Assembly (NCBI RefSeq): GCF_020991085.1
Contig: NZ_CP087719.1
Location: forward strand, 434,001 to 498,000
Direction of reading: 5' to 3'
DNA length: 64,000 bases
From: Roseomonas sp. OT10
GTDB lineage: Bacteria; Pseudomonadota; Alphaproteobacteria; Acetobacterales; Acetobacteraceae
Part shown: one piece after another, positions 1 to 64,000 of the stretch
Numbering within the stretch: position 1 is the stretch's first letter
Layout of the letters: each line of letters starts with the position of its first letter
Made by a program: the position numbers and the translations under genes
The notes under the pieces: model-generated
Told to the model about the DNA's origin: nothing
The model's input: only the letters and a program-made list of their open reading frames with translations
Databases searched by the model: none

Positions 1-213
1 CGCTTCGCCGTGCTGGATCCTCTCGACCGCAGCCAGGCGGACCTGCTGACGGCCAGGATCCTGCCCGGCTTCCGCAGCTTGAGCGAGACGCCGACGAAGA
101 TCGAGTTCCTGCCCGGCAACGCGAACAACTGGATGACGGGCATCGCCGCCGACGGGTCGATCGTCCCGCCGGCGCCGCTGCCCAGGCCCAACAACCTCAC
201 GCCGCTGCCCTGA
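1..213 (+). CDS. C-terminal end of an unidentified protein (partial)
   Basis: An open frame runs in from the window edge and ends at a TGA at 211-213. The visible 70 residues are Pro-rich near the end (VPPAPLPRPNNL) and have coding-like third-position GC. I do not recognise the family. The gene converges on the receptor gene that follows on the minus strand, with 37 bp between their stop codons. An in-frame ATG at 10 exists, but the frame is open upstream of it, so the true start is probably outside the window. Confidence 0.45.
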   Translation, partial: RFAVLDPLDRSQADLLTARILPGFRSLSETPTKIEFLPGNANNWMTGIAADGSIVPPAPLPRPNNLTPLP

Positions 214-250
214 CCGTCCCGTGGGGCCTCCCGTCGGGGGAAGCCGCCCG

Positions 251-1258
251 TCAGGACGGCTCGATCTTCGCCTCGCGCACCAGCATCTCCGCCTGCTGCC
301 GGGATTCGGCCAGGAAGCGCGCGAACTCCTCCGGGCTGCTGCCGACCGGCTCGGCGCCGATCTGGGCCAGGCGGTGGCGGATCTCCGGCTCGGCCAGCAC
401 CTTCACCACGGCCGCCTGCAGCTTCTCCAGGATCGGTGCCGGCGTGCCGGCAGGGGCGAAGAGGCCCGTCCATTCGTCCAGCGCCGTGCCCGGATAGGAT
501 TCGGCCAGGGTCGGCACGTCGGGCAGGAGGGAGGTCCGCTGCGGGCTCGCCACCGCCAGGAAGCGGGCCCGCCCGCCCTGCACCAGCGCCACCAGCGACA
601 CCAGGGTCAGCATCCCGGAATCCAGCGTGCCCCCGGCGATGTCGCGCCCCGCATCGCCGCCGCCGCGATAGGGCAGGTTGTTCAGCTCGATGCCCGCGCG
701 CGACTGCAGCAGCGCCGCGGCGAGGTGCGCGGCGGTGGCGTTGCCGGCATTGCCGCAGGAGATCTGGCCCGGCCGCCGCTTCGCCTCGGCCACGAACTCC
801 GCCAGGTTCTGCGCCGGGAAGTCGGCCCGCACGGCGAGCGCCAGGGGCAGGCGCGTCACCTGCATCACCGGGGTGAAGGCGGTGCGGTAGTCGAAGGGCA
901 GGCCGCGCAGCACCAGCGGGTTCACCACCTGCACGATGGTGTCGAGCAGGAAGGTCGCGCCGTCCGGCCTGGCCTGCGCCGCCACGCCCGCGCCGATCGA
1001 GCCGCCGGCGCCGGAGCGGTTCTCCACCACCACGGTCTGGCCCAGCACGGCCGAGAGGCGGTCGGACATGGCGCGGGCGGAGCTGTCGGTCGCCCCGCCG
1101 GGGGCGAAGGGCACGATCAGCCGGATCGGCCGGTCCGGCCAGGCGCCCTGGGCGCGGGCCAGGCCGGGAGCCAGGGCGGGGGCGGCCAGGGCAGGGGCAG
1201 CCAGCAGCCCGGCCAGGGCGCGTCGCCCGATGGGGACACGCGGCGGAAGAGAGGTCAT
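251..1258 (-). CDS. Tripartite tricarboxylate transporter (Bug/TctC-type) substrate-binding receptor
   Basis: Periplasmic solute receptor of the TctC/Bug family, which captures small carboxylates or related acids for a TctAB-type membrane permease. The N-terminus carries an Arg-Arg (Tat-like) signal peptide, GRRALAGLLAAPALA, ending around ARAQG. The mature part begins with the family motif WPDRPIRLIVPFAPGGATD and then has VVVENRSGAGGSIG. The product is 335 residues, normal for the family (about 320-330). I chose the ATG at 1258 because it sits just before the signal peptide; an upstream ATG at 1324 would add 22 hydrophilic residues. No tctA or tctB lies nearby, so the receptor is an orphan here. 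The ligand cannot be told from sequence. Confidence 0.9.
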   Translation of the reverse strand: MTSLPPRVPIGRRALAGLLAAPALAAPALAPGLARAQGAWPDRPIRLIVPFAPGGATDSSARAMSDRLSAVLGQTVVVENRSGAGGSIGAGVAAQARPDGATFLLDTIVQVVNPLVLRGLPFDYRTAFTPVMQVTRLPLALAVRADFPAQNLAEFVAEAKRRPGQISCGNAGNATAAHLAAALLQSRAGIELNNLPYRGGGDAGRDIAGGTLDSGMLTLVSLVALVQGGRARFLAVASPQRTSLLPDVPTLAESYPGTALDEWTGLFAPAGTPAPILEKLQAAVVKVLAEPEIRHRLAQIGAEPVGSSPEEFARFLAESRQQAEMLVREAKIEPS

Positions 1259-1360
1259 GGACGGTTCCCGATCCGAGTCTTTGCCGGCGAGACTACCAGG
1301 GTGCGTCCGGTTCCGCGCGCCCATCCTGCCATGATCCGCGGCCGCGCCCGCCCTGGCCGG

Positions 1361-2920
1361 TCAGGGCTGCGCCGCGGCCGGCCCGGCCCGGCGCCGGCGC
1401 AGCCGCCGCAGCTCCCGCAGGTCCAGCGCGCCGAGCCAGTGGGCCGCGCCGAAATAGGTGCCCATCCCCGCCATGATCAGCAGGGCGAGGCTGGCCAGCC
1501 GCCCGCCCGGCAGCCAGCCCGTGCGGAACAGCGCCAGCTCCGCCGCCCAGACCACCGCCGCCATCAGCAGGTTCGCCAGCAGCATCCGCGGCAGCGCCTG
1601 GCGCAGGCGGCGGTCGGCGCGCCAGGCGCCGCGCCGGTGCAGCAGCATGGCCAGGACGGCCACGTTGACCCAGGCGGCGATCCCGGTGGCCAGCGCGATG
1701 CCGACATGGGCGAGGAACTGCGTCAGCAGCAGGTTCAGCAGCAGGTTCAGCACCACCACGCCGATGCCGATGCGGACCGGCGTGGCCGTGTCGCCGCGCG
1801 CGAAGAAGCACGGCGCGAAGGCCTTCACCAGCACGAAGGCCGGCAGGCCGAGGGAATAGGCGGCCAGCGCGTCGGCGGTGGCCCGGGCGGCCTCGGCCCC
1901 GAAGGCGCCGCGCTGGAACAGGGCGGTGACGATGGCATCCGCCGCGATCCACTGCGCCACCGCCGCCGGCAGGGTGAGGGCGAGCGAGAACTCCAGCGCC
2001 CGGTTCAGCGTGCGATGGGCGGAGAGCGGCTGGCGGGCGCGGAACTGCCGCGCCAGCAGCGGCAGCAGGGCGGTGCCCACCGCGGCGCCGACCACGCCCA
2101 GCGGCAACTGTGCCACCCGGTCGGCATAGTAGAGGTAGGAGACGGCGCCGGCCGGCAGCAGCGAGGCGATGATCACGTCCACCGCCAGGTTCAGCTGCGT
2201 CACCCCCGCCCCCAGCACGCCCGGCACCATGCGCCGCAGCACCGCCCTTACCCCGGGATCGAGGCGGGGCAGGCGCGGATACAGCGGCATCCCGGCGCGG
2301 GCGGCGGCGATCCACACCAGCGCCAGTTGCGCGATGCCGGACAGCATCACGCCCCAGGACTGCGCGTGGCCCGGGGTGGAGACATGCGGCGTCAGGCCGA
2401 GCAGCGCGGCCATGGCGAAGACGTTGAACAGCACCGGCGCCGCCGCGGCCGCGCCGAACCGCCCGAGCCCGTTCAGCACGCCCGAGACCAGGGCGGTCAG
2501 GCAGATGAAGAGCAGGTAGGGGAAGGTGATCCGCGTCATCTCGACCGCATAGGTCCAGCGCAACGGGTCGTCGCCGAAGCCCGGGGCCAGCACCGCCAGC
2601 ACCTGGGGCATGAAGACCAGGCCCAGCACTGTCAGGCCGGTGAGCCAGATGGCCATCAGCGAGGCCATGCGCTCCGCCAGTTGCCGGGCGGCGGCCGGGC
2701 CGTCGCCGGCCAGAGTGGCGGCGAAGGCGGGGACGAAGGCGGCGTTGAACGCGCCCTCGCCGAACAGGCGGCGGAACAGGTTGGGCAGCTTCAGCGCGAC
2801 GAAGAAGGCATCCGCCACCGGCCCGGCCCCCATCATCGCGGCGACCAGCATGTCGCGCGCGAAGCCGAGGATGCGGCTGGCCAGGGTCCAGACGCCGACG
2901 GTCAGGATGCCTCGGAGCAT
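1361..2920 (-). CDS. murJ: Lipid II flippase MurJ (MviN)
   Basis: Inner-membrane flippase of the MOP superfamily that moves lipid II across the cytoplasmic membrane for peptidoglycan synthesis. The 519-residue product starts MLRGILTVGVWTLASRILGF and continues with the family hallmark PNLFRRLFGEGAFNAAFVPA near residue 50. About 14 hydrophobic segments follow. The length matches the family (about 510-530). The frame is open upstream of 2920, but the ATG there fits the conserved N-terminus. It faces the cellulase gene divergently across a 346-bp gap. Essential gene in most bacteria. Confidence 0.96.
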   Translation of the reverse strand: MLRGILTVGVWTLASRILGFARDMLVAAMMGAGPVADAFFVALKLPNLFRRLFGEGAFNAAFVPAFAATLAGDGPAAARQLAERMASLMAIWLTGLTVLGLVFMPQVLAVLAPGFGDDPLRWTYAVEMTRITFPYLLFICLTALVSGVLNGLGRFGAAAAAPVLFNVFAMAALLGLTPHVSTPGHAQSWGVMLSGIAQLALVWIAAARAGMPLYPRLPRLDPGVRAVLRRMVPGVLGAGVTQLNLAVDVIIASLLPAGAVSYLYYADRVAQLPLGVVGAAVGTALLPLLARQFRARQPLSAHRTLNRALEFSLALTLPAAVAQWIAADAIVTALFQRGAFGAEAARATADALAAYSLGLPAFVLVKAFAPCFFARGDTATPVRIGIGVVVLNLLLNLLLTQFLAHVGIALATGIAAWVNVAVLAMLLHRRGAWRADRRLRQALPRMLLANLLMAAVVWAAELALFRTGWLPGGRLASLALLIMAGMGTYFGAAHWLGALDLRELRRLRRRRAGPAAAQP

Positions 2921-3163
2921 GGGACGGCAGGTTCCTCGCGGGCCGGGGGAGAGGGGCCGGGAATGCGAGGGCCGGCGCCTGGCCGCTGCGGCCGCGGCGC
3001 TGATAGCCCCCCGGCCCGGGAAGCGGAACCCATCCGGCCCGCGGCGGCGGAGGGGCGCCGCGGGGTGTGGCCGCGCCGCGACGGCGGCGGGCCGCCGGCC
3101 GCCTGCCCGATCGGCGGGCACGGCGGACCGGGCCGGCCCGGGATTCCCGCTGGTCCGGTGGAT

Positions 3164-3180
3164 TGCACGGTTTTCGTGCA
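3164..3180. promoter_or_regulatory. Perfect inverted repeat in the murJ/cellulase divergent region
   Basis: TGCACG-GTTTT-CGTGCA has 6-bp perfect arms in the 346-bp gap between murJ (minus) and the cellulase gene (plus). The stretch 3160-3250 is less GC-rich than its surroundings. It also holds a weak promoter-like pair for the plus strand: TTGACG at 3201-3206 and TATTGT at 3222-3227, spacing 15, shorter than ideal. The repeat could be an operator for the cellulase gene. The rest of the gap (2921-3160) is GC-rich and shows no gene. Confidence 0.3.
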
Positions 3181-3266
3181 GAATTGTCGCGCCCGGTAAC
3201 TTGACGTCGCGCGCGGTGCGATATTGTCTCGTTTTCCTTACCACACCGAATCGTGAGCGAGGGCGC

Positions 3267-6119
3267 ATGGCGGCCGGCCTGACCTATTCCGTCTCCAATG
3301 ACTGGGGCAGCGGCTTCACCGCCAACCTGACCGTGGCCGCCGGCGCGACGGCGCTGAACGGCTGGACCGTCGAGTTCGACGCCGGCTTCACCATCACCAA
3401 CATCTGGGGCGCGGAGATCGTCAGCCGGGCCGGCACGCACTACGTGCTGCGCAGCCTCGGCTGGAACGCCTCGGTCCCGGCCAACGGCACGGTGACGCTG
3501 GGCTTCCAGGCGAGCGCCGGCAGCGGCGGCAACCAGGCAGCGAACCTCACCCTCAACGGCGCCGGGACGGGCGGCGGCCCGCCCGTGGAGCTCCCGGCCG
3601 TCAGCGTCGCCGACGTCTCCGTGACGGAGGGCGCGGCGGGCACCAAGGTGATGGAGTTCGCCGTCACCCTCTCCAAGCCGGCGGCGGCGCCCGTGTCGGT
3701 CGCCTACGCCACCGCCGACGGCACGGCCCTGGCCGGCAGCGACTACGTCGCGCAGTCGGGCAGCCTGACCTTCGCGGCGGGCGAGACGCGCAAGGTCGTG
3801 CAGGTCGCGGTCAAGGGCGACACGGCGGCCGAGGCGGACGAGACCCTCGCGCTGCGCCTCTCCGGCGCCAGCGGCGCCACCCTGGCCCGCGCCACGGCGA
3901 CCGGCACCATCCTCAACGACGACATCCCCCCTGCCACGCCGCCCGAACTGCGGATCAGCGACGCGACGGTGACGGAGGGCCATTCGGGCACCCGCGACGC
4001 CGTCTTCACCATCAGCCTCTCCCACGCCGCCACCGGGCCGGTGACGGTGCGCTACGCCACGGTGGGGCAGACGGCGACGGCGGGCAGCGACTTCACCGCC
4101 GCCTCGGCCACGCTGACCTTCGCCGCCGGCGAGACCAGCAAGACCGTCGCCATCAAGGTGCTGGGCGACACGCTGGCCGAGGCGAACGAGAAGTTCATGG
4201 TCATGCTCGGCAACGCCACCGGCGCGACGATCGCCGACAACCGCGGCGACGGCACGATCCTGGACGACGATGCCGCCCCGCTCCCCGCGCTCTCGGTGAA
4301 CGATGTCGCCGTGGCCGAGGGGAATGCCGGCACCACCAACGCCACCTTCACCGTCAGCCTGTCCCAGGCCGCGTCCGCCCCGGTGACGGTGCGCTACGCC
4401 ACGGCCAACGGCACGGCGACGGCGGGCAGCGACTATGCCGCCGCGTCCGGCACGCTGACCTTCGCCGCCGGCGAGACCAGCAAGACGGTGACGGTGAAGG
4501 TGACCGGCGACACGGCGGTGGAGGCCGACGAGGGCTTCACCCTGCTCCTGTCCGGCGCCACCGGCGCCACCATCGCCGACGGCACGGGCGCCGCCACCAT
4601 CCGCAACGACGACGCCGCGGCGCTGCCGGCGCTGCGCGTGGCGGACGCCTCGGTGGCGGAGGGGAACCCCGCCGTCGCCGGCGACGGCGTGGCGGCCGGC
4701 TGGTTCCATACCGCGGGCAACCAGATCGTCGACGCCGCGGGCAAGCCGGTGCAGATCGCGGGCATCAACTGGTTCGGGATGGAATCCGGCACCTTCTCCC
4801 CGCACGGGCTGTGGGCCCGCGACTACCGGGAGATGATGGACCAGATGGCGGAGCTGGGCTTCAACACCATCCGCCTGCCCTTCTCCTCCGACCTGCTCCG
4901 CGCCACCGCGATCAACGGCATCGAGGCCAATCCGGGGCTGCAGGGCCTGACCGGCCTGCAGATGATGGACAGGATCGTGGAGTATGCCGGCCAGATCGGC
5001 CTGCGCATCATCCTGGACCACCACCGCAGCAGCGCCGGCGCCGGCACCTCCGAGAACGGTCTGTGGTACGACGCGCAGCACCCGGAATCGCAGTGGATCG
5101 GCGACTGGAAGATGCTGGCCGCGCGCTATGCCGACAATCCCACGGTGATCGGCGCCGACCTGCACAACGAGCCCCACAACGGCAGCTGGGGCGGCGGCGG
5201 CGCCAACGACTGGGCGGCGGCGGCGGAACGCGCCGGCAACGCCGTCCTGTCGGTCAACCCGAACTGGCTGATCTTCGTGGAGGGGGTCAGCACCTACCAG
5301 GGGCAGAACTACTGGTGGGGCGGCAACCTGATGGGGGTGAAGGACCGGCCGATCGTGCTCGACGTGGCCGACCGGCTGGTCTACTCGGCGCACGACTACC
5401 CGAACTCGGTCTACGGACAGAGCTGGTTCTCCGAGCCGGGATTCCCCAACAACCTGCCGGCGAAGTTCGAGCAGATGTGGGGCTACATCTACGAGCAGAA
5501 CATCGCGCCGGTCTGGCTCGGCGAGTTCGGCAGCAAGCTCGTCGACCCCAAGGACCAGGCCTGGCTGGACAAGATCACCGCCTACCTCTCGGGCGACTTC
5601 GACGCCAACGGCACCAACGACCTCGCCGCCGGCAAGACCGGGCTGAACTGGACCTGGTGGTCCTGGAACCCGAATTCCGGCGACACCGGCGGCATCCTGC
5701 AGGACGACTGGCGCACGGTGCATGCCGGCAAGCTGGCGGAGCTGGCCCCGATCCAGTTCGACTTCGGCGAGGGCGGCGGCACGGCGGGCGATGCGAACAG
5801 CCTGGCCTTCACCGTCACCCTCTCCGCTCCCGCCAGCGGCAGCGTGCTGGTGGACTACCGCACCGTGGCGGGCACGGCCGGCAGCGCGGACTTCACCGGC
5901 GTCTCCGGGACCCTGGCCTTCGCCGCGGGGGAGACGAGCAAGACGATCCTGGTGCCGGTCACCGCCGATCTGGCGCAGGAGGCGAACGAGACCCTGTCGC
6001 TGCTGCTCTCCAACCCCCGCGGCGCGACGCTGGCGGACGCCACGGGGATCGGCACCATCCTGAACGACGACCTCGCCATCGCTGCGACCGCCCGCGTGGC
6101 CAGCACCGACCTGCTGTAG
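3267..6119 (+). CDS. Multidomain secreted GH5 cellulase with CBM2-like and Calx-beta domains
   Basis: Predicted endoglucanase of glycoside hydrolase family 5, 950 residues. Residues 1-100 look like a CBM2 cellulose-binding domain (Trp in NDWGSGF, GWTVEFD, LGWNAS). Three Calx-beta repeats follow at about 109-220, 226-336 and 338-450, each ending in a T-I-x-N/D-D-D turn. A fourth begins near 452 (LRVADASVAEGN) but is interrupted by the GH5 domain (about 475-825), and Calx-beta sequence resumes at about 828-940. The GH5 part resembles Acidothermus E1; the acid/base Glu is E635 in DLHNEPH and the nucleophile E753 in WLGEFGSKL. There is no N-terminal signal peptide, so type I secretion is plausible but no transporter is nearby. 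The ATG at 3267 follows GAGCGAGGG and starts exactly at the CBM-like fold. Confidence 0.9.
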   Translation: MAAGLTYSVSNDWGSGFTANLTVAAGATALNGWTVEFDAGFTITNIWGAEIVSRAGTHYVLRSLGWNASVPANGTVTLGFQASAGSGGNQAANLTLNGAGTGGGPPVELPAVSVADVSVTEGAAGTKVMEFAVTLSKPAAAPVSVAYATADGTALAGSDYVAQSGSLTFAAGETRKVVQVAVKGDTAAEADETLALRLSGASGATLARATATGTILNDDIPPATPPELRISDATVTEGHSGTRDAVFTISLSHAATGPVTVRYATVGQTATAGSDFTAASATLTFAAGETSKTVAIKVLGDTLAEANEKFMVMLGNATGATIADNRGDGTILDDDAAPLPALSVNDVAVAEGNAGTTNATFTVSLSQAASAPVTVRYATANGTATAGSDYAAASGTLTFAAGETSKTVTVKVTGDTAVEADEGFTLLLSGATGATIADGTGAATIRNDDAAALPALRVADASVAEGNPAVAGDGVAAGWFHTAGNQIVDAAGKPVQIAGINWFGMESGTFSPHGLWARDYREMMDQMAELGFNTIRLPFSSDLLRATAINGIEANPGLQGLTGLQMMDRIVEYAGQIGLRIILDHHRSSAGAGTSENGLWYDAQHPESQWIGDWKMLAARYADNPTVIGADLHNEPHNGSWGGGGANDWAAAAERAGNAVLSVNPNWLIFVEGVSTYQGQNYWWGGNLMGVKDRPIVLDVADRLVYSAHDYPNSVYGQSWFSEPGFPNNLPAKFEQMWGYIYEQNIAPVWLGEFGSKLVDPKDQAWLDKITAYLSGDFDANGTNDLAAGKTGLNWTWWSWNPNSGDTGGILQDDWRTVHAGKLAELAPIQFDFGEGGGTAGDANSLAFTVTLSAPASGSVLVDYRTVAGTAGSADFTGVSGTLAFAAGETSKTILVPVTADLAQEANETLSLLLSNPRGATLADATGIGTILNDDLAIAATARVASTDLL

Positions 6120-6136
6120 GCCGCGGCGCACCGCGT

Positions 6137-6171
6137 CGCCTGCGCGCGTGGCGTGCCGCCGCGCGCAGGCG
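6137..6171 (+). terminator. Hairpin after the cellulase gene
   Basis: Twelve-base-pair perfect arms (6137-6148 and 6160-6171) with an 11-nt loop begin 17 nt after the cellulase stop. There is no U-tract, so it is either a weak intrinsic terminator or an mRNA 3'-end stabiliser. The gene on the other side, putA, converges on it. Confidence 0.5.
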
Positions 6172-6299
6172 CATGACCCGTCGCCCCCGCCTCGGCCATC
6201 CCCGCCGGCGGCGCGAACCGGCCGCCAGCTTGGCTCCCTGCCCGATCCCGGGGAGGGGGCCTGGCCGCACCGCCCGGCAGGGGCACGTCCCCGCCCGGA

Positions 6300-9200
6300 T
6301 CAGCCCAGCATCATCAGGTTGGCATTGCCGCCGGCAGCCGCCGTGTTGGTGCTGACGGAGCGCTCCTGCACCAGCAGCTCGAGCGGCGCGGGGCCGCCCC
6401 GGCGGTAGCGATGGAGGGGGATGACGGCCTCCGTGCGCCTTGTGGCCGCCGCGGCGGCCGCCAGCACGGCCGCGTCGTCGCCGCTGACCAGGACCGCTTG
6501 CGCCGCGCCGCTCGCCGCCGGGACGATCCAGCCGGCGAGGCCGTCGGGCAGGTCCCCGGGCAGCTCCCCGGGCACGCCCGCCTCCAGGCCCGCGCGGTTG
6601 CCGGTCGCCAGCGCGGCGGAGACCAGGTCGAACCGCTCCGCCGCATCCCCGGCCAGGCACAGCACCGTCCCGCGCGGTTCCCTCCCATAGCGGTTGTGCT
6701 CGCCCACGGGGCCCGGCAGGTCCAGGGCGATGCCGAGCGGCGTGGCGGCGATCATCGCCTCCGCCCGTGCGGCCGCCTCCACCTCTCCCCGGCGGGCGAG
6801 CCAGGCGGCCCAGAGCCGCGCGGCCTCCGGCGCCCGTCCGGCGGGCAGGGGAGAGGCAGCGGGCGCCTCGGCCAGCAGGCGGCGCAGGGTGAGCGGGCCG
6901 CCGGCCTTCGGCCCCGTGCCGGACAGGCCATGCCCGCCGAAGGGCTGCACCCCGACCACGGCGCCGATCATGTTGCGGTTGACGTAGATGTTGCCAGCCC
7001 GGGCGCGGGCGGTGGCACGCTCGATGGTCTCGTCCAGGCGGGAGTGCACGCCGAAGGTCAGGCCGTAGCCGGTGGCGTTCACCGCCTCGATCACCGCCTC
7101 CAGCCGGTCGCGGCGGAAGCGCAGCACGTGCAGCACCGGGCCGAACACCTCCTGCGTCAGATCCGCGACCGCGCCGATCTCGATGATCGTCGGCGGCACG
7201 AAGGTGCCGCGCGCGCATTCCGCCGGCAGCGCCGCCTGGTGCAGGCTGTGCCCCGCCTCCCGCATCCGGGCGACATGGGCCAGCAGGCCGTCGCGGGCCT
7301 CGGCGCTGATGACGGGGCCGATATCGGTGGCGAGGCGGTCCGGGTTGCCGACCGACAGCTCGGCCAGGGCGCCGCGCAGCATGGCCAGGATGCGGTCCGC
7401 CACGTCCTCCTGCAGGCACAGCACGCGCAGCGCGGAGCAGCGCTGCCCGGCGCTGTCGAAGGCGGAGAGCAGCACGTCGCCCACCACCTGCTCGGCCAGC
7501 GCCGAGGAATCGACGATCATGGCGTTCTGCCCGCCCGTCTCGGCAACCAGCGGCACCGGCGCGCCATCCGGGTTCAGCCGCCGCGCCAGCTCCGCCGCGA
7601 TCCGCTTCGCGACCGCGGTGGAGCCGGTGAACATCACGCCGCGCGTGCGGGGATCGGCGACCAGCGCGGCGCCGACCCGGCCGTCACCGGGCAGGAGCTG
7701 CAGCACGGCCGGCGGGATGCCCGCCGCGTGCAGGATGGCCACGGCCTGGGCGGCGATCAGCGGCGTCTCCTCCGCCGGCTTGGCCAGCACGGGGTTGCCG
7801 GCCGCTAGCGCCGCGGTGACCTGGCCGGCGAAGATCGCCAGCGGGAAGTTCCACGGGCTGATGCAGGTCACGGGGCCGAGCGGACGGTGCGGCTGGCCCT
7901 CCAGCTCGCGCTCCGCCCGGGCGGCGTAGTAGCGGAGGAAGTCCACCGCCTCCCGCACCTCCGCCACGGCATTGGCCAGGGACTTGCCGGCCTCGCGGAT
8001 CAGCAGGCCGAGCAGGGGGGCGCGCTCCGCCTCCAGCATGTCCGCGGCGCGCCGCAGGCAGGCGGCGCGCCCGGCGGCGGGAGTCGCGGCCCAGCCGGGG
8101 GCGGCGGCCAGGGCATCGGCCAGGGCACGGTCGATCTGGGCCGGCCCGGCCTCGGTCACCTCGCCCACCCGGTCGCCGTGGTCGGCGGGGTTCAGCACCG
8201 CGCGCGCCGCGCCGTCCGGCGTGGCGGTGGCGAGCCGGGGCGCGGCGCGCCAGTCCCGCGCGGCGCTGTCGCGCAGCGCATCGGCGAGCGCAGCGAGCCG
8301 GTCCTCGTCGCTGGGGTCGAAGCCGGCGGAATTGCGGCGCTCCGCCCCGAACAGGTCGCGCGGCCGGGCGATGCGCGGGTGCGGCGTGCCCGGCTCCGCC
8401 TCCCGCGCCACCACCTCAGCCGGCGGCGTCACCAGCTCGTCCACGGCGATGGCGGAGTCCTGGATGCGATGCACGAAGGAGGAGTTGGCGCCGTTCTCCA
8501 GCAGGCGGCGGACGAGGTAGGCGAGCAGCGTCTCATGCGTGCCGACCGGGGCGTAGATGCGGCAGGGGCGGTCCAGGCGCTCCGGGCCCACCACCTCCTC
8601 GTAGAGCGGCTCGCCCATGCCATGCAGGCATTGGAACTCCCAGTCGCCCGGGCGGAACTCCTCCCCGGCCAGGGCATGGAGGCTGGCCAGGGTCTGGGCG
8701 TTGTGGGTGGCGAATTGCGGGAAGACGTGCTCCCGCGCCGCCAGCAGCTTGCGCGCGCAGGCGAGGTAGGAGACGTCCGTATGCGCCTTGCGCGTGAAGA
8801 CGGGGAAGTCCTCCAGCCCGTCCATCTGGGCCCGCTTGATCTCGCTGTCCCAGTAGGCGCCCTTGACCAGGCGGACCATCAGCCGGTGCCCGGAGCGCCG
8901 GGCGAGGTCGATCAGGACGTCCAACACGAACGGCGCGCGCTTCTGGTAGGCCTGCACCACGAAGCCGAGGCCATCCCAGCCGGCGAGCGCCGGATCGTGG
9001 CAGAGCGCCTCCAGCAGATCCAACGACAGCTCCAGCCGGTCCGCCTCCTCGGCATCGATGTTCAGCCCGATGTCGTAGCGCTTCGCCAGGGCGGCGAGTG
9101 CGGCGAGGCGCGGCAGCAGCTCCGCCATCACCCGCCCGCGCTGGGCGCGGAGATAGCGCGGGTGCAGCGCGGACAGCTTCACGGAGATGCCCGGCCCCTC

Positions 9201-9980
9201 GTACACGCCCCGCCCGCCCGCGGCCTGGCCGATGGCATGGATCGCCGTCTCGTAGTCGCGGTGGTAGCGCGCGGCGTCCTCCGCCGTCGTCGCCGCCTCG
9301 CCCAGCATGTCGTAGGAATAGCGGAAGCCCTTCGCCTCCATCAGGCGGCTGCGCGCCAGGGCCTCGGCGATCGTCTGGCCGGTCACGAACTGCTCGCCCA
9401 TCATCCGCATGGCGAGATCCACGCCACGGCGGATCACCGGCTCGCCGCCCCGCGCGATCAGCCGCGTCAGTGCGCCGGACAGGCCGGACTCGCTGGCGCT
9501 GGAGGCCAGCCGGCCGGTGACGACCAGCCCCCAGGTCGCCGCGTTGACGAAGATCGACGGCGAATGGCCGAGATGCGCGCGCCAGTCGCCGTTGCCGATC
9601 TTGTCGCGGATCAGCGCGTCGCGCGTGGCGGTGTCGGGGATGCGCAGCAGCGCCTCGGCCAGGCACATCAGCGCCACGCCCTCCTGCGAGGAGAGCGAGA
9701 ACTCCTGCACCAACCCCTCGACCATGCCGCGCGCACCCTTGTCGCGCAGCGCCCCGACCAGGCGACGCGCGAGGGCCTCGGCGCGGGCGGCCAGCGCGGG
9801 CGGCAGGGTGGCGTCGGGCAGCAGCCGGGCGACGCATTCGGCCTCCGGCGCGCGATAGGCGGCGGTGACGGCGGCGCGCAGGGGGGTGGCCTCCGGCGCT
9901 CCCTCCAGGAAGCGGGAGAAGGGGGCGGTGGCAGGAGGTGGGGCGGGCGGCATGGCGGGATGGACCGGGGGCGGTGACAT
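6300..9980 (-). CDS. putA: Bifunctional proline dehydrogenase / delta-1-pyrroline-5-carboxylate dehydrogenase
   Basis: Oxidises proline to glutamate in two steps, feeding electrons to quinone through FAD and then to NAD+. The first part holds the PRODH barrel (motifs RLVKGAYWDSEIKRAQ and RIYAPVGTHETLLAYL). The second part is an aldehyde dehydrogenase with VAETGGQNAMIVDSS and the catalytic Cys in SAGQRCSALR. About 200 further residues form the C-terminal ALDH-like tail typical of long PutA, ending STNTAAAGGNANLMMLG. There is no N-terminal ribbon-helix-helix domain, so it is not a self-repressor. At 1,226 residues the length is usual. I prefer the ATG at 9980: the alternative at 10028 would include AT-rich codons and a palindrome that look like promoter. 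It is divergent from an Lrp-type gene. Confidence 0.95.
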   Translation of the reverse strand: MSPPPVHPAMPPAPPPATAPFSRFLEGAPEATPLRAAVTAAYRAPEAECVARLLPDATLPPALAARAEALARRLVGALRDKGARGMVEGLVQEFSLSSQEGVALMCLAEALLRIPDTATRDALIRDKIGNGDWRAHLGHSPSIFVNAATWGLVVTGRLASSASESGLSGALTRLIARGGEPVIRRGVDLAMRMMGEQFVTGQTIAEALARSRLMEAKGFRYSYDMLGEAATTAEDAARYHRDYETAIHAIGQAAGGRGVYEGPGISVKLSALHPRYLRAQRGRVMAELLPRLAALAALAKRYDIGLNIDAEEADRLELSLDLLEALCHDPALAGWDGLGFVVQAYQKRAPFVLDVLIDLARRSGHRLMVRLVKGAYWDSEIKRAQMDGLEDFPVFTRKAHTDVSYLACARKLLAAREHVFPQFATHNAQTLASLHALAGEEFRPGDWEFQCLHGMGEPLYEEVVGPERLDRPCRIYAPVGTHETLLAYLVRRLLENGANSSFVHRIQDSAIAVDELVTPPAEVVAREAEPGTPHPRIARPRDLFGAERRNSAGFDPSDEDRLAALADALRDSAARDWRAAPRLATATPDGAARAVLNPADHGDRVGEVTEAGPAQIDRALADALAAAPGWAATPAAGRAACLRRAADMLEAERAPLLGLLIREAGKSLANAVAEVREAVDFLRYYAARAERELEGQPHRPLGPVTCISPWNFPLAIFAGQVTAALAAGNPVLAKPAEETPLIAAQAVAILHAAGIPPAVLQLLPGDGRVGAALVADPRTRGVMFTGSTAVAKRIAAELARRLNPDGAPVPLVAETGGQNAMIVDSSALAEQVVGDVLLSAFDSAGQRCSALRVLCLQEDVADRILAMLRGALAELSVGNPDRLATDIGPVISAEARDGLLAHVARMREAGHSLHQAALPAECARGTFVPPTIIEIGAVADLTQEVFGPVLHVLRFRRDRLEAVIEAVNATGYGLTFGVHSRLDETIERATARARAGNIYVNRNMIGAVVGVQPFGGHGLSGTGPKAGGPLTLRRLLAEAPAASPLPAGRAPEAARLWAAWLARRGEVEAAARAEAMIAATPLGIALDLPGPVGEHNRYGREPRGTVLCLAGDAAERFDLVSAALATGNRAGLEAGVPGELPGDLPDGLAGWIVPAASGAAQAVLVSGDDAAVLAAAAAATRRTEAVIPLHRYRRGGPAPLELLVQERSVSTNTAAAGGNANLMMLG

Positions 9981-10003
9981 CGCAGGGATAGCATCGGGCA
10001 CGG

Positions 10004-10016
10004 CGAATATTGTTCG
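10004..10016. promoter_or_regulatory. Candidate Lrp/PutR operator between putA and its regulator
   Basis: CGAA-TATTG-TTCG is a short inverted repeat inside the only AT-rich patch (about 10001-10030) of the putA/regulator divergent region. Its position, 24 bp upstream of the preferred putA start, suits an operator for the Lrp-family protein encoded 67 bp away. It is a single site and short, so support is modest. Confidence 0.35.
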
Positions 10017-10082
10017 GATTTTCTGCATCCGGGCGGAATCCAGCGGGAGACATGGCTTTGTCCTGCTGCGAAAGTTCGGCGC

Positions 10083-10535
10083 ATGGACCAGATCGACCGA
10101 CGCCTGCTGCGGCTGCTGCAGCAGGATGGGCGCATGCCCAACGTGGAGTTGGCGCGGCGGGCCAGCCTGAGCCCGCCGGCGACGCACGAGCGCATCCGGC
10201 GCCTGCGGGAGGAGGGGGTGATCGAGGGCTACACCGTGCGCCTCGACCCCGCGAAGCTGGACCGCGCCCTGCTGATCTTCGTCGAGATCACGCTGGACCA
10301 CACCAGCGCCGGCATCTTCGACCAGTTCGCCGCAGCGGTGCGGCGCACGCCGGAGATCATGGAATGCCACATGGTGGCGGGCGGCTTCGACTACCTCGTC
10401 AAGGTGCGGGTGCGCGACATGGCGGCCTTCCGCACCTTCCTCGGCACCACCCTTCTGGGCCTGCCGGGCATCCGGCAGACCCACACCTACACGGTCATGG
10501 AGGAGGTGAAGAACACCGCCGACATCATCGTCTGA
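10083..10535 (+). CDS. putR: Lrp/AsnC-family regulator, likely proline-responsive activator of putA
   Basis: A 150-residue Lrp/AsnC protein: N-terminal winged helix (MDQIDRRLLRLLQQDGRMPN, then LSPPATHERIRRLREEGVIEGY) followed by the RAM ligand-binding domain (VAGGFDYLVKVRVRDMAAF). It is divergently transcribed from putA, an arrangement known for PutR in Rhodobacter and Agrobacterium, where PutR activates putA in response to proline. That role is inferred from synteny. The ATG at 10083 gives the canonical N-terminus; no strong ribosome-binding site precedes it. Confidence 0.9.
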   Translation: MDQIDRRLLRLLQQDGRMPNVELARRASLSPPATHERIRRLREEGVIEGYTVRLDPAKLDRALLIFVEITLDHTSAGIFDQFAAAVRRTPEIMECHMVAGGFDYLVKVRVRDMAAFRTFLGTTLLGLPGIRQTHTYTVMEEVKNTADIIV

Positions 10536-10579
10536 CCCCGCGCGACCGCCACGGCGTGGCCCTGCCCCGCAGGCCGGCC

Positions 10580-11005
10580 TTATACCGACAGTGGGATGGA
10601 GTTGACCCGTCATGCTGTCGTGTTCGGGCGGCGGACCGGGAGGGGACGCCGTCCCCTCCCAGACCCTCCCCTGCCGGGGCCACAAGCGGGCCCCGGTCCC
10701 CGCTGGGAGTCTGGCTCTACGCGGTGGGCGTCAGCCTGCGGGCTCAACCCTGACGGAACGCGGACAGATGGGACTCCGAAGAAGCAATTAGGGGCGTCCG
10801 CGAGCGCGGACCCTGTACCCGCCGAGGAGCATGGCTCCTCGGCGCCTCGACCCCGTGTCCGGCTGTCCCGCGGCAGCGCTGATCGGGTCCAGGGCCCGCA
10901 GGGTCCTGGCGGAGTGGGGGTACGGGGGCGAGGCAGCGCCTTGCCCCCGGGCCACGGGCGCACCCCGCGCCGGCATGGATCAGGGCATCCCGCCGTCCGT
11001 ATCAG
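10580..11005 (+). repeat. Copy A of the ~420-bp structured intergenic element
   Basis: This fills the gap between the convergent putR and ech genes. In order it contains a hairpin GGGAGGGGACG/CGTCCCCTCCC, a GGGGCC/GGCCCC hairpin, a perfect palindrome around GAGGAGCATGGCTCCTC, a CCAGGGCCCGCAGGGTCCTGG hairpin, and a GGGGGCGAGGC/GCCTTGCCCCC hairpin. The ends are imperfect inverted repeats; the right end read inward is CTGATACGGACGGCGGG and its TGA is the stop codon of ech. Copies B, C, D, F and G share the same order of blocks. No convincing coding frame lies inside. Confidence 0.85.
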
Positions 11006-11844
11006 CCCTCGCGGCGATATGCCCCCAGCCCGGGCTTGTAGCTCTTCTCGTCCAGGAACTGGCGGATGCCCTGTTCGCGGCCGCGCTCGGGGTCCTGGAA
11101 GCGGCCCTGCTCCTGCTTCGCCATCAGGTAGTCGTCGGCCAGGTCCCAGTCCATGCCGCCGATGTTCTTGAAGGCGATCTTGGCCTGCTTCAGCACCGTG
11201 GGGTTCTTGGCCGCCAGATCCAGCGCCAGCGCCCGGGTATGGGCCCGCAGCTCCGCGCGGGGCACCGCCTCGTTCACCAGGCCCATGCGCGCGGCCTTGC
11301 TGCCGTCGAAGGTCTTGCCGGTCATGATGTAGTAGAGCGCGTCGCGGCTGTTCATCACCGTCTGCACCGCCTTGGTGACGTTGCCGGCGGGGATGATGCC
11401 CCAGTTGATCTCGCTCAGCCCGAAGGTCGCCTCCTCCGCCGCGATGGCCAGGTCGCAGGCGACCAGCGGGGTGAAGGCGCCGCCGAAGCACCAGCCGTTC
11501 ACCATGGCGATGGTCGGCTTCGGATAGAGCCGCAGCTTGCGCCACTGCCAGGTGCCGGCCGCGCGGTAGGTGCGATAGCGGACGGAGGTCGGCTTGCCGT
11601 CCGTCTCGCGGAAGTACTCCTTCAGGTCCATGCCGGCGGAGAAGGAATCGCCCGCGCCGGTGATGACCACCACCTTGCACGCCTCGTCATCCTCCAGCGT
11701 CTCCAGCACCTCCAGCATCATGCTGTTCAGGGCCGGGCTCATGGCATTGCGCTTGTGCGGCCGGTTGAGCGTGACCCAGGCGATGCCTTCGTCCCGTTCC
11801 ACGAGGACGGGCGGCTCCTCCGGTTGGGTCTGTGCCAGGGACAT
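11002..11844 (-). CDS. ech: p-Hydroxycinnamoyl-CoA (feruloyl-CoA) hydratase/lyase
   Basis: Crotonase-fold enzyme that hydrates feruloyl- or coumaroyl-CoA and cleaves it to vanillin or 4-hydroxybenzaldehyde plus acetyl-CoA. The 280-residue product follows Pseudomonas Ech/HCHL closely from memory: NRPHKRNAMSP, SAGMDLKEYFRE (with the family Tyr), KPTIAMVNGWCFGGAFTPLV, ATFGLSEINWGIIPAGN (catalytic Glu) and REQGIRQFLDEKSYKPGL near the end. These features set it apart from ordinary enoyl-CoA hydratases. The stop codon lies in the terminal repeat of element A. It is divergent from a MarR gene with a palindromic operator between them. The feruloyl-CoA synthetase and vanillin dehydrogenase usually found nearby are not in the window. 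Confidence 0.9.
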   Translation of the reverse strand: MSLAQTQPEEPPVLVERDEGIAWVTLNRPHKRNAMSPALNSMMLEVLETLEDDEACKVVVITGAGDSFSAGMDLKEYFRETDGKPTSVRYRTYRAAGTWQWRKLRLYPKPTIAMVNGWCFGGAFTPLVACDLAIAAEEATFGLSEINWGIIPAGNVTKAVQTVMNSRDALYYIMTGKTFDGSKAARMGLVNEAVPRAELRAHTRALALDLAAKNPTVLKQAKIAFKNIGGMDWDLADDYLMAKQEQGRFQDPERGREQGIRQFLDEKSYKPGLGAYRREG

Positions 11845-11867
11845 CGGAACCTCCTCGATGCTTGATT

Positions 11868-11882
11868 ATCAGGTAGCCTTAT
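11868..11882. promoter_or_regulatory. Palindromic operator ATCAGG-TAG-CCTTAT (site 1)
   Basis: The half-sites ATCAGG and CCTTAT, an inverted repeat matching at five of six positions, lie 24 bp upstream of ech and about 100 bp upstream of marR. The same half-sites recur exactly at 14890-14904 and slightly changed at 14841-14857, upstream of the acyl-CoA dehydrogenase/CoA-transferase operon and the Bug receptor. The best candidate ligand is the MarR protein encoded next door. Confidence 0.6.
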
Positions 11883-11984
11883 ATCGTGCCGGCGCGGGAT
11901 GGGCGAGGGGCTTATTGCGGCCGCGCGGCGGCGCCGCTAGACCCGGCGCGTCCCCGGAACGGCGGGACGGCCCCGGCGGAACCC

Positions 11985-12422
11985 ATGTCGCGCACGACCC
12001 GGACCCTCTACCTGCTGCGCCAGGCGCAGCTTGCGAGCCATGCCTGCCTGGAGCGGGCGCTCGGCGAGCTGGGCCTGACGCCGACGCAGTACACCGTGCT
12101 GAGCCTGTCGGACCGGCCCGCGCCCGGCCTCTCCTCCGCCGAGCTGGCACGGCGCGCCGGGGTGACGGCGCAGGCGATGGGCGAGGTCATCACCGCGCTG
12201 GAGCAGAAGCGCCTGATCGAGCGCCGCGAGGCGCCGGAGAACCGGCGCATCCTGCGCATCGCCCTGACCCGCGGCGGGCGCAGCCTGCTGGCGCGCTGCG
12301 ACGCGGCGGTGACGGAGGCGGAGACGCGCTTCCTGTCCGTGCTGGCGAAGCCGGAGCTGGAGGCGTTGCGCGCGGCGCTGATCCGCCTGCGCGCCGCGCG
12401 GGAGGCCGGGCCGGCCGGCTGA
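11985..12422 (+). CDS. MarR-family regulator of the hydroxycinnamate genes
   Basis: A 145-residue winged-helix MarR protein. It shows the recognition helix region LARRAGVTAQAMGEVITALE and the wing RREAPENRRILRIALTRGGR. Homologues (FerC, HcaR, CouR types) repress hydroxycinnamate catabolic genes and release DNA when bound by the aryl-CoA thioester; that ligand class is inferred from the divergent ech gene. I chose the ATG at 11985, where the family fold begins; the upstream ATG at 11886 would add a 33-residue disordered leader and would sit on the operator side. It converges on the acyl-CoA dehydrogenase gene with only 7 bp between stops. Confidence 0.88.
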   Translation: MSRTTRTLYLLRQAQLASHACLERALGELGLTPTQYTVLSLSDRPAPGLSSAELARRAGVTAQAMGEVITALEQKRLIERREAPENRRILRIALTRGGRSLLARCDAAVTEAETRFLSVLAKPELEALRAALIRLRAAREAGPAG

Positions 12423-12429
12423 CGCACCG

Positions 12430-13578
12430 TCAGCGCGGGCGGATGCCCATCAGCCCGGCCAGCAGGTCGCGCTGCATCTGGGAGGAGCCGGCGGCGACCG
12501 TCGCGCTGCGCGCATCGCGATAGTGGCGCTGCATGTCGAACTCCATGTTGAAGCCGTAGCCGCCCATCACCTGCATGCCGAGATTGGCGACCCGGGCATA
12601 GGCTTCCGAGGAGGCCAGCTTGGCCATGGTGATCTCCCGCAGCGCGTCGCGGCCTTCCGCCACCATCCAGGCCGCGCGCCAGGTCAGCAGCCGCGCCGCC
12701 TCGATCTCCGTCTGCATGTTCGCGAGCTCATGGGCCAGCGCCTGGAAGGTGCCGATCGGGCGGCCGAACTGGACCCGCTCCTTCGCATAGGACAGGGCGA
12801 GGTCGAAGCAGGCCTGCGCTGCGCCGCAATTCCCGGCCGCCGAGACCGCGCGCTCGATCTGCAGGCCGGAGAGCAGGCAGTCCCAGCCCTGGTGCAGCCC
12901 GCCGACCAGCCGGTCCTGCGGGACGCGCACGGAATCGAGGAAGACCTCGTAGGTGCCGGTGGAGCGGCGGCCCAGCATGTCCAGCTTGCGCAGCCGCACG
13001 CCGGGCGCGTCGTGGTCCACCAGGAACAGCGACAGGCCCTTGCGGTGGTCGCCGGGCTGGGTACGGACATAGAGGTTCAGCACGCCGCCCGGCGCCGCGG
13101 CCCCGGTGGTCCAGAGCTTCTGCCCCTCGATCACCCAGGCGTCGCCCTCCTGTCGCGCCGTCGTCCGCATCGCGCCGACATCGGAGCCCGCATCGGGCTC
13201 CGAGATGCCGATAGCGAAGCGCGTCTCGCCGGAGATGACGCGCGGCAGCCAGCGCGCCTTCTGCTCGGGCGAGCCCTTGCGGGCGACGTTCAGCCCGCAG
13301 AAGACGCTGCCGGCATAGGCCATGAAGAGGTCGGCGCTGGCGCGGGAGATCTCCTCCGCCACGATGGTCAGGTCCACCGCGCTGCCGCCCAGCCCTCCTT
13401 CCGACTCGGCGAAGGGCAGGGCCAGCAGCCCGGCCTCCGCCCAGCGGTGGTAGAGCGCGTCCGGGTACTCGCGCTCCCGGTCCAGCCGGCGCACCTCCTC
13501 GGGCGGGGCGTGACGTTCCATCAGGCGCCGCACGCTGTCGCGCAGCAGGACCTGCTCCTCGGTGAAGCCGAACTCCAC
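12430..13578 (-). CDS. Acyl-CoA dehydrogenase (second gene of the CoA-transferase operon)
   Basis: FAD-dependent acyl-CoA dehydrogenase of 382 residues. Motifs visible: FAIGISEPDAGSDVGAMRTTA (FAD/substrate region), WVIEGQKLWTTGA, AKERVQFGRPIGTFQ, and MQVMGGYGFNMEFDMQRHYRD near the C-terminus. It starts with GTG at 13578, only 2 bp after the stop of the CoA-transferase gene, giving VEFGFTEEQVLLRDSVRR, the usual N-terminus. The operon has two palindromic sites upstream that match the one at ech, so it is probably co-regulated. A role in aromatic or phenylpropanoid side-chain degradation is inference; the substrate is unknown. Confidence 0.9.
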   Translation of the reverse strand: MEFGFTEEQVLLRDSVRRLMERHAPPEEVRRLDREREYPDALYHRWAEAGLLALPFAESEGGLGGSAVDLTIVAEEISRASADLFMAYAGSVFCGLNVARKGSPEQKARWLPRVISGETRFAIGISEPDAGSDVGAMRTTARQEGDAWVIEGQKLWTTGAAAPGGVLNLYVRTQPGDHRKGLSLFLVDHDAPGVRLRKLDMLGRRSTGTYEVFLDSVRVPQDRLVGGLHQGWDCLLSGLQIERAVSAAGNCGAAQACFDLALSYAKERVQFGRPIGTFQALAHELANMQTEIEAARLLTWRAAWMVAEGRDALREITMAKLASSEAYARVANLGMQVMGGYGFNMEFDMQRHYRDARSATVAAGSSQMQRDLLAGLMGIRPR

Positions 13579-13580
13579 GG

Positions 13581-14810
13581 TCAGATCACCTTCTGCTCGC
13601 GCAGCGCCGCGATGTCCTCCGGCGCGATGCCGAAGGAGGCGAGCAGCGCGTCGGTGTGCTCGCCCAGCTCCGGCGGCAGCAGCGGGTCCTGCTCGCGCTG
13701 CCCGTCGAGGCGGATGGCGCGGTGCATCATCGTCAGCCGGCCGCGGCGCGGATGCTCGACCTCGTGGAACAGGCCGAGATGCCGCACCTCCGGGTCTTCC
13801 ATGACCTCGGGGATGCCGTGCACCGGGGCGGCGGGCACGTCGTGGCCGATGAGGATGTCGAGCCACTCCGCGCGGGGCCGCGCCGCGAAGACGGGGCGCA
13901 GCGTCTCCACCAGCGCGGAGAAGTGGCGGATGCGGCCGTTGCGGTCGGCGAAGCGCGGGTCCTGTCCGATCTCCGGCCGCTCCACCGCGGCGAGCAGCGC
14001 GTGCCAGAACTTCTCGGTGGAGGAGAGGTGGATGCCGATCACCGCGCCGTCCGCGCAGCGGAAGGCGAAGGACAGGGAGAAGGCGGCGCGCGTCTCGCTG
14101 TCCATCGCCAGGCCCGACTGGGTCAGGGCGGTGAAGCTGTCGGGCATGTGGTAGATGCTGGAATCCAGCATCGTCACCTCCACCCGCGCCCCTTCCCCGG
14201 TCCGCTCGCGCTGCAGCAGCGCGCCGAGGATGCCGGCGGCGGCCTGCATGCCGGTGATCTGGTCCGTCAGGGTCGGGCCGCGCAGGCGTGGATTGTCCGG
14301 GTCGAGCAGCGTGCCGAGCATGCCGGAGACGGACTGGCCCACGGCGTCGTAGGCCGGGCGGTCGCGGTACGGCCCGTCGGCCGAGAAGCCGGTGATGGAG
14401 CAGTAGACCAGCCGCGGATTCTCCTGCCGCAGCGTGTCGTAGTCGAAGCCCAGCCGGCGCAGCACGCCGGGGCGGTAGTTCTCCAGCACGACGTCGGCCT
14501 GCCGCGCCAGGGTGCGCAGCAGCGCCTGGCCGCGCGGGTCGGACAGGTCCAGCGTCAGGCTGCGCTTGTTGCGGTTGAAGGCGGTGAAGTTGTGCGTGTA
14601 GCCGGCGAAGCGCCCGTCCTGGCCGGCGCTGCCGAAGCGGCGGAAGGGGTCGCCCTCGCCGGGGCGCTCGATCTTGATCACCTCGGCCCCGAGATCGGCC
14701 AGGGCCAGCCCCGCATAGGGTGCCGCGATGAACTGCCCCAGCTCCAGCACGCGGATGCCGTGCAGCGGATCGGCCTTGCGGGGCGCGTCCTGCGGCCTCG
14801 GATCGGTCAT
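13581..14810 (-). CDS. Class III (CaiB/BaiF) CoA-transferase
   Basis: Transfers CoA between carboxylic acids by the family III mechanism. The 409-residue product opens LHGIRVLELGQFIAAPYAG and LGAEVIKIERPGEGDPFR, and has NRNKRSLTLDLSDPRGQALL and VVLENYRPGVLRRLG. The expected catalytic Asp is in LTDQITGMQAAAGI. It is the first gene of a two-gene operon with the acyl-CoA dehydrogenase. Together they could activate and oxidise an acid imported through the divergent Bug receptor. The substrate is not identifiable from sequence. Confidence 0.9.
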   Translation of the reverse strand: MTDPRPQDAPRKADPLHGIRVLELGQFIAAPYAGLALADLGAEVIKIERPGEGDPFRRFGSAGQDGRFAGYTHNFTAFNRNKRSLTLDLSDPRGQALLRTLARQADVVLENYRPGVLRRLGFDYDTLRQENPRLVYCSITGFSADGPYRDRPAYDAVGQSVSGMLGTLLDPDNPRLRGPTLTDQITGMQAAAGILGALLQRERTGEGARVEVTMLDSSIYHMPDSFTALTQSGLAMDSETRAAFSLSFAFRCADGAVIGIHLSSTEKFWHALLAAVERPEIGQDPRFADRNGRIRHFSALVETLRPVFAARPRAEWLDILIGHDVPAAPVHGIPEVMEDPEVRHLGLFHEVEHPRRGRLTMMHRAIRLDGQREQDPLLPPELGEHTDALLASFGIAPEDIAALREQKVI

Positions 14811-14840
14811 CCCGGCGTTCCTCCTGGTTCGCCGCTGGAT

Positions 14841-14857
14841 ATCAGGCAGCCTGTCAT
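14841..14857. promoter_or_regulatory. Palindromic operator, degenerate copy (site 2)
   Basis: ATCAGG-CAG-CCTGTCAT lies 31 bp upstream of the CoA-transferase start. The left half-site is identical to sites 1 and 3; the right half is CCTGTCAT instead of CCTTAT. With the preceding AT it forms an imperfect 8-bp inverted repeat. It is a likely operator for the minus-strand operon. Confidence 0.5.
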
Positions 14858-14887
14858 CCGGTCAACGCGAGACGACGCTTGAAGGAT

Positions 14888-14905
14888 ATATCAGGGACCC
14901 TTATC
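14888..14905. promoter_or_regulatory. Palindromic operator ATCAGG-GAC-CCTTAT (site 3)
   Basis: Its half-sites are identical to those of site 1 at ech. It lies between the CoA-transferase gene (minus) and the Bug receptor gene (plus), about 90 bp upstream of the receptor start. Sites 2 and 3 are about 48 bp apart centre to centre. The shared half-sites suggest one regulator controls ech, marR, the dehydrogenase operon and the receptor. Confidence 0.6.
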
Positions 14906-14993
14906 ATTTCTCCGCGCCGCCGGCATCGGCAGCGAGAAGCGACGGGTCGCCCATCGATGGCGACCCGCGAAGGGACAGGGACATGTTCAAGGC

Positions 14994-15995
14994 ATGGCGA
15001 TGACGACCTATCCCCTGTCGCGCCGGCGCGTGCTCGGCGTCGCGGCGCTCGCCGCCCTGGCCCGGCCGGCGCTGGTGCAGCCGGCCCTGGCGCAATCCTG
15101 GCCCAGCCGGCCGATCCGCTACATCGTCACCTTCCCGCCCGGCGGCAGCGGCGATGCGCTGGCGCGCGTGCTGGCGCCGGTCGTGGGCGAGCGGCTGGGC
15201 CAGCCGATCGTCGTGGAGAACCGCCCCGGCGCCGGCGGCAACATCGGCATGGATGCCGTCGCCAAGGCGGCGCCGGACGGCTACACGCTGGGGCAGGGGC
15301 CGGCCGGCGCGCTGACCGTCAACCCCAGCCTCTACCCCGCCCTGCCCTTCGACCCGCTGCGCGACTTCGCCCCGGTCACCATGCTGGGCGGCACGCCCTT
15401 CCTGCTCGCGGTGCGGGCCCGCTCCGAGCTGCATGGCCTGGGCGATCTGCTCACCGCGGCGCGCGCGCGGCCGGACCGGCTGACCGTGGCGCATGGCGGC
15501 GTGGGCAGCGCCATGCACCTGACCGCCGAGCTGCTGAACCAGGCCGGGCAGATCCGCCTGATCACCGTGCCCTATCGCGGCGTGGGCCCCTCCCTCACCG
15601 CGCTGCTCTCCGGCGACACCGACCTGGCGGTGCTCGACCCGCCCGCGGCCCTGCCGCTGATTGCCGACGGGCAGATCCGCGCCCTCGCGGTCAGCTCGCC
15701 ACAGCGCATGCCCCAGCTTCCGGACGTGCCCACCGTGGCCGAAGCCGGGCTGGGCGGCTTCGAATCCCTGGGCTGGCTCGGCCTGGTCGCGCCCGCCGCC
15801 ACGCCCGCGCCGATCCTGGCGCGGCTGCACGAGGTCTTCACCGGCGCGCTGCGCGACCCGGCCGTGCTGGAGCGCCTGAACACCATCGGCGTCACGGCAC
15901 AACCCACCACCTCCGCGGAGTTCGCGGCCATCATCCGCAGCGAGACGGAGAAGTGGGGCAAGGTCGTGCGCGCCGCCGGCATCCGGGTGGAGTGA
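14994..15995 (+). CDS. Tripartite tricarboxylate transporter (Bug/TctC-type) substrate-binding receptor
   Basis: Periplasmic receptor of 333 residues with an N-terminal Tat-like signal, SRRRVLGVAALAALA, cleaved near ALAQS. The mature start WPSRPIRYIVTFPPGGSGD and the motif VVENRPGAGGNIGMDAVAKA are typical. A second in-frame ATG at 15000 is possible. It is divergent from the CoA-transferase operon and shares a candidate operator with ech, so it may capture a phenylpropanoid-related acid; this is inference. No permease genes are near. Its TGA stop (15993-15995) is the first three bases of repeat element B. Confidence 0.9.
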   Translation: MAMTTYPLSRRRVLGVAALAALARPALVQPALAQSWPSRPIRYIVTFPPGGSGDALARVLAPVVGERLGQPIVVENRPGAGGNIGMDAVAKAAPDGYTLGQGPAGALTVNPSLYPALPFDPLRDFAPVTMLGGTPFLLAVRARSELHGLGDLLTAARARPDRLTVAHGGVGSAMHLTAELLNQAGQIRLITVPYRGVGPSLTALLSGDTDLAVLDPPAALPLIADGQIRALAVSSPQRMPQLPDVPTVAEAGLGGFESLGWLGLVAPAATPAPILARLHEVFTGALRDPAVLERLNTIGVTAQPTTSAEFAAIIRSETEKWGKVVRAAGIRVE

Positions 15996-16411
15996 TCCGC
16001 ACGGCGTGATGCATTGACGTCTGGTAGTTGGCACCCGTTCCCCGGGGGCAAGGCTCTGCCTCGCCCCCGTACCCCCACTCCGCCAGGACCCTGCGGGCCC
16101 TGGACTCGGTGGGCGCTGCCGCGGGACAGCCTGACACGGGGTCGAGGCGCCGAGGAGCTTGGCTCCTCGGCGGGTACGGCCGCAGCACTCGGGGACACCT
16201 TCTGAAGCTTTATCCAGAGTCCTGCCTGTCCGCGCTCCGTCAGGGTTCAGCCCGGAGGCTGACGCCCACCCGAAGTACCAGACTCCCAGCGGGGTCCGGG
16301 GCCCGCTTGTGGCCCCGGCAGGGGAGGGTCTGGGAGGGGACGGCGTCCCCTCCCGGTCCCACGCCCGAACATCACGGCACCACGGGCCACGTCATCCCGC
16401 CACCCGTGTGA
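15993..16411 (-). repeat. Copy B of the ~420-bp structured intergenic element (reverse orientation)
   Basis: It has the same blocks as copy A in reverse order: the GCCTCGCCCCC hairpin, CCAGGACCCTGCGGGCCCTGG, the palindrome around GAGGAGCTTGGCTCCTC, the CCGGGGCCCGC hairpin and GGGAGGGGACG. It begins GTGATCCGCACGGCGTG, where the TGA is the receptor's stop codon, and ends near TCATCCCGCCACCCGTGTGA. It sits between convergent genes. 16412-16501 shows nothing further. Confidence 0.85.
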
Positions 16412-16501
16412 GCGCCAGGCTGGCCGGCCAGGCCACGACGCGGCCTCCGTGCGCGGCCGCCCATCCCTGACCCTCCGGCGGGCGTCACGCGCGGGCGGGG
16501 A

Positions 16502-18277
16502 TCAGCCCTCCGCCTCGGCCGGGTCCAGGGTGGCCTCGGCGCCCGTCGTCGCCGCGGCCAGCCACCCCGCGGCTTCGGGCAGGATGTTGCCCGCGTAGAA
16601 GCGGGCGGAGCGCAGGCGTTCCGCGCGGAAGCCGGCCTCGCCCCCTGTCATCGTCTCCGCGGCATGCAGGGCGGCGCGGAACAGCCCATGGCCGCCGATC
16701 ACCACCCCGGCCAGCTCCAGGAAGGGGCCGCTGGCTGCCAGCGGCAGGCGCGGGTCACGCCGCTCCGCCTCGATCAGCCAGGTGACGGCCTGCTCCAGCG
16801 CGCCGATCCCCTTCTCAAGGCTGTCGCGCAGGGCGGGGAAGGGGGCTTCCTCCCGTGCTGCGAGGCGTGGCAGCAGGTCCCGCATCTCCGCCAGCAGGGC
16901 GCCGATGGCCTCGCCCCCGTCGCGCAGCACCTTGCGCCCGACCAGGTCGGCGGCCTGGATGCCCGTCGTGCCCTCGTAGATCGGGGTGATCCGCGCGTCG
17001 CGGTAATGCTGGGCGGCGCCGGTCTCCTCCACGTAGCCCATGCCGCCATGCACCTGCAGCGCGGTGGAGGCGATGCGCACCCCCGTCTCCGTGCACCAGC
17101 CCTTCACCACCGGTGTCAGCAGGTCCACACGCGCCTGGTGCCGGGCGCGGGTGCCCGCGTCGGGATGACGGTGCGCGCCGTCCGCCGCCGCGGCGCAGGC
17201 ATAGGCCAGGGCACGCATCGCCCCGATCCGCGCCTGCATCCCCAGCAGCATGCGGCGCACGTCCGGGTGGCGGGCGATCGGCGCCGCCGCCGGGGAGGCG
17301 TCGCCCACGGCACGCCCCTGGCGCCGCTCCGCCGCATAGGCCAGGGCCTGCTGGCAGGCGCGCTCGGCGATGCCCAGCCCCTCCAGCCCGACCGAGAGGC
17401 GGGCCGCGTTCATCATGGTGAACATGTGGTTCAGGCCGCGATTCGCCTCGCCCACCAGCGTGCCGACCGCGCCCCCGGCATCGCCGAAGGCGAGCACCGC
17501 CGTCGGGCTGCCGTGGATGCCCAGCTTGTGCTCCAGCGAGACGCAGCGCACGTCGTTGCGCGCCCCGGGCGCGCCCGCCGCATCGGGCAGGTATTTCGGC
17601 ACGGCGAAGAGGGAGATGCCCTTCACCCCCGGCGGCGCGTCGGGCAGGCGGGCGAGGACGAGGTGGAGGATGTTGGGCGCCAGCTCGTGGTCGCCGTAGG
17701 TGATGAAGATCTTCTGCCCGGTGATGCGGTAGTGGTCGCCCTCCGGCACGGCGCGGGTGCGCACGGCGGAGAGGTCGGAGCCCGCCTGCGGCTCGGTCAG
17801 GCACATGGTGCCCGTCCACTCGCCCGAGACGAGCTTGGGCAAATAGAGCTGCTTCTGCACCTCCGAGCCGTGGTGCAGGATCGCCTCCGCCGCGCCCTGG
17901 GTCAGCATCGGGCAGAGGCCGAAGGCCATGTTGGCCGCGTGCCACATCTCGCCCACCGCGGCGCCGAGCAGGCTGGGCAGGCCCTGGCCGCCCCATTCCG
18001 GATCGAAGGTCAGCCCGTTCCAGCCGCCCGCGACGAAGGCGTCGTAGGCGTCCTTCCAGCCGGGGGGCGTTACCACCACGCCGTTCTCCAGCCGGGAGCC
18101 CTCGCGGTCGCCCACCGGGTTGAGCGGGGCCAGGACCTCGCCGGCGAAGCGCGCCGCCTCGGTCAGCACCGCCTCCACCAGCTCCGGCCCCGCCTCCTCC
18201 GCGCCCGGCAGGGCGGGGTCGTGCAGCATGTCGAGGAGGAGGCGCATCTCGGCTATGGGCGCCTGATAGTCGGACAT
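16502..18277 (-). CDS. Long-type (DmdC-like) acyl-CoA dehydrogenase
   Basis: A 591-residue acyl-CoA dehydrogenase with the extra C-terminal domain seen in DmdC (3-methylmercaptopropionyl-CoA dehydrogenase) and related long enzymes. Visible: WTGTMCLTEPQAGSDLSAVR, ITGQKIFITYGDHELAPNI, QVHGGMGYVEETGAAQHYRD and ITPIYEGTTGIQAADLVGRK. ATG at 18277 is chosen because GGAGG lies 9 nt upstream; an in-frame ATG at 18286 overlaps that ribosome-binding site. It stands alone, about 250 bp from ackA. A DMSP role should not be assumed: many such paralogues act on fatty acyl-CoAs. Confidence 0.9.
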   Translation of the reverse strand: MSDYQAPIAEMRLLLDMLHDPALPGAEEAGPELVEAVLTEAARFAGEVLAPLNPVGDREGSRLENGVVVTPPGWKDAYDAFVAGGWNGLTFDPEWGGQGLPSLLGAAVGEMWHAANMAFGLCPMLTQGAAEAILHHGSEVQKQLYLPKLVSGEWTGTMCLTEPQAGSDLSAVRTRAVPEGDHYRITGQKIFITYGDHELAPNILHLVLARLPDAPPGVKGISLFAVPKYLPDAAGAPGARNDVRCVSLEHKLGIHGSPTAVLAFGDAGGAVGTLVGEANRGLNHMFTMMNAARLSVGLEGLGIAERACQQALAYAAERRQGRAVGDASPAAAPIARHPDVRRMLLGMQARIGAMRALAYACAAAADGAHRHPDAGTRARHQARVDLLTPVVKGWCTETGVRIASTALQVHGGMGYVEETGAAQHYRDARITPIYEGTTGIQAADLVGRKVLRDGGEAIGALLAEMRDLLPRLAAREEAPFPALRDSLEKGIGALEQAVTWLIEAERRDPRLPLAASGPFLELAGVVIGGHGLFRAALHAAETMTGGEAGFRAERLRSARFYAGNILPEAAGWLAAATTGAEATLDPAEAEG

Positions 18278-18523
18278 CTCCGTCATCCTCCCATGGGTCG
18301 GTCCGTCCCGACCAGCTTGTCGACGCGCTCCAGCCACGCAAGCGCCGGCGCGGGCCTGGACGCATCGCTCTCCCCGCCCGCGCGGATCATCGGCCGTGCT
18401 GCCACCATCGCGTGGTCATGGGGCCCTGCCGAGGACGCGGCAAGGCCCGAGGCAACGGGCAACGGGCGGGCCACGCCGCCGTCGCAGCGGAGGAGGGCGG
18501 CCGACGCCCCGCCCCGTTCCCCC

Positions 18524-19750
18524 TCAGGCCGGGCCGCCCTCTCGACCGGGGCCGGAGGAGGGCTGGTCCATCCTCCCCTGCAGGAGGTGGATGACGTGGC
18601 GGGCGATCATACCTTCCTCGTCCGTCGGGCGGACGAGGACGCGCACCGTCGCGCCCTCGGCGGCGATCTCCGGCCCGTTGGCGGCGTTGCGCGCGGGATC
18701 GAGGCGGATGCCGAGGAACTCCAGCCCCTCGCAGATCCGCGCCCGCAGGTCGCGCGCGTTCTCGCCGATGCCGGCGGTGAAGACCAGCGTGTCGATCCCG
18801 CCCATCGCGGCGGCCAGGGCGCCGATCTCCCGCCGCACGCGATAGGCGTAGTAGCGCAGCGCGGCCGCGGCCTCCGGCGCGCCGGAGGCCTCCAGCTCGC
18901 GCACGTCCTGGCTGATGCCCGACATGCCGCGCAGGCCGGAGCGCTGGTAGAGCAGCTGCCCGACCTCCTCCACGCTCATCCCCTCGCTCGTCATCAGGTG
19001 CAGCAGCACGCCCGGGTCGATCTGGCCGCAGCGCGTGCCCATCGGCACCCCGTCCAGCGCGGTGAAGCCCATGGTGCTGTCCACGCTGCGCCCGTCGCGG
19101 ATGGCGCAGAGCGAGGAACCGTTGCCCAGATGCGCCACCACCGTGCGGCCCGGGTCCTCCCCGGCCAGGGAGGCGGCGATGTATTCGTAGGACAGGCCGT
19201 GGAAGCCGTAGCGGCGGATGCCGCGCCCGTAGAACTCCGGCGGCAGGGCGAAGGTGTCCGCCTCCCAGGCATGGCTGCGGTGGAAGGCGGTGTCGAAGCA
19301 GGCGACCTGCGGCACGCCGGGGAAGCGGCGCCGGGCCGCCTCGATGCCGGCGAGGTTGTGCGGCTGGTGCAGCGGCGCGAGGTCGCGCAGCGCGTCGAGC
19401 TTCCGCGCCACCGACGCATCCACCACGACCGGCGCGGTGAATTCGGTGCCGCCATGCACCACCCGGTGGCCGATGCCGACGATGACGCGGTTGGCGATGG
19501 CGGGCTCGATCCCCTCCATGATCCGCGCCAGCGCGGCGACATGGTCGGCGACGTCCGGCCCGGCCCAGCGCTGGTCCGCCAGGACGACGCGCCGGCGATC
19601 CCGCGCGAAGAGGTGCGGCGAGGCGCCGATCCCCTCCATCTGGCCGTCCAGCCGCGTCTCCGGCTCGCCCTCCACCACCTCGAACAGCTCGAACTTGATG
19701 GAGGAGGAGCCGGCGTTGAGGACCAGGACGGCCTTGCCCTCGACGTTCAC
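18524..19750 (-). CDS. ackA: Acetate kinase
   Basis: Converts acetyl phosphate and ADP to acetate and ATP, and the reverse. The 408-residue product shows VLVLNAGSSSIKFELFE at the N-terminus, HRVVHGG, RRYGFHGLSYEYIA, VVAHLGNGSSLCAIRDG and DTLVFTAGIGENA, the ASKHA-fold phosphate and adenosine motifs. It starts with GTG at 19750, whose last two bases begin the TGA of the upstream MaoC-Pta gene, a 4-bp overlap that suggests translational coupling. It is the last gene of the fabI-side cluster on this strand. Confidence 0.96.
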   Translation of the reverse strand: MNVEGKAVLVLNAGSSSIKFELFEVVEGEPETRLDGQMEGIGASPHLFARDRRRVVLADQRWAGPDVADHVAALARIMEGIEPAIANRVIVGIGHRVVHGGTEFTAPVVVDASVARKLDALRDLAPLHQPHNLAGIEAARRRFPGVPQVACFDTAFHRSHAWEADTFALPPEFYGRGIRRYGFHGLSYEYIAASLAGEDPGRTVVAHLGNGSSLCAIRDGRSVDSTMGFTALDGVPMGTRCGQIDPGVLLHLMTSEGMSVEEVGQLLYQRSGLRGMSGISQDVRELEASGAPEAAAALRYYAYRVRREIGALAAAMGGIDTLVFTAGIGENARDLRARICEGLEFLGIRLDPARNAANGPEIAAEGATVRVLVRPTDEEGMIARHVIHLLQGRMDQPSSGPGREGGPA

Positions 19751-21162
19751 GGCGAGCCCCCCTGCACCAGCGAGGCCCTGGTCCGGGTCCAGTGCGCGTA
19801 GAGCACCGCCAGCGCGGCGGAGGCGAGGCGGGCCTGGGCGTCGTCCGCCCGGCTGGTCAGCATCACCGGCACCGACGCGCCGACCACCAGCCCGCCCGTC
19901 TCCGCATGGGAGAGGAAGACGAGCTGCTTGGCCAGCATGTTGCCGGCCTCCAGGTTCGGCGCGATCAGCACGTCCGCGCGCCCCGCGACGGAGGAGTGCA
20001 GCCCCTTGGTCTTGGCCGCCTCCAGGTCCACGGCGTTGTCCATCGCCAGCGGCCCGTCCACCAGCCCGCCGGTGATCTGGCCGCGATCGGCCATCTTGGA
20101 GAGGATCGCGGCATCCAGGCTGGAGGGGATGGCGGGGTTCACCGTCTCCACCGCCGAAAGCACGCCGACCCGCGGCTGGGCGATGCCGATCGCATGCGCC
20201 AGGTCGATGGCGTTCTGCACGATGTCCGTCTTGGTCTTCAGGTCGGGCAGGATGTTGATCGCCGCGTCGGAGATCAGCATCAGCTCCTCCCGCCCGGCCA
20301 CGTCCAGCACGAAGACGTGGCTGATCCGGCGCCCGGCGCGCAGCCCGCCCTCGGCCTTGGTGACATGGGTCAGCAGCTCGTCCGAATGGAGGTTGCCCTT
20401 CATCACCGCCCCGGCCGTCCCCTCGTGCACCATGGCGACGGCGCGCGCCGCGGCCTGGTGGGCGGGGACGTCGACGAGGGTGGCGCCGTCCAGGTCCCAG
20501 CCGATCTCGGCGGCCTCGGCCCGGATCGCCGCCTCCGGCCCGACCAGCAGCGGCACGATCAATCCGTGCCGCGCCGCCTCCCAGGCGCCGCCCAGGGCGT
20601 TGCCGTCGGTCGGGCAGACCACCGCGGTCGGCAGCGCGGGGGCGCCGCGGCAGGCCTCGAGCAGGCGGTTGAGCTTGCCCCCCTTGGTCAGCGCCAGCTC
20701 CGGCAGGTAGACGCCGTCCGTGGTCATGCTGATGGCGGGCGGCAGCACCTCGGCCACGCCGTCGGCGATCAGCGCCCCGTCGCCGATCCGCGTCAGGCGG
20801 CAGTCCAGCGCCACCGTCCCGTCCGCGCGCTTCTCCCGCACGGTGACGCGGCTCTCCACCTCGTCGCCGACATGCAGGCGGCCGTGGAAGCGCAGCGTCT
20901 GGCCGAGGTAGAGCGTCCCCGGGCCGGGCAGGCTGTTGCCCAGCACGCCGGAGAAGAGCGAGCCGCCCCACATGGCCGGGGCGACCGGGGCCTGCCCGGC
21001 CTCCTGCTCGGCCTCGCCGGGGATGTGCAGCGGGTTCACGTTGCCCGAGGCATGCGCGAAGACGACCAGGTCGTTGATCGTGCAGACTCGCCGCGCGGCG
21101 GCGGTGTCGCCGACGGCGATCTGGTCCGCGGTGCGTCCGACCAGGGGCGGGTGCATCTGCAT
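19747..21162 (-). CDS. MaoC-phosphate acetyltransferase fusion (bifunctional enoyl-CoA hydratase/Pta)
   Basis: Residues 1-150 form a MaoC-type hot-dog hydratase domain (INDLVVFAHASGNVNPLHI, then GTLYLGQTLRFHGRLHVGDEV). Residues about 165-471 form a phosphate acetyl/butyryl transferase domain (HEGTAGAVMKGNLHSDELLT, ISDAAINILPDLKTKTDIV). Such fusions are annotated as bifunctional enoyl-CoA hydratase/phosphate acetyltransferase in many alphaproteobacteria and sit beside ackA and fabI, as here. The Pta part would make acetyl phosphate for AckA. Start codons at 21162 and 21156 are both possible. The 21163-21445 gap shows no gene. Confidence 0.92.
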   Translation of the reverse strand: MQMHPPLVGRTADQIAVGDTAAARRVCTINDLVVFAHASGNVNPLHIPGEAEQEAGQAPVAPAMWGGSLFSGVLGNSLPGPGTLYLGQTLRFHGRLHVGDEVESRVTVREKRADGTVALDCRLTRIGDGALIADGVAEVLPPAISMTTDGVYLPELALTKGGKLNRLLEACRGAPALPTAVVCPTDGNALGGAWEAARHGLIVPLLVGPEAAIRAEAAEIGWDLDGATLVDVPAHQAAARAVAMVHEGTAGAVMKGNLHSDELLTHVTKAEGGLRAGRRISHVFVLDVAGREELMLISDAAINILPDLKTKTDIVQNAIDLAHAIGIAQPRVGVLSAVETVNPAIPSSLDAAILSKMADRGQITGGLVDGPLAMDNAVDLEAAKTKGLHSSVAGRADVLIAPNLEAGNMLAKQLVFLSHAETGGLVVGASVPVMLTSRADDAQARLASAALAVLYAHWTRTRASLVQGGSP

Positions 21163-21445
21163 GGGCTCGATCCTTATCAGGGCCGGTCGGCGAAACGCGG
21201 GGCCGTCACCTCGTCCGGCACGATCCTGGACCCGCCGCGCGCCGCATGGCGATCGCCCTGCGGTTCGCGGAGGCCGGCTCCCGCGACCCGCCCGTGCCGG
21301 GCATGATCCTGCCGGGAACCATCCGGTCCGTCAGCCGCCCCCGCGCATCCGCCTGCCACGCGGCGCCGTCATGTCCGGGGGGCCGTCGCGGGGGGCAGGC
21401 GGGGCGATGCGCGACGGGGAGGGCCTGGCGCATGGGAGGCCCGCC

Positions 21446-22273
21446 TCAGGCCATGATGTGCAGGCCGCCGTCGACGTAAATCGTGTCGCCGGTCATGCCC
21501 GAGGATGCGCCGCCGACCAGGAAGGCGCAGACGCGGCCGACCTCGGCGATGTCCACCAGCCGCCCCTGCGGGGCGCGGGACCGGGCCATGTCGATCAGCT
21601 CGTCGAAATGCGCGATGCCGCTCGCCGCGCGCGTCTTCAGCGGGCCGGGGGACATGGCGAAGACGCGGATGCCCTTGCCGCCCAGCTCGCTCGCGGCGTA
21701 GCGGACGGAGGCTTCCAGCGCCGCCTTCACCGGCCCCATCATGTTGTAGTTGTCCACCACCCTGTCGGCGCCGTGGTAGCTCATCGTCACCAGCACGCCG
21801 CCCTCCGTCATCAGCGGCTCGGCCAGCTTCGCCATGCGCAGGAAGGACCAGCAGGAGACCCGCATCGCCTGGGTGAAACCCTCGGCCGAGACGTCCACCA
21901 CGCGGCCGTGCAGGTCCTCGCGCGGGGCGAAGGCGATGGAGTGGATCACGAAGTCCAGCCGGCCCCATTCCGCGGCGATCCGCCCGAACACCGCTTCCAG
22001 CTGGCCCGGCTGCTCCACGTCCAGCGGCAGGACCAGGGAGGCCCCGACCTGCTCGGCCAGCGGGCGGACGAAGCGTTCCGCCCGGTCGTTCAGGTAGGTG
22101 ACGGCCAGCTCGGCGCCGAAGGCGCGGAGCTTGGCGGCGCAGCCGAAGGCGATGGAGTCCGCGTTCGCCACCCCCACCACCAGCCCGCGGCGGCCCTTCA
22201 GCATGTCGCCGACGCGGTCGTCCGGGTCCCAGACGCGCGGCAGGGGATCATGCGTCCCGGAAAGCTCCGTCAT
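21446..22273 (-). CDS. fabI: Enoyl-[acyl-carrier-protein] reductase (NADH), FabI type
   Basis: Last step of fatty-acid elongation; short-chain dehydrogenase fold, 275 residues. The cofactor motif is GRRGLVVGVANADSIAFGCA and the catalytic pair is in YNMMGPVK (Tyr-x6-Lys). It ends GDTIYVDGGLHIMA. The ATG at 22273 is preceded by low-complexity sequence, and the open upstream frame is not expected to be coding. Its gene lies upstream of the MaoC-Pta and ackA genes in the same direction order (fabI is promoter-proximal only if 21163-21445 has its own signals), so the three may or may not be one transcript. Sensitivity to FabI inhibitors cannot be judged. Confidence 0.95.
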   Translation of the reverse strand: MTELSGTHDPLPRVWDPDDRVGDMLKGRRGLVVGVANADSIAFGCAAKLRAFGAELAVTYLNDRAERFVRPLAEQVGASLVLPLDVEQPGQLEAVFGRIAAEWGRLDFVIHSIAFAPREDLHGRVVDVSAEGFTQAMRVSCWSFLRMAKLAEPLMTEGGVLVTMSYHGADRVVDNYNMMGPVKAALEASVRYAASELGGKGIRVFAMSPGPLKTRAASGIAHFDELIDMARSRAPQGRLVDIAEVGRVCAFLVGGASSGMTGDTIYVDGGLHIMA

Positions 22274-22574
22274 GCCCCGACTCCCGTGATGGCGAGCAGT
22301 CCTGCCTGTCGCCCAGTGGGCCTGCGTTGCGAGGGCATGACAAGGGCATGGTCGCCCCGTGGAGGCGCCGGGAGTCCGGCCCCCACCCCGCGCGGGTTCC
22401 GTCAGGCCGCGCCCGGCCGGCATGTCTCCGCCATGGACGCGCCGGCCCATGATCGGGCGCGCGGGCCCCCGTGCCTGCCGGGGGCGGCCGCCGTCCCGCG
22501 GCCTCCTTGCGGGGCCGCGAGGGGCAGCGGACCCGCTGCCTCCACCCTTGCCCCACAGGATAAGGCAGGCCCCG
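22274..22574. other. 301-bp intergenic stretch with no gene seen
   Basis: GC-rich sequence between fabI (upstream side) and the hydratase gene stop. No conserved frame or strong hairpin was seen. It may carry the fabI promoter. Confidence 0.4.
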
Positions 22575-23462
22575 CTACCAGCGCGCCATCGCCGTCATGG
22601 TGGTGTGGCCCGCCGCGTCCGCCGTCCAGAGGTCGAGCCCTCCTTCCGCCTCCGCCGCGTTGACGCTGAACGCCGCGCCGTCGAAGAGCGGGCGCACGCC
22701 GCGGAACTCGAAGCGCCGGGGCGGCTGGCCGCCCTTCGCCTCGGCCGCCAGCTCCACGAGGAGGGTGGCCTGGAGCGGGCCATGGACCACGAGGCCCGGA
22801 TAGCCCTCCTCCTCGATGCAATAGGCGCGGTCGTAATGGATGCGGTGGCCGTTGAAGGTCAGCGCGGAGTATCGGAACAGCAGGACGGGGTCGGCCTGGA
22901 CCACGCGCCGCCATTGCGGCACGCGCGCCTCCGGCGCGGCCCGGCGCGCCGGGGAGGTCGCCGGGGAGGCCGCCGGGGGGGCAGCCGGGGCGCGGTCCAT
23001 GTCCCGGTAGACGATGTCGTGCCGCTCCTCCAGCGCCAGGCCGCGCGGGGAGAGGATCCGGTGCTCCACGGTGACGAAGCAGAGCCGGCCGGTGCGGCCC
23101 TCCTTCACGGACAGGTCGACGATCCGCGATTCCCGCTCGACCACGTCGCCCACAAGGAGCGGATGGTGGAAGACCAGCGCGCCGCCCGCCCACATGCGGC
23201 GCGGCAGCGGCACGGGGGGCAGGAAGCCGCCGCGCGCCGGGTGGCCGTCCGGCCCCAGGCCGGACATGGCGACCGTGGGCGGGGCGAGGCACCAATGGGC
23301 GGTGGCCGGCGCGGCCTCGCCGTCGGCGGGCAGGGCCGCATCCCCGTCGAGCGTCGCCCGCAGCCCCTGCACCAGCCGGGGCGTCAGCGTGTCCGTGGCC
23401 CGTTCGCCCCGCCCGACCCAGCCGCGGAGGTGGTCGATGTCGAGGGCCGTCTCAGCGCCCAT
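22575..23462 (-). CDS. MaoC/HTD2-like acyl-CoA hydratase, candidate itaconyl/mesaconyl-C4-CoA hydratase
   Basis: A 295-residue double-hot-dog hydratase. The first half has the FAS1/HTD2-like region PLPRRMWAGGALVFHHPLLVGD and the second half the catalytic hot-dog motif LTFNGHRIHYDRAY with His and Asp. Such proteins hydrate mesaconyl-C4-CoA (3-hydroxypropionate cycle) or itaconyl-CoA (Ich/RipB). Its gene overlaps the CoA-transferase gene by 11 bp and follows an acyl-CoA dehydrogenase gene, with a CitE-like lyase gene divergent nearby. That combination matches the Ict-Ich-Ccl itaconate pathway of Pseudomonas, hence the call. Substrate assignment is inference. Confidence 0.8.
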   Translation of the reverse strand: MGAETALDIDHLRGWVGRGERATDTLTPRLVQGLRATLDGDAALPADGEAAPATAHWCLAPPTVAMSGLGPDGHPARGGFLPPVPLPRRMWAGGALVFHHPLLVGDVVERESRIVDLSVKEGRTGRLCFVTVEHRILSPRGLALEERHDIVYRDMDRAPAAPPAASPATSPARRAAPEARVPQWRRVVQADPVLLFRYSALTFNGHRIHYDRAYCIEEEGYPGLVVHGPLQATLLVELAAEAKGGQPPRRFEFRGVRPLFDGAAFSVNAAEAEGGLDLWTADAAGHTTMTAMARW

Positions 23463-24618
23463 GGTCCGCCCCCTTGCCGGCCGGTGGCGCGGCGGAAAAC
23501 TCGGCCCGTATCCCCGCCGTATGCTGCCCGAGGGCAGGGACGGGCCCCAGCGCGCGCTCGCCGTCGCTGAAGCGGGCCGGCGGCGCGGCGGCCTGGACGG
23601 GACCGCCGGGCGTCTCCAGCGTCACCCGGCGCAGCGCGGGGTGGCGGGCGAAGGCGGCGACGTCGTTGACGAAGCCATAGGCGGTCTTCGCCTCGCCCAG
23701 CCGGGCGGCGCATTCCGCCCGTGTCAGCGCCGCGAAGGCCCGGGCGATATGGGCGTCCACCATGGGGCGGTGCGCCACCCGCTCGACGTTGCTGCGGAAG
23801 CCCTCCCGCTGCGGCAGGTCGGGCTCGCCGAGGAAGCGGGCGCAGAAATCCTTCCACTCCCGCTCGTTCTGGATGGAGATGAGGACCTGCGCCCCATCGG
23901 CCGTGTCGAAGGCGCCGTAGGGGCAGATGGAGGGGTGGGCGAGGCCGACGCGGGCGGGAGCCTTGCCCGTGCCCTCGTAGTAGAGCAGCGGCACGTTCAT
24001 CCAGTCCGCCATGCCGTCGAAGAGGGAGACGGCGATCCCCTTGCCCCGGCCGGTGACGCCGCGCTCGATCAGCGCCTCCAGCACGGCGGCATGGGCGGTC
24101 ATGCCGCAGCCGATGTCGCAGACGGAGACGCCGACGCGGCCCGGCCCCTCGGCGCGGCCGGTCACGCTCGCCAGCCCGCTCTCGGCCTGCACCAACAGGT
24201 CGTAGGCCTTCATCGACGCGTACTCGCCCGTCTCGCCATAGCCGGAGATGTCCACGGTGATCAGGCGGGGATGGGCCGCGCGCAGCGCCTCGCTGCCGAA
24301 GCCCGCCCGCGCGGCGGCGCCGGGGGCGAGGTTCTGCAGGAAGACGTCGGCCTTCGCGATCAGCCGGTGCAGCAGGGCGAGGTCGTCCGGCTGCTTGATG
24401 TCGAGGACCAGGCTCTCCTTGCCGCGGTTCAGCCAGACGAAGTAGCTGGAGGAGCCTTGGGCGGCGGCGTCGTAGCCGCGCGCGAAGTCGCCCTCCGCGC
24501 GCTCGATCTTGATGACGCGCGCGCCCGCATCGGCGAGCTTCGCCGAGCAGAGCGGCGCCGCTACCGCCTGCTCCATGGCGACGACGAGGAGGCCGGCGAG
24601 GGGCCTGGAGCCGGGCAT
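23452..24618 (-). CDS. Class III CoA-transferase, candidate itaconate/mesaconate CoA-transferase
   Basis: CaiB/BaiF family protein of 388 residues. It opens LAGLLVVAMEQAVAAPLCSA and ADAGARVIKIERAEGDFARG, has WLNRGKESLVLDIKQPDDLA and the catalytic Asp in VSVCDIGCGMTAHAAVLEAL. Residues such as YFVWLNRGKESLVLDIK and LLYYEGTGKAPARVGLAHPS recall the succinyl-CoA-dependent dicarboxylate CoA-transferases (Mct/Ict/SmtB-like). The ATG at 24618 overlaps the upstream dehydrogenase stop by one base (TGATG), and its own end overlaps the hydratase start. In the proposed pathway it would activate itaconate or mesaconate. Confidence 0.85.
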   Translation of the reverse strand: MPGSRPLAGLLVVAMEQAVAAPLCSAKLADAGARVIKIERAEGDFARGYDAAAQGSSSYFVWLNRGKESLVLDIKQPDDLALLHRLIAKADVFLQNLAPGAAARAGFGSEALRAAHPRLITVDISGYGETGEYASMKAYDLLVQAESGLASVTGRAEGPGRVGVSVCDIGCGMTAHAAVLEALIERGVTGRGKGIAVSLFDGMADWMNVPLLYYEGTGKAPARVGLAHPSICPYGAFDTADGAQVLISIQNEREWKDFCARFLGEPDLPQREGFRSNVERVAHRPMVDAHIARAFAALTRAECAARLGEAKTAYGFVNDVAAFARHPALRRVTLETPGGPVQAAAPPARFSDGERALGPVPALGQHTAGIRAEFSAAPPAGKGADHGR

Positions 24619-25778
24619 CAGAAGCTCCGCGGCAGGCCGAGGATGTGCTCGGCGACGTAGGAGAGGATCAGGTTCGTGCTGATCGGCGCCACCTGGTAGA
24701 GCCGCGTCTCGCGGAACTTGCGCTCCACGTCGTATTCGTTGGCGAAGCCGAAGCCGCCGTGGAACTGGAGGCAGGCGTTCGCCGCCTCCCAGCTCGCCTT
24801 GGCGGCCAGGTACTTGGCCATGTTGGCCTGCGCGCCGCAGGGCAGCCCGGCGTCGAACAGGCGGCAGGCCTCGAAGCGCATCAGGTTGGCGGCCTCGATC
24901 TCGATGTAGCTCTCGGCGATCGGGAACTGCACGCCCTGGTTCTGGCCGATGGGGCGGCCGAAGACGACGCGCTCCTTCACGTAGGGCACGACCTTGTCGA
25001 CGAACCAGTAGCCGTCGCCGATGCACTCCGCCGCGATCAGCGTGCGCTCCGCGTTCAGCCCGTCCAGGATGTACTTGAAGCCCTTGCCTTCCTCGCCGAT
25101 CAGGTTCTCGGCCGGGATCTCGAGGTTGTCGAAGAACAGCTCGTTGGTCTCGTGGTTCACCATGTTCTCGATCGGGCGCACCGTCATGCCCTTGCCGATC
25201 GCGTCGCGCAGGTCGACGAGGAAGATCGACATCCCCTCGGACTTCTTCTTCACCTCGGCCAGCGGCGTGGTGCGGGCGAGGAGGATCATCAGCTCGGAAT
25301 GCTGGATGCGCGAGATCCAGACCTTCTGGCCGTTCACCACGTAGCGGTCGCCCTGGCGGACGGCGGTGGTCTTGATCTTCGTCGTGTCCGTGCCGGTGGT
25401 GGGCTCGGTCACGCCCATGGATTGCAGGCGCAGCTCGCCGGTCGCGATCCTGGGCAGGTAGCGCGCCTTCTGCTCGGCCGAGCCGTGCCGCAGCAGCGTG
25501 CCCATGTTGTACATCTGGCCGTGGCAGGCGCCGGAATTGCCGCCGGAGCGGTTGATCTCCTCCATGATGATGGAGGCTTCCGTCAGGCCCAGCCCGGAGC
25601 CGCCATACTCCTCGGGGATGAGGGCGGCGAGCCAGCCGGCCTTGGTCAACGCATCCACGAAGGCTTCCGGGTAGCCGCGCTCCGCGTCGATCTTGCGGTG
25701 GTACTCGTCCGGGAACTCGGCGCAGAGGGCGCGGACGGCGTCGCGCAGCTCCTGGTACTCGTCGGGCTGGGTGTGCAT
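24618..25778 (-). CDS. Acyl-CoA dehydrogenase, first gene of the itaconate-like operon
   Basis: A 386-residue FAD-dependent acyl-CoA dehydrogenase. Visible motifs: MGVTEPTTGTDTTKIKTTAV, YVVNGQKVWISRIQHSELM, VKERVVFGRPIGQNQGVQ and LQFHGGFGFANEYDVERKFR. The Thr-rich loop TEPTTGTDT replaces the more usual TEPxAGSD. PA0879, an acyl-CoA dehydrogenase, lies in the P. aeruginosa itaconate locus, so its presence here fits. It is the promoter-proximal gene of a tightly overlapping three-gene operon; ATG at 25778 follows the GGAGTCCCCCCC stretch (minus strand). Confidence 0.92.
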   Translation of the reverse strand: MHTQPDEYQELRDAVRALCAEFPDEYHRKIDAERGYPEAFVDALTKAGWLAALIPEEYGGSGLGLTEASIIMEEINRSGGNSGACHGQMYNMGTLLRHGSAEQKARYLPRIATGELRLQSMGVTEPTTGTDTTKIKTTAVRQGDRYVVNGQKVWISRIQHSELMILLARTTPLAEVKKKSEGMSIFLVDLRDAIGKGMTVRPIENMVNHETNELFFDNLEIPAENLIGEEGKGFKYILDGLNAERTLIAAECIGDGYWFVDKVVPYVKERVVFGRPIGQNQGVQFPIAESYIEIEAANLMRFEACRLFDAGLPCGAQANMAKYLAAKASWEAANACLQFHGGFGFANEYDVERKFRETRLYQVAPISTNLILSYVAEHILGLPRSF

Positions 25779-26190
25779 GGGGGGGACTCCTCGGACGGCT
25801 CCATGGGCGATGGCGTGTTGCGTCCGGCACGGGACCGCGCGCCGCCTCGTCGGACGCGAGGGTCGTGGAGGACCGCATTCCCGCCGGTGGCCCGGGTGTT
25901 CCCGCTCTTATGGCGGCAGGCCGGCCCTGTGCGAACCTTCAATCTTTCTCGACCACCTATGCCGGATTTTTCATGCCCGTGCGGCGCTGCCCGTCCCGCA
26001 CCCCCTCCCGGGCCATGGTGGCGACCGCCCCGCCCGGCGCCTGCCCGCAGCGCCGCGCCGCCATCGGGGCCGGCCGCCCCCGGGGGTGGGCGAGGAGCGG
26101 CTTGCGCGACCGCTGAGAGTCCACGATGGGGAGGATGCGCCGGGCAGGCGCCAGCCGGGGCCGCCCGGACATCGAACAGGAGAAGGCCGC
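25779..26190. promoter_or_regulatory. 412-bp divergent promoter region of the itaconate-like genes
   Basis: It separates the dehydrogenase operon (minus) from the CitE-like gene (plus). The patch 25925-25975 is clearly AT-richer than its surroundings (CTTCAATCTTTCTCG, GGATTTTTCATG) and is the likely place for promoters or an operator. No coding frame is convincing. No clear inverted repeat was found by eye. Confidence 0.35.
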
Positions 26191-27063
26191 ATGACGACGA
26201 CATCCATGCCCCCCCGCTGGCGCTCGCTGCTGTTCGTGCCGGCGCATGTGGAGCGCTTCGTCGCCCGTGCCCACGAGCGGGGCGCGGACGGCGTCATCCT
26301 CGACCTGGAGGACGCCGTGCCGGCCGCGGAGAAGCCGGCGGCGCGCGAGCGGCTGGCCGCCTCCATCGCCGGCATCGCCCGCAACGGCACGGCGGCGATG
26401 GTGCGGGTCAACCATGACCTGCGCCATCTTGGCCGTGACCTGGAGGCGGCGGTGCAGCCCGGCCTTGCCGCGCTGGTGCTGCCCAAGGTCGAGGAGGCGG
26501 GCTTCGTGCGCGAGGTGGCGGCGTGCGTCGCGGGACTGGAGGCCGAGCGCCGCCTGGTGCCCGGCGGCATCCGGCTGGTGTTGCAGGTGGAGACGCCGGC
26601 GGCGTTGTTCACGCTGCCCGCGATCGCCGGCGCGCATCCGCGCGTCGCCGCGATGACGCTGGGACCGGAGGATTACTGCGCGGCCCTCGGCGGCGTGCCC
26701 GAGGCGGAGACCCTGTTCACGCCGAACTACGCCGTGCTCTGCGCCGCCCGCGCGGCGGGCATCCTGCCCCTGGGCTTCGTCGGCAGCATCGGCGACTACG
26801 CGGATATCGACGCCTTCGCGGCGAGGGCGCGCCAGGCGCGGCGCCTGGGCTTCCGCGGCGCGCTCATCGTGCATCCGTCGCAGGTCGAGCCGCTGAACGC
26901 GGCCTTCGCGCCCACGGCCGCGGAGCTGGACTGGGCCCGGCGCGTCGTCGCCGGCGACCAGGCCGCCCGTGCCGAGGGGCGTGGCGCGTTCCAGCTCGAC
27001 GGGCGCATGGTGGACCCGCCGGTGGTGCGCCGGGCGGAGGAGATCCTTGCCCTGGCGGGATGA
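26191..27063 (+). CDS. CitE/HpcH-family CoA lyase, candidate citramalyl-CoA lyase
   Basis: TIM-barrel C-C lyase of 290 residues. It shows RSLLFVPAHVERFVARAHER, ADGVILDLEDAVPAAEK (metal-binding Glu/Asp), VLPKVEEAGFVREV, LVLQVETPAALFTL and AMTLGPEDYCAALGG, the motifs of malyl/citramalyl-CoA lyases. GGAGAAGG precedes the ATG at 26191. Divergent placement from a CoA-transferase-hydratase operon suggests it cleaves citramalyl-CoA to pyruvate and acetyl-CoA, as Ccl/RipC does. A role as a malyl-CoA lyase or a CitE-like editing enzyme is the alternative. Confidence 0.87.
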   Translation: MTTTSMPPRWRSLLFVPAHVERFVARAHERGADGVILDLEDAVPAAEKPAARERLAASIAGIARNGTAAMVRVNHDLRHLGRDLEAAVQPGLAALVLPKVEEAGFVREVAACVAGLEAERRLVPGGIRLVLQVETPAALFTLPAIAGAHPRVAAMTLGPEDYCAALGGVPEAETLFTPNYAVLCAARAAGILPLGFVGSIGDYADIDAFAARARQARRLGFRGALIVHPSQVEPLNAAFAPTAAELDWARRVVAGDQAARAEGRGAFQLDGRMVDPPVVRRAEEILALAG

Positions 27064-27104
27064 GGGCGACCGACATCCGGCCGGCCCGGCCCCGGGCGGC
27101 GGCC

Positions 27105-27956
27105 CTACTCCCCGTCGTCCGGAATCCTCAGCACCTCCCCGCAGGCCTTGCAGTGCACCGCATCCGGCTCATGCCGCTGCAACCCGCAGCGCGGGCAGGG
27201 AAACCGCACCTTCGACGGCCGGAACATCGTCTGCGCCAGCCGCAGGAACAGCGTCACCCCGCAGAACATGATCGCCACCGTCAGCATCCGCCCCCCCGTC
27301 CCGGGCAGGGTGATGTCCCCGAAGCCGGTCGTGGTCAGGGCGGTGACGGTGAAGTACAGGGCGTCCGCGTAGTTCCCGATCGCCGGGTTGGTCCGGTGCT
27401 GCGTCTCGTAGACCAGCCCGGTCATGACGAAGATGAACACCAGCAGGTCGGCCGAGGCGACGATCGCCTCCTCATGCCGCCGGAACACCGGCACGTCCCC
27501 CCGGAGCCGGCGCACCAGCTGATAGGACCGCAGCATCCGCAGCAGCCGCAGCGCGCGCAGGAAGGCCGCGCCCTCTCCGGCCAGCGGGATCAGGAAGCAG
27601 GCCACGGCGACCAGGTCGGCCAGGTTCAGCGGCCGCAGCAGGTCGCGCCAGGGCCGCGTCCCGGCCGCCAGCCGCGCGGCGAACTCGGCCAGCAGGACCA
27701 GGCCGAGCAGCACGTCCGCCACCTGCACCACCGCGTTGCGCGGCAGGAAGGAGGTGGTGGCGATGAACGCCACCGTCACCGCATCCAGCCCCACCAGCGC
27801 ATAGCGGAAGCGGTGCGCCGCCTCCGAGCTGCCGTAGTACAGCTCGCGCAGCCGCCGCCGCGCCGCGGCCCAGCCGCCGCGCCGGCCGGGCTCCTCCCCC
27901 GGCAGGGGCGGCGCGGCCAGCGCCTCGGCCCGCAGCGTCCCGCCCGGCGGGATCAC
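27105..27956 (-). CDS. Six-TM voltage-gated-type potassium channel with a C-terminal zinc ribbon
   Basis: Ion channel of 283 residues. An S4-like helix with regularly spaced Arg (FLRALRLLRMLRSYQLVRRL) precedes the pore. The selectivity filter is in VTALTTTGFGDITLPG (TGFGD rather than TVGYG), with the final helix MLTVAIMFCGVTLFLRLAQ. After it come about 40 residues with two Cys pairs, CPRCGLQRH and CKACGEV, a zinc ribbon-like tail. The start is GTG at 27956 with weak ribosome-binding context. TGFGD occurs in bacterial K+ channels; the ribbon is unusual and may sense metal or assemble the tetramer. Confidence 0.88.
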   Translation of the reverse strand: MIPPGGTLRAEALAAPPLPGEEPGRRGGWAAARRRLRELYYGSSEAAHRFRYALVGLDAVTVAFIATTSFLPRNAVVQVADVLLGLVLLAEFAARLAAGTRPWRDLLRPLNLADLVAVACFLIPLAGEGAAFLRALRLLRMLRSYQLVRRLRGDVPVFRRHEEAIVASADLLVFIFVMTGLVYETQHRTNPAIGNYADALYFTVTALTTTGFGDITLPGTGGRMLTVAIMFCGVTLFLRLAQTMFRPSKVRFPCPRCGLQRHEPDAVHCKACGEVLRIPDDGE

Positions 27957-28138
27957 GGAGCGCCCCGGCCCACCTCGACGGCGCGGCCGGGGCGGGCATA
28001 GCTTGCGTGGCGCATCCGGTATCCTTCCTGTCCCCGGGGAGACGGAACGGTGCCTGCTCGCGCGGCCGGGGACACGTCGCTATCTGCCCATGCGGCCCCG
28101 GACGGGGCAAGCTCGCACTGGGCAAGGAGACCCAGCGG

Positions 28139-29164
28139 ATGAAGGCCATCGCCTACACGCATTGCCACCCCATCGACCATCCGGAGGCGTTGCAGGACAT
28201 CACCCTGCCGGAGCCCCCGGCCCCCCGCGGCCACGACCTGCTGATCGAGGTCCGGGCGGTGGCGGTGAACCCGGTGGACACGAAGATCCGCCGCAACGCC
28301 GACCCGGCGGGGGAGCCGCGGGTGCTGGGCTTCGACGCGGCCGGCGTGGTCCGCGCGGTCGGGCCCGAGGTGCGGCTGTTCCACAAGGGGCAGGAGGTGT
28401 TCTATGCCGGCTCGATCGACCGGGCGGGCAGCAACGCCGAGCTGCAGCTGGTGGACGAGCGGATCGTCGGTCCCAAGCCCAGGAGCCTGTCCTTCGCCGA
28501 GGCCGCGGCCCTGCCGCTGACCGCCATCACCGCCTGGGAGGTGCTGTTCGACCGCATGGGCATCGCCCGCGGCAAGGCGCCCAGCCTGGGCGCGGTGGAC
28601 AGCGGCGCGCTGCTGATCGTCGGCGGCGCGGGCGGCGTCGGCTCCATCGCCATCCAGCTCGCCCGCCGCCTGACCGGGCTGACCGTGGTCGCCACCGCCT
28701 CCCGCCCCGAGACCCAGGCCTGGTGCCGGGAGCTGGGCGCGCACCACGTGCTGGACCATTCCAGCGACCTGGTGGCCCAGGCGAAGGCGCTGCGGGTCGC
28801 CTTCCCCTACATCCTCTCGACCACCGAGACGCCGCGGCACTGGAACGCCCTGGCCGAGATCCTGGCGCCGCAGGGCACCATCGGGCTGATCGACGAGCTG
28901 GGCGGGGCGGACGTGCAGAAGCTGAAGCCCAAGGCCGGCCGGCTCGCCTGGGAATACATGTTCGCCCGCCCGGTCTTCCAGACGCCGGACATGATCGCCC
29001 AGCACCGGCTGCTGGACGAGGTCTCGCACCTCGTCGATGCCGGCGCGCTGCGCACCACCCTGGGGGAGCGCTTCGGCCGCATCGACGCCGGCAACCTGAT
29101 CCGTGCCCACGCCGCCGTGGAGAGCGGCCGGATGCGCGGCAAGGCGGTGCTGGAAGGGTTCTGA
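28139..29164 (+). CDS. Zinc-type alcohol dehydrogenase-like quinone oxidoreductase
   Basis: Medium-chain dehydrogenase/reductase of 341 residues, in the ZADH1/quinone-oxidoreductase branch. It starts MKAIAYTHCHPIDHPEAL, has AVAVNPVDTKIRR and the NADPH motif LLIVGGAGGVGSIAIQLARR. The catalytic zinc Cys/His pattern of true alcohol dehydrogenases is not evident, so an NADPH-dependent quinone or enone reductase is more likely. AAGGAGA lies 9 nt before the ATG. It converges on a LuxR-type gene across a bidirectional hairpin. Confidence 0.9.
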   Translation: MKAIAYTHCHPIDHPEALQDITLPEPPAPRGHDLLIEVRAVAVNPVDTKIRRNADPAGEPRVLGFDAAGVVRAVGPEVRLFHKGQEVFYAGSIDRAGSNAELQLVDERIVGPKPRSLSFAEAAALPLTAITAWEVLFDRMGIARGKAPSLGAVDSGALLIVGGAGGVGSIAIQLARRLTGLTVVATASRPETQAWCRELGAHHVLDHSSDLVAQAKALRVAFPYILSTTETPRHWNALAEILAPQGTIGLIDELGGADVQKLKPKAGRLAWEYMFARPVFQTPDMIAQHRLLDEVSHLVDAGALRTTLGERFGRIDAGNLIRAHAAVESGRMRGKAVLEGF

Positions 29165-29168
29165 CGCC

Positions 29169-29191
29169 GCCGGGGAGGGAGCCTCCCCGGC
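29169..29191. terminator. Bidirectional hairpin between convergent genes
   Basis: GCCGGGGAGG (29169-29178) pairs perfectly with CCTCCCCGGC (29182-29191) across a 3-nt loop. It starts 5 nt after the stop of the oxidoreductase gene and ends 7 nt from the stop of the LuxR gene, so it can serve both. No U-tract follows. Confidence 0.55.
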
Positions 29192-29197
29192 AGCCGC

Positions 29198-30436
29198 TCA
29201 GGGCGGGATGAGGCGGTTGATCAGGCTGACCATGTCAGCCTGGCGCCGGCAGCCGGTCTTGGCGCGCAGCGCGGCGAGCTGGCCGCGCAGCGTCCCGGGC
29301 GAGAGCCCCCGCCGCGTGGCGAAGTCCTTCGCGCTGATGCCGCGCACCATGGCGGAGGCGAGGGCAGCCTCCGCCGGGCTCAGCCCCAGCATCTGGCGCA
29401 GCAGCGCCATGGAGGGGCCGAGCCGCGCCTCGGCATCCGTCACCAGGAGCATCACGCCGCGGAAGGGCGCGGGGCCGACGGCCTGGAGCCAGCTCGGCAG
29501 CCGCTCGCGGGGCAGCAGCGGCACGGCCTGGACCAGCCAGGGCGCGGCGCCGGAGGGACGCGGGATCGCCACCGTGCCGGCATCGATCAGCAGGTGGACC
29601 TTGCCCTGGGCCGCCGCCAGCGTCGCCTCGATGGCATGGGCGAGGTTGCGGCGCGGCTTGGCTTCCGCGCAGTAGAGGCCGCGCTGGCTGAGGGTGAAGC
29701 CGTCGTTCAGCTCCGACATCCGCTGCAGTTGGGCATTGGCGTGCAGCAGCCGGCCATCCTGCGAGAGGATCGCCACCCCGTGCGGCAGGGTGTCGATCGC
29801 CATGCGCAGGGACGAATCCGGCAGGGTGAGGCGGCTGCGCGCCGTGATGACACGCCGCAGATGCGGATAGACCGCGTTCAGCAGGCTTTCCTCGCGCGGG
29901 CCGAACGGCTCGCGCTGACGCGTCCGGTACGCGCCGAAGCAGGCTCGCATCTCCCCCTGCTGCTCCAGCGTCGCCGCCATGCAGTGGAAGGAGCCGATGC
30001 GGCGGCTGGTGAACTCGTTCCAGACGGGGGTGCGGGCATAGGCCTCGCCCGGCAGGATGCGCTCCAGATTCGCCACGCCCGGCGGCAGCGCGGCGATCAC
30101 CTCCATGCGCGGGTCGCGGTGGATCCAGTGGGCCTGGTACTCAGGGGCGGCGGCCTGGTCGATGTTCATCATCGCCAGCCTCTCCCCCCGCAGGACCTGC
30201 GGCCCGTCGAGCATCAGGGCGAAGGTGACGGAGGTATCGGCGCCCAGGCTGCGAGCCAGGGCAGCGAGGGGGACTCCCAGGTCGGCGTCCTCGGCCAGCG
30301 CCGCGTAGAGGTCGAGCGCCAGCGCTTCGGGTAAGGCCGGGTCTGTCTCGGACCGTAAGGGCGCTGACAAGGTCTTCCTGCGCGGTGGGGGACGGGACGG
30401 CGTCAGTCTAGCCGAGGCCAGACAGGTTGAGATCAT
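29198..30436 (-). CDS. LuxR-type HTH transcriptional regulator with a PAS-like sensor
   Basis: A 412-residue regulator. The C-terminal LuxR helix-turn-helix is GLSPAEAALASAMVRGIS followed by FATRRGLSPGTLRGQLAALR. The middle (about 200-260) reads like a PAS fold (MAIDTLPHGVAILSQDGRLL, then HANAQLQRMSELNDGFTLSQ). The N-terminal 180 residues lack a recognised receiver domain, so it is not a standard response regulator. ATG at 30436 is the upstream-most plausible start; the first 30 residues look poorly conserved and a later start is possible. No target gene is evident. Confidence 0.82.
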   Translation of the reverse strand: MISTCLASARLTPSRPPPRRKTLSAPLRSETDPALPEALALDLYAALAEDADLGVPLAALARSLGADTSVTFALMLDGPQVLRGERLAMMNIDQAAAPEYQAHWIHRDPRMEVIAALPPGVANLERILPGEAYARTPVWNEFTSRRIGSFHCMAATLEQQGEMRACFGAYRTRQREPFGPREESLLNAVYPHLRRVITARSRLTLPDSSLRMAIDTLPHGVAILSQDGRLLHANAQLQRMSELNDGFTLSQRGLYCAEAKPRRNLAHAIEATLAAAQGKVHLLIDAGTVAIPRPSGAAPWLVQAVPLLPRERLPSWLQAVGPAPFRGVMLLVTDAEARLGPSMALLRQMLGLSPAEAALASAMVRGISAKDFATRRGLSPGTLRGQLAALRAKTGCRRQADMVSLINRLIPP

Positions 30437-30612
30437 CCGAAAGGAGGATGCCAGCCCCGTTTCGTCAGCCGAACCGAATCTCTGACGTAACCCCCGGGGT
30501 GAAACGGGAGCCGCCGGGCTGCCCGCCGCATCCGGGGCCGGGCTGAGGCCATGGGGCCGGGGAGCGCCGGGCCGCCGGCTGCCGGGCAACGCCCCCGATG
30601 CGGCGAGCCCTG

Positions 30613-31033
30613 TCATACCGGCGGCGGGATGACCTGACCGGTCGCGCTGTGGTGTTCCGGCGGCGGACCGGGAGGGGACGCCGTCCCCTCCCAGACCCTC
30701 CCCTGCCGGGGCCACAAGCGGGCCCCGGACCCCGCTGGGAGTCTGGCGCTTCGTGGCTGTCGTCAGCCTGCGGGCTGAACCCTGACGGAACGTGGTCAGG
30801 CGGGACTCTGAAAAAGCATCACAGGCGTCAGCGAGGGCGGCGGCCGGTCCCGCCGAGGAGCATGGCTCCTCGGCGCCGCGACCCCGTCGCAGGCTGTCCC
30901 GCGGCAGCGCCAAATGGGTCCAGGGCCCGCAGGGTCCTGGCGGAGTGGGGGTATCGGGGGCGAGGCGGAGCCTTGCCCCCGGGCCACGGGTACCACGCCG
31001 GCACGGATCAACGCATCACGCCGCGCGGATCAG
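30613..31033 (+). repeat. Copy C of the ~420-bp structured intergenic element
   Basis: Same block order as copy A: GTCATACCGGCGGCGGGATG at the left, GGGAGGGGACG hairpin, CCGGGGCC hairpin, GAGGAGCATGGCTCCTC palindrome, CCAGGGCCCGCAGGGTCCTGG, GGGGGCGAGGC hairpin, and the right end whose inward reading is CTGATCCGCGCGGCGTG. The TGA of that end is the stop of the CoA-transferase gene (31030-31032). It lies between that gene and the LuxR gene start, not between convergent genes. 30437-30612 holds the LuxR upstream region with no gene seen. Confidence 0.85.
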
Positions 31034-32250
31034 ACCACCCGGGCCGTCCGCAGCGCCGCGATCTCCTCCTCGCTGTAGCCGGCCTCGGCCAGCACCTCCG
31101 CCGTGTGTTCGCCGGCGGCCGGCGGATGGCGGGTGAGTTGGCTGGGCGTGCGGGAGAGGGTGAAGGGCTGTGCCACGTAGGCGACCTCGCGGCCGTCCGC
31201 GTCGAGGTTCTGCGCCATGCCCAGGTGCTGCACCTGGGGATCGGCGAAGACCTGGTCGATGCTGTTGATCGGGCCGCAGGGCACCCCGGCGGCGTTCAGC
31301 CGCTCCACCCAATCGGCGCCGCTCCGCTGCCGGGTGCGCTCCGCGATCAGGGCGTTCAGCGTGGCACGGTTGGCGGAACGGGCGGGGCCGTCGGCGAAGC
31401 GCGCATCCTCCGCCCATTCCGGCGCCTCCAGCGCCTCGCAGAGACGGCGCCAGATGGCGTTGCCGGTGGTGGCGATGTTGATGTGCCCGTCGGCCGTGGG
31501 GAAGACGCCGGTGGGGATGGCGGTCGGGTGGTCGTTGCCCGCCTGCTTCGCCACCTGGCCCTCCATCAGCCAGCGGCTGGCCTGGAAGTCGAGCATGAAG
31601 ATCTGGGCCTGCAGCAGCGAGGTCTGCACCCATTGCCCGCGGCCCGAGCGCTCGCGCTCCAGCAGGGCGGTCAGGATGCCCTGGGCGGCGAAGATCCCGG
31701 CGCAGAGGTCGGCCACGGGGATGCCCACCCGCATCGGCCCCTGGCCCGGCTGGCCGGTGATCGACATCAGCCCGCCCATGCCCTGGGCGATCTGGTCGAA
31801 GCCCGGCCGCTTCGCATAAGGGCCGTCCTGTCCGAAGCCGGAGATCGAGGCATAGATCAGGCGCGGGTTCACCGCCGACAGCGCCGCGTGGTCGATGCCC
31901 AGCCGGTGCTTCACGTCGGGGCGGAAGTTCTCCACCACCACGTCGGCCGTGGCGGCCAGGCGCTTCAGCACCGCCACCCCCTCCGGCGCCTTCAGGTTCA
32001 GGGTCAGCCCGCGCTTGTTGCGGTGCAGGTTCTGGAAGTCCGAGCCGGCGCGCGGGCCGCCCATCGGGTCGCCCCCCTCCAGCCCCGGCGGCGTCTCGAT
32101 CTTGATGACGCGCGCGCCCCAGTCCGCGAGTTGCCGGACGCAGGTCGGGCCCGCCCGCACCCGCGTCAGGTCGAGCACGGTGAGGCCGGCCAGGGCCCCG
32201 GAGGCGGCGGGTGCGTCGGTGCTGGTGGAGGAGGTCATGGCTTCCGGCAT
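31030..32250 (-). CDS. Class III (CaiB/BaiF) CoA-transferase
   Basis: A 406-residue family III CoA-transferase: LAGLTVLDLTRVRAGPTCVR, WGARVIKIETPPGLEGGDPM, DFQNLHRNKRGLTLNLKAPE, and the catalytic Asp in VGIPVADLCAGIFAAQGIL. The RVRAGPTCVRQLADWG form is seen in formyl-CoA-transferase-like members. It has no adjacent dehydrogenase or ligase and its substrate is unknown. Starts at 32250 (MPEAM) and 32238 (MTSST) are both reasonable. Its stop codon is formed by element C. Confidence 0.9.
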   Translation of the reverse strand: MPEAMTSSTSTDAPAASGALAGLTVLDLTRVRAGPTCVRQLADWGARVIKIETPPGLEGGDPMGGPRAGSDFQNLHRNKRGLTLNLKAPEGVAVLKRLAATADVVVENFRPDVKHRLGIDHAALSAVNPRLIYASISGFGQDGPYAKRPGFDQIAQGMGGLMSITGQPGQGPMRVGIPVADLCAGIFAAQGILTALLERERSGRGQWVQTSLLQAQIFMLDFQASRWLMEGQVAKQAGNDHPTAIPTGVFPTADGHINIATTGNAIWRRLCEALEAPEWAEDARFADGPARSANRATLNALIAERTRQRSGADWVERLNAAGVPCGPINSIDQVFADPQVQHLGMAQNLDADGREVAYVAQPFTLSRTPSQLTRHPPAAGEHTAEVLAEAGYSEEEIAALRTARVV

Positions 32251-32382
32251 TCGTGGATGGTGGCGCCCATGGGCCCCTGCGCAGCGCCCAGGGCGGACGG
32301 TGGGCGACGCTGCGGCGAGGGGGGCTGACGGTCAAGCGGCAGGCCACGGGCGCCAAATCCACAACCTCGAATGGAATTCAGC

Positions 32383-32412
32383 GAGAATTTTCCTACTTTA
32401 TGGAGAATTTTC
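32383..32412 (+). promoter_or_regulatory. Direct repeats GAGAATTTTC, 20 bp apart, before the hybrid kinase gene
   Basis: GAGAATTTTC occurs at 32383-32392 and 32403-32412, start to start 20 bp, about two helical turns. They sit in the only AT-rich stretch of the area, 70-100 bp before the preferred kinase start and about 130 bp from the divergent CoA-transferase. This looks like a tandem operator on one face of the DNA. Starting the kinase at the ATG at 32371 would put these repeats inside the gene. Confidence 0.4.
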
Positions 32413-32478
32413 ACATCATGCTCGTATTCCTGGCCGTTTGTGTCTCGCCCGGCGAGGCTTTCATGCGATACTGGCACC

Positions 32479-35235
<2,757 letters not shown>

Positions 35236-35373
35236 GAGCACCCGTCCGCCGGGAATGCCGGGGCGGCGACTCTGACGCGCGGAGCAAGCGGCAACATCCA
35301 TCCGCCCGGGTCTTCACCCCGACGCGTGCCATGCCCAACTGGCCCTGGACGCACGGCAGAAGAGGAAACCGCC

Positions 35374-35580
35374 ATGAACTCCCGTGACAACCTCCGCATG
35401 CTCCATGGCAAGGCCGTCGAGGCCCGGGCCCAGCACGTGGCCGCGGCCCTGGACCGGCCGCATTACGCGCCGGCCGGCCGCCAACTGCCCGCGGCCCAGA
35501 AGATGGTGGACGGGCTGCGCCGGGAACTGACCCCGAGCCTGCGGGACGAGGCCGACGCGCCACTCCGGCGGGAGGACTGA
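35374..35580 (+). CDS. Small hypothetical protein, 68 residues
   Basis: It begins MNSRDNLRMLHGKAVEARAQ at the ATG at 35374, with AGAGGAAA 8 nt upstream. It is charged, helix-rich and soluble-looking, without membrane segments or Cys. Its stop TGA (35578-35580) is part of the terminal repeat of element D. It lies 139 bp after the hybrid kinase gene in the same direction. Function unknown. Confidence 0.6.
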   Translation: MNSRDNLRMLHGKAVEARAQHVAAALDRPHYAPAGRQLPAAQKMVDGLRRELTPSLRDEADAPLRRED

Positions 35581-35994
35581 TACGCGCGGCGCGATGCGCC
35601 GACCGTTGCTGGCGTGGCGCCCGTGGCCCGAGGGCAAGGCTCCGCCTCGCCCCCGTACCCCCACTCCGCCAGGACCCTGCGGGCCCTGGACCCGAGGGGC
35701 GCTGCCGCGGGACAGCCTGCGTCGGGGTCGAGGCGCCGAGGAGCTTGGCTCCTCGGCGGGACCGGTGTTCGCGCTCGCTGACGCCTTCAAAGACTTTCTG
35801 GAGTCCCGCCTGTCCGCGTGCCGTCAGGGATCAGCCCGCAGGCTGACGGCAGTCACGTAGCACCAACTCCCAGCGGGGTCCGGGGCCCGCTTGTGGCCCC
35901 GGCAGGGGAGGGTCTGGGAGGGGACGGCGTCCCCTCCCGGTGCCGACGCCGGGGCATCAGGCGCGACAGGCCACGACATCCCGCCGCCCGCATG
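35577..35994 (-). repeat. Copy D of the ~420-bp structured intergenic element (reverse orientation)
   Basis: Begins CTGATACGCGCGGCGCG, where TGA is the stop of the small gene. It then shows the GCCTCGCCCCC hairpin, CCAGGACCCTGCGGGCCCTGG, GAGGAGCTTGGCTCCTC, the CCGGGGCCCGC hairpin and GGGAGGGGACG, ending near CATCCCGCCGCCCG. It lies between convergent genes. It matches copy B in layout. Confidence 0.85.
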
Positions 35995-36034
35995 GCCGGC
36001 CCGGGTTCTCACCACCGCAGTCCCGTAAACGAAA

Positions 36035-36067
36035 AAGGGCCGCCCCCGGGATCGGGAGGCGGCCCTT
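36035..36067 (-). terminator. Rho-independent terminator of the nitronate monooxygenase-like gene
   Basis: Arms AAGGGCCGCC (36035-36044) and GGCGGCCCTT (36058-36067) pair perfectly over 10 bp. On the minus strand the stem is followed by TTTTTCGTTT. It lies 19 nt after the stop of the gene ending at 36086. This is the clearest intrinsic terminator in the window. Confidence 0.85.
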
Positions 36068-36085
36068 CTCGCAGGTGGGGGCAGG

Positions 36086-37486
36086 TCAGCGGCCCGTCAG
36101 CACCCGCTCGACCAGTTGCTTCACCGTCGGGATAAAGCCGTTCGAGTAGAACGGGTCCTGCCCGAAGCGATAGGCGTTGTGGCCGGCGAACATCAGGTTG
36201 TTCTCCGTGTCGCCGCCATGGGCGATGTCCTGCAGCGTCTTCTGGATGCAGAAGCTGCGCGGGTCCGCCTTCTTGCCGTTCGAGTAGTCCTCGGAGTGCT
36301 GCGACCAGTTGGAGAAGCGGCACTGCGACAGGCAGCCCATGCAGGCGACCTGATCAGCCAGGATCTCGCGCGATTCCTCGGGGGTGACGAAGATCAGCGT
36401 GTCGTCGGGGGTCCGCAGCGCCTCGGTGAAGCCGCTCGCCTCCCAACCCTGCACGCGGTCGAGGTCGCCGGGGACCAGGAAGACCGGCCGCTTGCGCGGG
36501 CCGACGCCGTAGCGGGCGGAATGCTCGCCGATCGGCTCGGAGGTATAGGCCACCTGCCGCTCGCTGCGCCCCTCCAGCTCGCGCAGGAAGTCGTTGCGCA
36601 CCGCGCTGCTGTAGAAGCCTGTGGGCGAGAAGGCCTGGAGCGACACGTCGCCGGGCTTGAGCGTCAGCAGGCGCTGCTTCCAGGCGTCGGGGATCGGGCT
36701 TTCGCGCGTCACCAGCGGGCGGGTGCCGAACTGGAAGGCGATGGGCCCCAGCTCCGGGTTGTCGATCCAGTCCTGCCATTCCTCCAGCCACCAGACGCCG
36801 CCCGCCATGATGATGGGGGTGTCGCCCATGCCCGCCTCGCGCATCACCTTCCGCAGGTTCAGCACGCGGGGGTAGGGGTCCTCGGGCCGGCGCGGGTCCT
36901 CGCTGTTGGACAGGCCGTTATGCCCGCCCGCCAGCCAGGGGTCCTCGTAGACCACGCCGCCCAGCCAGTCCTTCGCCTTGTGGTAGGCGCGCTTCCACAG
37001 CGCGTTGAAGGCACGGCCGGAGGAGACGATGGGGTAGTAGTGGACCTGGTACTCGCGCGCGATCTCCGCGAGCTTGTAGGGCATGCCGGCGCCGCAGGTG
37101 ACGCCGTGGATCAGGCCCTTGGCCCCCTCCAGCACGCCGCGCATGACGCGCTCCGCGCCGCCCATCTCCCACAGGATGTTGGCGTGGATGCGGCCCTGGC
37201 CGTTGGACCGCTCATAGGCCTCCTTGGCCTGGGCGATGCCGCCGGCGATGCCGTAGGCCACCAGCTCCTCGTGCCGCTCGCGCCGGGTCTTGCCGTGGTA
37301 GAGCTGGGGGATCACCCGCCCCTCGGCGTCGTAGCTGTCGGCGTTGACGGCCGAGAAGGTGCCGACGCCGCCGGCCGAGGCCCAGCCGCCACAGGAGGCG
37401 CCGTTGGAGGCGCTGACGCCCTTGCCGCCCTCGACCAGGGGAAGCACGTCCACCCCCCCCATGCGTATCGCGTTGATGGCCTTCAC
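36086..37486 (-). CDS. Nitronate monooxygenase / NAD(P)H-dependent flavin oxidoreductase family protein
   Basis: FMN-binding TIM-barrel protein of 466 residues in the 2-nitropropane dioxygenase family. It shows [74 protein letters not shown] and, near the end, the Cys cluster [15 protein letters not shown]. That cluster could bind a metal or Fe-S centre and is not part of the short nitronate monooxygenases, so this is the long subfamily of unclear substrate. GTG at 37486 gives the conserved start; TTG at 37513 is the alternative. A strong terminator follows. It lies 98 bp downstream of pnp in the same direction. Confidence 0.85.
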
Positions 37487-37529
37487 GGCAGCCCGGTCCC
37501 GTCCTGCAACCAAGGTGTGCGGATATGGT

Positions 37530-37565
37530 CCGGCCGGGCGTCCCTGTCAGGGGGCGCCCGGCCGG
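37530..37565 (-). terminator. Strong hairpin after pnp
   Basis: Eleven-base-pair perfect arms, CCGGCCGGGCG (37530-37540) and CGCCCGGCCGG (37555-37565), start 19 nt after the pnp stop. No U-tract follows on the minus strand, so it may act as a 3'-end stabiliser as much as a terminator. Confidence 0.5.
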
Positions 37566-37583
37566 CATGCTCACTTTTGCGTG

Positions 37584-39860
37584 TTACTCGGCCGCGAAGT
37601 CGCCGCGGTCGCGGCGCGGGCCGCGATCGCCCTCGCGGAAGTCGCCGCGGTCGCGGCGGGGACCCCCCCGGTCACCGCGGTCGCCACGGTCCCGGCGGCC
37701 CTCGCCACCCTCGCCACCCTCGCCCTCGGGGCGGGGACGGCGGGTGCCGACCTGCTCGGTGATGTCCGCGCCGGTGGCCTGGTCGACCACCCGCATGGAC
37801 AGCTTCACCTTGCCGCGGTCATCGAAGCCGATGACCTTCACCTTCACCTTGTCGCCCACGTTGACGATGTCGGTGGTGCGGTTGACGCGGTCGTTGGCCA
37901 GCTCGGAGATGTGGACGAGGCCGTCCTTGGCGCCGAGGAAGTTCACGAAGGCGCCGAAATCGGCGGTCTTCACCACGGTACCGTTGTAGATCGTGCCGAT
38001 CTCCGCCTCGGCGGTGATGCCCTTGATGCGGTCGATCGCGGCCTGGGTCGCCTCGGGGCTGCTGGACGCGATCTTGATCGTGCCGTCATCCTCGATGTCG
38101 ATCTTGGTGCCGGTCTGCTCGACGATCTCGCGGATCACCTTGCCGCCGGTGCCGATGACCTCGCGGATCTTCTCCTTCGGCACGTTGATGACCGTGATCT
38201 TGGGCGCGTTGGCGGCGACATCGGTGCGCGCCCCGGTCAGGCCCTTGGCCATCTCGCCCAGGATGTGGATGCGCCCGTCCTTCGCCTGGGCGAGCGCGGT
38301 CTTCATGATGTCGAAGGTGATGGACGTGATCTTGATGTCCATCTGGAGCGAGGTGATGCCCTGCTCCGTCCCGGCCACCTTGAAGTCCATGTCGCCGAGG
38401 TGGTCCTCGTCGCCCAGGATGTCCGAGAGCACCGCGAAGCCGCGATCCTCCTTGATCAGGCCCATGGCGATGCCGGCGCAGGGGCGCTTCAGCGGCACGC
38501 CCGCATCCATCAGCGACAGCGAGGTGCCGCAGACGGTGGCCATCGAGGAGGAGCCGTTGCTTTCCGTGATCTCCGACACCACGCGCAGGGTGTAGGGGAA
38601 CTTGTCCTTCTCCGGCAGCAGCGGGTGGATGGCGCGCCACGCCAGCTTGCCGTGCCCGACCTCGCGCCGGCCCGGCGAGCCCATGCGGCCCGTCTCGTTC
38701 ACGGAGTAGGGCGGGAAGTTGTAGTGCAGCATGAAGTTCTCGCGGTACTCGCCCGCGAGCGCGTCGATGATCTGCTCGTCCTGGCCCGTGCCCAGCGTCG
38801 CCACGCAGAAGGCCTGGGTCTCGCCGCGGGTGAACAGCGCGGAGCCGTGGGCGCGGGGCAGCACGCCGACCTCGGCCACGATCGGGCGCACGGTCCTGGT
38901 GTCGCGGCCGTCGATGCGCAGCCCGGTGTCGAGGATGTTGTTGCGGACGACGTCCGCCTCCAGCTCCTTGAGCAGGCCCTTGGCGGCGGCGGTGTCGAGG
39001 CCCTCGGCGGCCAGCGCCTCCAGCACCTTCGCCTTCACCGCGCCCACCTTGTTCTGGCGGACGAGCTTCTGCGTCTCCGTATAGGCCACGGCCATGTCGG
39101 CGCGGCCCAGCTCGGTGATGCGGTTCTTCAGCAGCAGCTCGGCCTCGGAGGGCTCGGGCAGCGCCCAGGGCTCCTTGGCGGCGTGCTCGGCCAGCTCGAT
39201 GATGCCCTGGATGACGGGCTGGAAGCCGGCATGGCCGAACTCCACCGCGCCCAGCATCACCTCCTCGGTCAGCTCCTGCGCCTCGGACTCGACCATCAGC
39301 ACGCCCTCGGACGTGCCGGCGAGGACGAGGTCGAGCACCGAGCGCTTGCGCTGCTCGGCGGTCGGGTTCAGCACGTACTGGCCGTCGATGTAGCCGACGC
39401 GGGCGGCGGCCACCGGGCCGAAGAAGGGGATGCCCGAGAGCGTCAGGGCGGCGGAGCAGCCGACCATGGCGACGATGTCGGGGTCGTTCTCCAGGTCGTG
39501 CGACAGCACCGTCGCGATCACCTGGACCTCGTTGCGGAAGCCGTCCGGGAACAGGGGGCGGATCGGGCGGTCGATCAGGCGCGAGATCAGCGTCTCGCTC
39601 TCCGACGGCCGGCCCTCGCGCTTGAAGAAGCCGCCGGGGATCTTGCCCGCGGCGAAGGCCTTCTCCTGGTAGTTCACGGTCAGGGGGAAGAAGTCCTGGC
39701 CCGGCTTCACCGAGCGGCTACCGACCGCCGTGCACAGCACGATGGTGTCGCCCAGGCGGGCCAGCACCGCCCCGTCCGCCTGGCGGGCGACCTTGCCCGT
39801 CTCCAGCGTCAGGGTCTTGCCGCCCCAGGCGATATCCTTGCGGTAGTAGTGGTCGAACAT
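37584..39860 (-). CDS. pnp: Polyribonucleotide nucleotidyltransferase (PNPase)
   Basis: Phosphorolytic 3'-5' exoribonuclease of 758 residues. Two RNase PH domains (first: [20 protein letters not shown]; second: [20 protein letters not shown]), then a KH domain ([20 protein letters not shown]) and an S1 domain ([20 protein letters not shown]). After S1 there is a tail of about 50 residues rich in Arg, Asp and Gly with repeated RRDRGD units. [20 protein letters not shown] is the usual N-terminus, so ATG 39860 is secure. rpsO, the normal upstream partner, is not within the 680 bp upstream. Confidence 0.97.
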
Positions 39861-40184
39861 GCGTGCGTCCTGTCGGCCCCGGCACCCCGGCGATCCGGGC
39901 GGGGCGGTGGTGCGGACACGGAGGCTGCGGGGGGTTCGCCGTCGGCCCGCCCCCCGGTCTCCCCGGGGGTACGGGTGCCCGGCGTCTCGGGCGGCATGGA
40001 AGGCCGCGGCGTCCAGTCGCGGCAAGGAACCATGTGGCCGGAAACGCCGCAGCGCGGCTCCATCCGTCAGCCCGCCGCATACGCGGAAGGCGGGCGCGAC
40101 CGGTCCGGCCGCACCCTGCGCGGCGCTATATGCCCCCCCGCGCCCCGCATTGCCAGGGGATTGTGCGGGAGACGCACGGCGCGT

Positions 40185-40535
40185 TGTTCCCGCGCCGGAT
40201 CGGGAGGAGGCGCTGCCTCCCCCGAGCCCCCCTCCGCCGGGGCCCGAGGCCGGGCCCCGGACCCCGGCGGAGGGGGGTGCTGCGCGGTGGGTGTCAGCCT
40301 GCGGGCTGAACCCTGGCGGAGCACGAAAGGGCGGAACTCCGAAGAAGCGTCATGGTCGTCCACAAGGGCGACGGCCGTGCCCGCCGAGGAGCATGGCTCC
40401 TCGGCGCCGCGACCCCGTCGCAGGCTGTCCCGCGGCAGCGCCAATCGGGTCCAGGGCCCGCAGGGTCCTGGCGGAGTGGGGGTATCGGGGGCGAGGCAGC
40501 GCCTTGCCCCCGGGGAACGGACGCACCCCACGCCG
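40185..40535 (+). repeat. Divergent copy E of the structured intergenic element
   Basis: The first part is replaced by a different hairpin set (GGGAGGAGGCGCTGCCTCCC; CCCCTCCGCCGGGGCCC and CGGGCCCCGGACCCCGGCGGAGGGG). From about 40285 it rejoins the family: CAGCCTGCGGGCTGAACCCT, the GAGGAGCATGGCTCCTC palindrome, CCAGGGCCCGCAGGGTCCTGG and GGGGGCGAGGC. The terminal repeat is degraded and it does not provide a stop codon; the hydrolase gene ends with TAG at 40547. The 39861-40184 stretch before it holds the pnp upstream region and no gene was seen. Confidence 0.7.
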
Positions 40536-40546
40536 GGTGGCCGGGG

Positions 40547-41587
40547 CTAGGCCGCCGCGGCGAGGCGGCGCGGCACCTCCGCCTGCCCGGCCAGCCGCAG
40601 CACCGCCTCCGCCACCCGTTCGGTGGCCAGGTGGTGCAGCATGTGGCCGGTGCCGGGCACCACCTCCAGCGTGGCGTCCGGCAGGGCGGCGTGCAGCGCC
40701 CGGGCCTGCCGCAGCTCCACCACCTTGTCGCCGTCGCCGGCCAGGATCGCCACCGGCAGGCGCATCTCCCCGTAGCGGCGGCGCAGCGAGGCGGCGCCCG
40801 GCACCATCAGCGCCGTATCCTCCGCCGCGGCGCGGAGCTGCGACGGGCGCAGGGCCATCTCGCGCGGGAAGCCGTCCCGGAAGCCGGGCGTGACCGGGGC
40901 GGGGGCGAAGAGCTTGCGGATCATGGCGGGCAGCATCAGCCGCCCCAGCAGCGGCGAGAGAGTGTAGCGCAGGACGTCGCCGAGGATGGGGATGGCGGGC
41001 GGCGACATCAGCAGCACGTCCTTGCGGAAGGTCGGGACGTAGTAGCCGGAGGCCAGCACCAGCCCCGACGCCGCCTCCGGATGCTCCTGCGCCAGGGCCA
41101 GGGCAACCATCGTGCCCCAGGAATGGCCGACCACCACGGGCCGCTCCACCCCGATCCGCCGTAGCGCCCCGGCCACCAGCGCGGCCTGGGCCTGCGGCGT
41201 CCAGAGGCGGTCGCGCGGCCGCTCGCTGTGGCCGAAGCCCGGGCGGTCGAGAACGATCACGCGGTGGCGGCGCGCCAGCCGCGCCGGCAGGCCGCTGATG
41301 AGCCAGTCCTCCACCATGGTGCCGTTGCCGTGCAGCAGCAGCACCGGCGGCCCCTCGCCACGGTCGGTGTAGTGCAGCCGGACGCCGTCCACCTCGACGA
41401 AGCGGCCGACCGGGGGGCAACGCCGCTCGGCCCGCCGCGCCAACGCGTGGTTGGCCAGGGCCGTCGCCGCCAGCGCCACGGCGCCGCCGATCAGCCATGG
41501 CCCGGCGGAGGAGGCCAGCGGCGCGGAACGGACAGGAGAGGACAAGGCAGGCCGCGCGCGGGCGGCGAGCTGGGCGAGAAGGCTCAT
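40547..41587 (-). CDS. Alpha/beta hydrolase, probably membrane-anchored
   Basis: Alpha/beta-hydrolase fold, 346 residues. N-terminal hydrophobic stretch GPWLIGGAVALAATALA suggests a membrane anchor. The oxyanion region is PPVLLLHGNGTMVEDW, the nucleophile Ser is in VVGHSWGTMVAL, the acid in LAGDGDKVV, and the His in PGTGHMLHHLA. Substrate not deducible; such enzymes include esterases and haloalkane dehalogenase-like proteins. The ATG at 41587 places the anchor correctly; the longer open frame upstream is GC-rich noise. Confidence 0.88.
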   Translation of the reverse strand: MSLLAQLAARARPALSSPVRSAPLASSAGPWLIGGAVALAATALANHALARRAERRCPPVGRFVEVDGVRLHYTDRGEGPPVLLLHGNGTMVEDWLISGLPARLARRHRVIVLDRPGFGHSERPRDRLWTPQAQAALVAGALRRIGVERPVVVGHSWGTMVALALAQEHPEAASGLVLASGYYVPTFRKDVLLMSPPAIPILGDVLRYTLSPLLGRLMLPAMIRKLFAPAPVTPGFRDGFPREMALRPSQLRAAAEDTALMVPGAASLRRRYGEMRLPVAILAGDGDKVVELRQARALHAALPDATLEVVPGTGHMLHHLATERVAEAVLRLAGQAEVPRRLAAAA

Positions 41588-41795
41588 GGGGCGGTGATGA
41601 TCCCGGTGCTGCCCCCGGTCGGCCGTTGCCGCGGGGATTCCGCAGTGCAACATCCGGCGCGGGGCCAGGGTTGCCCGGCGCGGCGCCCCTCGGCCGGATG
41701 CGCAGGGTCTTCCCCAGAGCCCGACGCCACGTTCCGGCGTTCCGACCAGGGATGGCGGCAGCAGGCGCCGGCGACGCCGGGGCACCGGAAGCCCG

Positions 41796-42974
41796 TCAGG
41801 GGTGGGGCGGCAGCAACCCCCGGCCACGTGCCGCGCGATAGGCCGCGTGGCCCGCGGTCACGGCCTCGGCGGCGAGGCAGGCGGCGTCGAGCAGCCAGCC
41901 CGCCCTGGCATCCAGCGTTGCCAGGGCCTGGCGCAAGGCGACGGCCTCGCTGGCGGCGCCGAGGTGGATGTTCGCCACCTCCTGCCCCATCGCGCGCAGC
42001 AGCAGGGACTGGCGCCGGGCGGCCTTCTCCGCCTTTCCCTCGGCCTCGATCGCGTCGACCTCGATCTTGTCGGATTCCGGGGAGAGGCGTCGGACCACCC
42101 AGCCCGTGCCGGGCCGGCTGCCGGGCAGAAGGCGCAGGAAAGGGTCGCGCGTGCGGCGCGCCAGCAGGTGCAGCCGGGCATGCTCGGCCAGCGGATCGGC
42201 GACCGGCTGCCCCGACAGGGCGGCCGAGGGCGCCGCCGCCTTGGCCTCCCGCGCCACGAAGCCGCCCTCCCATTCCGCGATGACCGCGAAGCGCGGCCGC
42301 TCGCGGCTGCCCAGCCCTGCCTCGCGCAGCCCCAGCCGGACCACGGAGGCACCCGGCGGCAGGTGGGTCAGCAGCAGGTCGCGCAACTCGTCCGGAATGG
42401 CGGCCGGGACGATCTTTCGCTGCAACTTGTCCCACCAGGACACGGCGGCCTTGCCCCGTACCATCGCGAGGTCGCGCAGTTCCTGATGCCGGTTCTCCAG
42501 GATGAAGGGCTGCGCCGGCCCGGCGAGCCCCTGCCGGTAGCCCTCCAGCAAGGCGGCCGTTCCCTGCCTGCGGTCCACGAGGATCTTCTCCCCCGACCGT
42601 TCCTTCTCCAGCAGGAAGCTGGCGGCGAGGCGGACGAGATCGCTGGCGAAAGGCAGGACGGCCGCCTCGTCGAGGTCGTTCACCCCCCAGGCGACGCGCC
42701 CCTCCGGATCGCGCCAGGTTCCGAAATTCTCCAGATGGGTGTCGCCGATGCCGAGCAGCATCGGCCCCGCCTGCGCCACCTCGGGCGGCAACAGCGTCCA
42801 GACCTGTGGCCAGAGGTGAAAGGACCCGCGCAGGAAGGCGAAGGGGCTTTCCTCCATCTCCCCGCGCTTCTGCAGCAGCCCTTCCGCCCGGGCCGTGAAG
42901 TACCGGCCTTGCCATGCCTCGTGCCGCAGGGTCAGCACCGCGATCTCGGCCGCGGCGTCAGAGGGGCCGGGCAT
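41796..42974 (-). CDS. DUF2252 family protein (kinase-like fold)
   Basis: A 392-residue DUF2252 protein. The conserved core is MLLGIGDTHLENFGTWRDPE followed by WGVNDLDEAAVLPFASDLVR, which resembles the catalytic loop and metal-binding region of aminoglycoside-phosphotransferase-like kinases. Biochemical function is unknown. GGGGAG lies 8 nt before the ATG at 42974. It stands between an alpha/beta hydrolase gene and a dehydrogenase gene without overlap. Confidence 0.88.
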   Translation of the reverse strand: MPGPSDAAAEIAVLTLRHEAWQGRYFTARAEGLLQKRGEMEESPFAFLRGSFHLWPQVWTLLPPEVAQAGPMLLGIGDTHLENFGTWRDPEGRVAWGVNDLDEAAVLPFASDLVRLAASFLLEKERSGEKILVDRRQGTAALLEGYRQGLAGPAQPFILENRHQELRDLAMVRGKAAVSWWDKLQRKIVPAAIPDELRDLLLTHLPPGASVVRLGLREAGLGSRERPRFAVIAEWEGGFVAREAKAAAPSAALSGQPVADPLAEHARLHLLARRTRDPFLRLLPGSRPGTGWVVRRLSPESDKIEVDAIEAEGKAEKAARRQSLLLRAMGQEVANIHLGAASEAVALRQALATLDARAGWLLDAACLAAEAVTAGHAAYRAARGRGLLPPHP

Positions 42975-43056
42975 GGCGGGACTCCCCATCCGGCGCGGGA
43001 ACCCCGGGATGGGGGCCACGGCGAAAGAACGATATCGCAACAAAAAGGGTCGGGCG

Positions 43057-43956
43057 CTACCCTTCCTTCCGCCCCGGCAGCTCGATCCCCGCCAGCCTCT
43101 CCCAGACCCGGATGACGAAGCCGTCATCGGCCCGCCCCTCGCCCATGGCGGAGGCGGCGGTGAAGAGCTGCAGCGCCTCGCTCGCCAGGAAGGCCGGGAA
43201 GCGCAGGCCGCGCGCCATGTCCACGACCAGGTTCAGGTCCTTCACGAAGATGTCGACGGCCGAACGCGGGGCGTCGTCGCCCTCCAGCACGCGGGCCATG
43301 CGGTTCTCGAACATCCAGGAATTGCCCGCGGCGCTGGTCACCACCTCGTAGAGCGTGCGCGGGTCGGCCCCGGCCTTGATGCCCAGCGCCATGGCCTCGG
43401 CGGCCACGGCGATGTGCACCCCGGCGAGGAGCTGGTGCACCACCTTCACCGTGGCGCCCAGGCCGGGCGCCTCGCCCAGCCGCCAGACCTTGGCGGCCAC
43501 CGCCTCCAGCACCGGCGCCGCCGCGTCGAAGGCGGCCGCGCTGCCAGAGGCCATGACGGTCATCGCCCCTTCCGCCGCCTTCGCCGCGCCGCCGGAGACG
43601 GGCGCGTCCAGCCAGAGCAGCCCCGCCGCCTCCGCCATGCCCGCCAGCCGCCGGGCCTCGTCCGGCGACATGGTGGCGGAGGAGACGACCACCGCCCCGG
43701 GGGCGAGGCGCGGCGCGGCGCCCTCCGGCCCGAACAGCGCCGCCTCCGTCTGGGCGGCGTTCACCACCAGCACGACCAGGGCAGTGAGCCCTTCCGGCAG
43801 GGCGCCGCCGCTGTCGGCCACCGCGCCGCCGGCCGCGGCGAAGGCGTCGCGTGCCTCCGGGCGCGGGTCGCACCCCACCGTCTCCAGCCCCGCCCGCAGG
43901 CAGGACAGGGCGGCGCCCATGCCCATGCTGCCCAGACCGATCACCCCGACGCGCAT
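43057..43956 (-). CDS. 3-Hydroxyisobutyrate dehydrogenase-family NAD(P)-dependent oxidoreductase
   Basis: Beta-hydroxyacid dehydrogenase of 299 residues. NAD-binding motif MRVGVIGLGSMGMGAALSCL, substrate loop WLDAPVSGGAAKAAEGAMTV, and catalytic Lys in ATVKVVHQLLAGVHIAVAAE. It is closest in character to L-threonate dehydrogenase (LtnD)-like members, but related enzymes act on 2-hydroxy-3-oxopropanoate or 3-hydroxyisobutyrate. GGGAGGAAGG precedes the ATG at 43956. No LtnC/OtnK partners are adjacent, so the substrate stays open. Confidence 0.88.
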   Translation of the reverse strand: MRVGVIGLGSMGMGAALSCLRAGLETVGCDPRPEARDAFAAAGGAVADSGGALPEGLTALVVLVVNAAQTEAALFGPEGAAPRLAPGAVVVSSATMSPDEARRLAGMAEAAGLLWLDAPVSGGAAKAAEGAMTVMASGSAAAFDAAAPVLEAVAAKVWRLGEAPGLGATVKVVHQLLAGVHIAVAAEAMALGIKAGADPRTLYEVVTSAAGNSWMFENRMARVLEGDDAPRSAVDIFVKDLNLVVDMARGLRFPAFLASEALQLFTAASAMGEGRADDGFVIRVWERLAGIELPGRKEG

Positions 43957-44063
43957 CCGCCTTCCTCCCCCCCGACGCCCGTGCCGGGTCGCCGGCCCCC
44001 AGAGCGCGATCGCCGCAGGTGGAATCACCGGAGGCATGAATCGCGCGACAGAACAGAGGGCCA

Positions 44064-44101
44064 GACCATGGTCCCCGCCACCGTGAGCGGGGATCATGGT
44101 C
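44064..44101 (-). terminator. Terminator of the panE-epimerase-small protein operon
   Basis: Fifteen-base-pair arms (44064-44078 and 44087-44101) with one mismatch and an 8-nt loop. On the minus strand it starts 7 nt after the stop of the 29-residue ORF and is followed by moderately T-rich sequence (TCTGTTCTGT further down). Its position argues that the tiny ORF is the last gene of the operon. Confidence 0.6.
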
Positions 44102-44108
44102 CGGAGCC

Positions 44109-44198
44109 TCAGCCCATGTACTGCATCGCCATCCGCAGCAGCAGGGCGATCACCACCAGGATCAGCGCGATCCGCGACAGGGTCGAGATGGGCGGCAT
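44109..44198 (-). CDS. 29-residue single-pass membrane protein
   Basis: MPPISTLSRI followed by ALILVVIALLLRMAMQYMG. One hydrophobic helix covers most of the chain. The ATG at 44198 shares one base with the TGA of the epimerase gene (TGATG), suggesting translational coupling, and a strong hairpin follows 7 nt after its own stop. It is too short for a family call. It could be a small regulatory membrane protein or a chance ORF; the coupling and terminator spacing favour a real gene. Confidence 0.55.
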   Translation of the reverse strand: MPPISTLSRIALILVVIALLLRMAMQYMG

Positions 44199-45067
44199 CA
44201 GGGGAACAGCCGCACGGACCAGCGCAGGCGCAGCGCCTCGCCGGGCGGGAGGGTGACGACGCCCGGCTTGTCGGCGAACTCCCCCTGCCAGCCGAAGGGG
44301 CTGGCATGGCCGCGCCAGGGCTCCAGGCAGAGGAACGGCGCCCCGCCCGGCTTCGACCAGAGGCCGAGGTCGCGGTAGTCGTCCCAGCGCATCTCCAGCG
44401 TCGGGCCGGAATCGGCGGCGTAGCGGATCGACCGCGAGCGGGCGCCGAGCAGCACGATGGCGTCCGTGGCGAAGAGGGACTCGTCCAGCCGCAGGGTCTT
44501 CCCGTCCCCCGGCAGCGGATGCGTCCCGTGCAGGAGCCCCTCGCGCACGCCCTGGGCGGGGCCGGGTTCCGGCGTGCCGAAGGTCAGCGAATGCGCCGTC
44601 TTCTCCCCGCCCCCCGGCAGCGGCCAGGCGAAGCCCGGATGCCCGCCGACCGAGAAGAGGAGCGGCGTCTCGGCCGGGTTGCGCACGGTGACGGTGCAGG
44701 ACAGCGCCCCGCCCTCGATGGCATAGGCGACGTCCAGCAGGAAGGCGAAGGGGTAGACGGCGCGCGTCGCGGTGTCGTCCGTCAGCCGCAGGGCGCAGGC
44801 GGATGGCCCGCGCGAGAGCCATTCGAAGCGCCGGTCGCGGGCGAAGCCGTGCTGCCCCATGGGGTAGTCCACCCCCTCGTGCCGCAGCACGTCGCCGGAG
44901 AGCCGCCCGACCACCGGAAAGAGGATCGGCGCATGGCGCGGCCATTCCGGCCCGGCCTGCCACAGCCATTCCGCGCCCGCCGCGTCGCGCAGGGAGTGCA
45001 GCTCCGCCCCCTGGGCCGCGACCGTCGCGGTCAGGGTGCCGTCCGTGAGGGTGTGGCTCTCGGTCAC
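44198..45067 (-). CDS. Aldose 1-epimerase family protein (LacX-like)
   Basis: Galactose-mutarotase fold, 289 residues. Likely catalytic His residues are in MGQHGFARDRRFEW and VGGHPGFAWPLP, and EPWRGHASPFGWQGEF is a typical late motif. It interconverts alpha and beta sugar anomers or hexose-6-phosphates. GTG at 45067 overlaps the stop of the panE-like gene by four bases (GTGA). Sugar specificity unknown. Confidence 0.88.
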   Translation of the reverse strand: MTESHTLTDGTLTATVAAQGAELHSLRDAAGAEWLWQAGPEWPRHAPILFPVVGRLSGDVLRHEGVDYPMGQHGFARDRRFEWLSRGPSACALRLTDDTATRAVYPFAFLLDVAYAIEGGALSCTVTVRNPAETPLLFSVGGHPGFAWPLPGGGEKTAHSLTFGTPEPGPAQGVREGLLHGTHPLPGDGKTLRLDESLFATDAIVLLGARSRSIRYAADSGPTLEMRWDDYRDLGLWSKPGGAPFLCLEPWRGHASPFGWQGEFADKPGVVTLPPGEALRLRWSVRLFP

Positions 45068-46038
45068 GCCTGGCGCCCCCCGGCTTGGCTCCCCCCAGAT
45101 TGGCTCCCCTGGGGCAGCCGCCCCACCTCCCGCCGCTGCTCGTAGGCGCGCGCATGCACCAGCGCCGCCTCGTGCAGCTCGTCGGCAATCCCGGCGCGGC
45201 GCGCGGCGTCGAGCAGGAAGCCCAGGACGTGCTCCGCCTCGGTGCGGCCGCCCGCCTCCAGGTCGCGGAGCATCGAGGCGGTGTAGGCGCTGGTGGTGTC
45301 GGCCATCAGCGCATCGTACTCGGCCAGGAAGCCCTCGCGAACCGGGAAGCCCTCGGCCGCCGCGATGGCGATGTTGCGCCGGAGCAGCCGTTGCATCAGC
45401 GCCGTGCCGCCGGGCGCGCGGGCGATCTCGCCGATGCTGGCGCGGAACAGCACCGTGCCCGCCGCCACGGTGCCCAGATGCACCAGCTTCTCCCACATCC
45501 GCGCCAGGATGTCGGGCGCCAGCTCCGCCGTCAGGCCGGGGGCGCGGGTGGCGAGGGCGTGCAGCGCCTCCGTCCGGGCGGAGGGGCGGCCGTCCGGCTC
45601 GCCGTAGGTCAGGCTCGACCAGGGCGCGAGGTGGCGGATGGTGCCGTCCGGCGCCAGCACCGCCTGGATCTTGGCGAGGCCGCCCAGCACCGCCTCCGCC
45701 CCGAAGGCGCCGCGCAGCCGGTCGAGATGCGACAGCCCGTTCAGCACCGGCAGCACCGCGGCCCCCGCCGCCACGGCCGGGCGGATGGCCTCGATGGCGG
45801 CGTCGAGGTCGTAGGCCTTGCAGGTCAGTAGCACGAGGTCGAAGCCCGGCCCCGCCTCCGTCACCACCGGCACGGTGAGGCGCGCATCGCCGAGCGGGCT
45901 CTCCACCGCCAGCCCGTCGCGGGCGACCTGCGCCGCGCGGGCGGGGCGGAGGAGGAAGGTGACGTCGCCGCCCGCCTGGGTGAGCCGCGCGCCGAAATAG
46001 CCGCCCAGCGCCCCGGCGCCGAGGACGAGAATGCGCAT
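45064..46038 (-). CDS. Ketopantoate reductase family protein (PanE/ApbA)
   Basis: A 324-residue NADPH-dependent 2-dehydropantoate 2-reductase-like protein. It starts MRILVLGAGALGGYFGARLT (Rossmann motif), has LVLLTCKAYDLDAAIEAIRP with the conserved Lys, and MWEKLVHLGTVAAGTVLFRA for the C-terminal helical domain. Many genomes hold several PanE paralogues, so this one need not make pantoate. The tail is Gly-Ser-Gln-rich. It heads a three-gene operon with the epimerase and the small membrane protein. Confidence 0.88.
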   Translation of the reverse strand: MRILVLGAGALGGYFGARLTQAGGDVTFLLRPARAAQVARDGLAVESPLGDARLTVPVVTEAGPGFDLVLLTCKAYDLDAAIEAIRPAVAAGAAVLPVLNGLSHLDRLRGAFGAEAVLGGLAKIQAVLAPDGTIRHLAPWSSLTYGEPDGRPSARTEALHALATRAPGLTAELAPDILARMWEKLVHLGTVAAGTVLFRASIGEIARAPGGTALMQRLLRRNIAIAAAEGFPVREGFLAEYDALMADTTSAYTASMLRDLEAGGRTEAEHVLGFLLDAARRAGIADELHEAALVHARAYEQRREVGRLPQGSQSGGSQAGGRQA

Positions 46039-46158
46039 CCCGATGGTCCCTCCCGATCGGGGGGAGACCCTATCCGGCCAGGCCGCCCGGGCAAGGGGGC
46101 CGGCCCATGCCCGTACCCATGCCCGGGCGCCGCGGCACGCCGCCGGTCCCGGAGCCCT

Positions 46159-47781
46159 TCATCCGGCCGCCATCTCCTCCTCGCGCCCCTCGACCATGGC
46201 CATCAGCGTCTCCAGCACGTCCGCCTCCGCCGCCGGCTTGTCGCGGCGCAGCCGGGCGATGCGGGGGAAGCGCATGGCGACGCCGGAGCGGTGGCGGTTG
46301 GAGAGCTGGGCGGCGTCGAAGATCACCTCCAGCACGAGGGCCTTCTCCACCTCCCGCACCGGGCCGAAGCGGCCGGTGGTGTGCTCCCGCACCCAGCGGT
46401 CGAGCCAGACCAGCTCCTGGTCGGTATAGCCGGAATAGGCCTTGCCTACCGGCACCAGCTCCCGCACCCCGTCGGCATCGGTGCGCCACAGGCCGAAGGT
46501 GTAGTCGGAATAATAGGAGGAGCGCTTCCCGTGCCCGCGCTGGGCGTACATCAGCACGGCATCGACGGAGAGCGGGGCGCGCTTCCACTTCCACCACAGC
46601 CCCTTCACCCGCCCGGCGACATAGGGGCTGTCGGCGCGCTTGAGCATCAGCCCCTCGATCGAGGCGGCGCGTGCCCCCTCGCGCAGTCGTTCCAGGTGAT
46701 GGACGGAGGAGAAGGCGATCTGCGGCGACAGGTCCATCCGCGCCGGCCCCACCCGCGCGAACCACGCCTCCAGCCGCTCCCGCCGCGCATCGAAGGGCAG
46801 GGGGCGCAGATCCTCCTCGCCGTCCAGGAGCAGGTCGTAGAGCCGCACGCCGACCGGGAAGTCGGCCTGCAGCTTCGGGGTGATGACCTTGCGGTTCAGC
46901 CGCTGCTGCAAGTCCGAGAAGGGCGCCACCGCCCCGTCGCGCACCACCAGCAGCTCGCCATCCAGCACGCCGCGGAACTCCATCGCCTCCACGATCTCGG
47001 GGAAGGCGTTGGACACGTCCTCGCCGGTGCGCGACCACAGCCGCCGCCCGGCGGGTGTGGCGGAGAGCTGCACGCGGATGCCGTCCCACTTCCACTCCGC
47101 CCGCCAGCGCTCCGGCTCCGCCTCCACCGCCGGCCGGTCGGCCGCCTCCAGCGGATGGGCCAGCATCAGCGGCCGGAACACCGGCGCGTCCTTGGGGTCC
47201 GGCCGCTCGCCGCGCCCCTCCAGCCAGCGGAACAGCGGCAGGTAGGGCGGGGCGACGCCATGCCAGACCTCCTCGATCTCCTCCACCGGCTGCCCGGCCC
47301 ATTCCGCCAGCGCCGTCTTGGCCAGCCGGGCGCTGACGCCCACGCGCAGCCCGCCCGTCACCAGCTTGATCAGCGCCAGCCGCCCGCCCGCATCCAGGCT
47401 GTCGAGCCACCCTTCCACCAGCCCCGGCACCTCGGCGCGCGAGGCCAGCTCCAGCCCCTCCACCACCTCGCTCAACGAGGGCGGCGGCGCGTTCCGTCCC
47501 GGCCTCTCCGGCCAGATCAGCGCCACCGTCTCGGCGAAATCCCCCACATAATCGTGCGACAGCGCCAGCAGCACCGGGTCCACCCGCTGCGCCACCAGGT
47601 CCCGGATCACCATCGGCTTGGCCGCGGTGAAGACCAGCTCCCCCGTCAGCGCCGCCAGCCCCACCCCCCGGTCGGGGTCCGGCTGCTCGGCGAACCAGCG
47701 CCGCAGCAGCGCCAGCTTCGCCAGCCGCCCGGGCGTGAAGACCAGCCGTTCCAGCAGGTCGGCGAAGGCAGGGAGGCTCAT
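46159..47781 (-). CDS. ATP-dependent DNA ligase (bacterial, exonuclease-associated type)
   Basis: Joins DNA ends through a lysyl-AMP intermediate. The 540-residue product has an N-terminal ligase DNA-binding domain (1-190), the nucleotidyltransferase motif I AEWKWDGIRVQL with the catalytic Lys at 231, motif Ia/III SRTGEDVSNAFPEIV and VLDGELLV, motif IV IEGLMLKRADSPYV, motif V GLWWKWKRAPLSVDAVLMYA, and a C-terminal OB fold. This is the family encoded with a beta-lactamase-fold exonuclease, a DEXH helicase and a metallophosphoesterase in a predicted DNA-repair set; the exonuclease gene is just upstream, the other two are absent here. Confidence 0.93.
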   Translation of the reverse strand: MSLPAFADLLERLVFTPGRLAKLALLRRWFAEQPDPDRGVGLAALTGELVFTAAKPMVIRDLVAQRVDPVLLALSHDYVGDFAETVALIWPERPGRNAPPPSLSEVVEGLELASRAEVPGLVEGWLDSLDAGGRLALIKLVTGGLRVGVSARLAKTALAEWAGQPVEEIEEVWHGVAPPYLPLFRWLEGRGERPDPKDAPVFRPLMLAHPLEAADRPAVEAEPERWRAEWKWDGIRVQLSATPAGRRLWSRTGEDVSNAFPEIVEAMEFRGVLDGELLVVRDGAVAPFSDLQQRLNRKVITPKLQADFPVGVRLYDLLLDGEEDLRPLPFDARRERLEAWFARVGPARMDLSPQIAFSSVHHLERLREGARAASIEGLMLKRADSPYVAGRVKGLWWKWKRAPLSVDAVLMYAQRGHGKRSSYYSDYTFGLWRTDADGVRELVPVGKAYSGYTDQELVWLDRWVREHTTGRFGPVREVEKALVLEVIFDAAQLSNRHRSGVAMRFPRIARLRRDKPAAEADVLETLMAMVEGREEEMAAG

Positions 47782-47837
47782 GGGCGGGCGTGGGCGCGCG
47801 TGGCCCGTGGGAAGGGCGCTGCCCTTCCCACACCCAT

Positions 47838-47987
47838 CCCGCCAGGAGCAGAGCCCCTGGACCCCCTTTCATAATTGCGCTGCCGGAGAGGAGGTCTCCT
47901 CGACGGCGTAGCCGCGTCGAGGAGACCTCCTCTCCGGCAGCGCCGCTCTTTTACGAATAGGGGTCCAGGGGCTCTGCTCCTGGCGGG
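47838..47987. repeat. 150-bp nested palindrome between exonuclease and ligase genes
   Basis: Outer arms 47838-47865 and 47960-47987 (28 bp, perfect) enclose inner arms 47877-47905 and 47915-47943 (29 bp, perfect) with a 9-nt loop. The asymmetric spacers are 11 and 16 nt. The outer arm contains GTCCAGGGGCTCTGCTCCTGG, similar in design to CCAGGGCCCGCAGGGTCCTGG of the 420-bp elements. It would fold as a very stable cruciform or RNA hairpin, and separates two genes expected to be co-transcribed. Confidence 0.85.
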
Positions 47988-48040
47988 GGGTGCAGGGGGG
48001 CGGAGCCCTCCCTGCGAGTCACGGGCGCCCACGTCCGCCG

Positions 48041-49156
48041 TCATGCCGCCACCGCCTCGGCGAAGCCGCTGCCGACCGGTGCGGCGTCCTCGCCGGGCGT
48101 GCTGGCATGGCCGCCGACGCCGGGGGGCTCGGGGGTGTCGTCGTCCTCGTCGCGACCGACGAGGTGGAGGGCGCGGCCGCGGATGCCGCGGCTGGCGAGG
48201 GCGTGGACCAGGGCGTCGTCGCGGCCGTGGGTGACCCAGACTTCCGGGGCCTGGACCTCGACGCAGGTGGCCAGCAGCTCGTCCCAGTCGGCGTGGTCGC
48301 TGATGACCAGGGGCAGCTCGACGCCGCGCAGCTTCGCGCGCTGACGCACGGTCATCCAGCCGGAGGCGGCGCAGGTGACGGGGTCGGCGAGGCGGCGGGC
48401 CCAGGGGGTGGCCTCGGCCGAAGGCGGGGCGAGGACGATCTCGCCGGCTAGGATGGGCGGGTGACCGCGCTTCAGGCCGGTGGGGACGGGCTCCAGCGGG
48501 CCGAGGGGGGTGCCCAGGCGCTCGTACAGGTCGCAAAGGGTGCGCAGCGCGCCGTGCAGGTGGATGGGGCGGTCGTAGCCGGCCTGGCGGAGCAGGGCGA
48601 TCACCCGCTGCGTCTTGCCCAGGGCATAGGCACCGACGATGTGGGCGCGCTCCGGGAAGAGGCGCTGGCTGGCGAGGAGGCGGGCGATCTCGTGCGCGGC
48701 CGGCGGGTGGCGGAAGACCGGCAGGGCGAAGGTGGCCTCGGTGACGAAGACGTCGCAGGCCACCGGCTCGAAGGGGGCGCAGGTGGGGTCGGGGGCGCGC
48801 TTGTAGTCGCCGGAGACGACGATGCGGCTGCCCTGCCACTCCAGCACGACCTGGGCGGAGCCGAGGACGTGGCCGGCGGGGACCAGGGTGATCCGCACGC
48901 CGCGATGGGTCAGGGAGCGGCCGTATTCCAGCGCCAGGCGCTCCCGCCCGGCCCGATCGCCCATGCGGGCGGCCATGATGGCGAGGGTGGCGGGGGTGGC
49001 GAGGACGCTGTCATGCCCCGGTCGGGCGTGGTCCGCATGGCCGTGGCTGATGACGGCCCGGGCAACGGGGCGGGCCGGGTCCACGTAGAAATCCCCCGGC
49101 TCGCACCAGAGGCCGAGGGGGGTGACGCGGATCCAGTCCTGGGGGTGGGGAGCCAT
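48041..49156 (-). CDS. Ligase-associated DNA exonuclease (metallo-beta-lactamase fold)
   Basis: Beta-CASP-type metallo-beta-lactamase nuclease, 371 residues. The metal motif is AVISHGHADHARPG, followed by VPAGHVLGSAQVVLEWQG, VVSGDYKRAPDPTCAPFEPV, and the late His motif LVISDHADWDELL. These proteins are usually called ligase-associated DNA damage response exonucleases or mRNA 3'-end processing-like factors. The C-terminal 40 residues are acidic and Pro/Gly-rich. Starts at 49156 and 49162 are both possible. It precedes the ligase gene by 260 bp filled by the palindrome. Confidence 0.92.
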   Translation of the reverse strand: MAPHPQDWIRVTPLGLWCEPGDFYVDPARPVARAVISHGHADHARPGHDSVLATPATLAIMAARMGDRAGRERLALEYGRSLTHRGVRITLVPAGHVLGSAQVVLEWQGSRIVVSGDYKRAPDPTCAPFEPVACDVFVTEATFALPVFRHPPAAHEIARLLASQRLFPERAHIVGAYALGKTQRVIALLRQAGYDRPIHLHGALRTLCDLYERLGTPLGPLEPVPTGLKRGHPPILAGEIVLAPPSAEATPWARRLADPVTCAASGWMTVRQRAKLRGVELPLVISDHADWDELLATCVEVQAPEVWVTHGRDDALVHALASRGIRGRALHLVGRDEDDDTPEPPGVGGHASTPGEDAAPVGSGFAEAVAA

Positions 49157-49256
49157 GCCCATCGGAGATGGGGGCGTGCGCCCGGGGGGCAACCATGGGG
49201 GCAACCCTGGGGAGGCCACCGTGGCCGCAGGGCCGGCGACGACCCTTGGGGAACCC

Positions 49257-49278
49257 GTGGGCGGCCGCCGCCGCCCAC
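49257..49278 (-). terminator. Hairpin after the lytic transglycosylase gene
   Basis: GTGGGCGGC (49257-49265) pairs perfectly with GCCGCCCAC (49270-49278), loop 4 nt, 5 nt beyond the stop at 49284 on the minus strand. No U-tract follows. Confidence 0.45.
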
Positions 49279-49283
49279 CCGGC

Positions 49284-50039
49284 TCAGCGCTCGGACGCCT
49301 CGGCGATCTCCAGCAGGGCCTCGCCGTTGCGGCGGTCGCGGGCGTAGGAGGCGCCGCAGCGCTCGTCGGCCAGGACACGGGTCCCGGGGTTCTCCGCCTG
49401 GATCTTCGCCTGGACCTTGCAGACCAGCCGGTTGGCCACGCGCGGGGAGCCGCCGTTCCAGCGGCGGATGGCGTCACCCCAGTCGCCCGTGCGGTCGTAC
49501 ATCACCCGCAGGTGGTTCGCCGCCCAGTCGGCGGCCCGCACCGGGTCGAGCGGCCAGTCGCTGTTGCGGGCATGGGCGCGGGCGTTGATCTGCATGCAGC
49601 CGGCCATCACGGAGCGGCCGCCCGCGTTGCGGTAGAGGCGCCGGGCGTCGTCGATGTTGGACGGGAAGTGGGCCCGGCCACCGATGCTGAGGGCATAGGC
49701 ATGCAGGCCGGACTCGGCCAGGGCGATGCCGACCATGATGCCGCGGGGCAGGCCGTGGTTGATCTCGGCCTGCCGCGCGGCGTCCAGGCAGGCGGCGCGG
49801 GGGCTGGCCATCGCGTCCTGCGCCCGGGCGCCCTGGGAGGCCAGCAGGCCGGCGGCGAGGGTGGCGGCGCCGAGGACGCAGCCGGTGACGGCCCGCTTTT
49901 CCAGCGGGCGGGTTGTCGATCTGAGGCGGCCCCGCCCTGTGGCGGGTCTGGAATGGAGGGCGCTCCTCGGCGTCTCGCACGGGAACGCCGCGTCTCGTCG
50001 CCGGTGCGGGGGCACCGACAGGCTGCTCGCGGGCGTCAT
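49284..50039 (-). CDS. Lytic transglycosylase (SLT domain) protein
   Basis: A 251-residue secreted or membrane-anchored murein hydrolase. A long basic N-terminus (about 48 residues) leads into a hydrophobic signal AVTGCVLGAATLAAGLLA with a likely cleavage near GARAQDA. The SLT core has the catalytic Glu in MVGIALAESGLHAYA and the family motif SVMAGCMQINARAHA. Such short SLT proteins often accompany conjugation or secretion machines, but none is nearby. The ATG at 50039 is far upstream of the signal, so a later start is possible. Confidence 0.82.
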   Translation of the reverse strand: MTPASSLSVPPHRRRDAAFPCETPRSALHSRPATGRGRLRSTTRPLEKRAVTGCVLGAATLAAGLLASQGARAQDAMASPRAACLDAARQAEINHGLPRGIMVGIALAESGLHAYALSIGGRAHFPSNIDDARRLYRNAGGRSVMAGCMQINARAHARNSDWPLDPVRAADWAANHLRVMYDRTGDWGDAIRRWNGGSPRVANRLVCKVQAKIQAENPGTRVLADERCGASYARDRRNGEALLEIAEASER

Positions 50040-50467
50040 GGCCCATGGGCCTAGCAGCCCATGGTGGCCTGTGGAAACAAGAACGTATTCCTAAAAGACC
50101 GAAAAGGCCGTAGGAACGACCCAGCCTCGGTTTGCAGGAAGAACGTCCGCGCGGGGAAAAGTTCGCTCCGGCAGGACCTCACCTTGTCGCGACCGGCCGA
50201 CGGCCGACGGCGGGTGGCGGCGGCTGGGTGTGCGGAAAAAGCCGTGATTCCAGCCTGCCAGCGACCTTGGCGGTCTGGCCGGGGCCAGTGGCCGGCCCGG
50301 CAGGCGGAGCCGGGCCCCGGTGCAAGCCGCCCGTCCCGATGCCGCCCCGGGAGCGGGCAGGTTTCCTGTTTTGTTATGGATGCGGAATTTCCTGCCGGGG
50401 ACAGCGCCGTGGCCGCGGCGGGACCCGCGGCGCGGCCCCTCGCGGGCGGCGCCTCCCTGGGGGCCGC
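50040..50467. other. 428-bp intergenic region, no confident gene
   Basis: An open plus-strand frame (50061-50471) exists, but its low-complexity Arg/Gly/Ala content and mixed codon character argue against coding. The part near 50080-50115 is AT-richer and may hold the transglycosylase promoter. Otherwise nothing recognised. Confidence 0.4.
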
Positions 50468-51400
50468 CTAGCCGATCAGGAAGCAGCGGCCGATTTCGGC
50501 GCCCAGGCGGATGTTGTCGTTCACCACCGAGGTCAGGAACTCGTGCAGCCCGCGCCGCATGACCTCCTCGACCCGGACGTTGTCGTCGCAGCGGGCCAGC
50601 AGGGCCTGCGACAGCTCCCGGCAGTCGCCGCACAGGTTGGCATCGGCCGCGGCGATCTCCGCCAGCGTCCGGTCGACCCGGCCGTAGCAGAAGCGCAGCG
50701 AGCGCGGCATCTCCCGGCGCAGCAGCAGCAGCTCCGCCACCCGCCCCGGCTCCAGCCGGCTGCGGTAGAGGTACTGGTAGGCGCGGAGCGAGGCGACGGA
50801 GCGCAGCACCGCCTGCCACTGCACCTGCCCCTCGATCTCGGGGGCGGAGAAGGAGGCATGGCGGGCATCGAGCAGCCGGGCGGTGTTGTCCGCCCGCTCC
50901 AGCATCGTGCCGAGATGGGTGAAGCGCCAGGAATCATCGCGCAGCATGGTGTCCGCCGCGGCGCCGTTGAAGGCCAGGCTGCGCGCCTTCACCCAGTCCA
51001 GGAAGCCCGGCAGCCGGTCGTCCTGCACAGCCTCGCCGCCCATCCGGCGCAGCTCGATCCAGGTGTCGTTCACCGCCTCCCACATGTCCACCGTCAGGGC
51101 GGTGCGCACGGCACGGGCGTTGCGCCGCGCCGCCTCGAGGCAGGAGGCGATGGAGGAGGGGTTCTCGTGGTCCAGCGTCAGCCACTCCACCACCGCGCGG
51201 CCGGAGGCCTCCGGCTGGCGGGCGCGAAAGTCGGGGTCGGTGCCGGAGGCGAGCAGCAGCGCCGCCCATTCGGCCGTCTCCCCCTCGCCGGGGCTGATGG
51301 AGGACATGCGGACGCTGGCATGCAGGCCGCGGGCGATGTTCCCCGCGCGCTCGGAGTAGCGGCCCAGCCAGAACAGGCTGTCGGCGGTGCGGGCGAGCAT
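50468..51400 (-). CDS. Alpha-E domain-containing protein
   Basis: A 310-residue alpha-helical 'alpha-E' protein beginning MLARTADSLFWLGRYSERAG, the family signature. Genes of this family sit next to circularly permuted ATP-grasp proteins and often a transglutaminase-like protein, a set predicted to make or modify a peptide; no product is proven. Its ATG shares one base with the stop of the ATP-grasp gene (TGATG), so the two are coupled. No transglutaminase gene follows here. Confidence 0.92.
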   Translation of the reverse strand: MLARTADSLFWLGRYSERAGNIARGLHASVRMSSISPGEGETAEWAALLLASGTDPDFRARQPEASGRAVVEWLTLDHENPSSIASCLEAARRNARAVRTALTVDMWEAVNDTWIELRRMGGEAVQDDRLPGFLDWVKARSLAFNGAAADTMLRDDSWRFTHLGTMLERADNTARLLDARHASFSAPEIEGQVQWQAVLRSVASLRAYQYLYRSRLEPGRVAELLLLRREMPRSLRFCYGRVDRTLAEIAAADANLCGDCRELSQALLARCDDNVRVEEVMRRGLHEFLTSVVNDNIRLGAEIGRCFLIG

Positions 51401-52950
51401 CAGGCGGAAGCCTCCCCACCCGGGGCCGGCCCGCCGGGTGGCGGCGGGGCCATCGGGGCCATGGGCTTCATCGCCTGGGTCATCCCGCCCATGCTCTGCG
51501 TCATGCCGTCCGGTCCCATGGACTGCCTCGGCCCCTCCTGCAGCACCCAGGTGTCCTTGGTGCCGCCGCCCTGGGAGGAGTTGACCACCAGGCTGCCGTC
51601 GCGCAGGGCCACGCGGGTCAGCCCGCCGGGGACGATCCGCACCTCCCGCCCGAACAGGACGAAGGGGCGCAGATCCACGTGGCGCGGCGCGAGCTTGCCG
51701 TCCGCCAGCGTCGGCACGGTGGAGAGCGCCAGCGTCGGCTGGGCGATGTAGTCGTCCGGATTCTCCCGGATCAGGGTCGCGAACTTGTCGCGCTCCGGCT
51801 GGGTGGCGTGCGGCCCGACCAGCATGCCGTAGCCGCCGGAGCCGCGCGCCAGCTTGACCACCAGCTTGTCGAGGTTCGACAGCACGTAGTCCCGGTCCTC
51901 GTCGCGCGAGCACATGTAGGTCAGCACGTTCTGCAGGATCGGTTCCTCGCCCAGGTAGAAGCGCACCATGGCGGGGACGTAGGGGTAGACGGCCTTGTCG
52001 TCGGCCACGCCGGCGCCCGGCGCGTTGGCCAGCGCCACCCGGCCGGCGCGGTAGGCGCGCATCAGCCCGGGGACGCCCAGCGCGCTGTCCGGGCGGAAGG
52101 CCTCGGGGTCGAGGAACTCGTCGTCGATGCGGCGGTAGATGACGTCGACCTTCTTCGGGCCGGCGGTGGTGCGCATGTACACCGTGTCGTCGCGCACCAG
52201 CAGGTCCGCGCCCTCCACCAGCTCCACCCCCATCTCGTCGGCGAGGAAGGAGTGCTCGTAGTAGGCGCTGTTGTAGGGGCCGGGCGTGAGGACGACCACG
52301 GTGGGCCCGCCGTCGGAGCAGGTGGGCGGCGCCAGGGACTTCAGCGTCTCCAGCAGTTCCTGCGGGTACTGGCTGACCGGCGCGATGCGGTGGGCGGCGC
52401 AGAGGTTGGGCAGGAGGCGCAGCATCGCCTCCCGGTTCTCCAGCATGTAGGACACGCCCGACGGGGTGCGGCAGTTGTCCTCCAGCACGTGGAAGGCGTC
52501 CGGCCCGGTGCGGACCAGGTCGATGCCCGAGATCGGCGTCCAGACCCCGCCCGGCGGGGTGAAGCCCACCATCTCCTTGCGGTAGCCCTCGTTCTCCAGG
52601 ACCAGGGCCGCGGGGATGATCCCCTCCTTCAGGATGCGCCCCTCGTTGTAGACGTCCTGCAGGAAGGCGTTCAGCGCCCGCACCCGCTGCTCCAGGCCGG
52701 TGGCGAGGCTGTCCCACTCCGCCTTCGACAGGATGCGGGGGACCACGTCGAAGGGGATCAGCCGCTCCGGGTCCCCCCCTTCCGTGTAGACGGCGAAGGT
52801 GACGCCGATGCGCCGGAACAGCGCCTCCGCCTCCCGCCGCTTGACCTCAAGTCCCTCGCTGCCATGGGCGTCGAGGTAACGGGCGAAGGCCGCGTAGGGC
52901 GCGCGGACCTCTCCGTCGTCGTTCATCTCGTCAAAGGCTCTTGCGACCAT
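51400..52950 (-). CDS. Circularly permuted ATP-grasp type 2 family protein
   Basis: A 516-residue ATP-grasp-like ligase of the circularly permuted type. Typical segments: GIIPAALVLENEGYRKEMVG, ISGIDLVRTGPDAFHVLEDN, RTPSGVSYMLENREAMLRLL, and the ATP-binding part LVVKLARGSGGYGMLVGPHA. The last 45 residues are Met/Pro/Gly-rich (repeated SMGGMTQAMKP type) and look disordered. It forms an operon with the alpha-E gene. The partner substrate is unknown; these pairs are predicted peptide ligases. Confidence 0.93.
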   Translation of the reverse strand: MVARAFDEMNDDGEVRAPYAAFARYLDAHGSEGLEVKRREAEALFRRIGVTFAVYTEGGDPERLIPFDVVPRILSKAEWDSLATGLEQRVRALNAFLQDVYNEGRILKEGIIPAALVLENEGYRKEMVGFTPPGGVWTPISGIDLVRTGPDAFHVLEDNCRTPSGVSYMLENREAMLRLLPNLCAAHRIAPVSQYPQELLETLKSLAPPTCSDGGPTVVVLTPGPYNSAYYEHSFLADEMGVELVEGADLLVRDDTVYMRTTAGPKKVDVIYRRIDDEFLDPEAFRPDSALGVPGLMRAYRAGRVALANAPGAGVADDKAVYPYVPAMVRFYLGEEPILQNVLTYMCSRDEDRDYVLSNLDKLVVKLARGSGGYGMLVGPHATQPERDKFATLIRENPDDYIAQPTLALSTVPTLADGKLAPRHVDLRPFVLFGREVRIVPGGLTRVALRDGSLVVNSSQGGGTKDTWVLQEGPRQSMGPDGMTQSMGGMTQAMKPMAPMAPPPPGGPAPGGEASA

Positions 52951-53269
52951 GGATCGAAGGTACAGCAAGCCTCGTGCCGGGGAAGATACCCAGGCTGGCC
53001 TTTGATACGGTCGGCGACCATGGGAAGGCGGGGCCCGCGGCCCCGGCCGGCGGTGTCCCGCCACGCGCGGACGCCCCGCCCGGCCACGGGACCGCCCGCC
53101 CCGGGAGGGCCGGGCGGCCGGGCCTGCCTTGCGGGGGCCGGGGCGGCCGTGCCAAGCGTCCCGCGCGCGGGACCCGTCCAGCCGCCGGCCCGTCGCCGGC
53201 GGCCGACGGGTCCCCGGTCCCCGGCCCCGGTCCCCGGACTGGCCGAGGTCCGGGCAGGAGAGCTTCGGG
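52951..53269. other. 319-bp divergent region between ATP-grasp and gnd genes
   Basis: The first 60 bp (52951-53010) are the least GC-rich and may hold the promoter of the ATP-grasp operon. 53190-53245 carries short CCCCGGT/CCCCGGC tandem repeats. No gene was seen. Confidence 0.35.
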
Positions 53270-54298
53270 ATGCGTATCGGGATGGTCGGGCTGGGGCGGA
53301 TGGGGGCGAACCTGGCCCGCCGCCTGCTGCGCGCGGGGCACGAGGCGGTGGTGTGGGACCGCGACGCGGCCGCCGTCGCCGCCCTGGCGGGGGAGGGCGC
53401 GCGCGGCGCGGACGGGCTGGCCGGGCTGGTGGCGCAGCTGGAGGCGCCGCGCACGGTCTGGGTGATGCTGCCGGCGGGCGCGGCGACGGAGGGGGCGGTG
53501 GCCGAGCTGGCCGGGCTGCTCTCGGCCGGCGACTGCATCATCGAGGGCGGCAACTCCAACTGGAAGGATTCCCGCCGTCGCGCCGCCGAGGTGGCGGAGA
53601 AGGGCGTGGACTACCTCGACATCGGCACCTCGGGCGGGGTCTGGGGGCTGGAGCGCGGCTATTGTCTGATGATCGGCGGCCCGGCCGGCACGGTGCAGCG
53701 CCTCGACCCCGTCTTCGCCGCGCTCGCCCCGGGCGAGGGAAGCGCCGCCCCGACGCCGGGGCGCACGGGCGACCCCCGTCCGCCGCGCGGCTACGTCCAT
53801 GCCGGGCCGAACGGCGCCGGGCACTACGCCAAGATGATCCACAACGGCATCGAGTACGGCATGATGCAGGCCTTCGCCGAAGGCTTCGACCTGCTGCGCG
53901 CGGCCAACGAGACGCACGGCCTGGACATCCCGCTGCCGGACGTGGCCGAGGCCTGGCGCCGCGGCTCCGTCGTCGCCTCCTGGCTGCTCGACCTGACGGC
54001 GCAGGCGCTGGCGGGCGACCCGGCGCTGGCGGCCTATGCCGGCCGCGTCGGCGATTCCGGCGAGGGCCGCTGGACCGTGCAGGAGGCGGTGGAGACGGGC
54101 ACCCCGGCCCCCGTGCTGACCGCCGCCCTCTATGCCCGCTTCCGCTCGCGCCAGGAGGCCTCCTTCGCCGACCGGGCGCTCTCGGCGATGCGCCACGCCT
54201 TCGGCGGTCACGTCGAGCCCCCGGCGACGGCCGGGACCGTGCCCCCCAGCGCGTCGGGCGGGCATCCGGCCGCACCGCAGCCCCCCGCCAGCCGGTGA
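53270..54298 (+). CDS. gnd: 6-Phosphogluconate dehydrogenase, decarboxylating (short type)
   Basis: Oxidative pentose phosphate enzyme: 6-phosphogluconate to ribulose 5-phosphate and CO2. At 342 residues it belongs to the short GndA/YqeC-type branch (about 300-340), not the 470-residue enterobacterial type. Rossmann motif MRIGMVGLGRMGANLARRLL; substrate motifs IIEGGNSNWKDSRRRA, DIGTSGGVWGLERGYCLMIG, and GAGHYAKMIHNGIEYGMMQA. GCAGGAG lies 11 nt before the ATG. It overlaps or abuts gluconokinase, so gluconate catabolism is likely. The C-terminal 30 residues are Pro/Ala-rich. Confidence 0.93.
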   Translation: MRIGMVGLGRMGANLARRLLRAGHEAVVWDRDAAAVAALAGEGARGADGLAGLVAQLEAPRTVWVMLPAGAATEGAVAELAGLLSAGDCIIEGGNSNWKDSRRRAAEVAEKGVDYLDIGTSGGVWGLERGYCLMIGGPAGTVQRLDPVFAALAPGEGSAAPTPGRTGDPRPPRGYVHAGPNGAGHYAKMIHNGIEYGMMQAFAEGFDLLRAANETHGLDIPLPDVAEAWRRGSVVASWLLDLTAQALAGDPALAAYAGRVGDSGEGRWTVQEAVETGTPAPVLTAALYARFRSRQEASFADRALSAMRHAFGGHVEPPATAGTVPPSASGGHPAAPQPPASR

Positions 54299-54306
54299 GC
54301 GGCGGC

Positions 54307-54816
54307 ATGCCTCCCCGGCTGCGCGTGGTGGTGATGGGCGTCTCCGGCGCCGGCAAGAGCACGGTGGGCAAGGGGCTCGCCGACCGGCTGGGCCTGCCCT
54401 TCGGCGATGCGGACGACTTCCACCCGCCCGCCAACATCGCCAAGCAGGCGGCCGGCCAGCCGCTGAACGACGACGACCGCGCCCCCTGGCTGGCGGCGAT
54501 CGGGGCTTGGCTTGCCAGCGAATCGGGTGGGGTGGCGACCTGCTCGGCGCTGAAGCGGGCCTATCGCGACCGCCTGCGCGCCGCCTGCCCGGGCGTCGCG
54601 TTCCTGCACCTGACCGGCCCGCAGGCCCTGATCGCCGCGCGGCAGGCAGCGCGGAAGGGGCATTTCATGCCGGCCTCCCTGATCGCGAGCCAGTTCGCCA
54701 CGCTGGAGATCCCCGACCCGGAGGAGGGGGTGATCCCGCTCGACGTCTCGCTGGCGCCGGAGGCACTGGTGGAGATCGCGGTGGCCGAACTGTCGCGCCG
54801 GTCGGCCGGGACCTGA
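54307..54816 (+). CDS. gntK: Gluconokinase
   Basis: Phosphorylates gluconate to 6-phosphogluconate. The P-loop is VVMGVSGAGKSTVGKGLA, followed by FGDADDFHPPANIAKQAAGQ, LNDDDRAPWLAAIGAWL, CSALKRAYRDRLR and KGHFMPASLIASQFATLE, all standard for the family. At 169 residues the length is right. A GTG at 54295, overlapping the gnd stop by four bases, is an alternative start. Its TGA stop (54814-54816) lies in the left end of element F. With gnd it forms a gluconate operon. Confidence 0.94.
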   Translation: MPPRLRVVVMGVSGAGKSTVGKGLADRLGLPFGDADDFHPPANIAKQAAGQPLNDDDRAPWLAAIGAWLASESGGVATCSALKRAYRDRLRAACPGVAFLHLTGPQALIAARQAARKGHFMPASLIASQFATLEIPDPEEGVIPLDVSLAPEALVEIAVAELSRRSAGT

Positions 54817-55226
54817 TCCGGCCGGTGGAATGACCCGCTGTTCTGCGTGCTCGGGCGTCGGACCGGGAGGGGACGCCGTCCCCTCCCAGACCCTCCCCTG
54901 CCGGGGCCACAAGCGGGCCCCGGTCCCCGCTGGGAGTCTGGTGCTTCCGGTAGGCGTCAGCCTGCGGGCTGCACCCTGACGGAGCTCGGACAGGCGGGAC
55001 TCCGAAAAAGGTTCAGAGCGCGTCAGCGAGAACGGACACCGTACCCGCCGAGGAGCATGGCTCCTCGGCGCCTCGACCCCGTGTCAGGCTGTCCCGCGGC
55101 AGCGCCCTTTGGGTCCAGGGCCCGCAGGGTCCTGGCGGAGTGGGGGTACGGGGGCGAGGCAGCGCCTTGCCCCCGGGGAACCGGCACCCCGCTGGCACGG
55201 ATCAATGCATCCTGCCGTCCGTATGA
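54813..55226 (+). repeat. Copy F of the ~420-bp structured intergenic element
   Basis: Begins CTGATCCGGCCGGTGG at the gluconokinase stop codon and ends near CATCCTGCCGTCCGTATGAG. Inside are GGGAGGGGACG, CCGGGGCC, GAGGAGCATGGCTCCTC, CCAGGGCCCGCAGGGTCCTGG and GGGGGCGAGGC hairpin blocks in the order of copy A. Here the left end, not the right end, supplies the stop. Confidence 0.85.
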
Positions 55227-55311
55227 GAGGGGCGAGCGTTCCGGACGGGGGCGGCCTGTCCGGCCGGCGCCGTAGACGCTTCCTTCACCTGGCGGCTCCC
55301 ATGCTGCGGCC

Positions 55312-55536
55312 ATGATCGAGACCATGCACCCTGACGGCCTTGCGATGAGTCTTGTGTTCTTGATTTGTTCATGTTTGCTTATGGGCATGATGAGCCTGCC
55401 CCTCCCGGCCTGCCTGTCCTCCCCCCACCGCCGCCCGGCCCGGCGCGTGTTGCGCGAGATCCTCCTGGCCGGCGTCCTTGGCCTGTCCACCTCTCTCCTG
55501 CTGACGGAACTGGCGTTGCTGCTCGACGCCCTCTGA
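55312..55536 (+). CDS. Small two-TM membrane protein, 74 residues
   Basis: Two hydrophobic helices, MSLVFLICSCLLMGMMSL and LLAGVLGLSTSLLLTELALL, flank a basic loop (SPHRRPARRVLREI). The first half (55340-55390) is AT-richer than its surroundings, with codons unlike the neighbours, a mark of a poorly adapted or recently acquired gene, or of noncoding DNA. No clear ribosome-binding site precedes the ATG at 55312; in-frame ATGs at 55324 and 55345 are alternatives. No family recognised. Confidence 0.45.
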   Translation: MIETMHPDGLAMSLVFLICSCLLMGMMSLPLPACLSSPHRRPARRVLREILLAGVLGLSTSLLLTELALLLDAL

Positions 55537-55694
55537 CCCGGCCGCGATGAGCGCCGCCCAGGCTGCCGGGCCCGAGGGGGCCGCGGCCTGCCGGGGTGCG
55601 GCGGTGCTGCGCCGCGTGACCGCGATGCGCGCCGCCGGAGGGGGCGGGCCGGGACGGATGCCGGTGCCTGGCGCCTCGGGTCGGTCCTCGCGGC

Positions 55695-57914
55695 TCAGCG
55701 CCGCGCCACCGTCTCCACCACCACCGGGCGGATCGCGACCCGCCCGCCCTCCTGCCGAATCCGGCGCAGCGCCGAATCCAGCGCGGGCAGCCAGTCGGCG
55801 AGCGGCTCGACCTGCGGCCGCGCCTGGGGAAAGAGCGGGCGGTCGGAGGTCAGCACCAGCAGCAGGTCGCTGCCGAAGGGTTCGTCCACCTCCCAGCCCG
55901 GGAAGCCCTGGCTCGGTTCGCCCTTGCGGATGCGTGCCCCGGCCGGCTGCGCCTCGCCGGGAACGAGCTGCGCGACGTCGCCGCTGCTGGTGAGGTAGCT
56001 GAGCTGGAGCTGCGAGGGCGTCTCCGGCATGGCGATGTCGAGCCGCAGCAGCTCTCCCCGCGCCAGCGGCGGCTGGCCGACCAGGCTGACGAAGGGCCGC
56101 GCGTCGGGTGCCGCCAGCACGGGGCGCAACGCGTCGAGCACGGGGCAGTAGGGGCCCTGGAAGCCTTGCAGCCGCAGCCGGATGGCGTCCACCGGCACGC
56201 CGCTACGGGCCAGGGACTCGCGCAGCGCCGTCTCGCCGCCTCGTGCCAGCACGCCGGCGATGGTGGCGCCGGAATCTTCCGCGGTGAAGGAGAGCAGGGC
56301 GCAGGGCGTCGCGGCGATCGCCGCCTGCGCGGCGGTGGCGAAGTCGGCGCGGGTGGCGCGTGGCGCGGCGGGGGGCGGCATGGGGGTCGGGGCGGGTGCC
56401 GGCGTCGGCGCGGGAGTGGGCACCGGCGCGGGCGTTGGGACGGGTGACGGGACGGGGGCAGGGGCCGGCGTGGGAGCGGGGACCGGTGCGGGGCGCGGCG
56501 CCGGGGTGGGCGTCGGCGTTGGCGCGGGAGTGGGCGCAGGGGCAGGAGCCGGCGTGGGTGCGGGTGCCGGTGTGGGTGCGGGTGCCGGTGTGGGGCGCGG
56601 CGCCGGGGCAGGGGTCGGAACGGGCAGGGGTATCGGGGCCGGGGCGGGAGCGGGCGCTGGTGCCGGCATCGGCGCGGGGGTCGGCGTCGGCGTGGGGGTC
56701 GGAGACGGGGCGGGGGTCGGCGTTGGCGCGGGCGTCGGCGCAGGGCTGGGCGCTGGAGCAGGCGTGGGCGCCGGCTGCGGCACCGGAGCGGGGGCGGGTG
56801 TCGGCGCGGGCAGGGACGGCACCGATGGCGGCACATCATCGCCGCCGCGCGTGAACCACCAGGCCGCGCCGCCGCCGGCCAGCAGCACCGCCGCCGCCAC
56901 GCCTGCCAGCAGCGCGCCGCGCCCGCCGGAGGCCGGCTTCGTCCCGGAAGGCGACGCGGGCGGCGCGGGCGCCGGGCCGGGGGGCGGGGCGCCGCCGGGC
57001 CGGGGCGGCACGGTCGCCACCATCGTCGCGTCGTCCAGCCCGGGCAGCGGCCCCGCCCCGGCGAAGGGGCCGGCCGGGGCATCGGGCGTCTCCGCCGCGA
57101 CGCGGATGGCCTGGGCCATCTCCAGCGCGCTGGCGTAGCGGTCGGACGGGCGCTTCGCGAGGGCCTTCGCGACCACCGCGTCGAGGGCGCGGGGCAGCGT
57201 CACGGAATGGATCGAGGGCGGGTCCGGCTCGGTGTTCAGCGCCCGGTGCATCACCGAGGAGAGGCCGCCCGGAAACGGCTTCTCCCCGGTCAGCAGCTGG
57301 TACAGGACGACGCCCGCCGCCCAGATGTCGGTACGCAGGTCCGCCGGCTCGCCGCGCAACTGCTCGGGCGACATGTAGCTGGGCGTCCCCATCACCGTGC
57401 CGACCTGCGTCATCGAGGAGTTCTCGAGCCGCGCGATGCCGAAATCGGCGATCTTCACCGCCCCGTCGCCGGACAGCATGATGTTGGCGGGCTTGATGTC
57501 GCGATGCACCACGCCGCGCCCATGCGAATAGGCCAGGGCGCCCAGCGCCTGCTCCATGATCCGCACGACCTCGGGCAGCGGCAGCCGCTCCTTGCGGTCG
57601 ATCCGGTCCTTCAGCGAGCCGCCCTCGACCAGTTCCATCACGATCCAGGCGGTGTCGGCATTCTCGCCGTAGTCGTAGACGGCGACGATGGCCGGATGGG
57701 ACAGGCGCCCCGCCGCCTGGGCCTCGCGCCGGAAGCGGGCGCGGGACTCGTCGCCCTCCGTGTCGCCGCCCGGGGGCAGGCGCACCAGCTTGATGGCGAC
57801 CCGTCGTTCGATCAGCCGGTCGAAGGCATCCAGCACGGTGCCCATGGCCCCGGCCCCCAGCGTGCCGCGAATCTCGTACTTGGCGGCGATCTCGCTGGGG
57901 ACGGCGTTCTCCAT
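55695..57914 (-). CDS. Membrane Ser/Thr protein kinase with Pro-Ala-Thr linker and extracytoplasmic domain
   Basis: A 739-residue bacterial Hanks-type kinase. The catalytic domain (about 12-270) shows the Gly loop [16 protein letters not shown], the Lys of [10 protein letters not shown], the catalytic loop [13 protein letters not shown], the DFG in KIADFGIAR and [13 protein letters not shown] single TM helix near 340-360 ([16 protein letters not shown]) leads into roughly 150 residues of PTPAPAP repeats, then a C-terminal domain of about 210 residues resembling DUF4384-like ligand domains. The linker likely spans the cell wall or periplasm. No phosphatase or substrate gene is adjacent. Confidence 0.93.
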
Positions 57915-58287
57915 GCGCCGCAGGGTGCGTCGCCCGGCCGTTGCCGTCCAGAGCCGATCGGCACCCTTCGCCGCGCGGCCAGGGTGTCATCACCATGAAA
58001 TGCTTTCCGAAAATTCCCGCGAGAGCCAAGTGGGCAGACGGCGGGAGCATGATGTCGGTACCCAACAGCAATGATATGCCGCGCCCGCCGGGGGCGTCGC
58101 CCGGCCCGGGCCATGCTACCCTGGCGGGTAAGGCGGAAAGGGCTTGCGCCGTCCGGCGAAAGCGGCAAAGAGGCATTGCTGCGATGCAGCAAGAATTCGG
58201 GATGCGCAGGCTGGCGATACCAATGACGATCCAGGGACAGGACTGGCCCTCCCATCCGGGGGCGGTCGCCCGGGGCGGGGCGGCGGG
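57915..58287. promoter_or_regulatory. 373-bp divergent region between kinase and glycosyltransferase genes
   Basis: A 7-bp perfect hairpin, TTGCTGC-GAT-GCAGCAA (58176-58192), sits in the AT-richer part about 95 bp before the glycosyltransferase start and may be an operator. An open plus frame (57995-58291) ends in an ATGA overlap with the glycosyltransferase start, but its codons do not match local genes, so I do not call it. Confidence 0.3.
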
Positions 58288-59604
58288 ATGAGCGCCGCCG
58301 CAGCGGACAGGCGCCGCCCGTCGATCTGCCTGCTGTCCCGCCAGCGCGTGGTCGGGCGCACCAACGGCAGCTCGACCTATCTCCTCAGCATCGTCGAGGC
58401 GCTGACCGAGGCGGGGTTCGACGTGCACTACCTCTGCCCCTCGCCGGCGGTGTTCGGCCGCATGCCCGTCCTGACCCTGAAGCCGGAGATGGACATCTTC
58501 CGCTCCGTCAGCATCCGTGGCTCGTTCCGGGTGGGGCGGCGCATCGTCGCCCGCGACCCGCGCATCGCCTGGCGCGCCGGGCTGACCGTGCTGCAGCGCC
58601 TGGCGGCCAAGGCCGGCCTGCGCCTCGGCCCGCCGGTGAAGCCCGCCCCCTACGCCATCGGCGTGCCCTGGCAGGCGGAGGACTTCTCCTATGTCGCCGC
58701 GCAGTCGCAGGGCCGCTGCGACGGGGTGCTGGCGGATTACGTCTTCCTGGCCGAGGGCGCGGCCCATTGCGGCGATGGCCACGCGCCCAGCGCCATCGTC
58801 ATGCACGACCTCTTCTCCAGCCGCGAAAGCCAGTTCGCCGCGGCCGGCACGCGGGAGGCGCTGTCGGACCTGACCTTCGCGCAGGAGATCGCGCTGCTGG
58901 CGCAGGCCGACGCCGTCGTCGCGATCCAGGCGACGGAGGCGGAGACGATCCGCGCCGCGCTGCCGCCCGACCGGCAGGTGATCCTTGCCCCGATGGCGGT
59001 GCGCACCGTGGCGGCGCCGCAGCCGGGCGAGGGACAGCGCCTGCTGTTCGTGGGCAGCGCCGCCGCGCCGAACGTGCTGGGGATGCGGTGGTTCCTCGAC
59101 TCCGTCTGGCCGCTGATCCTGGCGGCCCGGCCGGAGGCGGAGCTGGCCGTCGCCGGCACCATCGCCCAGGCCTTCCCGGAAGGGGCGCCGCGGGTGCGCT
59201 TCCTCGGCCTGGTGGACGACCTCGACCCGCTCTACCGCGAGGCGCCGGTGGTGATCTCGCCGCTGCACATCGGCTCCGGCCTGAAGATCAAGCTGATCGA
59301 GGCGATGGGCCACGGCAAGCCGGTCGTCGGCACCACGGTGACCGTCCAGGGTGTCGAGGACGAGGTGCGGGGCGGGCTGGTGGTGGCCGATGCGCCCGAG
59401 GACTTCGCCCGCGCCGTCCTGGCCTTCCTCGACGATCCGGCCCTGCGCCGGGACTATGCCGCGCGTGCCCTGGCCATCGCCGCCGGGCGCTTCTCGGCGG
59501 CCGCCTGCTACCGTGACCTGGTGGAGTTCTACCGCCGGTCCCTGGAGGCCGCCCCGGCGGCCCGTTCCGACGATCGGCCGCTGGGCGTCGTGGCCGCCTC
59601 CTGA
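58288..59604 (+). CDS. Glycosyltransferase, GT4-like
   Basis: A 438-residue GT-B-fold glycosyltransferase. The N-terminal part has VVGRTNGSSTYLLSIVEALT, and the C-terminal nucleotide-sugar region RLLFVGSAAAPNVLGMRWFL, RVRFLGLVDDLDPLYREAPV and the donor loop PLHIGSGLKIKLIEAMGHGK, where the E of LIEAMG is the family Glu. It probably acts in exopolysaccharide or LPS synthesis, given manC downstream. Donor and acceptor unknown. GGGGCGGCGGG lies just before the ATG at 58288. Confidence 0.9.
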   Translation: MSAAAADRRRPSICLLSRQRVVGRTNGSSTYLLSIVEALTEAGFDVHYLCPSPAVFGRMPVLTLKPEMDIFRSVSIRGSFRVGRRIVARDPRIAWRAGLTVLQRLAAKAGLRLGPPVKPAPYAIGVPWQAEDFSYVAAQSQGRCDGVLADYVFLAEGAAHCGDGHAPSAIVMHDLFSSRESQFAAAGTREALSDLTFAQEIALLAQADAVVAIQATEAETIRAALPPDRQVILAPMAVRTVAAPQPGEGQRLLFVGSAAAPNVLGMRWFLDSVWPLILAARPEAELAVAGTIAQAFPEGAPRVRFLGLVDDLDPLYREAPVVISPLHIGSGLKIKLIEAMGHGKPVVGTTVTVQGVEDEVRGGLVVADAPEDFARAVLAFLDDPALRRDYAARALAIAAGRFSAAACYRDLVEFYRRSLEAAPAARSDDRPLGVVAAS

Positions 59605-59691
59605 CCGCCACCCCCTGTTTTCCTGCCCCTTCCTTCCCGCGCCGGGCCCATGCCCGGGCCGACGAACCCCGCCCGTGAGGAATTGCCGACC

Positions 59692-61137
59692 ATGAGCCAT
59701 CCCGCGCCGACCCCCGCCGAGCCGAAGCTTGTGCCTGTGATTTTGAGCGGGGGGACGGGGACGCGGCTGTGGCCGCTGTCGCGGGAGGGGTATCCGAAGC
59801 AGTTCTGGCCGCTGGGGGGCGAGGCGACGATGCTGCAGGCGACGGCGGCGCGGGGCGCGGGGCCCGGGTTTGCGGCGCCGATCGTGGTGGCGTCGGAGCC
59901 GCACCGCTTCCTGGTGGCGGAGCAGTTGCGCGAGGCGGGGGTGTCGGGGGCGCGGATCCTGCTGGAGCCGGAGGGGCGCAACTCGGCGCCGGCGATTGCG
60001 GCGGCGGCGCTGCTGGCGGCGGAGGAGGACCCGCATGCGGTGCTGTGGGTGATGGCGGCCGACCACGTGATGGAGGACCTCGCGGCGCTGCACGCGGCGG
60101 TGGAGCGTGCGGCGCAGGCGGCGCGGGCGGGGGCAATCGTGGCCTTCGGGATGCGGCCGACGGCGCCGGAGACGGGCTATGGCTACATCGAGGCGGGGGC
60201 GCCGCTGGAGGGGGTGGCGGGGGTGCAGCGGGTGGCGCGCTTCGTGGAGAAGCCCGACGCGGCGACGGCGCGCGGCTTCCTGGAGAGCGGGCGCTACCTG
60301 TGGAACTCGGGCATGTTCGTGGCCAGCGCGGCGACCTGGCTGGCGGAGCTGGAGCGGCTGGAGCCGGAGCTGCTGGCGGCGGTGCGGGCGGCGATGGGGC
60401 AGGCGGTGCGCGACCTGGACTTCGTGCGGCTGGGGGCGGAGGCGTTCCGGGCGGCGCCGTCGGTCTCGATCGACTATGCGGTGATGGAGAAGACGCCGCA
60501 TGCGGCGGTGGTGCCGCTGTCGCTGGAATGGTCGGACGTGGGCTCGTGGGACTCGCTGTGGGCGGTCTCGCCCAAGGACGCGGCGGGCAACGCGACGACG
60601 GGTCCGGTGGAGCTGCTGGACGCCCAGGGCTGCTTCGTGCGCTCGGAGGGCATCCTGACCGGGGTGATCGGGCTGACCGACGCGGTGGTGGTGGTGACCG
60701 AGGACGCGGTGCTGGCGATGCCGCGGGCGCGGGCGCAGGACGTCAAGAAGCTGGTGGAGCGGCTCAAGGCCCGCGGCGTGCCGCAGGCCACCGAGCACCG
60801 CCGCGTCTACCGCCCCTGGGGCCACTACGAGGGGCTGATCCTGGGCAGCCGCTTCCAGGTGAAGAAGATCTCCGTCCGCCCCGGCGCCAAGCTCTCCCTG
60901 CAGAAGCACCACCACCGCGCCGAGCACTGGGTGGTGGTCAACGGCACCGCCATCGTCGAGCGCGACGGCGAGCGCGTGCTCCTGCGCGAGAACGAGAGCA
61001 TCTACCTCCCGCTGGGCTGCGTCCATCGCATGGAAAACCCCGGCATGATCCCCCTCACCCTCATCGAGGTCCAGTCCGGCTCCTACCTCGGCGAGGACGA
61101 CATCGTCCGCATCGAGGATACCTACGGCCGCGTCTGA
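59692..61137 (+). CDS. manC: Mannose-1-phosphate guanylyltransferase / mannose-6-phosphate isomerase (ManC type)
   Basis: Makes GDP-mannose for polysaccharides. The N-terminal nucleotidyltransferase (1-345) shows VPVILSGGTGTRLWPLSREG, YPKQFWPL, EGRNSAPAIAAAAL, WVMAADHVM and RFVEKPDAATA. The C-terminal cupin isomerase (about 365-481) shows KKISVRPGAKLSLQKHHHRA and EHWVVVNGTAIVERDGE. At 481 residues the length is normal. ATG 59692 follows GTGAGGAAT. The codon style changes inside the gene: G-ending codons dominate up to about 60770, C-ending codons after it. An IS element is inserted 8 bp after the stop. Confidence 0.95.
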   Translation: MSHPAPTPAEPKLVPVILSGGTGTRLWPLSREGYPKQFWPLGGEATMLQATAARGAGPGFAAPIVVASEPHRFLVAEQLREAGVSGARILLEPEGRNSAPAIAAAALLAAEEDPHAVLWVMAADHVMEDLAALHAAVERAAQAARAGAIVAFGMRPTAPETGYGYIEAGAPLEGVAGVQRVARFVEKPDAATARGFLESGRYLWNSGMFVASAATWLAELERLEPELLAAVRAAMGQAVRDLDFVRLGAEAFRAAPSVSIDYAVMEKTPHAAVVPLSLEWSDVGSWDSLWAVSPKDAAGNATTGPVELLDAQGCFVRSEGILTGVIGLTDAVVVVTEDAVLAMPRARAQDVKKLVERLKARGVPQATEHRRVYRPWGHYEGLILGSRFQVKKISVRPGAKLSLQKHHHRAEHWVVVNGTAIVERDGERVLLRENESIYLPLGCVHRMENPGMIPLTLIEVQSGSYLGEDDIVRIEDTYGRV

Positions 61138-61184
61138 GATCGCGGTGAACCGCGCCGGGTTTGGCGGAGGCTGTTTGGCGTGAG

Positions 61185-62090
61185 TCAGGCCGCCAGGGCT
61201 ATGGCCTCCTGGGCGGCATAGTAGCGCGCCTCCGCCTCGGCGGGCGGGATGTTTCCGATCGGCTCGAGGAGGCGGCGGTTGTTGAACCAGTCCACCCATT
61301 CGAGGGTGGCGAACTCGACGCCCTCCAGGCTGCGCCACGGGCCGCGGCGCCGAATGACCTCGGTCTTGAACAGGCCGATGACGCTCTCGGCCAGCGCGTT
61401 GTCGTAGCTGTCGCCGACGCTGCCGACCGACGGCTCGATGCCCGCTTCCGCCAGGCGCTCGGTGTAGCGGATAGACACGTATTGGACCCCGCGATCGCTG
61501 TGATGGATCAGCCCCATGCCCTGGACAGGCCGCCGGTCATGCAGCGCCTGCTCCAGGGCATCCAGGACGAAGCCAGCATGGGAGGTGCGCGACACCCGCC
61601 AGCCGACGATCCGCCGCGCGAAGGTGTCGATGACGAAGGCGACGTAGACGAAGCCCTGCCAGGTCGCGACGTAGGTGAAGTCCGACACCCAGAGCAGGTT
61701 CGGCCGCGGCGCCAGGAACTGCCGGTTTACCCGGTCGGCCGGGCATGGCGCGCCCTTGTCGGGCACCGTCGTCCTGGTCTCCTTGCCACGCACCACGCCG
61801 CGCAGGCCCATCTGGCGCATCAGCCGCGCCACCGTGCAGCGGGCGACCGACGTCCCCTCGCGGCCGAGCTGGCGCCAGACCTTCCGCACGCCGTAGACGC
61901 CGAAGTTCTCGGCGTGGACCCGCCGCACCTCCGCCCGCAGCATGCTGTCCCGCTGCGACCTGGCCGAGCCCAGAGTGGGATCGGCGCGGCGCGCGGCATG
62001 GGCGTGGTAGGTGGACGGGGCGATCGGCAGAACCCGGCAGATCGACTCGACCCCGTACACGCCCCGATGATCGTCGATGAAGGCGATCAT
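61185..62090 (-). CDS. IS3-family transposase OrfB (DDE integrase core)
   Basis: 301 residues with an HTH_21 region ([20 protein letters not shown]) and the rve integrase core. The DDE residues are in [37 protein letters not shown] and [17 protein letters not shown]. The ATG at 62090 overlaps the OrfA stop as ATGA; active transposase in this family is usually an OrfAB frameshift product, but here coupling by overlap is also possible. No disruption was seen. Confidence 0.95.
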
Positions 62091-62419
62091 GGCTTCGACC
62101 GGCGGTCGAGCTCCGCCAGGGCAAAATACGCTGATGCCTTGCGCAGGATCTCGTTCGCCTGGCGCAGCTCGCGGTTCTCCCGCTCCAGCGCCTTGATGCG
62201 ATCCCGATCCTCGCTCGTGGGCCCGGCACGCTTGCCGCGGTCACGCTCGGCCTGCCGGACCCAGCGACGCAGCGTCTCCGCCGTGCAGCCGATCTTCGCC
62301 GCGATCGAGCCGATCGCCGCCCATTGCGAGCCATGCTCCCCGGCGCCGTCCAGCACCAGCCGCACCGACCGCTCCCGAACCTCAGGCGAGTAGCTCGCCG
62401 CCGTCTTCTTCGCCGTCAT
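62087..62419 (-). CDS. IS3-family transposase OrfA (helix-turn-helix)
   Basis: 110 residues: HTH region [20 protein letters not shown] followed by a leucine-zipper-like helix [20 protein letters not shown] and [13 protein letters not shown], the typical OrfA tail. It binds the IS ends and, fused to OrfB by frameshifting, forms the transposase. Starts 24 bp inside the right inverted repeat. Confidence 0.95.
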
Positions 62420-62541
62420 CGCTCCATCCTCTCAACGGTTGGAGCCTCCGCCAAACCCGGCGCGGTTCACGGCTTCTTTCCTTTGCCTTTCGGGGCAGGA
62501 GTATTAGTTTCGGTATCGTTTCATATGGTGGAGGCGAGAGC

Positions 62542-63303
62542 ATGTCCGGATGGGGATCGGGACGCGGCCCGGGGGTGGAGCCGGGTGGCTTCGGCTACCG
62601 GCCGCCGGCGAATCTGCTGGGCGACTTCTCCCTGCACCTCGACCCGACGCTGCTGGTCCCGATCAACGGCTGGTGGCTGCAACCCTCGGACGGGAAGGGG
62701 GCGCGGCTGGGCTCGCTGCTGCCCAACGGCTTCGACTGGTCGATCCTGCCGGCATTGAGCGGCTTCGCCCGCGACATGGCCGGGCCGGGCCAGGCCAACC
62801 CATCCCAGAACTTCGCCCGGAACATCCAGGCCAATGGCGGCCTGCCCTGGGACAAGATCCGCGACTTCGTGGGCGAGCAGGCCAAGAGCGCCTTCTGGAA
62901 GGATCTGCTGGTGCGGGGCACGCGCAACATGGTCACCGGCGAGCCCGCCAGCATCGGCAAATGGGATGCCTCCGGGATGGCGGTGCCGGACGGCGTGGAC
63001 GGCTCGACCGTCGCCGGCACCGGGCTCGACACCCGCATGCTCTCCGCCATCGGGCTGGGCAGCGGCGCGCTGGGCCTGGGCAAGCGCTTCCGTTTCGTCA
63101 GCGACACCGATGTCAGCCTTCTGATCTTCATCGACAAGGATGCCTACCCCGACAAGCCGGCCTGGCTGTTCGGCGGCGGCGGCGTGAACATCCAGAAGCC
63201 GCTGGATGGCGGGAAGGTCTGGAACATCAAGATCGGCGGCGGCCGCGACCAGCTCGGCGGCCTCGGCATCTTCGGCGTGCTGAGCATCTCTCCGAAGGAC
63301 TGA
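62542..63303 (+). CDS. Unknown Gly-rich protein, 253 residues
   Basis: Starts MSGWGSGRGPGVEPGGFGYR; GTGGAGGCGAG precedes the ATG at 62542. The body is mixed alpha/beta-looking with FSLHLDPTLLVPINGWWLQP, WDKIRDFVGEQAKSAFWKDL and the end RDQLGGLGIFGVLSISPKD. No signal peptide, TM helix or family motif recognised. Its upstream region (62473-62541) is AT-rich and directly abuts the IS, which may have separated it from an older promoter. Its TGA stop is supplied by element G. Function unknown. Confidence 0.75.
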   Translation: MSGWGSGRGPGVEPGGFGYRPPANLLGDFSLHLDPTLLVPINGWWLQPSDGKGARLGSLLPNGFDWSILPALSGFARDMAGPGQANPSQNFARNIQANGGLPWDKIRDFVGEQAKSAFWKDLLVRGTRNMVTGEPASIGKWDASGMAVPDGVDGSTVAGTGLDTRMLSAIGLGSGALGLGKRFRFVSDTDVSLLIFIDKDAYPDKPAWLFGGGGVNIQKPLDGGKVWNIKIGGGRDQLGGLGIFGVLSISPKD

Positions 63304-63692
63304 TCCGGACGGCGGGGTGTGGTCCGTTGCGCTGCGGTGTTCCGGCGTGGGACCGGGAGGAGAGGCCGTCCTCTCCACGGACCCTCCCCTGCCGGGGCCA
63401 CAAGCCGGCCCCGGACCCCGCTGGGAGGCTGGTGCTTCCGGTGAGCGTCAGCCTGCGGGCTGAACCCTGACGGAACGCAGACAGGCGGGACTCCGAAAAA
63501 GGCTCAGAGCGCGTCAGTGAGTGCGGCCACCGTACCCGCCGAGGAGCCATGCTCCTCGGCGCTGTGACCCCGTATCAGGCGTCCCGCGGCAGCACTGATC
63601 GGGTCCAGGGCCCGCAGGGTCCTGGCGGAGTGGGGGTACGGGGGCGAGGCAGAGCCTTGCCCCCGGGGGACCGGTGCCACGCCCGCGCGTCA
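63300..63692 (+). repeat. Copy G of the ~420-bp structured intergenic element
   Basis: Begins CTGATCCGGACGGCGGG at the stop codon of the gene before it. The first hairpin is altered (GGGAGGAGAGGCCGTCCTCTCC), the CCGGGGCC, GAGGAGCCATGCTCCTC, CCAGGGCCCGCAGGGTCCTGG and GGGGGCGAGGC blocks follow, and the right terminal repeat is degraded. It lies between convergent genes. Confidence 0.8.
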
Positions 63693-63703
63693 CCCCGCTT
63701 CCG

Positions 63704-64000
63704 CTACAGCCGCGCCGTCCATCCGGGCGCGCCCTGCCGCCCGTCGCCGATCAGTGCGAAGGGCGCCCAGTAGAAGGGGTGGCCAAAGCTTTCGGGCAGG
63801 CGTTTCCCCGCCTCGTCGAGGATCAGCAATTGTGCGCCGCGCAGCGCCGCCGCCGTGGAATCGCCCTCCTTCTGCCGGCGCAGCAGGTCGGCCACGGTCA
63901 GCGCCGAGGCTGCGTCGTCCACGGACCAGTGCGTCGCCAGCAGCCCGCGGGCTCCTGCGTAGAAGAAGGCGCGCGCCAGCCCAGACAGCGCCTCGCCGCC
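63704..64000 (-). CDS. CHAT-domain protein, C-terminal end (partial)
   Basis: The frame enters from the right edge and ends at 63704. The 98 visible residues match the end of a CHAT (caspase HetF-associated with TPRs) protease domain: GEALSGLARAFFYAGARGLL, ATHWSVDDAASALT, and HPFYWAPFALIGDG. The catalytic His-Cys dyad and any TPR repeats lie outside the window. CHAT proteins cut partner proteins and some act in phage defence or secretion-linked systems; no partner can be judged here. Confidence 0.85.
   Translation of the reverse strand, partial: GGEALSGLARAFFYAGARGLLATHWSVDDAASALTVADLLRRQKEGDSTAAALRGAQLLILDEAGKRLPESFGHPFYWAPFALIGDGRQGAPGWTARL

Follow-up and report, generated by a model that had tools for sequence, protein, structure and literature searches.

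Stop codons at the ends of a MITE-like repeat in Roseomonas sp. OT10 are very likely reused TNA insertion sites

A 64 kb stretch of the Roseomonas sp. OT10 genome (RefSeq accession number NZ_CP087719.1; coordinates 434001–498000), referred to here as the window, was found to carry several copies of a short repeat lying directly against the stop codons of neighbouring genes. The reference copy, a MITE-like element of 414 bp (window coordinates 30616–31029, forward strand), was delimited by end mapping and by comparison with the repeat family. The left target-site duplication is TCA (30613–30615), and the right one is also TCA (31030–31032). Gene calling, end mapping and orthologues identify the right TCA, read on the reverse strand, as the TGA stop codon of a gene for a family III CoA-transferase (PF02515; 31030–32250, reverse strand).

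Five further copies in the window abut a stop codon, as placed by end mapping and gene calls. A 419 bp copy (10583–11001, forward strand) is flanked by TTA and TCA, and the TCA at its right end (11002–11004) is the TGA stop of ech, a reverse-strand gene assigned by Pfam to the enoyl-CoA hydratases. The next copy, of 413 bp (15996–16408, reverse strand), has TCA on both sides when read in its own orientation (16409–16411 and 15993–15995), and the duplication at 15993–15995 is the TGA stop of a forward-strand gene for a TctC/Bug receptor, also assigned by Pfam. A copy of 412 bp (35581–35992, reverse strand) is flanked by CCA and TCA in its own orientation, with the triplet at 35578–35580 forming the TGA stop of a small forward-strand gene (35374–35580) without a Pfam match. 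TGA is present on both sides (54814–54816 and 55224–55226) of a 407 bp copy (54817–55223, forward strand), where the left duplication is the stop of a gene (54295–54816) encoding a P-loop kinase according to Pfam and named gluconokinase in the sequence-only reading. The sixth copy, of ~403 bp (63304–63706, forward strand), has a right end that falls under the threshold, making this limit approximate, and at its left end lies the TGA stop (63301–63303) of a gene (62575–63303) that has no Pfam match and no match among 14 congeners. All six stop positions given in the sequence-only reading, in which each copy was said to abut a neighbour's TGA exactly, were reproduced, as was its division into four stops at right ends and two at left ends.

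The flanking triplets are identical in three of these six copies (TCA, TCA and TGA) and match at two of three bases in another two, and for the copy at 63304 the pair is undefined. A seventh copy (40148–40563, forward strand; limits approximate), located by its repeat family and by end mapping, has no recognised terminal repeats, duplication or adjoining stop. The window also includes an IS3-type element (61185–62419) with an ALIL frameshift pseudoknot (RF01497; 62016–62132, reverse strand) and an integrase-core ORF, and a set of internal direct repeats spaced at 342–348 bp (3585–4712) within a called gene (3267–6119).

The six stop-abutting copies range from 403 to 419 bp, which is too short for a transposase gene, and have the inverted ends TACSGACGGCGGGATG. 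In an alignment of 58 copies, the inverted ends were TACCGACGGCGGGATG on the left and the complement of TACGGACGGCGGGATG on the right, with T-N-A flanking the element on both sides. The TGA or TCA is thus a 3 bp TNA target-site duplication and lies outside the element. The element has the traits of a MITE, namely terminal inverted repeats, a target-site duplication, shortness and a high copy number.

To place these copies in a wider setting, 1.664 Mb of DNA, equal to 29% of the genome and drawn from regions that are not a random selection, was sampled (0–0.4, 3.2–3.6 and 4.0–4.8 Mb of contig C1, plus the window). The GC content of the genome is 71–73%, and 1483 genes were called in the sampled DNA using our own caller, which relies on codon usage. 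A profile search identified 106 copies covering more than 250 model positions. Inverted ends of ~16 bp were recognised at both termini in 55 of these, and end statistics refer to the 55 copies, with the remaining 51 excluded. The TNA was identical on either side in 30 of the 55, and a flanking triplet was the stop codon of a neighbouring gene in 35, including 24 with identical TNA flanks. The stop was at the left end in 19 cases, at the right end in 16 and at both ends in none, indicating no orientation bias. Among the 51 excluded copies, seven had a stop exactly at the inferred end, bringing the overall count to 42 of 106.

The end pattern gave 171 matches in the host genome compared with none for a reversed control. 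Across 59 further genomes of the family, 58 from other genera and one from a congener, each genome had zero to four matches, and there were none in 400 kb of the congener G012. When two mismatches were allowed, 180 of 283 matches in the sampled DNA were outside element copies, and these solitary matches were taken as noise of a loose pattern. A scan of wider genome contigs with the end pattern returned seven records, from other lineages (Pseudomonas, Paenibacillus and clostridial). Both ends were weak in 30 of the 106 copies, which consist of the core only, in gaps of 277–686 bp and often between tandem genes, and these may be older or belong to a different subfamily. One copy near purD (G000:C1, ~3553194–3553614) was seen by eye to have flanks that form a perfect 10 bp inverted repeat around the TCA target, which takes the position of the loop, as though a hairpin loop may have been the target in this copy.

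The genetic context of the 55 copies was markedly skewed: gaps between convergent genes held 43, those between tandem genes 12 and those between divergent genes none, compared with 202, 1077 and 200 gaps of these types, respectively. The 30 copies with two weak ends include one in a divergent gap and many in tandem gaps. None of the 106 copies was within a called gene, a count that carries no weight since the caller would not join up a gene that a copy interrupts. This context fits the loss of harmful insertions. The layout agrees with one part of an earlier proposal, that insertions survive only where they close a frame at its end, in that survival appears to be in harmless places; closing of the frame by the element itself is not borne out.

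Between the ends of the element lies a core of ~330 nt, which in the reference copy (30663–30990, forward strand) is predicted by folding to contain several GC-rich hairpins and by alignment to be related to repeats in congeners. Relatives of the core at ~70% identity are numerous in the congeners G003, G004 and G012, another ten of the 14 congeners have fewer or shorter pieces, and relatives were found in two of 40 genomes of other genera. Those in the 400 kb stretch of G012 are without the ends of the host element. An alignment of 18 host and 15 G012 copies gave 95 consensus pairs, of which 21 show two-sided change in at least one copy, a count made without a shuffled control. The window copy folds better than 100 of 100 shuffles on each strand (z = −4.8 and −4.5). 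On the given strand the alignment folds somewhat better, and its paired positions hold G-U more often than A-C, although G-U is favoured by the prediction itself. The core may be a working RNA or a long-lived hairpin repeat. No match on the element was obtained from Rfam at gathering score, and a scan of one copy (30300–31300) for terminators and promoters found no intrinsic-terminator-like site and no promoter. Nothing was found that points to a role in translation termination, which had been raised in the sequence-only reading.

It is unlikely that the element persists because it works as a 3'-end structure, such as a bidirectional terminator or a protector of mRNA ends, and that its position at stops is selected. 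Its folding on two strands, the paired changes that span two species and the 43 of 55 copies in convergent gaps would suit such a role, but the copy that was scanned has no terminator-like site, stops are found at left and right ends without bias, and a convergent bias would also follow from selection against harm. Covariation in hairpins can also come from template switching. Quite unlikely too is a combined history, in which a covarying 3'-end element of ~330 nt at the level of the genus was taken up by a lineage-specific MITE that targets TNA, placing structured 3' ends directly after stop codons and genuinely, if mildly, preferring stops to other TNA sites.

How often a stop would be met by TNA targeting was assessed by restoring, for each of the 55 copies, the gap as it would be without the element and computing the chance that a random site in it is a stop. 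The median restored gap is 119 bp long, and the median number of TNA sites is three. A random base in the same gaps predicts 1.2 stop matches, compared with the 35 seen, whereas a random TNA predicts 29.9 ± 2.7 (p = 0.044). The expectation was 30.2 when only TGA or TCA was allowed (p = 0.053), 28.2 when the TNA was required to have C or G on both sides (p = 0.004), and 33.0 ± 2.6 when TNA sites were weighted by their flanks (p = 0.28), the weights having been drawn from the same copies and favouring the null. For the 30 copies with a perfect duplication, 24 stop matches were seen where 19.3 ± 1.9 were predicted by random TNA (p = 0.013) and 20.8 by flank-weighted TNA (p = 0.064). TNA targeting accounts for nearly all of the stop coincidence, and there may be a small excess. 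The view that the coincidence would be unlikely by chance holds against random positions, as the tabulation of copies and nearest stops over 1.664 Mb confirmed, but against TNA targeting it is reduced to a slight excess at most.

The identity of the stop codons provides a control. The 35 stop matches comprise 34 TGA, one TAA and no TAG, whereas TAG accounts for 15 of the remaining 63 gene ends that face into these 55 gaps (Fisher p = 0.0007). TAG also ends 89 of 404 convergent gene ends and 201 of the 1483 called genes, the remainder of which use TGA (1223) or TAA (59). TAG is not a TNA; it should also have been used if stop codons as such were the target. The suggestion that insertion targets stop codons is correct only indirectly, in that TNA includes TGA and TAA, and fails for TAG. 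An additional preference of the enzyme, on top of TNA, for stop codons or the 3' ends of genes, via a wider motif or a coupling to termination, is very unlikely. It could explain the excess over plain TNA in all 55 copies, that in the perfect-duplication copies and that obtained when C or G was required on both sides, but flank weighting weakens the excess in either set, TAG stops are unused, and selection against insertion between a stop and its terminator would yield an equal excess.

Comparison with congeners was possible for five of the genes with a stop match: sucB, the CoA-transferase gene, ech, purD and the kinase gene (54295–54816). Orthologues of sucB have the stop codon at the same position in 14 of 14 cases, and those of the CoA-transferase gene in all 11 tested (TAG in nine and TGA in two), with three other congeners left out as their matches were just 44–45%. 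For ech, the same codon is used in two of seven orthologues and the rest end at most three codons away (49–54% identity). None of the 14 purD orthologues ends at the same codon, the ends being from four codons earlier to five later, setting aside an offset of −11 codons in one orthologue, which proved to be a script artefact, as this orthologue ends like the others. The five relatives of the kinase gene, at ~48–57% identity, have poorly aligned, diverged tails and are from five codons shorter to one longer. In the 400 kb stretch of G012, eight of the 35 stop-match genes have a relative, mostly diverged, and two of the eight share the position of the stop. When the DNA downstream of the 46 orthologues of sucB, the CoA-transferase gene, ech and purD was searched with a profile, the element was found once, at purD of G003. 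The ancestral position of the stop is therefore clear for two genes, sucB and the CoA-transferase gene, judged from their aligned orthologues. The comparison of orthologous stops called for by the sequence-only reading gave a common codon for these two and differing ends for ech and purD.

A core element is present shortly downstream of purD in three congeners, in full in G003, in part in G004 and as a remnant-like sequence in G012, and the neighbouring gene differs from that in the host genome. This suggests that an older, independent insertion near purD has been decaying in the G003/G004/G012 clade.

The claim that the ends of the element supply the stop was rejected, as duplication mapping places the TGA in the duplicated target, orthologues of sucB and the CoA-transferase gene, with no element detected downstream, stop at the same codon, and TAG is absent. 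The left-end consensus has TGA in the other two frames within ~25 bp. Random capture of frames would be expected to place many stops within the element; of the 98 gene ends that face a copy, 35 stop at the flanking triplet and three inside the element. When the flanks of the 12 tandem copies were rejoined, the frame stopped at the upstream gene's own end in 11; in the other (segment D, 95435), in which a degenerate left triplet was kept, the joined flanks read through both genes. It is extremely improbable that the genes were formerly longer and that insertions survive by closing the frame, since, although stops are present in several frames of the element ends, three genes do end inside the element, the ends of purD and ech orthologues vary and one rejoined tandem copy reads through, this is opposed by the 35 ends at the flanking triplet, the shared codons of sucB and the CoA-transferase gene, the lack of TAG matches and the 11 rejoined frames.

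The IS1031 group of the IS5 family is described as preferring TNA and generating 3 bp repeats (PMC12016507), and the element resembles this group, as described there, in its 3 bp TNA target and duplication. The likeness is in the target alone; by structure the element is a MITE. The host genome holds a 954 bp IS5-family IS (NF033580) with clean TNA duplications, but its copies end in GAGTCTGATTCATAAT and GAGCCTGATCCGAAAT, which differ from the ends of the element, and host ISs of IS5 type were rejected as its partner on this mismatch. No partner transposase was found at 50 loci near matches to PF13340 (20 of 26) and PF01609 (30 of 34), two sets that overlap, where there were just weak unpaired matches to the element ends. 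Counting against TNA targeting as the explanation of the stops, a long open frame rarely ends at the duplication in the TNA-duplicating IS5 copies of the host (three of 15 viewed), mostly on contig C2 of the host genome (G000), a contig that carries nine of the 12 mapped copies of the 954 bp IS.

Palindromic intergenic repeats such as REPs are, like the element, rich in hairpins and intergenic. ERIC differs from the element in sequence and length. ERIC and other high-copy prokaryotic MITEs, as presented in a MITE review, share its shortness, intergenic location and hundreds of copies, with 711 copies of ERIC reported in Photorhabdus luminescens (PMC10969869). REPs are given as 20–40 bp (PMC3733652), whereas the element is ~410 bp and has inverted ends and a target-site duplication. 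The word 'stop' is absent from the main text of the MITE review (PMC10969869), and no account of a bacterial MITE that coincides with stop codons was found in those parts of the literature that were searched.

The stop coincidence is very likely explained by a non-autonomous MITE-like repeat that targets TNA and survives mainly between converging genes, an account built on the inverted ends, the duplicated TNA, the bias towards convergent gaps, the lack of TAG and the shared stop in orthologues of two genes demonstrated here. The moving enzyme, which would be a DDE transposase with IS1031-like specificity, would insert the element into a TNA and duplicate those three bases. The short gaps between the genes of this genome offer few TNA sites, with the TGA stop a large fraction of them, and stop abutment would be frequent because TGA stops make up a large share of intergenic landing sites in a GC-rich genome. 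Selection against harmful insertions would act as the filter, such that surviving copies are mainly those between convergent genes, with the original stop often reused as the target and the second triplet, on the opposite side, a by-product of insertion.

More generally, any mobile element with TNA as its target will, in a densely coded and GC-rich genome, seem to target stop codons, and the use of TGA versus TAG is a simple built-in control for such elements. The structured core, which has relatives in congeners, is the more curious part and merits separate attention.
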